Position numbers and translations under genes: made by a program
Origin: Clostridiales bacterium
Lineage (GTDB): Bacteria > Bacillota > Clostridia > Christensenellales > SZUA-584
Length of the DNA: 37,553 nt
Reading direction: 5' to 3'
Assembly (NCBI GenBank): GCA_029265435.1
Contig: JAJUJH010000008.1
Span: 1-37,553 of the forward strand
Shown here: one piece after another, positions 1-37,553 of the stretch
How the letters are laid out: every line of letters starts with the position of its first letter
Numbering within the stretch: position 1 is the first letter of the stretch
Notes under the pieces: generated by a model
Seen by the model: only the letters and a program-made list of their open reading frames with translations
Databases searched by the model: none
What the model was told of the DNA's origin: nothing

Positions 1-2514
1 ACGGGCACGGCGCAATGTACGGTCAACCTCGCATTTAACGATACGGACTTCGATTCGGATGTCACAGATTTCAGCCTGACAATCTTGGCGGCGGAGCTTG
101 CTTCCGGCAGCGACCTGACATCCGGTACGCTGACGATCACGTCCACAATCGAGAACAAGCCGACGGTGGTCTCAGTATCCCCCGCATTCGGAACGACTGC
201 AGGCGGCACGATTGTCACGATAAAGGGAACGAATTTCGCAAAAGTTACATCAGTCAAATTTGGCAGTGCAAACGCGGTTTCCTACACGGTGAATTCAGCA
301 ACGCAAATTACCGCGATATCTGCCGCGGGCAGCACCGGAACGGTACATGTCACGGTCACAACTGCGGGTGGTACAAGCATCGCAGGTTCAGACGATCAGT
401 TTACATATATCGCGCCGGTAATGGCTAGCACGGCCAACAACAGCGCATCCGTGAGCGCGGCAAGCGTCACACAGGGAACTTCCGTTACGCTGACGGCTTC
501 GGGCGACCGGCAAAACGCATCCGGGGTTGTATCGGGAGACGAGCGGTATATCCCGGTTTCCTGGACATCTACGGAGACGGGCCAGTCTGGAAGCTTTGCC
601 GATAGCGGCGGCAACTATACTTCTATCTATACACCTGCAACGGCCGGAAGCTATACCGTGACGGTGATATTCCAGAAGCAGACGTATAACGGAATGACTT
701 GGGTGGATGCAAGCGGGAGTACGGCTACGAAGACAGTGGCTATTACTGTTTCTGCGCAATACTTCACTGTTCGCTTCGAGGATTGGAACGGGATACTGCT
801 GAAATCGCAGACGGTTGAGAAAGGAAAATCCGCTGCGGCGCCCAGCAATCCGGAGCGCACGGGTTATACGTTTACCGGCTGGAGCACGCCCTACAGCGCC
901 ATTACAGCCGATACGACGATAACGGCGCAATACAAGGTCAGCACCTTCACCGTAATGTTCAAAGATTGGGACGGAACGGTTCTGAAGACTCAGACGGTCA
1001 AATACGGCACGAAGGCTTCAGCGCCCGACACCCCCAAACGTACGGGATATACCTTTACCGGATGGAATAAAGATTATGATAAAATTACGAATGATATGAC
1101 GGTGACGGCGCGGTACACGATAAACACTTATACGGTCAGTTTCAATGCAAACGGCGGCAGCTTGGTGGAAAGTCAGATGGTCAAGTACAACGCTGTTGCC
1201 AGCAAGCCTGACGATCCGGCGTTGGAAGGATATACGTTTGACGGCTGGTATTCTGACAGCAGCCTTAGCAAGGCATATGACTTCGGTTCAAAGGTCACGG
1301 CGGAAATCACACTGTACGCCAAGTGGACGAAAGCTGCCGCAACCGCGCAAGAGGCGGCACAGGAGCTGACGATGGAAACGGCGTTCAAATTCGCGGACGG
1401 CGATAAGTGGGAATGTGTGACCAGTAACTTTGTGATGCTCGGCAAATCCAGTACAAATACGCAAATCACATGGATATCGTCCAATACGGATGTGGTTTGC
1501 ATAAAACAAGGGACTGATGGCAGTATGACCGGCAGCGTAACACGTCCGGCAGACAGCGACGCAAGCGTAGTGATTACGGCCACTGTGACAAATGGCAATG
1601 ATTCCGTATCCAAAACGTTCCTGCTGATCATCAAGCGGGAAGGTGCCTCGATTGACGAAACACGCGGTAAGACGAAGCGAACCACCGCCGTACAGTCTGA
1701 AGAAAATACAGGTCAGGGGACGATTGGAGATTCAATCTACCGGACAACCCTGAACGACGGCACGAATATTGATTATGTGACGGTAACAGCCAATACGGTG
1801 GAAAAACTCATAGAGCAGGGCAACGCATCGCATCACATTGTGGTGACGATCAAAAACGATGAGGATGATCCGGCGGAAGAATTCGCCTTTGAGGTATCGT
1901 CTGATACCGTTATGACTCTGGCTAAAAACGGACTCGGGGTAACGTTGGAGTCCCCTGCAGGGGCGGTAACCCTTTCGTCCGAGGCTCTTAATCATACGGC
2001 GCAGAGCGGAACGTCGCTGTACTTCCACATCGTGCCGGTTGCAGTGGAGGCGGGCGAGGCGGAGGAAGCCTTCCGCAACGATGGTTCGATATTCTCCGTC
2101 TCGAATATGAAGGGTGAGATGTTCGGCACACCCAAAACAATTCAGACGAATATGGAGGGGTTCGCAGCAACCATCACTCTGCCGCTTGAAGGGCTGAGTG
2201 AAGAGCAATTGGCTGACGAGGCGTTCCTGAAATCATTATGCATCTATGTGGAACACGATGACAGAACAACGGAGCTGATCGATGGAACGCTGGTGTATAC
2301 CGACGACGTACCCACAGGCATCCGATTTGATATCAGCAAGTTTAGCCGGTTCAGTATCGTCAGCATAGAGCAAGCGGCGGCAGCAAGTCCTTGGGTTTGG
2401 ATCATTTGCGTCGCTTCCGGGGTGCTGCTGATATTGGTTATTCTTCTGCTGCTTGCAGTTCGCCGGAAAAAGGGAAATCATGCAGAAATGCCATTGAAAG
2501 ATAACCTGCCATAA
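1..2514 (+). CDS. Large surface protein, 3' portion (5' end outside window): IPT/TIG domain, three InlB B-type repeats, C-terminal TM helix plus basic tail
   Basis: Frame open from base 1 to the TAA at 2514; 'PTVVSVSPAFGTTAGGTIVTIKGTNF' is TIG-like; three 'GYTFTGW/GYTFDGW' repeat units; C-terminus 'VWIICVASGVLLILVILLLLAVRRKKGNH'. The listed TTG start at 85 is only an in-frame codon. Confidence 0.85.
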   Translation, partial: TGTAQCTVNLAFNDTDFDSDVTDFSLTILAAELASGSDLTSGTLTITSTIENKPTVVSVSPAFGTTAGGTIVTIKGTNFAKVTSVKFGSANAVSYTVNSATQITAISAAGSTGTVHVTVTTAGGTSIAGSDDQFTYIAPVMASTANNSASVSAASVTQGTSVTLTASGDRQNASGVVSGDERYIPVSWTSTETGQSGSFADSGGNYTSIYTPATAGSYTVTVIFQKQTYNGMTWVDASGSTATKTVAITVSAQYFTVRFEDWNGILLKSQTVEKGKSAAAPSNPERTGYTFTGWSTPYSAITADTTITAQYKVSTFTVMFKDWDGTVLKTQTVKYGTKASAPDTPKRTGYTFTGWNKDYDKITNDMTVTARYTINTYTVSFNANGGSLVESQMVKYNAVASKPDDPALEGYTFDGWYSDSSLSKAYDFGSKVTAEITLYAKWTKAAATAQEAAQELTMETAFKFADGDKWECVTSNFVMLGKSSTNTQITWISSNTDVVCIKQGTDGSMTGSVTRPADSDASVVITATVTNGNDSVSKTFLLIIKREGASIDETRGKTKRTTAVQSEENTGQGTIGDSIYRTTLNDGTNIDYVTVTANTVEKLIEQGNASHHIVVTIKNDEDDPAEEFAFEVSSDTVMTLAKNGLGVTLESPAGAVTLSSEALNHTAQSGTSLYFHIVPVAVEAGEAEEAFRNDGSIFSVSNMKGEMFGTPKTIQTNMEGFAATITLPLEGLSEEQLADEAFLKSLCIYVEHDDRTTELIDGTLVYTDDVPTGIRFDISKFSRFSIVSIEQAAAASPWVWIICVASGVLLILVILLLLAVRRKKGNHAEMPLKDNLP

Positions 2515-2542
2515 AACGTAATGATGCTCAAAATTTGTTTTT

Positions 2543-2583
2543 AAAAAAGCCTTCTGTGATTAAATGTCACAAGGCTTTTTTTA
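2543..2583 (+). terminator. Intrinsic terminator after the surface protein
   Basis: AAAAAAGCCTTcTGTGATtaaATGTCACAAGGCTTTTTTT. Confidence 0.85.
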
Positions 2584-2815
2584 TGCCGACGGGCTGCATC
2601 TGCCTTGTCAATGAACAACGGTTTAAATCTGAACTCTTATATCGGTGAGACCGGGACTGGCCACGGAAACAACATTTTCATCGTCAAAGAAGCGCATTTG
2701 CAAAAATTATTTACAAAGTCGAGTAGAACCTTGCTGATTTTCAATGTTTTCAAAACGCGCCTGTACATGTATAATGAAACCGACGAAAAGTTTTTATCTT
2801 TTGACCGGAGGATGC

Positions 2816-3616
2816 ATGTCTTATAAACTCATTGCCGTTGACCTTGACGATACGCTGCTGAACAGCCGGCTTCAAATATCTCCGCGCGTCAAAAACGCGA
2901 TTGCCAAAGCCGTATCGAAAGGTTTATATGTCGTACTTTGCACGGGCAGAATATTGAAGGGATCCCGCCGCTTTTACGACGAGCTCGGCCTTCAAACGCT
3001 GATGATCACCACCGGAGGCGCGGAAATATACGATTCGGGCGGCAAACATGTGTACTCGCACAATATGGATCCCGCCGTTGTGAAAAAGCTCATCGCTTTT
3101 TCGCAAACTCACGGCGTCCATTTTCAGGTATATATGAACGGCGAGCTTGTATACCGCGAAAAAAACGCGTACTCCGAAAGCTATGAACAGGCAAACAGCT
3201 TCACCGGAACCGTGCGGCCGGATCTATTTGAGCTTGAGCGAATTGAAACGCCAAAGGTGCTCATGATTGCGGATATCGGGCGTATGGACGCGCTTCAGGC
3301 GAGCGCGCGAAAAGAATTCCCGATGCTGAGCGTCAGACGTTCCAAGCCGACGTACCTTGAGTTTTCGAGCTTGGATGTCAGCAAGGGCGACGCGCTCCGA
3401 TTCGTCGCCGATTATTACGGCGTCGATATGAAGGATGTCGTCGCCGTGGGAGACGCCGAAATCGATATTCCCATGATCAAATACGCGGGTTTGGGCGTCG
3501 CCGTGGCCAACGCGGTTCCCCTTGTCAAGCAAGCCGCGGATGTGATCTGCGCGTCCAACGACGAGGACGGCGTTGCCGATATTATTGAGGAATATGTTCT
3601 TGGAGGAACCGAATGA
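2816..3616 (+). CDS. Cof-like HAD-superfamily phosphatase
   Basis: ATG at 2816 after GGAGG; 'MSYKLIAVDLDDTLLNS' motif I and 'VAVGDAEIDIPMIKYAGLGVAVANA' motif IV. The ORF-track start at 2744 is over-extended. Confidence 0.9.
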   Translation: MSYKLIAVDLDDTLLNSRLQISPRVKNAIAKAVSKGLYVVLCTGRILKGSRRFYDELGLQTLMITTGGAEIYDSGGKHVYSHNMDPAVVKKLIAFSQTHGVHFQVYMNGELVYREKNAYSESYEQANSFTGTVRPDLFELERIETPKVLMIADIGRMDALQASARKEFPMLSVRRSKPTYLEFSSLDVSKGDALRFVADYYGVDMKDVVAVGDAEIDIPMIKYAGLGVAVANAVPLVKQAADVICASNDEDGVADIIEEYVLGGTE

Positions 3617-4554
3617 AGACAAAGCTCAAAATTGACGATTTGGCTCATGAGCTTAATTTAAGCATCATCTACCGGGGCGACGTCGATACGATCGAGATCA
3701 ATACCTCGGATTTGAACCGCCCAGGGCTTCAGATGGCCGGTTTTTTTGAATATTTCGCGGTCAACCGCCTTCAGCTTTTCGGCATGGTTGAGATGACATA
3801 TCTGCAAAACCTCGACCCCGAGCTTAAAAGGGAACGGCTCGACAAGTACTTTGCAAGCAAAGTGCCGTGCGTGCTGATCGGACGGAACCTCACGCCGCCG
3901 CCCGAAATGATCGAAGCCGCCAAAAAATACAATACGCCGATATTGATGTCGGGCCTCACGACCACTAAGCTCAGCCATAAAACGACTGTTTACTTGGACA
4001 AGGTGCTTGCTCCCAGCATATCGCGCCACGCGGGTCTCATGGACGTTTACGGCGTGGGCATACTGCTCATGGGCGATTCGGGCGTGGGCAAAAGCGAGAC
4101 GGCTTTGGAGCTTGTCAAACGCGGCCACCGGCTTGTCGCGGACGATGTCGTGGAAATCATCAAGCTCTCGGACAACCAACTTATCGGCCAGTCTCCCGAG
4201 GTGATCCGCCATATGATGGAGATACGCGGGCTTGGCATCATCGACGTGCGCACGCTTTACGGCATCGGCGCGGTGCTCGTGGAAAAATCCATCGAGCTTG
4301 CCGTCAATCTTGAGCTTGGCGATCCGCAGAACATCGACCGTCTCGGGCTTTCCTCCGAGTATATCACGCTGCTTGGCGTCAAAATACCCATCATCACGAT
4401 ACCGGTAAGGCCCGGGCGCAACCTCGCCATCATCATAGAAGTCGCGGCCATGAACTACCGCCTCAAATGCATGGGTCAGGTGACTGCGGAGCAGCTGGAC
4501 AGCAAGCTTTTAAGCATCATCGCCCCCGAAAGCATGAAAGGCTCGTCCACATAA
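3613..4554 (+). CDS. hprK: HPr kinase/phosphorylase
   Basis: Walker A 'GDSGVGKSETALELVKRGHRLVADDVVEI' and 'EIRGLGIIDVRTLYG'; ATGA overlap with the upstream HAD gene. Confidence 0.96.
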   Translation: MKTKLKIDDLAHELNLSIIYRGDVDTIEINTSDLNRPGLQMAGFFEYFAVNRLQLFGMVEMTYLQNLDPELKRERLDKYFASKVPCVLIGRNLTPPPEMIEAAKKYNTPILMSGLTTTKLSHKTTVYLDKVLAPSISRHAGLMDVYGVGILLMGDSGVGKSETALELVKRGHRLVADDVVEIIKLSDNQLIGQSPEVIRHMMEIRGLGIIDVRTLYGIGAVLVEKSIELAVNLELGDPQNIDRLGLSSEYITLLGVKIPIITIPVRPGRNLAIIIEVAAMNYRLKCMGQVTAEQLDSKLLSIIAPESMKGSST

Positions 4555-4594
4555 GCGGGCGGGAATATTACAAAAGAACGGCAGGATATCACAC

Positions 4595-5536
4595 ATGTAT
4601 CTCGCAGGAATCGATCTTGGAGGCACGGGCATTAAAGCCGGCCTCGTGGATGAAAATCTGAATCTCGTATGCAAAACCAGTCTCCCCACAGGCGTCGAAC
4701 GGGGCTATGTCCAGGTCATCAGCGACATGGCCGGAGCGGTTATCAGCCTTGCTGGAAAAAACGGCATACCGATCAGCCAAATCGCGGGCATTGGCATCGG
4801 CATACCCGGATTCGCACGGAAAGGCATCGCAACCGCCGTCAATCTCTACTGGATCGATGTGCCGCTTGAAGCGGAAATGAAGAAGCATATCGACGTTCCC
4901 GTTTACGCCGACAACGACGCGACGGTGGCCGCCGTCTACGAATATCATCTCGGAGCGCTCCGGGGCTGCGAGGTGGGTGTGCTGATGACGCTTGGCACAG
5001 GCCTTGGAAGCGGCATCATCATAAACGGCAGGCCTTTCAGCGGCGCGCACGGCATGGGCGGCGAGCTTGGCCATATCGAGATCGTGCCGGACGGCGTGCC
5101 GTGCACCTGCGGCAACAAAGGCTGTCTTGAAACGTACACCACCGCCACCGCGCTGATACGGGCGGGCCGCCGCTGCGTGATCGAGCGTCCCGAAAGCCGT
5201 TTGCACCATGTGACCGACGGCGACCTCAACAAGGTGACCGCCAAGCTCGTGCTGGATTGCGCCAAGGAGGGCGACCATATTTCGCTTGCCATCGTGGACG
5301 AATACGTCAAATACCTTGCGATGGGCATCGGCACCATTGAGAACATGCTCGATCCGGACGTCATTGCGCTGGGCGGCGGCGTTTCGGGCGCGGGCGATTT
5401 CCTGCTCAAGCGGGTGATCGCGGCGAGCCAAAACAAGGGCGTTTTCGCGGGCCAGAAGTACGCCGATATCAGGCTCGCCGTTTCCGGCAACGATGCAGGA
5501 ATCATCGGCGCGGCCATGCTTGCCTGTCATAAATAA
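4595..5536 (+). CDS. ROK-family glucokinase
   Basis: 'MYLAGIDLGGTGIKAGLVDE', 'GELGHIEIVPDGVPCTCGNKGCLETYTT' ROK zinc motif. Confidence 0.93.
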   Translation: MYLAGIDLGGTGIKAGLVDENLNLVCKTSLPTGVERGYVQVISDMAGAVISLAGKNGIPISQIAGIGIGIPGFARKGIATAVNLYWIDVPLEAEMKKHIDVPVYADNDATVAAVYEYHLGALRGCEVGVLMTLGTGLGSGIIINGRPFSGAHGMGGELGHIEIVPDGVPCTCGNKGCLETYTTATALIRAGRRCVIERPESRLHHVTDGDLNKVTAKLVLDCAKEGDHISLAIVDEYVKYLAMGIGTIENMLDPDVIALGGGVSGAGDFLLKRVIAASQNKGVFAGQKYADIRLAVSGNDAGIIGAAMLACHK

Positions 5537-5574
5537 CATTTAAGCTTCAGTATACATAAGCAAGAGGTGTCCGC

Positions 5575-6669
5575 ATGAAGCCTGTTGCTTATTTTTTATG
5601 CGCACTGGCGCTGATTCTCATCTGCCTTTCCCCGTGGCTGATACTGTCATATTACGAAAAGCTGCCCGAAACGCCCTGTTTCGAGGGGATACTGTCGTTT
5701 TGGCATATCGGCGGCTGGCGGACCGGCGGTTCTTCGGCGGCGGCTTTTCTGCAAAAACGCATTGAGCAGTATGAAGCACAAAACCCGCACGTCTTCATCG
5801 AGATGAAAACGCTGTCGGCACAGCAAGCCGCCGATGCGGTTTCAAACGGAGAAACGGCGGACATCGTTTCATATCCGTATGGGTTGGCGCTGTCTCTTGA
5901 TTTTGCGGAGCTTCCGCCGCAGTCCACCATATTCAGCGGCCTGTCCGGCAACGCTTATCCGTATATGTGCGGCGGATACTGTCTTCTCGTCAACACCGAC
6001 AAAGCCGCTGAAAACGGCATTGAACTGCCGTCGGGATGGGGCATAAGGCCCGACGCACTCGCGCAAACCGCCGCGCTCGGCGTCTGTTTCGACAGTGAAC
6101 CCGGCTTTACGTCGCTGCCTTCGCTTGCGCTACACGCCTATCCCGAAGCCGCAAGACCGCAGATATCCACTTTAGGCGAGCCGGAGCCCAAAGACAACGC
6201 ATTGCCGTCGGATACGCAATGGCAGGAAGGCTTTGCCGCGTTTTGCGAGGGCGGCAAGGGCGTGCTTATCGCGTCGCACCGGCAGCTTTTCGAAGCGTCA
6301 GAGTTGTTTGCACAGGGAGACGCACCCCCCTTTGCGGCTTACGCCGTCGGCCCGTATACGGATATGGTACAGATGGTCGGCGTTGCAGAGCAAAGCGACA
6401 AATTGCGGCAAAACGCCGCCGAGAGCTTTGCCGCTTTTCTTCTTACCCACAGCACTCAAAAAAAGCTGGAGGCACTCGGCGTCTTTCCCGTTATACCGGA
6501 TCTGGAAATCTATCGGCAGAACGACACTTTGCGCTATATATATGAACAGCTCTGCAAGGGTGCATCCGTTCCGGTTTCCGCCGGCAAAGAAAAGCTGGAT
6601 GCGCTGGCCGAAGCGGCGCTCACGGGCGATGCAAGCGCAATGAGGCGGCTGAAGCGTCTGCTTGGATGA
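5575..6669 (+). CDS. Extracellular solute-binding-like protein, membrane-anchored
   Basis: N-terminal hydrophobic segment followed by a family-1 solute-binding-like body ('FLQKRIEQYEAQNPHVFIEMKTLSAQQAADAVSNGETADIVSYP'). Confidence 0.65.
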   Translation: MKPVAYFLCALALILICLSPWLILSYYEKLPETPCFEGILSFWHIGGWRTGGSSAAAFLQKRIEQYEAQNPHVFIEMKTLSAQQAADAVSNGETADIVSYPYGLALSLDFAELPPQSTIFSGLSGNAYPYMCGGYCLLVNTDKAAENGIELPSGWGIRPDALAQTAALGVCFDSEPGFTSLPSLALHAYPEAARPQISTLGEPEPKDNALPSDTQWQEGFAAFCEGGKGVLIASHRQLFEASELFAQGDAPPFAAYAVGPYTDMVQMVGVAEQSDKLRQNAAESFAAFLLTHSTQKKLEALGVFPVIPDLEIYRQNDTLRYIYEQLCKGASVPVSAGKEKLDALAEAALTGDASAMRRLKRLLG

Positions 6670-6720
6670 ACGTGATTTTTCTCATGAACGGTAACAATTA
6701 TTATAAGCCAAAAGCGAAGA

Positions 6721-6838
6721 TATCATTTGTGGCAAGACAGGCTTAGCCCGTGCATCCATACCTTGAGGTTTTATGCCGTTTCGAGCTTGCGAGGAACAAG
6801 CAAAGCCCTCGGAAAACCGAAGTTTTTTCGACAAGCTG
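6721..6838 (+). repeat. Dispersed intergenic repeat, copy A
   Basis: TATCATTTGTGGCAAGACAGGCTTAGCCCG...TTTCGAGCTTGCGAGGAACAAGCAAAGCC...CGACAAGCT aligns with copies at 8951 and 17471. Confidence 0.85.
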
Positions 6839-6869
6839 AAAGCCGCACATCCTGCAATATGCGGCTTTT
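6839..6869. terminator. Bidirectional terminator-like hairpin between convergent genes
   Basis: AAAGCCGCAcatcctgcaataTGCGGCTTTT. Confidence 0.7.
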
Positions 6870-6895
6870 CTGATATCATGTATCTTGATGAGAGT

Positions 6896-8440
6896 TCAGG
6901 CCGCTTTATCGGCCGTGGCTTGGTCGGCTGTAACCGCTTGTTCTTCCGCCGGCCCGCCTGCTCCGGTCTGTTCTCGGGCGGTCTGGCCGTCAGCGGCTTG
7001 ATCTGCCGCGCTTTGATCGGCGTTTTGATCTGCCGGGTTGCGGCCGGTCACATAGTCGGCAATGTAGGCTTCAAAGCCGTATGCCCTGATGAGCGCCGCG
7101 ATGGTATCCGGCGCGGCAATGCCGTCGGCGTCAAGCCCGTTGGTCTCCTGAAACAGCGTAAGCGCATTGCGGGTCCTCTTGTCGAAAAAGCCGTTTGCGT
7201 CCACATGAAAACCAATTTTGTTCAGCATCTGCTGAATCCGCCGCACGCGTTCCGACGGGGTGCAGCCATACTGGGCATACCTGTACGTCCGTTCATAAAG
7301 CTTGGGCGGTATACCCTCTCCGGTGTAACGGCCGCTGTACGGATACATATAAAAGCAATGGCCTTTGATCTTGGTGACATACTCGTTCCGGCCCCAGTCC
7401 TTGCCCGCTTTGGAATGAGATTTGAAAAAATACACATCCTGCGGAAGCACCCAATACTCATCCTTGAGCACGGCAAGCGCGGCGCGTTTGGCGGCCGTTG
7501 TCGGGCGGGTATACTTTGAATAGGCGAACTGGCCCGATTTCACGACGCTCGCAATCGTATCGCCGAACTGGTCGGTGTTGAGCACACGGTTCATGACCAC
7601 GTTTCCGACGGCTACCATGCCTTCAAAAGTCTCGCCGCGCGCTTCGCTCGTAATCACCTGCGCGAGCAGATATACCTCGTCGTCCGTATACTCATAGGTA
7701 TTTGTCGAATAGCCCGCATCGTCGAAATATTGGCCGGATTCATCCACAAAGAACGAGACCAATTCGTCCGTCGTTGCGGGCGCGGGCTCTAAGTTCCGCG
7801 TTTGCTCCTGCAAAGGCTCAGGCGTCGCCGTGGCGGCATCAATGGTTTCCACCGCCGACTCTGCGATGTGATAACCGAGCATCAAAGTGGTCACGTCGGG
7901 CACATCGGGAACCTGTGCCTGCTTTTGTTTGACGAATACGGACGGATCGATATTAATTTGATCCAAACGCGGGTTATCACCTATAACGACGGCCGGTATT
8001 TTTTCCGTGGCGGCCTTTCCTCCTTCCGGCATCACGAAGGTCAGCAGCCCTGCCACAAGCGCGAGACACGCCGCGATATAAACGGCGACGCGCCTGTACC
8101 GCCGTCTCTTTGGCTTGATTGTAAGGGGGGCTTCATGGACATCGCCGTCCGCTTTGTCATGCTTGCCGTCCTTTTTCCCAACTGTCAGCTTAAAATTGCC
8201 CTTGATTGTTTGGCGCCGATGCCTCCTTTCAATGATGCGTACTACCTCATCGGCTGTATAGCTTTTTCTTTTGTCGTATACCGCGGGGGCGTCCTCCAGA
8301 TACATGATATCCGGTTCATCCGTTTTGGGCGGCGTGCCCTTGCAATGCATTGCCGCCCGGCCGGTTTTGACCGGCATGGCTTTTCCGGTTTTGAACCGAA
8401 AAAACCTGCCGACAGCACGAATGCCCGTACAAAGATTCAT
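6896..8440 (-). CDS. SleB-type cell wall hydrolase (Hydrolase_2) with N-terminal TM, peptidoglycan-binding-like domain and Ala/Gln/Asp-rich tail
   Basis: 'EVYLLAQVITSEARGETFEGMVAVGNVVMNRVLN' typical of SleB/CwlJ; 'CTPSERVRRIQQMLNKIGFHVDANGFFDKRTRNALTLFQ' PG_binding_1-like. Confidence 0.9.
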   Translation of the reverse strand: MNLCTGIRAVGRFFRFKTGKAMPVKTGRAAMHCKGTPPKTDEPDIMYLEDAPAVYDKRKSYTADEVVRIIERRHRRQTIKGNFKLTVGKKDGKHDKADGDVHEAPLTIKPKRRRYRRVAVYIAACLALVAGLLTFVMPEGGKAATEKIPAVVIGDNPRLDQINIDPSVFVKQKQAQVPDVPDVTTLMLGYHIAESAVETIDAATATPEPLQEQTRNLEPAPATTDELVSFFVDESGQYFDDAGYSTNTYEYTDDEVYLLAQVITSEARGETFEGMVAVGNVVMNRVLNTDQFGDTIASVVKSGQFAYSKYTRPTTAAKRAALAVLKDEYWVLPQDVYFFKSHSKAGKDWGRNEYVTKIKGHCFYMYPYSGRYTGEGIPPKLYERTYRYAQYGCTPSERVRRIQQMLNKIGFHVDANGFFDKRTRNALTLFQETNGLDADGIAAPDTIAALIRAYGFEAYIADYVTGRNPADQNADQSAADQAADGQTAREQTGAGGPAEEQAVTADQATADKAA

Positions 8441-8484
8441 CTGTTCAATCTCCCTGTTATACTGTCTTTTTTCCCGTAAGTGCC

Positions 8485-8513
8485 ATCATAACCGGTACAT
8501 TACGGTTTGTCAA
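8485..8513 (-). promoter_or_regulatory. Sigma-A type promoter for the SleB-type gene
   Basis: Minus strand TTGACA-N17-TATGAT. Confidence 0.7.
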
Positions 8514-8701
8514 TCAATTTGTAATACTTTCGTAATATATATATGTTTTTTTCTCAAATATGATACAATTCGTTCATAATCAATGGCTTCTGTGCGGATT
8601 ATGCAATTGATTTCGTGAGAGAATCATAACAGCAACTTGTGGAGGTAAAACAAACTAATCAGGTCAAAATCGTTTTTTATCCAGCGGGAGATTCAAAACA
8701 G

Positions 8702-8732
8702 AAAAAGGCGGCCGAAATTGCCGCCCTTTTTC
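8702..8732 (-). terminator. Intrinsic terminator (potentially bidirectional)
   Basis: AAAAAGGCGGCcgaaattGCCGCCcTTTTT, just after the stop of the small ORF at 8740. Confidence 0.75.
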
Positions 8733-8739
8733 CCAGATA

Positions 8740-8883
8740 TCAACCGTCATTTGGATCGTTCTCTTCGCCGTAATGCACACGCAGTTCTTCTCGCAGTCCC
8801 ACCTGTCGCAGTGTTTCGTCGTTTGCATTCGTTCGCGATGCTCTCCGATCCAGCTTTCTTCTGGGATCCTTCTTATTCTTCAT
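8740..8883 (-). CDS. Hypothetical small basic protein (47 aa), not in the ORF track
   Basis: MKNKKDPRRKLDRRASRTNANDETLRQVGLREELRVHYGEENDPNDG; followed directly by a terminator. Confidence 0.5.
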   Translation of the reverse strand: MKNKKDPRRKLDRRASRTNANDETLRQVGLREELRVHYGEENDPNDG

Positions 8884-8950
8884 TTTCTGCCCTGCCTTTA
8901 TCGTTTATTATGTGCATCAGTTTGCTTTTCATTCGTCAGACATTAAGCAA

Positions 8951-9080
8951 ATATGTTTGTGGGCAAGACGGGATTTGCCTGCGCAGTCCACACCTTGCGG
9001 TTTTGCGCCGTTTTAAGCTTGCAAGGAATAAGCCAAACCGGGAAACTGGCGGAAAACCGAAGGTTTTTCGATAAGCTGTA
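8951..9080 (+). repeat. Dispersed intergenic repeat, copy B
   Basis: TTTGTGGGCAAGACGGGATTTGCCTGCGCAGTCCACACCTTGCGGTTTTGCGCCGTTTTAAGCTTGCAAGGAATAAGCCAAACC...TTCGATAAGCT. Confidence 0.85.
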
Positions 9081-9304
9081 ACAAATATGAAAGTATGATT
9101 TATTTATCCTTGTTTTTTTGCGGTCTTAGTCTGCTTCACCGTACAGGCATACATACATAATTTATTATCCAAAAGTATATTTTTTTGTTACACCATGTGA
9201 TATTATGTTTAGTAATATATGAAACATAATCATAATATTCGTTTTGTTTCGTTATATATCAAGAATTGAATCCGTTGATTGTTTTACGAAGGATGCGAGC
9301 AGAT

Positions 9305-11014
9305 ATGCCACTATTTCAAAAAAAACGCAAAATACCCATCGCTATAATCTCCGCCTTTGTGATCGTGTTTATCGCCGGCGCCATTGCGGCTCTTGCCGAT
9401 AATGAGCCGGTTTCCGATAATCATCTAAAAGACGGGCTTATCAGCCTCGGTGCGGATTCGAACGGCGACGGTTTGATCTCGGCGGCGGAAATAGCCGCGT
9501 TGTCCGGCTCTGTCGATCTTTCGGGCAGAGATATTTCCGATATCGGCGGGCTTGAAGCTTTAACGGGCGCGGTCTCACTCGATTTGCACAATAACAGCAT
9601 CCGCGATATTCAGCCTCTCGTCAACCTGATCGAAACAACGCCACATTCTCTGACCACCGTCGATATTTCCGGCAACTATCTTACCGGCGACGACGAACCG
9701 GCAATCGCGGCGATCGAAGCGTCCGGATGCACAGTTATCAATACTTCTCAAAAGGCAAGCCAGGAGAACTCAGGGGACAACGATTCCGGCATTTCCGAAG
9801 ATCCAGCCGTTTCTGAAGGCTCGTCGGATATTCTTTCATCTTCGGCTTTCACAGACGATTTCGCCCAAAGCTCAAACAATGCCGAGTTTGGGGCCGATCT
9901 TGCGGTCAACAGCGCCCTGCCCGTCAAACCCGTAAGCGGTATTTCGCTAAGCGTCAAGGCAAAATCGATGGCAATCGGGGATTCTTTTGATTTGTCGGCG
10001 GATATTACGCCGGCCGACGCCACTGATACCGGTATCGTATGGGCCTCCAGCGATACAAACGTCGCAACGGTCTCAAACGGCGCCGTAAAAGGCATATCAA
10101 GCGGCACTGCAACGATCACCGCCGCATCGAAGGAAAACGCTCAGGTTCTTGATTCCTGTATCGTGACGGTCAAATCGCCGGTTATGGAATCGGTCGTCTA
10201 CCCCATCGACAGAACAAACGGCATAATCAAAGGCGTTTTATCATTGACCATGATAGAGCAGTTTATAAGCAATATCCGAAGCGACGCGGCGGATCTTGCC
10301 GTATATGATTCGGCCGGCAATATCAGCGTCCAAACGGCCGTGAAAACCGGAATGACCGTAAAGCTCAGCGTAGACGGCACGGAACGCGATTCTCTCAAAG
10401 TCGCCGTGTGCGGAGACGGCAACGGCGACGGGCTTGTGACCGTCGCGGATTATACGCTGGCGCGTCTGAACATTTTGGGGCTGAAAGGCCTTGATGAACT
10501 GGCAAAGGCCGCCTGCGACGTCAACGGAGACGGCAGCGTGTCCGTATCGGATTACACCTCGATGCGTCTGAGTATTTTGGGGCTAAAAGCGCTCAGCAGC
10601 CCCTTGCCGGAGTTGCCGGAGGTAACAGACCCGCGCATCAGAGCTTTTCTTGATGTGGCGCTCATGCAGAGAGGCAAGCCTTACGTTTGGAGCGCCGAAG
10701 GTCCGGATTCTTTCGATTGCTCGGGCTTTATCTATTATTGTTTGAATAAAGCCGGATACAGCGTCAGCCGCACAACGGCGAACAATTACAGCAAAAACGA
10801 GTCGTGGGCCTATATACCCAGGGATCAGCTTCAGCCGGGCGATCTTATGTTTTATGTGTCCGACAGCAATCCTGATACGATTGGCCATGTGGGCATATAT
10901 CTTGGCAACGGCTATCATATCCATGCGTCTTCCACATACGGCTGTGTCGTCATCTGCCGCATAGAGGGCTGGTATGATAAAATGCTGAGCCACGGACGCC
11001 GTGTGTTTAATTGA
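9305..11014 (+). CDS. NlpC/P60 cysteine peptidase with N-terminal TM, EF-hand/LRR-like segment, Big_2-like domain and dockerin-like duplicated calcium loops
   Basis: 'DSFDCSGFIYYCLNKAG...DTIGHVGIYLGNGYHIHASS' NlpC/P60; 'GDGNGDGLVTVADYTLARLNILGLK' and 'CDVNGDGSVSVSDYTSMRLSILGLK' dockerin-I-like; start uncertain (9266, 9293 or 9305). Confidence 0.88.
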   Translation: MPLFQKKRKIPIAIISAFVIVFIAGAIAALADNEPVSDNHLKDGLISLGADSNGDGLISAAEIAALSGSVDLSGRDISDIGGLEALTGAVSLDLHNNSIRDIQPLVNLIETTPHSLTTVDISGNYLTGDDEPAIAAIEASGCTVINTSQKASQENSGDNDSGISEDPAVSEGSSDILSSSAFTDDFAQSSNNAEFGADLAVNSALPVKPVSGISLSVKAKSMAIGDSFDLSADITPADATDTGIVWASSDTNVATVSNGAVKGISSGTATITAASKENAQVLDSCIVTVKSPVMESVVYPIDRTNGIIKGVLSLTMIEQFISNIRSDAADLAVYDSAGNISVQTAVKTGMTVKLSVDGTERDSLKVAVCGDGNGDGLVTVADYTLARLNILGLKGLDELAKAACDVNGDGSVSVSDYTSMRLSILGLKALSSPLPELPEVTDPRIRAFLDVALMQRGKPYVWSAEGPDSFDCSGFIYYCLNKAGYSVSRTTANNYSKNESWAYIPRDQLQPGDLMFYVSDSNPDTIGHVGIYLGNGYHIHASSTYGCVVICRIEGWYDKMLSHGRRVFN

Positions 11015-11109
11015 ATATCGGAACCTATAACAGCGGCGAATATGATGCCGGCGTTATTTTACATTCTTATCGGTTCGTCCGCTTCAGATATTTAACGTGT
11101 CGTTTTTTA

Positions 11110-11138
11110 TTGACAGTGCGATGTGTTTCTCTTATAAT
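11110..11138 (+). promoter_or_regulatory. Consensus sigma-A promoter for tRNA-Ser
   Basis: TTGACA-N17-TATAAT. Confidence 0.9.
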
Positions 11139-11158
11139 GTAGGAGTTTCCGTTGGTTT

Positions 11159-11252
11159 GGAGAAGTACCCAAGTACGGCTGAAGGGGCTCCCCTGCTAAG
11201 GGAGTAGACCGGGGTAACCGGTGCGCGGGTTCAAATCCCGCCTTCTCCGCCA
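11159..11252 (+). tRNA. tRNA-Ser (anticodon GCT), encoded CCA
   Basis: Acceptor GGAGAAG/CTTCTCC, anticodon stem CTCCC-CTGCTAA-GGGAG, long variable arm, T-arm GCGGGTTCAAATCCCGC, terminal GCCA. Confidence 0.95.
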
Positions 11253-11297
11253 AAACCCTCAAGCCCTGCATAAATGTTCGGGTTTGAGGGTTTTTTA
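11253..11297 (+). terminator. Intrinsic terminator of tRNA-Ser
   Basis: AAACCCTCAAgCCC...GGGtTTGAGGGTTTTTTATTT. Confidence 0.85.
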
Positions 11298-11367
11298 TTT
11301 ATCGCCTTCTTGGCTCCTTCGCGCAGAATAAGCTTATCATGAACCAATATCAATCATTTTACACCCG

Positions 11368-11409
11368 ATATGTCAATAAGCCTCGGATGAACCGCGGGTA
11401 TTGACATAT
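11368..11409. repeat. Long inverted repeat in the tRNA-Ser/TetR intergenic region
   Basis: ATATGTCAATA (11368-11378) and TATTGACATAT (11399-11409), perfect 11-bp arms; inner CCtCGG/CCGcGG. Confidence 0.7.
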
Positions 11410-11560
11410 TGTTGTGATTTTGCATCGCAGATTTTGTTTCCGTATACCAAATAACTCTCAAAACTATGGCAACCCGTCTTTTGCCGTTGAAATTCAATGG
11501 CTGTGCATCACGATTCCAAAAAACTGCAGAAATTATTTATACATGTTAATAATTTTGTGA

Positions 11561-11585
11561 TATAATAATTAAGTGACCGCGGTCA
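11561..11585 (+). promoter_or_regulatory. TATAAT -10 element followed by the 12-bp palindrome TGACCGCGGTCA (putative TetR operator)
   Basis: TATAAT 11561-11566; TGACCGCGGTCA 11574-11585, about 45 bp before the TetR start. Confidence 0.65.
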
Positions 11586-11629
11586 TTAAATTTATCAATA
11601 ATAATTGCTAAGGATTTGGTGAAAAATAT

Positions 11630-12268
11630 ATGACGTATAACGGAGAAAAAAGAAAAATCAAGGCTCAATATACGAAGCAAAAAATCTACGAAAGCGCGAA
11701 GGAATTGTTCGCCTCCGAGCATTATAACGATATCAGTGTGGACTCGATTGTAAAAAAGGCGGGCGTTTCCAAGGGCTCTTTTTACGTTCATTATGCTTCA
11801 AAGGAGGCCCTTGTTAATTTCCTCATTGAAGATTATGTGGCGAAAATAGATACGGACTATATCAACTTCATTCACACCTTTCCAAAAGAGACCCCGACGG
11901 AAGAGTTGTTTCTTTCGTTGATTGCAAAAATCACCGATTTATTGATGGATATTGGCTTCGATAAAATACAAGCCTTATATCAGGGCCAAATCACAAAAAA
12001 TCTGGATACCGAAACTGTCACAAGCCATAACAGAGAAATTTATAAAATGTTCAGCCGCTTACTGGAACGCGGAATCGAACGGGGAGAATTCAAAACAGAT
12101 ATGCCGCTCAATATTCTCACCAAGCACTTGATGATGGCGATGCGGGGAATTACCTATGAATGGTGTATTCGTTACCCGAACTTTGATTATAAAACGGAAG
12201 CTCTAACGCATTTCAGGCTGTTGCTCAAGGGGCTGCGTGAGAGAAATACAATTCATGAATTCAAATAA
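11630..12268 (+). CDS. TetR/AcrR-family transcriptional regulator
   Basis: 'IYESAKELFASEHYNDISVDSIVKKAGVSKGSFYVHYASKEALVNFLI' TetR_N helix-turn-helix. Confidence 0.93.
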   Translation: MTYNGEKRKIKAQYTKQKIYESAKELFASEHYNDISVDSIVKKAGVSKGSFYVHYASKEALVNFLIEDYVAKIDTDYINFIHTFPKETPTEELFLSLIAKITDLLMDIGFDKIQALYQGQITKNLDTETVTSHNREIYKMFSRLLERGIERGEFKTDMPLNILTKHLMMAMRGITYEWCIRYPNFDYKTEALTHFRLLLKGLRERNTIHEFK

Positions 12269-12322
12269 CGGCTTCTATATGACCGATAGTTTATTGATGG
12301 TATTCGAAGGAGAAAGGGGAAA

Positions 12323-15300
12323 ATGAGAAAAAAACACTTGGCGTTGATTTTTTGCGCAGGACTGATATTGAGTTTTATTCCGCAGGCTGTGAAGGCCGGA
12401 GAGGACTATACCTATATCGACCAGGATGGAACAGCAAAAACAACAGCGGGATTAACCGTCACCCCCATCACGGCAGACACCGACGCATTGACCACCGGCT
12501 GGTATGTGGTAGACAGTAACGTGACTCGGTCTTCCACTATTACAGTATCCGGAGACGTTAATCTCATCCTCATGGACGGTTTTACGCTGACGGTCACAGG
12601 CAGCGCCGATAGCGCGGGAATCAATGTATTACAGGGAAACGCCCTGACCATTTACGGGCAAGCGGCCGGAACAGGTACGATTGTTGCACAAGGCGGGCAA
12701 TACGGAGCGGGCATCGGCGGCGAATACTATTCATACACCGGTACGATCAACATATTTGGCGGAACAATCAATGCGACGGGCGGAGAGGACGCGGCTGGCA
12801 TCGGCGGCGGCAAAGGCATTATGGGAGGAAGCCGTTGCAGCGGCGGGAATATCAATATTGCCGGCGGAAATGTGACGGCAAACGGCAACAGATATGGCGC
12901 GGGCATCGGCGGCGGATATCAGGGAGAAGGCGGAACAATCACCATATCCGGCGGTACGGTTCATGCGACAAGCGGAAACAGCAGCAGCGCTGGCGCAGCG
13001 GGTATCGGCGGCGGAGTGGGCAAACCTGGCGGAAAAACCACCATTTCTGGCGGAATCGTGGTCGCCCGAAGTCTATATTCCGGTGCAGGCATTGGAGGCG
13101 GAGTTAACGGTACAGGAGGCGTTATAGAGATTTCGGGAGGAGAGATTACGGCGAGCAGCCATTATCGCGGAGCCGGAATTGGCGGCGGTGATATGAAAGA
13201 CGGCGGCTCGATAATCATCCGCGGCGGTACCATCAATGCGGCTTCTGAATACGGCGGAGCCGGAATCGGCGGCGGCTGCCTTGCAACCGGCGGTACAATC
13301 AATATTCAAGGCGGAGATGTCACGGCTAATGGCGGCAGCTGGGGTGCCGGAATCGGCGGCGGAAGCCAATACGATGGCGGTAATATTACCATTTCTGGCG
13401 GAAATGTGAAAGCATATGCGGGAGACTATAATACCGGCGATTATTCCGGAAGTGCAGGCATCGGTGCGGGCGGCAAAAATACCAGCGATACGCATACCGG
13501 CGGCAATATTAAGATATTAGGAGGCAATGTGACCGCAGGAGGCTCCTACAGCAGCCTTGATATAGGACGGGGACGCGGCGGTGTGAATGGAACGCTGCTG
13601 ATAGACGGCGCGGCACAAGTCACTTTGCTTGCCAATGGCATTGACTCTTCGGCTACGACGTTTGGCACATGTATCCTGCAAGGGCCGGGCGCCGGTTCGC
13701 TGCTGGGGGCATATGAAGGAACGAAGATAGACGGGGTGCTGATCGATATGGGGAATCCTTCGCTTGCGAGCGGAACGGGCTATACTGTCAGCGGCAATAC
13801 TGTCACACTTGCAGGAAGCGGCAATTCATATGTTCTTTTTGGCAGCACAACCGTGCGGAACGTCGTCGTGTCGTCAGGCGCAAATGCAAATGTCACATTG
13901 TTTGCAGCAAGTATTCAACCTGTATCCGAGTCTGCGTTTAATATGACGGGCGCAACGGTCAACATGAGGCTCGTAAAATCCAGTACGCTTACCGGCGCCG
14001 ACAATTCCGCGGGCATTCAAGCTCCCGCGGGTTCAGCACTGACCATAAGCGGCAGCGCAACATCCACGCTGACCTCCCAAGGCGGCGCAAATGCCGCGGG
14101 TATCGGCGGCGGCAATAACAGTTCCGGCGGCGTTATCACCATCAAAAGCAGCGTAACAGTGGATGCACGGGGCGGTAATGGCGGCGCGGGTATCGGCGGA
14201 GGAAGGGGCGGAGCCGGCGGCACTATTCTGGCAGACGGTGCTCAGACGACCGTATCGACAACCGGCGGCGGCGACGGATATGATATCGGCTCCGGCTCCG
14301 GCAGTTCTGCAGGCGGCAGCCTTTCCATTACCAACAATGCCACCGTTCTGATGAACAAGAACGGCACAAACGCAAACGCCAGCATTTCCACAGGCACTGT
14401 CGGTGGCAGCGGGGCCGGCCTGTTGGCTGGCACCTATTTGGATTCTCAGAAGCTGCTCTCAATCAGCAGCTTCACGGCATCACCCGAATCCGAAGCCAAA
14501 GCCTATCAAAACGTGACGCTGACAGCCAATGTGACCGGGCTTTCATACACTGAACCGCAAGGCCAAATCGTTTTCTTTGACGGAGGAACAGAAATCGGGC
14601 GGTCGTCACTCACACGTGTATCGGAAAAGAGCGAAAATGCAACGTCTGAAATTGTCTGGCTGAGTCGCGGAGGGACCCACGCGTTTACGGCACAGTATAT
14701 TCAAAATGAAACGGCGGACAGCTATTATACGACTGGCGTTGGACAGATTGCAGATTACACAGTCGCAAGAACCGAACAGGCCATGCTTTTCGTAAGCGGT
14801 ATACCCGGTACTGTCACCTACGGGGACCATCCGTTCAGTCTTTCAGTCATTGGCGGCAGCGGCACCGGCGGCTTGAGCTATGAGGTGACATCGGGCGGTG
14901 CGGTATCAATCAGTCCAAGCGGCTCCGTAACGGTGCTCAAGGCGGGAACTGCTGAGATCACTGTGACCAAGGCGGGAGATACCGATTATCTGCCCGTTTC
15001 TGCGGTTGTGCCAATCACTGTGAACAAGGCGGTCCCTCCCCCGGTAATATTCCCTTCCGCCGGAGCAATCATATATGAGCAGAAGCTGTCTGATTCGCCC
15101 TTAACGGGCGGGAGCGGTAATGGCAGCTTTGCTTGGGAGGACCCGGATATCGTACCCTTGGTCCATAACAGCGGCTACACGGTTGTCTTTACACCCGCCG
15201 ATACGGACAATTATGACTATACGGGCATCACGCTGAGCCAAACGGTAAACATCACTGTGAATAAGGCGGTGCCAAAAGTCACTTTCCCGTCCGCCGGTCA

Positions 15301-17257
15301 AATCACTTATGAGCAGCCGCTGTCTGCTTCCGCGTTAACGGGCGGCAGCGGTAACGGCAGCTTTTCGTGGGAAGACCCGGACATCATACCCACCGTTGTC
15401 AACAGCGGATATCGCGTCATATTTACGCCTGATGATACGGACAACTATCAAACGGTAACCGATATCGTACCGATATCCGTGCTCAAAGCCGAACAGGCAG
15501 ATCTGGTTATTGATGGTATTCCGGATCCAGTCGCTTACGGTGCTTCGCCCTTTGATCTTATTGTCAGCGGCGGCAACGGCACCGGCGGCTTGAGCTATGA
15601 AACGATAGAAGGCAACGCAATTTCTGTGGATACAAAAGGCACCGTCACGATCCAAAGAGCGGGTGAAGCAACCGTTAAGATCACAAAAGCATCGGACAGC
15701 AACTATAATGCGGTATATAAAACGGTTAAAATAACGGTCAATAAAGCTGTTCCTTATGCTGTATTTCCATCTGCCGGGCAGATCACATACGGCCAGGCAC
15801 TTTCTGCCTCCATTCTGACCGGCGGAAGCGGAGACGGCAGCTTTGAATGGGAGAACCCGGAAACGATCCCCACTGTCATAAATAACGGCTTTAATGTGGT
15901 GTTCACACCATTTGATACCGATAATTACCTGCCGATCAAGCAGGCTGTGACGCTGACTGTGGATAAGGCCGATCAAGCACCGCTGTCGGTAAGCGGCATT
16001 CCCGACACGCTGACTTTTGGCGATAAGCCTTTCCGGCCGACCGTCAGCGGCGGAAGCGGCACCGGTTCGCTTGGCTTTGCAGTTGTTACAGGCAACGCGA
16101 TAACCGTTGATGCTTCCGGCAAGATAACGATCGCCCATGCCGGAACCGCGGCCGTTAAAATCACCAATTTTGGAGACGATAATTATCTTCCCGTATCCCG
16201 CACATTTTTGCTGACTGTGAACAAGGCAAAGCAGTCAGCCGCTTTGACATTTTCTATGCCTGATACCATCGCCGTTGGTGATGCGCCTTTCACTATTGTG
16301 GGAAGCGGAGGTAACGGCAGCGGCACGTTTGGCTTTTCCGTGGCTTCAGGCAACAGCATCTATGTAACCGAAACGGGAACCGTCACCGTTCTGAGTGCGG
16401 GGGAAGCCGTCATCACCGCTGTAAAAGCCGGCGACGGAGATTATCTGAGCCGGGAGGAAACGATACGCCTCCGTGTCGATAAAGGGACTCAAAACGCTTT
16501 GATCATATCCGGCATCCCACAGACAATCATTGCGGGACAAGCGCCGTTTAATCTGAATGTTTATGGAGGGAGCGGAACAGGTGAGCTCAGCTATGCGGTT
16601 GCCTCGGGAAAAGCCGTCAATGTGGATGCCAACGGACTTGTCACCATACTTAAGGCGGGAACTGCCGTGTTAAAGGTGACCAAAGCAGCAGATGCTAACT
16701 ACAACGACGCCACAGCAACGGTCGAAATAAATGTGAAGCGAGCTCTGCCAACAAAGGATAGTATGCCGACATCATCATCGTCCCCAGCCCCATCGTCAGC
16801 GCCGTCCTCGACTGTCACACCCGGCCCATCGCCCGATCATACATTTGCCGCGCCAACAGAATCACCCGCGGATGTGACGCTAAAGCCTCTTGCTATACAA
16901 TCCGACGAGCCGGGGATGTTGATCGTCACAATCAGCACCGATGATTTACCCGAAGGCACAACGGCCATTCGGCTCCAGTCGGGACAAATCATACAAATAG
17001 ACACAACCAAAGAAACATTTGAGCTGGAACTCAGCCAAAAAGACATTGCTGATACCGGTGAGTTTGAGGTCGTTGCGCTGAACAGCGAAAACATACCGTT
17101 GAGCAAATGGCGAATCGATCTGACAAACGAAACTTCCACGCAAAGCACACTTGAAAGCAGGCCAAGCCTGCCCTCAATATGGTTCTGGGCGGCAGGCGTT
17201 CCGGTTATTGGTGCTGCAATCGCAGCGTCTGTCATATGGCATAGGAAAAGGAAGTGA
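12323..17257 (+). CDS. 1644-aa secreted/membrane-anchored surface protein: signal peptide, glycine-rich 'AGIGGG' repeats (carbohydrate-binding/beta-helix-like), multiple Ig-like repeats, Ser/Pro linker, C-terminal TM
   Basis: SD GGAGAAAGGGG; about 10 'GAGIGGG' units in two blocks; repeated 'GGSGTG.LSY...ITVNKA' and 'FPSAGQITYEQ.LSAS.LTGGSGNGSF.WE' modules; C-terminal TM followed by 'WHRKRK'. Confidence 0.88.
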   Translation: MRKKHLALIFCAGLILSFIPQAVKAGEDYTYIDQDGTAKTTAGLTVTPITADTDALTTGWYVVDSNVTRSSTITVSGDVNLILMDGFTLTVTGSADSAGINVLQGNALTIYGQAAGTGTIVAQGGQYGAGIGGEYYSYTGTINIFGGTINATGGEDAAGIGGGKGIMGGSRCSGGNINIAGGNVTANGNRYGAGIGGGYQGEGGTITISGGTVHATSGNSSSAGAAGIGGGVGKPGGKTTISGGIVVARSLYSGAGIGGGVNGTGGVIEISGGEITASSHYRGAGIGGGDMKDGGSIIIRGGTINAASEYGGAGIGGGCLATGGTINIQGGDVTANGGSWGAGIGGGSQYDGGNITISGGNVKAYAGDYNTGDYSGSAGIGAGGKNTSDTHTGGNIKILGGNVTAGGSYSSLDIGRGRGGVNGTLLIDGAAQVTLLANGIDSSATTFGTCILQGPGAGSLLGAYEGTKIDGVLIDMGNPSLASGTGYTVSGNTVTLAGSGNSYVLFGSTTVRNVVVSSGANANVTLFAASIQPVSESAFNMTGATVNMRLVKSSTLTGADNSAGIQAPAGSALTISGSATSTLTSQGGANAAGIGGGNNSSGGVITIKSSVTVDARGGNGGAGIGGGRGGAGGTILADGAQTTVSTTGGGDGYDIGSGSGSSAGGSLSITNNATVLMNKNGTNANASISTGTVGGSGAGLLAGTYLDSQKLLSISSFTASPESEAKAYQNVTLTANVTGLSYTEPQGQIVFFDGGTEIGRSSLTRVSEKSENATSEIVWLSRGGTHAFTAQYIQNETADSYYTTGVGQIADYTVARTEQAMLFVSGIPGTVTYGDHPFSLSVIGGSGTGGLSYEVTSGGAVSISPSGSVTVLKAGTAEITVTKAGDTDYLPVSAVVPITVNKAVPPPVIFPSAGAIIYEQKLSDSPLTGGSGNGSFAWEDPDIVPLVHNSGYTVVFTPADTDNYDYTGITLSQTVNITVNKAVPKVTFPSAGQITYEQPLSASALTGGSGNGSFSWEDPDIIPTVVNSGYRVIFTPDDTDNYQTVTDIVPISVLKAEQADLVIDGIPDPVAYGASPFDLIVSGGNGTGGLSYETIEGNAISVDTKGTVTIQRAGEATVKITKASDSNYNAVYKTVKITVNKAVPYAVFPSAGQITYGQALSASILTGGSGDGSFEWENPETIPTVINNGFNVVFTPFDTDNYLPIKQAVTLTVDKADQAPLSVSGIPDTLTFGDKPFRPTVSGGSGTGSLGFAVVTGNAITVDASGKITIAHAGTAAVKITNFGDDNYLPVSRTFLLTVNKAKQSAALTFSMPDTIAVGDAPFTIVGSGGNGSGTFGFSVASGNSIYVTETGTVTVLSAGEAVITAVKAGDGDYLSREETIRLRVDKGTQNALIISGIPQTIIAGQAPFNLNVYGGSGTGELSYAVASGKAVNVDANGLVTILKAGTAVLKVTKAADANYNDATATVEINVKRALPTKDSMPTSSSSPAPSSAPSSTVTPGPSPDHTFAAPTESPADVTLKPLAIQSDEPGMLIVTISTDDLPEGTTAIRLQSGQIIQIDTTKETFELELSQKDIADTGEFEVVALNSENIPLSKWRIDLTNETSTQSTLESRPSLPSIWFWAAGVPVIGAAIAASVIWHRKRK
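12703..13490 (+). repeat. Intragenic glycine-rich repeat block encoding GAGIGGG units
   Basis: Recurring 'GGxITISGGxVxAxxxxxGAGIGGG' in translation, about 9 units; two more at about 14095-14220. Confidence 0.8.
14780..16740 (+). repeat. Intragenic Ig-like module repeats, two alternating module types
   Basis: Type 1 'SGIPDTLTFGDKPFRPTVSGGSGTGSLGFAV...'; type 2 'VIFPSAG.I.YEQ.LS.S.LTGGSGNGSF.WE.PD..P...NSGY.V.FTP.DTDNY'. Confidence 0.8.
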
Positions 17258-17353
17258 TCGGTCCGTGTTTTCTATCAGCGGCTTGCGTGCATCGGCCAAC
17301 TCCTTTTTCATTTTTGAACGGTTAACCCGATTTCCGCTATGATGGAGGTTCTT

Positions 17354-17392
17354 CTTGACAATCGCCAAAAGCTCGTTTTGGCGATTGTCAAG
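17354..17392. repeat. Perfect 17-bp inverted repeat with 5-nt loop
   Basis: CTTGACAATCGCCAAAA-gctcg-TTTTGGCGATTGTCAAG. Confidence 0.85.
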
Positions 17393-17425
17393 CTCAGCAT
17401 AGGTTTTTTCGGCAACATCACAAAA

Positions 17426-17447
17426 GGGCTGCCCGCAGGCAGCCCCC
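17426..17447. repeat. GGGCTGCCCGCAGGCAGCCC hairpin, copy 1, flanking repeat C
   Basis: 8-bp stem GGGCTGCC/GGCAGCCC, identical to 17586-17605. Confidence 0.8.
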
Positions 17448-17470
17448 ATACTGTCAATAAAGCTAAAAAA

Positions 17471-17584
17471 TATCATTTGTGGGCAAGACGGGCTTTGCCC
17501 GCGCAGCCCACACCTTGCGGTTTTGCGCCGTTTCGAGCTTGCGAGGAACAAGCAAAACCAGAAAACTGTCGAAACGACAAGCTA
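17471..17584 (+). repeat. Dispersed intergenic repeat, copy C
   Basis: TATCATTTGTGGGCAAGACGGGCTTTGCCCGCGCAGCCCACACCTTGCGGTTTTGCGCCGTTTCGAGCTTGCGAGGAACAAGCAAAACC...CGACAAGCT. Confidence 0.88.
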
Positions 17585-17585
17585 A

Positions 17586-17606
17586 GGGCTGCCCGCAGGC
17601 AGCCCC
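17586..17606. repeat. GGGCTGCCCGCAGGCAGCCCC hairpin, copy 2, flanking repeat C
   Basis: Identical to 17426-17446. Confidence 0.8.
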
Positions 17607-17622
17607 ATAAATGCATTAAAAA

Positions 17623-19704
17623 TCAGACTCTGAACAGGAGATCCGCATACACCGGAACCGGCCAAACATCCGCAGGGATAATCGGCTCTGTTGCGTCAAT
17701 GACCGCACGCAGCGCTTCCATGCTGCTCACCACTTTTTCGCGGAAGTAAAGCGCGATTTCAAATGCATCGCCGCCTTTGGCAGACTCAACGGTGGTCTTT
17801 AGCGAAGCCAGCGCGGTGTCCATCTTGTCGGCCAGCTCGTTGATTGTCTTAAGCCGGGCCTTTGCCGTTCTGCTGCCCGCCTTCTCGGCGATTTCCGACA
17901 GCTTAAGCGCATAGCCAAGCACAGAGGGCAAAAGCTGCCGTTCGGTCATGTCGATCAGCGTCAGCGCTTCAACATTGATCGTCTTCGTATAGTTGTCGAG
18001 CAATATTTCGTAGCGCGACTCGATTTCCTTTTCGTTGAGAACGCCCATCTTCTCAAACACGAGCTTGTTCTTTTCGGCTTTGATCTCCTTGATCGCCAGC
18101 ACTGTGTTGCCGATATTCGGCAGACCGCGTCTGGCCGCTTCTGCGACCCACTCTTCCGAATAGTTGTTGCCGTTAAATATGATGCGTTCGTGCTTGCTGA
18201 AGATATCCTTAATGACATCCATCGCGGCGGCCGGCATGTCGCTCGCCTTCTCAAGCTTGTCAGCAATCTCGCAAAGCGACTGCGCGACGATGGTATTGAT
18301 CGTGAAGCAGGCTTCCGCAATATTGCTGGACGAGCCGCACATGCGAAACTCGAACTTATTTCCGGTAAACGCAAACGGCGAGGTCCTGTTGCGGTCGGTG
18401 GCGTCTTCGGTAATTACAGGCAGCGAGGATATTCCCAGATTGGTTTTCACGCGGCCGTTGTCCACGTAGGTGTTGCCGCTGATGATCGACTCGATAATGG
18501 CCTGAAGCTCTTTTCCGACGAACATCGAAATGATAGCCGGAGGCGCTTCGTTGGCGCCGAGACGATGATCGTTTCCGGCGCTCGCAACGGAAAGCCGCAG
18601 GATTTCGGCGTATTCGTCAACGGCTTTAATGACCGCCGCAAGGAAAATGAGGAACTGCTCGTTCTCAATGGGTTTTGGACCCGGCTCCAGAAGATTGATG
18701 CCGTCGTTCGTCGCCATAGACCAGTTAATATGTTTGCCGCTTCCGTTAACACCAGAGAACGGCTTTTCATGCAGCAGCGCCACAAGGCCGTGCTTTTTCG
18801 CAATGCGCTTCATCATTTCCATGACGAGCAGATTATGGTCAGCCGCCATGGTTGCCGGGTCAAAAATGATGGCAAGCTCATGCTGTGCGGGAGCCACTTC
18901 GTTATGCTTTGTTTTGGCCGTAATGCCAAGCTTCCAGAGCTCGTAGTCGAGATCGCGCATGAATTCGGTGATTTTGATGCGCAAACGTCCGAAATACTGG
19001 TCTTCCAGTTCCTGGCCCTTCGGCGGCTTGGCGCCGAACAGCGTGCGCCCCGTCAGCATCAGGTCGAGCCGCTTCAAATACAGCTCGCGGTTAATGATGA
19101 AGTATTCCTGCTCGGGGCCGACGGTTGAAATCACGCGTGCCGACGTGGTATTGCCGAGCGCTCTGAGTACGCGCATCGCCTGGTTGCTGAGAGCTTCCAC
19201 GCTCCGGAGCAGCGGCGCTTTCTTGTCGAGAATTTCGCCTGTGTAGGAGAAAAACGCGGTCGGAATATAAAGCGTGCCTTCCTTGACAAACGCGTGCGAC
19301 GTGCAGTCCCATGCGGTATAGCCGCGGGCCGCAGCAGTTTCGCGCAGGCCGCCCGAGGGGAAAGACGAGGCGTCCGGTTCGCCCTTGATCAGCTCTTTGC
19401 CCGAAAACTCCATGATCACGCGCCCATCGCCCGACGGAGAAATAAAAGCGTCATGCTTTTCGGCGGTGATGCCGGTCATCGGCTGGAACCAATGCGTAAA
19501 GTGCGTGGCGCCTCTCTCGATTGCCCAGGCTTTCATTGCCGAAGCCACTTCGTCGGCTATTGAGGAATCCAGGGGTTCGCCGGATTCAATCGTCCGCATC
19601 AGTATCTTGACAGTAGATTTGGATAGTCTGGATTTCATCACAGCTTCATTAAAGACATATTCCCCGAAAATCTCTTCAGGCGATACAAACTTTTCGTTAG
19701 CCAT
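17623..19704 (-). CDS. glnN: Type III glutamine synthetase (GlnN-type)
   Basis: 693 aa; '[21 protein letters not shown]', '[12 protein letters not shown]', '[21 protein letters not shown]'; SD AGGAGGT. Confidence 0.95.
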
Positions 19705-19717
19705 ATAATACCTCCTA

Positions 19718-19755
19718 AAAATAAAAAGCGTTCCACGAAATAAATCGTGAAACGC
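19718..19755 (-). terminator. Terminator/attenuator hairpin in the glnN leader
   Basis: Minus strand GCGTTtCACGA-tttatt-TCGTGgAACGC-TTTTTATTTTTAGGAGG; 11-bp stem, U-run abuts the SD. Confidence 0.8.
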
Positions 19756-19783
19756 CTTTGTTGCACAAATTACTATATTATAT

Positions 19784-19811
19784 ATTGTAATGCGAATTCT
19801 GTGATTGTCAA
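19784..19811 (-). promoter_or_regulatory. Sigma-A type promoter upstream of the glnN leader hairpin
   Basis: Minus strand TTGACA-N16-TACAAT. Confidence 0.7.
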
Positions 19812-19851
19812 CATCAATTTATGGGAATGACGCTTTCTTTGTTCCATTCGG

Positions 19852-20385
19852 CTAATTCTTCATCAAAAAACGCCGGATGTTGTTAAAATAAAACGCCGTC
19901 ACCTTGTCGAAAACAAAATCGTAAAGCACAAACGCGGCTTCCGCCAGAACGATAAGCAGCCAGAACGCAATACCCGCATCGAGCACGGGCTTGAAAAAGA
20001 TCTCCTGCGCGAGCAGATAAATCAGCGCCAGCGCAATATTGTAATATATCAGCTTAAGCACATATGCGGCAACTTTGTCCTTCACGCGCGATTGGATATA
20101 GTATTTCCCGATGCCATAATGGCCGAAGAAAAAGATATAAGGCAGCGCGCTCGCAAACGGATTCGGCATCAGCAGCAGCGACAGCAGCGACACGCAGATA
20201 AACATCAGAATCGCAAGGCCCGGCTCCTCTTCAATCACGAGGCCCATCACAAAAACGGAGCTTAAAAAGTACATCGCGATGCGCATCGTGGGGAGTACGG
20301 ACGCAAGGTATAAAAACAGCAGCGACATGGACGCGAACATGGCCGTCAGGCTGACTCTGTGTGCGGTACGGTGAAAACGCGGCAT
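19852..20385 (-). CDS. Hypothetical polytopic membrane protein (177 aa)
   Basis: Several hydrophobic segments; SD AAGGAGGGG before ATG; follows dnaJ-like gene. Confidence 0.75.
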   Translation of the reverse strand: MPRFHRTAHRVSLTAMFASMSLLFLYLASVLPTMRIAMYFLSSVFVMGLVIEEEPGLAILMFICVSLLSLLLMPNPFASALPYIFFFGHYGIGKYYIQSRVKDKVAAYVLKLIYYNIALALIYLLAQEIFFKPVLDAGIAFWLLIVLAEAAFVLYDFVFDKVTAFYFNNIRRFLMKN

Positions 20386-20407
20386 GCAAACCCCTCCTTT
20401 ATGTCAT

Positions 20408-21013
20408 TCAGCAGCAGGGAATGAAATCGCCGCCCATGCACTCGCAGCAGCAGTCAGCGCACAAAAGCCCGCTGCATATGTTGCATACGCTGGCATTATT
20501 CATGCCCTGTCCGCCGTAAAACGTCTGTCCGTAACCGGCCGCGCTTCGGTTGACCGTATTGTACGCGTTCGCATATTCCACATTGCCGGGTTCCATGCCC
20601 GCCGCAGTGGAAAAATGCTGCCGCGCGCCGTCGTACCAGCCTTTCTTCAAAAGCACCATGCCTTTAAGGTAATGCCACTCGGCGGTTCTGTTGGCGATCG
20701 CGTCCAGCATCGCGTCAGCGCGCGTCAAATCGCCGCGCTGAATCGCCATACGGATGTCCGCAAACTGTGCCGAGCCCGAATATCCGGAACTGCCCGTTCC
20801 GCCCGAATACGAGTATCCCCCGCCTCCTTGGCGCTGTTTTTGTATCATATCATAGGCCTCGTTGATCTCTTTGAGCCTTTCGCTCGCGAGATCCTCAAGG
20901 TCATGCCCTCTGTACCTGTCGGGATGATATTTTTTCGCGAGATCCCTGTATGCTTTTTTAATTTCCGCGTCCGTCGCGTTCGGACTGACCCCCAGCACTT
21001 TGTAAGGATCCAT
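20408..21013 (-). CDS. J-domain (DnaJ-like) protein with cysteine-rich C-terminus
   Basis: '[36 protein letters not shown]' with HPD; C-terminus '[25 protein letters not shown]'. Confidence 0.9.
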
Positions 21014-21869
21014 CTGTATCCCCTTTCAACACGTCTTCCGTCTTTTTCGCAAGCCCCAAATACATGATATTATCAATCAGTGGCTTGTCCCTTTTTATAT
21101 CCAGCAGCTCATAGGCCTTCACAGCCTCCGCGAGAGACATATTCAGGTTGAAAGCCGCTCGTTCTCTGACGCTCTCTTTCAGCGCCTTGATATCGGTATA
21201 CGCTGTTTGCAGATAGACGTTGTAGCTTCCCGATTTGTGATCTTTCTCGATATCGTTCACCGCATCCGCGATATATATCCAGCGGCCAAGGTTATATCCG
21301 AAATGCCAAAGCGTCCTTTTTGCGGCTTTATCCACAAAATCAAACGGAGCTTCGGAAAACACTGCGGCCAACAGTTTTGCAAATTCGTCCGCCACCGCGT
21401 CAATGCTGCCGCAGCGCTGTTTTTCCAGTTTTGACAGCGCGGCAAGCCTTTCCGAAAACTGAGCCGCAAGCGCCCCGTGCCGCCGTTCCGCTTTTTTGCC
21501 GACACCGCGGTACATCAGCGAAAGCATTCTCGCGGACAGTTTTTTTTCGTCCGCCACCGCGTCGAGGATTTTCGCGTATCCGAGCATCACGTTTACGGCG
21601 GCGGCGTATTCCGCCTGCTTGGAACGAACAATAATCCTCTTTTTAAACGGATTTGCGGCGCATGTCTCCTTTCTGACTTCGGGCGCATCATCGCTCATGG
21701 AAGAAAGGAGCAACAAAAGCACGGCGCAATCGTAGTTTAGCATAAATCGCGCGCCGTGTGTATAGTTTTCCCCTATCGCTTTGCACAGGCCGCAATAATA
21801 GCCTTTAAACGCCTCGTATTCCTTAACCTTGAGCTCCGGCTTCAGAGGCTGCACATATCCGAACATCAC
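20958..21869 (-). CDS. DUF5685-like protein
   Basis: '[56 protein letters not shown]'; 56-nt overlap with the J-domain gene. Confidence 0.75.
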
Positions 21870-21984
21870 CGGCTCCTATGCGTTAATATTACCATGCACC
21901 GACTTTTTTAACAATCGGCTGCGCGTCCATATTTACCGTTCGTTCACAAATTCATCAGATTCCGGCTTTGTCATGGAAGGCCTA

Positions 21985-22020
21985 AATAAAAAGCCTCCAG
22001 CCGAATCCGGCAAGAGGCTT
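21985..22020 (-). terminator. Intrinsic terminator after rplL
   Basis: Minus strand AAGCCTCttGCCGgattCGGCtgGAGGCTTTTTATTT. Confidence 0.85.
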
Positions 22021-22034
22021 TCGTTGGCATTATC

Positions 22035-22415
22035 TTATTTGAGCTCGGCAGTTGCGCCCGCTTCTTTAAGCTTGGCAACCATGCTTTCGGCTTCTTCCTT
22101 TGCAACGCCTTCCTTGACCGTGCTCGGAGCACCGTCAACGAGATCTTTCGCTTCTTTAAGGCCAAGAGACGTCAGCTCGCGGACGACCTTGATCACCTTG
22201 ATCTTCTCAGCGCCGGCATCCTTCAACACGACGTCGAACTCTGTCTTCTCTTCTTCAGCAGGAGCCGCGGCGCCCGCCGCAACCGGACCCGCCGCAGCCA
22301 CAGCCACAGGAGCCGCGGCGCTCACGCCGAATTTGTCTTCAATCGCCTTGATGAGCTCGGAAAGCTCCAGCACGCTCATCTTCTCAATGGCTTCCAATAT
22401 CTCTTGATTGCTCAT
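22035..22415 (-). CDS. rplL: 50S ribosomal protein L7/L12
   Basis: '[48 protein letters not shown]'. Confidence 0.97.
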
Positions 22416-22460
22416 TATTGATTTCCTCCGTTTATTTTATCATTTCATTTTTGGCTTTCA

Positions 22461-22988
22461 TTAAGCCTGTTTTTGTTCCTTTACTGCGTTTAACGCGTAA
22501 CCGAGCTTGCATATGATTCCCGAAAGCGATCTCGCAAGACCGGTGATGGGCGCATTGAGCGTTCCCGCCAATTGCGCGATGAGCTGTTCTTTAGACGGCA
22601 GCTCTGCCAGCGCCTCGATGCTCTTTATGTCGATCACCTTTTTGCCGAGCACACCCGCCTTAATCTCAGTCTTCTTCAACTTTTTGACGAACTCGACAAG
22701 CACCTTCGCCGGAGCGACGGGATCACTGATGCCGAACGCCACAGCTGTGGGGCCGGCAAGCGTGCTGTCAAGCCCTTGGATCTCCAGCATATCCGCCGCG
22801 CGTTTGAGCATCGAATTCTTGATGACGTGATATTCCACGCCCGCTTCACGGAACTTGTTGCGAAGCTCGGTCACTTCCTCGACGTTCAGGCCTCTGTAAT
22901 CGTAAAAAATGATGCCCTGGCACGACTCCATTTTTTCTTTGAGTTCAAGAACGATTTGTTTCTTCGCCTCTATGGCCTTTTCTCCCAA
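22461..22988 (-). CDS. rplJ: 50S ribosomal protein L10, probable TTG start
   Basis: 'GEKAIEAKKQIVLELKEKMESCQGIIFYDYRGLNVEEVTELR'; SD GAGGAGGTG before TTG at 22988; ORF-track N-terminus (to 23102) reads through the leader RNA. Confidence 0.95.
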   Translation of the reverse strand: MGEKAIEAKKQIVLELKEKMESCQGIIFYDYRGLNVEEVTELRNKFREAGVEYHVIKNSMLKRAADMLEIQGLDSTLAGPTAVAFGISDPVAPAKVLVEFVKKLKKTEIKAGVLGKKVIDIKSIEALAELPSKEQLIAQLAGTLNAPITGLARSLSGIICKLGYALNAVKEQKQA

Positions 22989-23010
22989 GTGTTTCACCTC
23001 CTCATGTGCG

Positions 23011-23160
23011 ATAAAACCAAAAACCCTTTTTTGCACAGGAAAGCCGCACAAAAAAGGGTCTCTTTTCGTATCAACTCTCCTCGACAGGATATTAAGCGGC
23101 AAAGCGCACCTGTTGTCTTCGGCAGAATTCGAGTATTTCGTTTTCCGCGGTTATTTTATC
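23011..23160 (-). ncRNA. Ribosomal protein L10 leader with terminal hairpin
   Basis: Minus strand CCGAAGACAACAGGTGCGC...CTTAATATCCTGTCGAGGAG...ACCCTTTTTTG/CAAAAAAGGGT 11-bp stem then TTTTTGGTTTT. Confidence 0.85.
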
Positions 23161-23178
23161 AGCACAGACGCGGTTCTG

Positions 23179-23874
23179 TCAACCCATAAACCGCATCGGG
23201 TTGATTTTGATTCCGGGGCCCATTGTGGACGACACGACCACGCTTTTTAAGTACGTGCCCTTCGCGGCGGACGGCTTTGCTTTTATCAGCGCTTCCATCA
23301 ACGCGGAAAGATTGTCGTTCAGCTTTTCTTTGCCGAAGCTTTTCTTGCCGATGATCACATGCACAATCGCCGTCTTGTCCACACGGTATTCCACCTTACC
23401 GGCTTTGATGTCCGCAATGGCTTTGGCGACTTCCTTTGTGACCGTACCGGACTTCGGGTTTGGCATGAGGCCTTTGGGGCCGAGCACACGTCCGATTTTG
23501 CCCACAACGCCCATCATATCGGGTGTCGCCACGCAAATATCAAACTCAAACCAGTTTTCATTTTTAATCTTTTCGACGAATTCGTCGCCGCCGACGTAAT
23601 CGGCGCCGGCTTCTTCGGCTTCTTTGGCGCTGTCGCCCTTGGCAAACACAAGCACGCGCTGTGTTTTGCCTGTGCCGTGCGGCAGCACAATTGCGCCTCT
23701 CACCTGCTGATCGGCATGGCGCGGATCTACGCCAAGACGGATTGACGCTTCGATCGTTTCGTCAAAGTTGGCCTTGGCCGTGTCGATTGTCAGCTGCAGC
23801 GCGTCTATCGGATCGTACAATGTGGCTTTATCGTAAGCCTTCAGGCTCTCGAGATATTTCTTTCCTCTTTTCAT
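23179..23874 (-). CDS. rplA: 50S ribosomal protein L1
   Basis: '[23 protein letters not shown]', '[19 protein letters not shown]'. Confidence 0.98.
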
Positions 23875-23922
23875 ATTATCCTCCTCGTGGTTGTACGGCT
23901 TTTATAAGCCTCCCACTATTCT

Positions 23923-24348
23923 TCAGTCGACAACTTCGACGCCCATGCTTCTTGCCGTACCGGCAATCATGCTGATGGCGGACTCGAGGCTTGCCGCGTT
24001 AAGATCCGGCATTTTTGTCTCGGCGATCTCTTTGATCTGCGCTTTGGTGATCTTTCCAACCTTTTTCTTGTTGGGTTCGCCGCTGCCGCTTTCAATGCCA
24101 ATCGCCTTTTTGATGAGAACGGGCGCCGGAGGCGTCTTCATTATGAACGTGAACGTTCTGTCCGCATACACCGTGATGACGACGGGGATAATGTAGCCCA
24201 CCTGTTTGGCGGTCTTCTCGTTGAACTCTTTGCAAAAGCCCATGATGTTGACACCGTGCTGACCGAGCGCCGGGCCGACCGGCGGGGCAGGCGTTGCCTT
24301 GCCTGCAGGAATCTGCAGTTTGACGTAACCAGTTATCTTTTTAGCCAT
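23923..24348 (-). CDS. rplK: 50S ribosomal protein L11
   Basis: '[43 protein letters not shown]'. Confidence 0.98.
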
Positions 24349-24373
24349 GGTTACACCTCCTTGTTTCTTTTAA

Positions 24374-24412
24374 TGTGGTACAAGCGGATGATGGTATGAT
24401 CCTCCCACTTGC
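24374..24412 (-). promoter_or_regulatory. Candidate L1-binding operator in the rplK leader
   Basis: Minus strand GTGGGAGGATcataccATCaTCCGCTTGTACCAC; GUGG/CCAC and GGAU/AUC-UCC pairing resembles known L1 leader sites. Confidence 0.55.
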
Positions 24413-24429
24413 TAAAAGAAGTTTCCTTC

Positions 24430-25041
24430 TTATATACGTTTGATTTGGACAAAATCGAGATCGACCAGCGTATCTCGGCCAAACATGGACACGACAACCT
24501 TCACCTTCTGCTTTTCGGGCTGAACCTCTTTGATAACGCCGATGAAGCTTTCAAGCGGACCGGATGTGACCATCACGTTGTCGCCAACCTCAATATCAAG
24601 CTTAATGGGCACGTTTTCCACGCCCATCGCGCGCACCTCTTTATCGGTCAGCGGAATCGGCTTTGAGCCGGGACCCACAAAGCCCGTGACGCCGCGCGTG
24701 TTGCGAACCACATACCACGTTTCATCGTCCAGTATCATCTTGACCATCACGTAGCCGGGATAGCGTTTTTTCATCACGTGCTTTTTCTTGCCGTTCTTGA
24801 CCTCAATGCTTTCCTCCATCGGAACCTTCACCTCGAGGATGACGTCCTCAAAGTTTCGGTTTTGGATCGCTTTTTCGAGGTTCATCTTGACCTTGTTCTC
24901 GTAACCCGAGTATGTGTGGATGACATACCAATAAGGCTTATCCGTTTTTTCCTGCTTGATAAACACACCTTCGGGCTTTCTCGGCTGTTCAGTTGTCTCA
25001 GGCGTTTCCAGTAATCCGCCGTTCTTTGTTTCTTCAGACAT
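24430..25041 (-). CDS. nusG: Transcription termination/antitermination factor NusG
   Basis: 'KPYWYVIHTYSGYENKVKMNLEKAIQN', 'KRYPGYVMVKMILDDETWYVVRNTRGVTGFVG'. Confidence 0.97.
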   Translation of the reverse strand: MSEETKNGGLLETPETTEQPRKPEGVFIKQEKTDKPYWYVIHTYSGYENKVKMNLEKAIQNRNFEDVILEVKVPMEESIEVKNGKKKHVMKKRYPGYVMVKMILDDETWYVVRNTRGVTGFVGPGSKPIPLTDKEVRAMGVENVPIKLDIEVGDNVMVTSGPLESFIGVIKEVQPEKQKVKVVVSMFGRDTLVDLDFVQIKRI

Positions 25042-25109
25042 TCACTTATCGTGCGCCGCCGATAACAGCTTGGACGCGGCGCGTCTCCTTCTTTATTCGA
25101 ACAAAGAAA

Positions 25110-25385
25110 TCAAGATCTTTTCAGCACAAGGCTGAACAAAGTACTAAGACCCAAATCCATCAGGTACACCAACACAGCGACAACTAAGATGAAAGCGACA
25201 ACGGCGCCCGCATATTTGATCAGATCCTTTGTTGTCGGCCAAGTCACCTTCTTCAGCTCGGATATAATATCCTTAAACACCTTGGCCGGACTTCTTCTTT
25301 TTTTCCTGTTCGCTTTTTTAGCAGCCTTCCTTTGCTGCTCCAGCTTCTCTTTGCGCTCGTTTCCGAGAAGTTTTGCTTTTGCCAT
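25110..25385 (-). CDS. secE: Preprotein translocase subunit SecE
   Basis: 'SPAKVFKDIISELKKVTWPTTKDLIKYAGAVVAFILVVAVLVYLMDLGL'; ATG at 25385. Confidence 0.95.
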   Translation of the reverse strand: MAKAKLLGNERKEKLEQQRKAAKKANRKKRRSPAKVFKDIISELKKVTWPTTKDLIKYAGAVVAFILVVAVLVYLMDLGLSTLFSLVLKRS

Positions 25386-25438
25386 AGCCCTCACATCCTA
25401 AACGTTTAATAAAATACCCATAAGGAACAAGGTTTATA

Positions 25439-25588
25439 CTACTTAGTCTCCTTGTGTAGGGTGTGTTTCTTGCAGAAACGGCAGTATTTGTTCATTTCCA
25501 GCCTGTCCGGATCGTTTTTCTTGTTTTTCATCGTGTCATAATTTCTTTGTTTGCACTCTGTGCATGCCAGTGTGATTTTGGTACGCAT
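25439..25588 (-). CDS. rpmG: 50S ribosomal protein L33 (below ORF-track length cutoff)
   Basis: Minus strand translation [58 protein letters not shown]. Confidence 0.96.
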
Positions 25589-25618
25589 GGTCATCCTCCA
25601 ACTCTTGTATCAGCGCAT

Positions 25619-25643
25619 TTAAAAAAGGCTCTCGGAGCCTTTT
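25619..25643 (-). terminator. Terminator-like hairpin about 30 nt upstream of rpmG
   Basis: Minus strand AAAAGGCTCcgaGAGCCTTTTTT; 9-bp stem. Confidence 0.75.
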
Positions 25644-25659
25644 CAAACATCACTACCGG

Positions 25660-25824
25660 TTATCTAGCACATGATCGTGCCTGTTTCAATGATAAAAGTG
25701 AAGCTTCGCTTATCACTGCCTGTATCTCCCGCGCCATCCCCTTTATACCATCCGCCCTGTTTTTCGAAGCTATTTCCGTCATTTGATACATGACATTTTC
25801 CACCTACTGTTGCATGCTGTTCAT
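25660..25824 (-). other. Small ORF with strong SD and in-frame amber codon at codon 7
   Basis: AAGGAGG-cgacct-ATG: MNSMQQ*VENVMYQMTEIASKNRADGIKGMAREIQAVISEASLLSLKQARSCAR*; terminator-like hairpin downstream. Confidence 0.45.
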
Positions 25825-25872
25825 AGGTCGCCTCCTTAGGTTTGTACGCAACTTATATTCCAAGGGCTGTTG

Positions 25873-25912
25873 GATGATACCACCCGCCCCCGCGGGGGTG
25901 GGTGGTATCATC
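25873..25912. repeat. 40-nt near-perfect GC-rich palindrome
   Basis: GATGATACCACCC-G-CCCCCGCGGGGG-T-GGGTGGTATCATC. Confidence 0.9.
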
Positions 25913-26046
25913 TCTGCGTCTTCCGTTTCCCTACAGTAAGTTTACACTAATGGTTGCCCATGGCTGCGGGCAGACGGCAAACGACATAATAGATGAAGGA
26001 CTTGAACTGCAAATTGGAATCCCGAGCAAAATTCACAAGCTATCGC

Positions 26047-26075
26047 TTGACAATCACTTTTTGTTGTGCTAAAGT
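26047..26075 (+). promoter_or_regulatory. Promoter of the trp T-box/operon
   Basis: TTGACA-N17-TAAAGT. Confidence 0.7.
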
Positions 26076-26084
26076 ATATGTAAT

Positions 26085-26373
26085 TTTATACAATAGACCG
26101 ATGAAGCGGAGATAACGGCAATGATGCCTTTTACAGAGAGCCTGTGATGCTGAGAATCAGGTAAGAAACAAGTTGTCAAATGGACCGCTGAGGGCGCAGT
26201 CAAATGTGAGCAATCACAAAGTATTCTGCGACGTTGCAGGCGGACGTTATTTGCCGGGGATATGTTGGTATCCTGCTAAGTGCACGGGTTATGCCGTGAA
26301 TTCAAGGTGGCACCGCGGGTAAGCGTTTTATTCGTCCTTGACAGATAGGATTATTCTGTCAAGGACGTTTTTG
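26085..26373 (+). ncRNA. T-box leader, probable tryptophan (UGG) specifier
   Basis: T-box motif AAGGTGGCACCGCGGGTAA at 26304; terminator CGTCCTTGACAG...CTGTCAAGGACGTTTTT (26333-26373); antiterminator CAAGG/CCTTG; specifier TGG at 26181-26183 followed by A and CCGC pairing with GCGG at 26106-26109. Confidence 0.93.
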
Positions 26374-26431
26374 TTTCGATGCTCTTTTGGCAGAAAGTCA
26401 AAGGAGTATTTTTCATTTGGAGGTACAGATT

Positions 26432-27898
26432 ATGAAAATTATGCCATCTTTATTAGAAGTCACCGAATACGCTGCTGCTGGAAAATATAACGTGTTGCCG
26501 GTAAGCTGTGAGATTTTATCGGACTTCACCACGCCTATCGAAACAATGAGAATACTGAAAAATGTATCTACGCATTGCTATATGCTCGAATCTGCCGCTG
26601 CCAACGAAAAGTGGGGACGATATACATTCCTCGGCTTTGATCCGAAGATGGAGATCACCTGTATTGGCGGCGAAATGAATGCCGGAAATCTCAAATTCAA
26701 GACGGATAATCCTTCGGATTTTCTGCGGCAGATCCTCGCAGACCACAAAAGTCCGCGGTTCGACTATCTCCCTTCCTTTACCGGCGGTCTTGTGGGATAT
26801 TTTTCTTATGACTACCTCGGTTACTGTGAACCGTCCGTCAAATGCAATGTAGAGGACAGCGAATCCTTTAAGGATGTTGACTTGATGCTCTTTGACAAGG
26901 TCATTGCCTTCGATCATGTAAGGCAGAAAATCATCCTTATCGTGAATATGTCGCTGGACGACCCGGAAACAGGTTACAACAAAGCGGTCATGGAGCTGAA
27001 GCAGCTTGCAGAGCTTGTCCGAAACGGCGAAAAGAAAAAGGAGCGGGGAGGTAAATTGCTCGGCAAAGTGACGCCGCTGTTCGATAAAGAGCAATTTTGC
27101 GGTATGGTGGAGAAAGCAAAATACCACATCCGGGAAGGGGATATTTTTCAGATTGTACTGTCTAACCGCCTTTCCGCACCGTTTGAAGGAAGCCTTCTGA
27201 ACACATACCGGATGCTGCGTACAATCAATCCGTCACCGTATATGTTCTACTTCTCCGGCACCGATGTGGAGGTTGCCGGCGCATCTCCCGAAACGCTGGT
27301 TAAGTTGGAAAACGGTCTGCTTCACACCTTTCCATTGGCAGGTACCAGACCAAGGGGAAAGACCGACGATGAAGATAAAGCTCTTGAAGCAGAGCTGCTT
27401 GCCGATGAAAAGGAGCTTGCCGAGCATAATATGCTGGTCGACCTCGGCAGAAACGACCTCGGCAAAATCAGTAAATTTGGCACTGTGCAGGTGAAAAAAC
27501 TGCATTCTATTGAACGCTTTTCCCACGTTATGCACATCGGGTCAACTGTATATGGTGAAATCAGGGAAGACAAAGATGCATTGGATGCGATTGAAGCGGT
27601 GCTCCCTGCCGGAACATTATCCGGTGCGCCGAAGATAAGGGCTTGTCAGCTTATCGGCGAACTTGAAAACAACAAACGCGGTATCTACGGCGGAGCGATC
27701 GGATACATCGACTTCACCGGCAATATGGACACTTGCATTGCTATTCGCATCGCTTACAAGAAAAACGGCAAGGTTTTTATCAGAAGCGGAGCCGGCATTG
27801 TTGCGGATTCGGTTCCCGAAAAGGAATATGAGGAATGTCTGAACAAAGCAAAATCCACTTTGAAAGCATTGGAACTCGCACAGGAGGCGGAATTATGA
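26432..27898 (+). CDS. trpE: Anthranilate synthase component I
   Basis: 'ASPETLVKLENGLLHTFPLAGTRPRGKT', 'GTLSGAPKIRACQLIGELENNKRGIYGGAIGY'; SD GGAGGT before ATG 26432. Confidence 0.97.
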   Translation: MKIMPSLLEVTEYAAAGKYNVLPVSCEILSDFTTPIETMRILKNVSTHCYMLESAAANEKWGRYTFLGFDPKMEITCIGGEMNAGNLKFKTDNPSDFLRQILADHKSPRFDYLPSFTGGLVGYFSYDYLGYCEPSVKCNVEDSESFKDVDLMLFDKVIAFDHVRQKIILIVNMSLDDPETGYNKAVMELKQLAELVRNGEKKKERGGKLLGKVTPLFDKEQFCGMVEKAKYHIREGDIFQIVLSNRLSAPFEGSLLNTYRMLRTINPSPYMFYFSGTDVEVAGASPETLVKLENGLLHTFPLAGTRPRGKTDDEDKALEAELLADEKELAEHNMLVDLGRNDLGKISKFGTVQVKKLHSIERFSHVMHIGSTVYGEIREDKDALDAIEAVLPAGTLSGAPKIRACQLIGELENNKRGIYGGAIGYIDFTGNMDTCIAIRIAYKKNGKVFIRSGAGIVADSVPEKEYEECLNKAKSTLKALELAQEAEL

Positions 27899-28464
27899 TC
27901 TTGCTTATTGATAACTATGATAGTTTTTCCTATAACCTCTATCAGCTCGTCGGCGAGATCGATCCTGACATCAAGGTTATCCGTAACGATGAAATGGCGG
28001 TAGAAGAAATCAGAGAATTAAAACCCGGCAGGATCATCCTCTCCCCCGGCCCCGGCAGGCCGGAGAATGCAGGAATCATCGTCGAAGCCGCAAAGACACT
28101 TGGAAAAGATATTCCGATATTGGGCGTCTGCCTTGGACATCAGGCAATATGCGCGGCTTTTGGCGCAACCGTGACCTATGCAAAGACATTGATGCACGGA
28201 AAGCAATCAATCGTGAAATTTGATACCGAAAGTCCGCTGTTCAGAGGCTGCCCCGATATTGCTCCAGCAGCACGCTATCATTCACTTGCGGCAGATGCAG
28301 ATACTATTCCGGATTCCCTGAAAGTGATCGCTATCACTACCGACGGTGAGGTAATGGCAGTACAGCACAAAGATTATCCGGTCTACGGTGTACAGTTCCA
28401 TCCTGAATCCATCATGACGCCGGACGGAAAAACGATGTTGAGAAACTTTATAAAGGAGATTTGA
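27895..28464 (+). CDS. trpG: Anthranilate synthase component II (glutamine amidotransferase)
   Basis: 'MILLIDNYDSFSYNLYQLVGE', 'PILGVCLGHQAIC', 'GVQFHPESIMT'; ATGA overlap with trpE. Confidence 0.97.
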   Translation: MILLIDNYDSFSYNLYQLVGEIDPDIKVIRNDEMAVEEIRELKPGRIILSPGPGRPENAGIIVEAAKTLGKDIPILGVCLGHQAICAAFGATVTYAKTLMHGKQSIVKFDTESPLFRGCPDIAPAARYHSLAADADTIPDSLKVIAITTDGEVMAVQHKDYPVYGVQFHPESIMTPDGKTMLRNFIKEI

Positions 28465-28467
28465 GCC

Positions 28468-29499
28468 ATGATCAAGGAAGCAATCGTAAAAATCGTTAAT
28501 AAAGAGGATCTCACTTTTGACGAGGCATACTCCGTAATGAACGAAATTATGAGCGGAGATACTACACCTACTCAGAACGCAGCCTTTCTTGCGGCGCTTT
28601 CCACGAAGAGCGCAAGGGCTGAAACAACCGATGAAATCGCAGGCTGTGCTGCGGCAATGAGAGCGCATGCCACGAAAGTTGAAACGGGGATGGATCTGCT
28701 TGAGATTGTAGGCACAGGCGGAGACAATGCACACAGCTTTAATATTTCCACTACCTCCGCCCTTGTTGCGGCGGCAAGCGGAATAAAGGTTGCAAAGCAC
28801 GGCAACCGTGCTGCCTCGTCTCAGTGCGGTACAGCAGACTGTCTGGAAGCATTAGGGGTAAATATTCAGCAAAGCCCGGCAAAATGTATCGAACTTCTGA
28901 ATGAGGTTGGCATGTGCTTCTTCTTCGCACAGATGTATCACACTTCAATGAAATATGTGGGAACGATCCGCAAGGAACTCGGCTTTAGAACCGTGTTTAA
29001 TATCTTAGGTCCTCTGACCAACCCCGGAACACCATCCATGCAGCTTCTCGGAGTATATGACGATTATCTTGTGGAACCGCTTGCCCAAGTACTGATTAGC
29101 CTTGGCATCAAGCGCGGCATGGTGGTGTACGGGCAGGATAAGCTGGACGAAATTTCCTTGAGCGCACCAACTACTATCTGCGAGATCAGGGACGGCTGGT
29201 TCAAATCCTCGTTAATAACACCCGAAGATTTTGGCTTTGAACGCTGCGCAAAAGATGATCTGAAAGGCGGCACGCCCGCTGAGAATGCAAAGATCACGCT
29301 GGCTATTCTGAACGGAGAAAGAGGCCATAAGAGAAACACAGTTTTAATGAACGCAGGTGCCGCCCTTTATATCGGAGGAAAAGCTGACAGTATGAAGGAC
29401 GGTATTCGCCTTGCTGCGGAGATCATTGATTCCGGCAAGGCACTTGAAACATTGAATAAACTAATCGAGGTCAGCAATCGTCCGGAGGTGGTGGTATGA
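28468..29499 (+). CDS. trpD: Anthranilate phosphoribosyltransferase
   Basis: '[55 protein letters not shown]'. Confidence 0.97.
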
Positions 29500-30278
29500 C
29501 GATTCTCGACCAGCTTGCCGATCATGCAAGGGAACGCGTGGCGGAAGCAAAAAAGAAAATACCTCTCGATGAGATCAAGCGGCAGGCAATGTCCCTGCCA
29601 AAAGGCACTTTTTTATTTGAAAACGCACTGAAAAAAAACGGCATTTCCTTTATATGTGAATGCAAGAAAGCATCTCCGTCAAAAGGGCTGTTAGATTCCA
29701 ATTTTCCATATTTGCAGATTGCAAAAGAATATGAAGCGGCCGGAGCTGACTGCATCTCGGTACTTACCGAACCGAAATGGTTTCTCGGTTCTGACAAGCA
29801 TCTGAGGGAGATTGCTCAAACAATTTCAGTTCCATGCCTGCGTAAGGATTTCACGGTGGATGAATATATGGTCTACGAAGCGAAGCTGCTCGGCGCTTCG
29901 GCTGTACTGCTGATTTGTTCCATATTAACCGGAAATCAGATCAAAGAATACATCGATATATGTGACATTCTCGGACTTTCGGCATTGGTTGAAGCCCATG
30001 ATGAAAATGAAGTGCAAACCGCATTGCGCGCAGGGTCACGGATCATCGGCGTCAACAATCGCAATTTGAAGGATTTTTCCGTAAATACGGACAATAGCCG
30101 CAGGCTTCGCGAAATGATTCCGCGGAATGTGCTGTTCGTTTCTGAAAGTGGTATCGACAGTGCGGCGGATGTGGCAAAGCTACGGAATATTGGCGCGGAC
30201 GCTGTGTTGATCGGTGAAACGCTTATGAGAGCATCTGATAAAAAAGCCAAGCTTGCAGAATTGCGAGGCGCGCTATGA
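29496..30278 (+). CDS. trpC: Indole-3-glycerol phosphate synthase
   Basis: '[15 protein letters not shown]', '[29 protein letters not shown]', '[13 protein letters not shown]'. Confidence 0.97.
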
Positions 30279-30883
30279 CGAAGATAAAATTATGCGGGTT
30301 GTCCCGCCCGCGCGATATTGAAGCTGCCAACACACTAAAACCGGAATATATCGGCTTTGTGTTTGCGCCAAATAGCAAACGCTGCGTTTTACCTGATAAG
30401 GCTGCTGAACTCAGGCAAAGGCTTTCAACAGATATTCATGCGGTGGGCGTATTTGTAAATGAAGCGGTCGAAACGGTTGCCGGTCTGCTTGACAAAAACA
30501 TCATTGACATTGCTCAGCTTCACGGTGATGAGGATGAGAACTATATCAAACATTTGCGGACACTTACTGACAAACCGCTTATCAAAGCGTTTCGCATTAA
30601 GGATGTACAGGATATCCTTGCCGCTCAAAACAGCACCTCAGACTATATTCTTCTTGATTCCGGGGCAGGAACGGGGGCGGTGTTTGACTGGACGCTGCTA
30701 CAAAATATCAAGAGAGCATATTTTCTTGCAGGAGGCCTTGGGCTTAACAATATCAGAGAAGCAATAAACGAATTGCATCCTTTTGCCGTTGATGTCAGTT
30801 CCGGTATTGAAACGGATGGCATAAAGGATGAAAAAAAAATGGCGGCTTTCGTTGCCGCTGTCAGGAAGGAAGAAAGGCTATGA
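30275..30883 (+). CDS. trpF: Phosphoribosylanthranilate isomerase
   Basis: '[34 protein letters not shown]', 'DIAQLHGDE', '[13 protein letters not shown]'. Confidence 0.96.
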
Positions 30884-32070
30884 CAAATCCAAACGGACGT
30901 TTCGGCATTCACGGCGGGCAGTACATTCCTGAAACCTTGATGAATGCAGTTATTGAACTGGAAGAAGCATACAATCACTATAAATGCGATCCTGAATTTA
31001 ACAGAGAACTGTCCGGGCTTTTTAATGAATATGCAGGCAGACCTTCACGGCTTTATTATGCCGGAAAAATGAGCCGTGATCTTGGCGGCGCAAAAATCTA
31101 TCTCAAGCGTGAAGATCTTAATCACACAGGAGCGCATAAGATCAACAATGTACTTGGTCAAGCATTGCTTGCAAAGAAAATGGGCAAAACTCGTCTGATC
31201 GCAGAAACCGGAGCGGGTCAGCATGGCGTTGCGACGGCAACAGCCGCCGCTCTGATGGGAATGGAATGTGTGGTCTTCATGGGTGAAGAAGATACCATTC
31301 GTCAGGCTCTCAATGTATACCGCATGCGCTTGCTCGGTGCGGAGGTAATTCCAGTGAAAACAGGCACAGCGACTCTGAAGGATGCGGTATCGGAAGCGAT
31401 GCGCGAGTGGACATCCAGAATTGACGATACCCATTATTGTCTTGGCTCGGTTATGGGGCCGCATCCGTTCCCGACTATTGTTCGTGATTTTCAGGCTGTT
31501 ATCTCAAAGGAAATCAAGGAACAGATGATGGCGAAGGAAGGCAGACTTCCCGATTTTGTGATTGCCTGTGTGGGCGGAGGCTCCAATGCCATCGGCAGCT
31601 TCTATCACTTTATAGAACACGAAAGCGTAAAGCTCATCGGATGCGAAGCGGCAGGAAGGGGTATTGATACCTTTGAAACAGCTGCTACCATTGCAACCGG
31701 CAGGCTGGGTATCTTTCACGGAATGAAATCTTATTTCTGTCAGGACGAATGCGGACAGATTGCACCTGTTTACTCCATTTCCGCAGGCCTCGATTATCCT
31801 GGCATCGGTCCAGAACATGCGCATCTGCATGACATTGGCAGAGTCGAATATGTGCCTGTAACCGATGATGAAGCGGTGTGTGCCTTTGAATATCTGGCAA
31901 AAACAGAGGGCATTATCCCTGCCATTGAATCGGCGCACGCTGTGGCTTACGCAATGAAGCTGGCACCGACAATGGATAAAGAGAAAACGATCGTGATAAC
32001 AATTTCCGGCAGGGGTGACAAGGATTGTGCCGCCATTTCCCGTTACAGAGGGGAGGATATTCATGAGTAA
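30880..32070 (+). CDS. trpB: Tryptophan synthase beta chain
   Basis: '[47 protein letters not shown]'. Confidence 0.98.
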
Positions 32071-32833
32071 TATTAGAAAAGCATTTGAAAACGGCAAAAC
32101 CTTTATTGCTTTTATCACCTGCGGCGATCCGGATCTGGAAACAACTGCCGCTGCTGTTCGTGCTGCCGTCGAAAACGGCGCCGATCTTATCGAGCTTGGC
32201 ATTCCGTTCTCCGATCCAACCGCCGAAGGACCTGCTATTCAGGGAGCCAATCTCCGTGCTTTGAACGGCGGCGTGACTGTGGATAAGATTTTCGATCTTG
32301 TCCGTGAGCTTCGCCGGAATGTGAAAGTTCCATTGGTTTTTATGACCTACACCAATGTGGTGTTTTCATACGGCGCTGAAAAGTTCATCTCAACTTGTAA
32401 ACGCATTGAAATCGACGGCCTGATTTTGCCCGATCTGCCCTATGAGGAAAAAGAAGAATTTCTGCCGATCTGTCGTAAATACGGTATTGATTTGGTGTCG
32501 CTCATTGCGCCCACATCGGGAAATCGCATTGCCATGATTGCTAAAGAAGCCGAGGGCTTTCTTTACATTATTTCCAGCCTCGGTGTCACGGGAACACGAA
32601 GCGAAATAAAGACCGATCTAGCGTCTATTGTGAAGGTGGTTCGGGAGAATACGGATGTGCCGTGTGCCGTCGGATTTGGCATCTCCACACCGGAACAGGC
32701 TAAAAAAGTAGCGGATATTTCTGATGGTGCTATCGTCGGTTCTGCTATTGTCAAATTGCTTGAAAAATACGGCAAAGATGCACCGAAATACATCGGAGAA
32801 TATGTGAAGTCAATGAAGGATGCGCTTCGATAA
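32063..32833 (+). CDS. trpA: Tryptophan synthase alpha chain
   Basis: '[47 protein letters not shown]'; ATG 32063 after GGGGAGG. Confidence 0.97.
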
Positions 32834-32866
32834 GGGTGCATCTTTGCTCAAGGACGTAACGGATAA

Positions 32867-32916
32867 AACGCTGCAACCTTCAGCCGCTTGAAAGATAAAG
32901 GCTGCAGCGTTTTTTT
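32867..32916 (+). terminator. trp operon terminator
   Basis: AACGCTGCAaCCTT...AAAGgcTGCAGCGTTTTTTT. Confidence 0.9.
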
Positions 32917-33021
32917 AACCCAACGGGCAGACCCCCATATGACCCAATGGACCTTCTGAAGTTGTACTTCTGTTTGGCATGGTTTTTAAATTGCTGCAAT
33001 TTTGCTTCGTTAGCGCAAATA

Positions 33022-33054
33022 AACCCCTCAGAGGCCTCATGGTCTCCGGGGGTT
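33022..33054 (-). terminator. Probable terminator of the sortase/adhesin operon
   Basis: Minus strand AACCCCcGGAGACC...GGCCTCTGaGGGGTTTATTT. Confidence 0.6.
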
Positions 33055-33123
33055 CTGATTGTTTAATATTGAAATAAACAGATGCACCATATATTCTCAA
33101 TAAAACCCTGCAAACTTCATTCA

Positions 33124-33804
33124 TCACCCGGTTTGGCGGCAGCGCACCAGCAGCCTGCCGTTTCCGCTTGCCTCACAGGTTAACAGCGACAGCTCCCGGC
33201 TGTATTGCGTATCGTCGAGAATACCGGTATCATCGGGTTTGATATGCTCTAATTTGTAAACCGCATAGGAATAAGTATTACCTTCCCGGCCGGTAATGGA
33301 TACCATATCACCGACGGTCAGTTTGTCCAGTCTGCCGAAGTGCGCCCCGTTCCGGTAGTTGTGGCCTGTGATGACCAGGTTGCCTTCGCCGCCCGGATCG
33401 GGCCCGGTATAATAGCATACAGAGGCTTTGAGCGCTTCTTTCGTCGGTTCCGACAAAATTGGCAGATGAAGGTCCAAGATGTCAATGTCCAGACGCGCAA
33501 TCACAGAATATCCCTTAAGTTCAACGGGGAGGTCGGGAACGGCCTCGTTAGCGGGCCGGGTATTCGTCTGCGCATCAGCCTTAGCAGTAGCGGCAGGCGG
33601 CTTGATACCGGCCGCTTCAAGCAATAATTCGGAGTTTTGAGCCGCCGTCTCGCCTTCGTTCCACTGAACAAGAAACAGGGTTACCCATGCTATGGCAAAC
33701 ACACCGCATAACGCGAATAAAACAATATGCAGTTTCGTATTCTTCAATACCTTTCTCGTAGCCGCCAGCCGGAACACCTCGCGGACAAATTTCCCCACTT
33801 TCAT
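33124..33804 (-). CDS. Sortase (class not assigned)
   Basis: N-terminal TM; 'GNLVITGHNYRNGAHFGRLDKLTVGD' (catalytic His), 'ELSLLTCEASGNGRLLVRCRQ' (catalytic Cys and Arg); ATG overlaps the upstream TGA by one base. Confidence 0.9.
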   Translation of the reverse strand: MKVGKFVREVFRLAATRKVLKNTKLHIVLFALCGVFAIAWVTLFLVQWNEGETAAQNSELLLEAAGIKPPAATAKADAQTNTRPANEAVPDLPVELKGYSVIARLDIDILDLHLPILSEPTKEALKASVCYYTGPDPGGEGNLVITGHNYRNGAHFGRLDKLTVGDMVSITGREGNTYSYAVYKLEHIKPDDTGILDDTQYSRELSLLTCEASGNGRLLVRCRQTG

Positions 33805-36800
33805 CAATGAGACTTCCTCTTTGCCCTTGTCATTACGGCAACGGCCGCGGCGCCGGACAATACCGCCAGCACCCCCAGCACCCACAGCGGCATGTTGTCT
33901 TGGCCGGTAATCGGCAGTTCCGCTGCAAGAATCGTGACGGCGATATCATGCGTCATGCCGTTTATCGTGTAGGTGACGGTCGTATACCCGGTTTTTATTG
34001 CTTTGAAGGTCATGGAGTTTCCGTTTGCCGTGGCCGTTAGATACTCCTTGTCATACTGCCAGGTGCCGCCCGAGGGGGATGGCGTCCACGTCACGCGCCC
34101 GCCTTCGTACATGGTATGGTTGTCCGGCAGGTCGCGGATGGGTTCGCTTTTTGCCAAAGCATATGGCGAAAGGCTGTTTACCGTAACGGTCAACGTACCG
34201 TTTGCCACAACGCCGGTATATCTTTCAATGCCGCTGCCGGTATTATGCAGCAGCGTAAGCGTTTGGCCGTTATACTGCGTTCCCACCGGGAAAGAAAGGG
34301 TCAAGGCACCCACATATGATTCGCCTAAGCTATCCCCAAACAGGGAAATCTCAAAGCAAAGAATGATCTCCTGGCCGTTGTTCAGGGCCGCTTCCAGTTC
34401 CTTGTAGGCGTCGCTGGCCGGGTCAAGCTTTGTAACCAGAAGTTGCGCGCCTTCAATAAGGCTGCCGCTGATGCTGATTCCGCTGCCGGGGTCTGTCAGG
34501 GTCTGCTGGGAATATGGCGGCGTACTGTCAGATACGGTGATCGTGAGAGTTTGGTCGGCTCCCGCGCTGAAATCAAAGGTAAGTATCGTTGTGCCAACCT
34601 CCTGCCGCCCAAGGTACTCTTTTTTGATAGTGATAATATTACCCAAAATGGTATAGTCCGTTCCCCTCGACAGGATAGATGTACCATTTTTAACTGACGA
34701 TAGTGAATGTCCGTTTAAAGTCATGGTAACGGATATATCCTGCATGTAATGTTTATCAAAGCTGGCGCTTGTTGGATCAATCATCGCATCGGGTTCAGCT
34801 TGCCCGATAATGGTGATAGCCGCCTCTCCATATACTCCGGACCCGTCATTGGCTGTTGCCCTTACCGTCACCGTGCCTTCTCCGGTGCCCGTCAGCAATC
34901 CGGTGGAAGGGTCAATGGCGGCTGTGCCTGATCCGGAATACACGCTCCAGGTCACGGTTTTATCTGTGGCGTCGGCGGGCAATACTTCTGCCAGCATTTG
35001 CAGGGTACCGCCATTCTCCACTGTTTTCGCGTCGCCTGCCCCTTTTACGGTGATGAATGTTACCAACACCGTTGCCGGCGGTTCCGCATCCGTCGTAACG
35101 GCCAATCCTGCGCTCTCGGCCGATGCATTGTGGGTAGCCGTTTCTTTGACCCTGGCGGTAAAGGTGTATTCGGTTTCCGGTGATAGACCCATAAATACGT
35201 TGCTGTCCTGCCATGCGCCTCCGTTTACCCTGAATTCATAGGCTGCATTGGCCTTTAGGGTGACGCTGTTATGCGTTTTGCCTGCCAGCGAAGGCGCTTC
35301 AGGGGCCGCCGGTCCCTCGGCTTTGTTCACAACAGCCGTCTGGGAACTTGTCAGACTGCCGACAGCATGAATCCCGTCTGCTGTCACCAAAACGGAAATC
35401 CGTGCGCCGATATCCGCTTCCGTCAGGGTATATGTGGAATTAGTTGCTCCGTCTATGTCTGTGCCGTTGCGCCTCCACTGATAGGTGGGCGCATCCCCAT
35501 CAGTGTCCGGATAGTAATGAAGAGGCGCGACAGATAAGGTTGAACCAAACTTGGCCTCCCCGTTAATGGTCACGCTCCCGTATAATTCCGGTACCGCCCA
35601 GATGGCATACAGGGTCAGGTCGTTTGATGGCATATACACTGTCTCGCCGGGGAGGTAGTTAGGCGCTGTCCCGTCAGGGCTCAGATTCCAATTCTTGAAT
35701 TTCTTGTATGTGCCTGCTGGCGGAGCAAAGGTATTGTCCGCCGCAATAAATGTCTCGCCTGCGGCCTTGTCGCCCTCTGTGGGAGCTGTTCCCGTACCTC
35801 CGTTTGCGTCATAGATAACGGCATATTTGGTGGCCGGGAATACGGCGGTCACCACTCCTGAATCAGCCGCATTGCTTACCGATGTGGCTCCGGCTACGGT
35901 AAAGAAGTTTTCAGCTACGCCTGTTAAGGTGTACCCGGCCTTTGGCGTCAGGGTTATGGTCGCCGTGTAAACCCTGCCGCCCCCGAACGGGTTGTCGGCC
36001 GGTGACCAGCTTACGGTTCCCGTATATTGGGCCGTTTCGGTTATCGCGGTGACGGGCGCCTCTCCCCTGGCAGGAGGGGTTACTCCCGGAATGGCGGCGA
36101 TATCGATTGCAGCTGCGGACATGTTCACTGTCACCGGGATGACCGCCTGCGTGTAAGCCGAGGCGATACCCGCAAACCGGGCGTAAATCACACAGCTCCC
36201 GTTCCCGGCAGGCGTTACCACACCCTGGCTGTCCACCGTGGCCACATTCGAATCGGAGCTGGCAAAAGCAAACAGCCCGAAATCCGTTGGCTCATAGGTG
36301 TTCCACCACGTATTGCCGTCGTAAGACCCCTCTTTTTTCACGTCAGCCGCCTGTATCCCCTGGGAATCACCGGCGCTTGTGAACGCAAGGCTGTTTCCCG
36401 TATAAGCATACCGATATTGGGGTGTAACTGTTTTTGTGGCCGCCGGGCAAGCGTCCAGTCTGTCTTTTTCAGGCCCGGAAAAGACGTTTATAAAGTTCCT
36501 GTCACACTTAAGAATTGTGAGCGTATCCGGCAGGTCCGGAAGACTTGTCAGCCTGTTTTCATCGCAGAATAGCCACTGAAGATTGGGAGGCAGTTCCGGC
36601 AATGCCTCCAGTTGATTATCATTGCATCCCAATGTACTTAAACCGCTTGGCAGCTGCGGGAGGCCGGTTAATTGATTGTAGCCGCATTCAACCGTAATGA
36701 CATTGGCCCCCAATGCGGGCAGCGCCGTCAGCCGGTTGCTTTCGCAGTACAGTGTGATTAAGGAAGCAGGCAAAGCCGGCAATTGGGTTAGCTGATTGTT

Positions 36801-37553
36801 TTTGCAGTCCAGTACCTGCAGGCCGTCAGGCAGGTCGGGCAGGCTGGTCAACCGGTTTTTATTGCAGACTAACTCTATAAGGGAAGCAGGCAAAGCCGGC
36901 AATTGGGTTAGCTGATTGTTATCGCAGTCCAGCATCCGCAGGCCGTCAGGCAGGTCGGGCAGGCTCGTCAACCGGTTTTTATAGCAGACTAAGACATTAA
37001 GGGAATCAGGCAAAGCCGGCAATTGGGTTAGCTGATTGTTATCGCAGTCCAGCATATTCAGGCCGTCAGGCAGGTCGGGCAGGCTGGTCAACTGGTTATT
37101 ATAGCAGTATAAAACAATAAGGGAATCAGGCAAAGCCGGTAAACTGGTCAATTGATTGGCTGTGCAATTCAGCTGAAGAATCCCCGTGCCCTGGAAATGC
37201 TCCAACCCCGCCAGGCTGGCTATGCTTTTGCTGGCGACGTAAAGGGTATTGCCTTTTTGGGGCATCCGTGCGATCAAATCCTGTTTTGTAAAGCTCCCCG
37301 GCGCACCGCTGTTGCCCAGCCACTCCCAGACCGCCTGCTTGAAGTTGGGATCGGTAAAGTCGCCGGAAATATCCAGGTTCTCCACGGAAACGGGGACTGT
37401 TAACTTAAGGTTCCCGGAACCGGACTGGGCGGTCAGGACTAGATCGTAGCCGCCCGCCGGGGTCGCCGGGACAGGCTGCAGCGTCACGGTGTTGGAAGCG
37501 ATGCTCGCCGCCAGCTCGCTAGAGGTGGCGGGGTCGATTGCAAAGGTGATGCT
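33804..37553 (-). CDS. LPXTG-anchored giant surface protein, 5' end outside window: short-period LRRs, Ig-like and InlB B-type modules, CBM_X2-like domain, LPITG sorting signal
   Basis: Frame open to base 37553; LRR 'LPDSLIVLYCYNNQLTSLPDLP' series; 'YAVIYDANGGTGTAP...LTLYAIW'; 'DPTSASFDKHYMQDISVTMTLNGHSLSSVKNGTSILSRGTDYTI'; C-terminus 'LPITGQDNMPLWVLGVLAVLSGAAAVAVMTRAKRKSH'. Confidence 0.93.
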   Translation of the reverse strand, partial: SITFAIDPATSSELAASIASNTVTLQPVPATPAGGYDLVLTAQSGSGNLKLTVPVSVENLDISGDFTDPNFKQAVWEWLGNSGAPGSFTKQDLIARMPQKGNTLYVASKSIASLAGLEHFQGTGILQLNCTANQLTSLPALPDSLIVLYCYNNQLTSLPDLPDGLNMLDCDNNQLTQLPALPDSLNVLVCYKNRLTSLPDLPDGLRMLDCDNNQLTQLPALPASLIELVCNKNRLTSLPDLPDGLQVLDCKNNQLTQLPALPASLITLYCESNRLTALPALGANVITVECGYNQLTGLPQLPSGLSTLGCNDNQLEALPELPPNLQWLFCDENRLTSLPDLPDTLTILKCDRNFINVFSGPEKDRLDACPAATKTVTPQYRYAYTGNSLAFTSAGDSQGIQAADVKKEGSYDGNTWWNTYEPTDFGLFAFASSDSNVATVDSQGVVTPAGNGSCVIYARFAGIASAYTQAVIPVTVNMSAAAIDIAAIPGVTPPARGEAPVTAITETAQYTGTVSWSPADNPFGGGRVYTATITLTPKAGYTLTGVAENFFTVAGATSVSNAADSGVVTAVFPATKYAVIYDANGGTGTAPTEGDKAAGETFIAADNTFAPPAGTYKKFKNWNLSPDGTAPNYLPGETVYMPSNDLTLYAIWAVPELYGSVTINGEAKFGSTLSVAPLHYYPDTDGDAPTYQWRRNGTDIDGATNSTYTLTEADIGARISVLVTADGIHAVGSLTSSQTAVVNKAEGPAAPEAPSLAGKTHNSVTLKANAAYEFRVNGGAWQDSNVFMGLSPETEYTFTARVKETATHNASAESAGLAVTTDAEPPATVLVTFITVKGAGDAKTVENGGTLQMLAEVLPADATDKTVTWSVYSGSGTAAIDPSTGLLTGTGEGTVTVRATANDGSGVYGEAAITIIGQAEPDAMIDPTSASFDKHYMQDISVTMTLNGHSLSSVKNGTSILSRGTDYTILGNIITIKKEYLGRQEVGTTILTFDFSAGADQTLTITVSDSTPPYSQQTLTDPGSGISISGSLIEGAQLLVTKLDPASDAYKELEAALNNGQEIILCFEISLFGDSLGESYVGALTLSFPVGTQYNGQTLTLLHNTGSGIERYTGVVANGTLTVTVNSLSPYALAKSEPIRDLPDNHTMYEGGRVTWTPSPSGGTWQYDKEYLTATANGNSMTFKAIKTGYTTVTYTINGMTHDIAVTILAAELPITGQDNMPLWVLGVLAVLSGAAAVAVMTRAKRKSH
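36781..37140 (-). repeat. Three tandem 120-bp units (each two 20-aa LRRs) in the LPITG protein gene
   Basis: Units at 36781-36900, 36901-37020 and 37021-37140 are nearly identical, e.g. 'aattgggttagctgattgtt.t.gcagtccag' recurs every 120 bp. Confidence 0.95.

Follow-up and report, generated by a model that had tools for sequence, protein, structure and literature searches.

A short repeat with IS1182-type ends lies between duplicated terminator stem-loops in a Clostridiales genome

Three copies of an intergenic repeat in the window

The stretch of DNA analyzed here (the window) is the 37,553-nucleotide contig C102 of a Clostridiales bacterium whose genome assembly comprises 2.59 Mb in 224 contigs. 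A profile search of the window confirmed the three same-orientation repeat copies of the first-pass annotation, at 17448-17574 (E 1e-43), 8945-9078 (3e-41) and 6712-6838 (2e-33), with no others significant. The coordinates proposed originally located these copies, called A, B and C from left to right, but missed about 15-30 bp on the left; full extents are given in Table 1. Two copies had been placed between convergent genes, which is true of A and C. Elsewhere, Rfam matches in the window are limited to a ribosomal protein L10 leader (RF00557; 23009-23140, minus strand) and a 91-base tRNA (11159-11249, plus strand), both ordinary, and no Rfam family matches the repeat at the gathering threshold. 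A large surface-protein-like ORF (33804-37487, minus strand) has leucine-rich-type repeats, and a repeat occurs within it four times at 120-base spacing (36642-37173).

Both hairpins described earlier within the repeat were found, namely H1 (TGTGGGC/GCCCACA around CGGGC/GCCCG) and H2 (GGTTTTGC/GCAAAACC). The inner H2 pairing GCTTG/CAAGC was replaced by GTTTC/GGAAC as the preferable one: the sister species (G001), which has GAGCGTAGCGAGG at this place, keeps GTTTC/GGAAC and does not keep GCTTG/CAAGC. Two features were absent from the earlier description: a third hairpin, H3 (TGTCGG-AAAACC / GGTTTT-TCGACA), and a 22-bp terminator hairpin found on both sides of copy C.

Table 1. Repeat copies and associated stem-loops in the window (extents of the copies are approximate).
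Feature	Position	Strand	Basis
Copy A; old, left end decayed	6696-6838	+	
Terminator stem-loop AAAGCCGCACATCCTGCAATATGCGGCTTTT, immediately to the right of copy A	6839-6869		sequence; orthologous terminator in G001
Copy B; left end partly deleted, no visible target duplication, upstream of divergent genes	8937-9078	+	
Terminator stem-loop AGGGCTGCCCGCAGGCAGCCCC, left copy of the duplication, with an A-run on its left	17425-17446		sequence; same layout in 55/70 genome copies
Copy C; 138 bp, ends CATACTGTCAATAAAGC ... CGACAAGCTA, 3' hairpin shortened	17447-17584	+	
H1 in copy C, TGTGGGC..CGGGC-TTT-GCCCG..GCCCACA	17478-17512	+	
H2 in copy C, GGTTTTGC..GTTTC..GGAAC..GCAAAACC	17519-17559	+	
H3 in copy C, shortened to TGTCG-AAA-CGACA; most copies have the full form TGTCGGAAAACC-GAA-GGTTTTTCGACA	17567-17579	+	
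Right copy of stem-loop AGGGCTGCCCGCAGGCAGCCCC, the target site duplication of copy C	17585-17606		sequence

A repeat family flanked by duplicated terminator stem-loops

The three copies belong to a family of elements about 150 bp long, with the consensus CAGACTGTCAATAAAGCTAAAAATATCATTTGTGGGCAAGACGGGCTTTGCCCGCGCAGCCCACACCTTGCGGTTTTGCGCCGTTTCGAGCTTGCGAGGAACAAGCAAAACCGGAAAACTGTCGGAAAACCGAAGGTTTTTCGACAAGCTG, true ends CAGACTGTCAATAAAGC...GGTTTTTCGACAAGCTG and no obvious coding capacity. A 31-base core, allowing up to 3 mismatches, matches 88 places in the 2.59-Mb genome, compared to none for the reversed core pattern, and end-pattern searches add about ten copies, giving a family total of some 90-100. 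Copies decay, A and B among them. Convincing matches were confined to one genus among the 61 genomes searched, with the second genome of this genus, that of sister species G001, carrying a diverged version of the element. Eleven contigs (C98, C78, C35, C4, C2, C155, C44, C213, C46, C64 and C7) end inside or beside element copies. Some copies lie in two pieces, on separate contigs that each break off within the element, and are recognizable because both pieces bear the identical flanking hairpin; such matching hairpins could be used to pair contigs broken at repeats (e.g. C46 with C182, and C213 with C30).

We read the flanks of 30 and then of 89 copies. Nearly everywhere the layout is the same: a stem-loop, CAG...element...CTG, and the same stem-loop again. 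The flanking stem-loop varies between loci and is identical, or nearly so, within one locus. Clear direct repeats (score of at least 14), mostly 19-31 bp long and mostly flush with CAG and CTG, were seen at the element ends in 55 of the 70 copies that have both ends and both flanks. When flanks were paired across different copies, 0 of 300 pairs reached this score, ruling out simple flanking homology between loci.

In essence, each direct repeat comprises one complete terminator stem-loop, the length of which varies. In 40 of the 55 cases, both repeat ends lie no more than 2 nt from where the predicted stem closes, compared to 7, 2 and 3 when the window tested was slid by 6, 10 and 15 nt, respectively. 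A-runs precede the left hairpin and/or T-runs follow the right one in 49/55 cases, while 25 nt further out the control counts were 9 (A-run) and 11 (T-run) of 55. The flanking stem-loops look like rho-independent terminators, often bidirectional. Left A-runs are commoner than right T-runs (37 vs. 25 of 55). By a crude ORF call, the neighboring genes are convergent at 29 loci, codirectional at 30 and divergent at 6; within codirectional pairs, the element lies opposite to the genes in 21 cases and on the same strand in 9.

Two kinds of exception were seen. At three non-palindromic sites (L023, L037 and L090), copies are flanked by flush repeats of only 4-6 bp (GTAT, ATCAT and GATCTC), which suggests that the same enzyme makes short duplications where a hairpin is absent. 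At another locus (L078:1444-1594, G000:C30), the two flanking hairpins are unrelated (AGACCGCAGATGTTCGCGGTCTT on the left vs. AGCCTCTCCTTTGTGAGGAAAGGCT on the right), as expected from recombination between two copies.

Sites without the element were sought by comparing orthologous intergenic regions at several loci in 774 kb of the G001 genome. At L077, downstream of an apparent ATP synthase epsilon gene, the element lies between two hairpins in the window's genome, and G001 has a single hairpin, GCGCTGCATCATTGCGGCGC, without it. Similarly, a lone hairpin without the element occupies each of the L045 and L046 sites in G001, where the sites of L004 and L102 also lack the element. Copies present in G001 are flanked in the same manner, one of them by AGCATCCTCAATTCGAAGATGCT at either end. 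The site of copy A in G001 retains a decayed right end of the element beside the orthologous terminator, indicating that this insertion is older than the species split and hence that the family has been active over a long time.

IS1182-type ends and the autonomous elements

The genome encodes one intact IS1182-family transposase, on contig C95 (447 bits with NCBIfam model NF033551, whose cut-off is 270). This IS is flanked on both sides by ACCGGATACTCTCATCCGGT, a terminator, and a relic of its right end adjoins another terminator on contig C8. Its ends, CAGGCTGCTGACAAAGC...GTTTGTCATTAACCTG, differ from those of the repeat at several positions; C95 is a 2.1-kb contig, and its bin has an estimated contamination of 4.4%.

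The C95 transposase was used to scan GTDB genomes, giving 79 loci, of which we examined 49, making 50 with C95 itself. Exact repeats flush with CAG...CTG are present at 38/50 and absent at the other 12. All 38 are complete stem-loops, 14-52 bp long, in elements from Clostridium, Thermobrachium, Caloramator, Cohnella, Paenibacillus and Clostridia MAGs. They are centered on the dyad of the palindrome, begin with A in 35 and end with T in 32, the first and last bases being complementary in 34. Many end a few bp inside a longer palindrome, so that the 'foot of the stem' is only an approximate description of their limits. The Thermobrachium celere locus (L203) has a 2357-bp element, larger than its relatives, between 22-bp stem-loop repeats (AAGCCACCCTAATGGGTGGCTA); its size perhaps reflects a nested insertion or a passenger.

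On a matrix built from IS1182 ends, the two ends of the repeat score 18.4 and 20.0, compared to 16-25 for the IS ends themselves, and among 1.3 million genomic 17-mers, a background that includes copies of the repeat, as few as 2 and 1 score this high. The right end of a Paenibacillus apiarius IS1182 element, read inwards (CAGCTTGTCGAGAAACC), differs from that of the repeat (CAGCTTGTCGAAAAACC) at 1 of 17 bases. Since both the end-matrix scores and the stem-loop duplications match, the repeat is, as judged from sequence, a bearer of IS1182-type ends that obeys the IS1182 target rule. We propose that it is a non-autonomous MITE that duplicates its stem-loop targets and is very probably moved in trans by a DDE transposase of the IS1182 family. 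The earlier suggestion of a 'REP/MITE-like' element is upheld in its second half by the IS1182-type terminal inverted repeats, target duplications, ~90-100 copies and empty sites. The first half was dropped: REP or RAYT-associated repeats are 20-40-bp palindromes lacking a target duplication, whereas this element is ~150 bp long and has target duplications. Retrotransposition and group II intron mobility are likewise disfavored, because the element shares its ends and its choice of target with a DDE IS family.

End-pattern and transposase searches of the window's own genome, an incomplete MAG fragmented at repeats, found no autonomous element with the exact ends of the MITE, and this partner may have been lost or be missing from the assembly. 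The extra end-pattern matches that we inspected proved to be a MITE copy, a truncated copy, an isolated end-like sequence or a chance match, rather than a partner. The isolated end (L153:2039, G000:C200:11038) is an IS1182-type end, CAGACTGTCGATAAACCC, directly 3' of a terminator hairpin and followed by GGGGGTTATCGACA, without the MITE core; it may be a relic, or may represent another MITE family of smaller size. IS5-type transposases on contigs C163 and C134, and on C106 and C3 of G001, are weak matches to the IS1182 HMM with no matching ends or duplications, and those of C163 and C106 fit IS5 models better. The MITE interior has no match to the C95 IS, which may not be its parent; many MITEs have only their ends in common with the partner IS (PMC3852290).

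The first-pass annotation had also raised selection on RNA or hairpin structure, and an RNA-level processing or termination element. The three interior hairpins are indeed conserved, with 96.3% of cells paired across 74 copies and 8 pairs (12 cells) changed on both sides; 0 of 500 shuffles reached either value, and sliding the partners by one column lowers pairing to about 53%. However, the copies are related and the RNAalifold covariation term is only 0.01, making selection on the interior hairpins plausible, but not established. These hairpins, together with the strong bias toward 3' gene ends seen in the neighbor counts, could point to a structured RNA or regulatory element (acting in processing, termination or 3'-end stability) kept at gene ends by selection, with its spread a secondary effect. 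We consider this very improbable: transposon ends, target duplications and empty sites account for both spread and location, the matches are restricted to a single genus, the copies decay, even within the window, and neither the covariation term nor Rfam lends support. The termination signals are those of the duplicated host terminators, not of the element, and a role in RNA processing or termination is not supported; the reading as an RNA gene was dropped, since the termini match a known IS/MITE end.

Long or variable duplications are also made by other families, IS1634 for instance giving long variable repeats. Those described here overlap in length the 24-29-bp class reported for the IS1202 group (PMC10045372), and the MITE might be moved by one of these families. 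However, their length follows the hairpin, the repeats are palindromic, and the ends start with CAG rather than TG; ends and target rule together fit IS1182. We rejected IS1202 on its ends and on the palindromic nature of the repeats, and would give the IS1202/IS1634 explanation as a whole almost no credence.

Stem-loop targets and the length of the duplication

The length of a target duplication normally equals the fixed stagger between two strand-joining events. A probable scheme for the IS1182-type MITE is as follows. The transposase would recognize ends of about 17 bp (CAG..TGTCRATAAA / TTTTTCGACA..CTG) and prefer as target not a sequence but a palindrome able to form a stem-loop, in this genome a rho-independent terminator between genes. 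The target may be extruded as a cruciform, with the element joined at or near the two 5' feet of the stem-loop, symmetrically about the dyad and usually 5' of an A whose partner is T. Gap repair would then copy the whole stem-loop, yielding a duplication as long as the hairpin (14-52 bp) rather than a fixed one. Following insertion into a bidirectional terminator, the left stem-loop copy would retain the A-tract and the right copy the T-tract, and transcripts arriving from either side should still encounter a hairpin with trailing U's in the distal copy. Termination would therefore probably survive, with the element becoming 3' untranslated RNA.

Because the duplications track the palindrome over 14-52 bp while non-palindromic sites give 4-6 bp, the simplest joint reading would be an enzyme with a short fixed stagger acting across the feet of an extruded hairpin. 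A 4-bp repeat is given for ISPse1, an IS1182-family member recovered with a trap plasmid (PMC3281130). The main rival has the same MITE moved by a transposase that binds palindromes as double-stranded sites, for example as a dimer on the dyad, with a flexible long stagger and no cruciform or single-stranded hairpin. A symmetric dimer could yield dyad-centered duplications that usually start with A (35/38) and end with T (32/38), and many duplications do end inside longer palindromes. However, such an enzyme would need a stagger that followed stem length anywhere between 14 and 52 bp, a difficult demand on a fixed transpososome, and the 4-6-bp repeats are what would be expected if hairpin extrusion brings the feet within a short fixed stagger. 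We view this dyad-binding alternative as possible, though doubtful. The fuller form of the extruded-hairpin reading, which we hold at about even chances, is that DNA secondary structure sets the duplication: the feet of the cruciform would be attacked with a short fixed stagger, duplicating a hairpin of 14-52 bp and sparing termination, in a manner general to the CAG-ended IS1182 group, for which terminators would be safe harbors and this MITE family a prolific user.

The closest known systems are the CAG-ended IS1182 elements (Clostridium carboxidivorans, Cohnella, Paenibacillus and contig C95), which are like the repeat in their end sequences, their CAG...CTG orientation and the duplication of a complete stem-loop of variable length. 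They encode a ~450-490-aa transposase in ~1.55-1.63 kb, whereas the repeat is ~150 bp, non-coding and has three interior hairpins. IS1272 and TnSha1, IS1182-family elements of staphylococci, also target a stem-loop, often a terminator, that is recognized by structure and not by sequence, and such structure-dependent targeting by IS1272 is already published (PMC5678879, PMC4923244). In the case of IS1272, however, the stem-loop was reported to be deleted or replaced with no target duplication (PMC5678879, PMC4923244), whereas here it is intact on both sides. Duplication of the whole stem-loop appears in PMC5678879 only as pathway b of a model, with joining at the 5' feet of the cruciform, and is contrasted there with IS1272 replacement; our data look like this pathway at genome scale. 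The same paper points to an earlier review that mentions, without giving detailed data, that certain IS1182 members have palindromic targets.

The MITEs RUP, SPRITE, BOX, QMITE and Chunjie (PMC10969869) resemble the repeat in being short, non-coding, intergenic, high-copy and trans-mobilized, with structured transcripts. In that review, which does not name IS1182, we found no IS1182-derived or terminator-duplicating MITE (PMC10969869). Our literature search found no account of stem-loop duplication by IS1182 or of an IS1182 MITE; ISfinder and the main reviews lay outside it, leaving priority uncertain.

The length of a target duplication is usually taken as a fixed property of the transposase; here, it tracks the hairpin at 55 MITE and 38 IS sites. 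These sites make up a large natural data set on structure-directed transposition, a mode put forward for IS1272 on the evidence of deletions. Both IS1182 insertions and MITEs can be recognized by paired hairpins around CAG/CTG ends. For the MITE family itself, landing on terminators and leaving one on each side suggests a route to about 100 copies with little harm.
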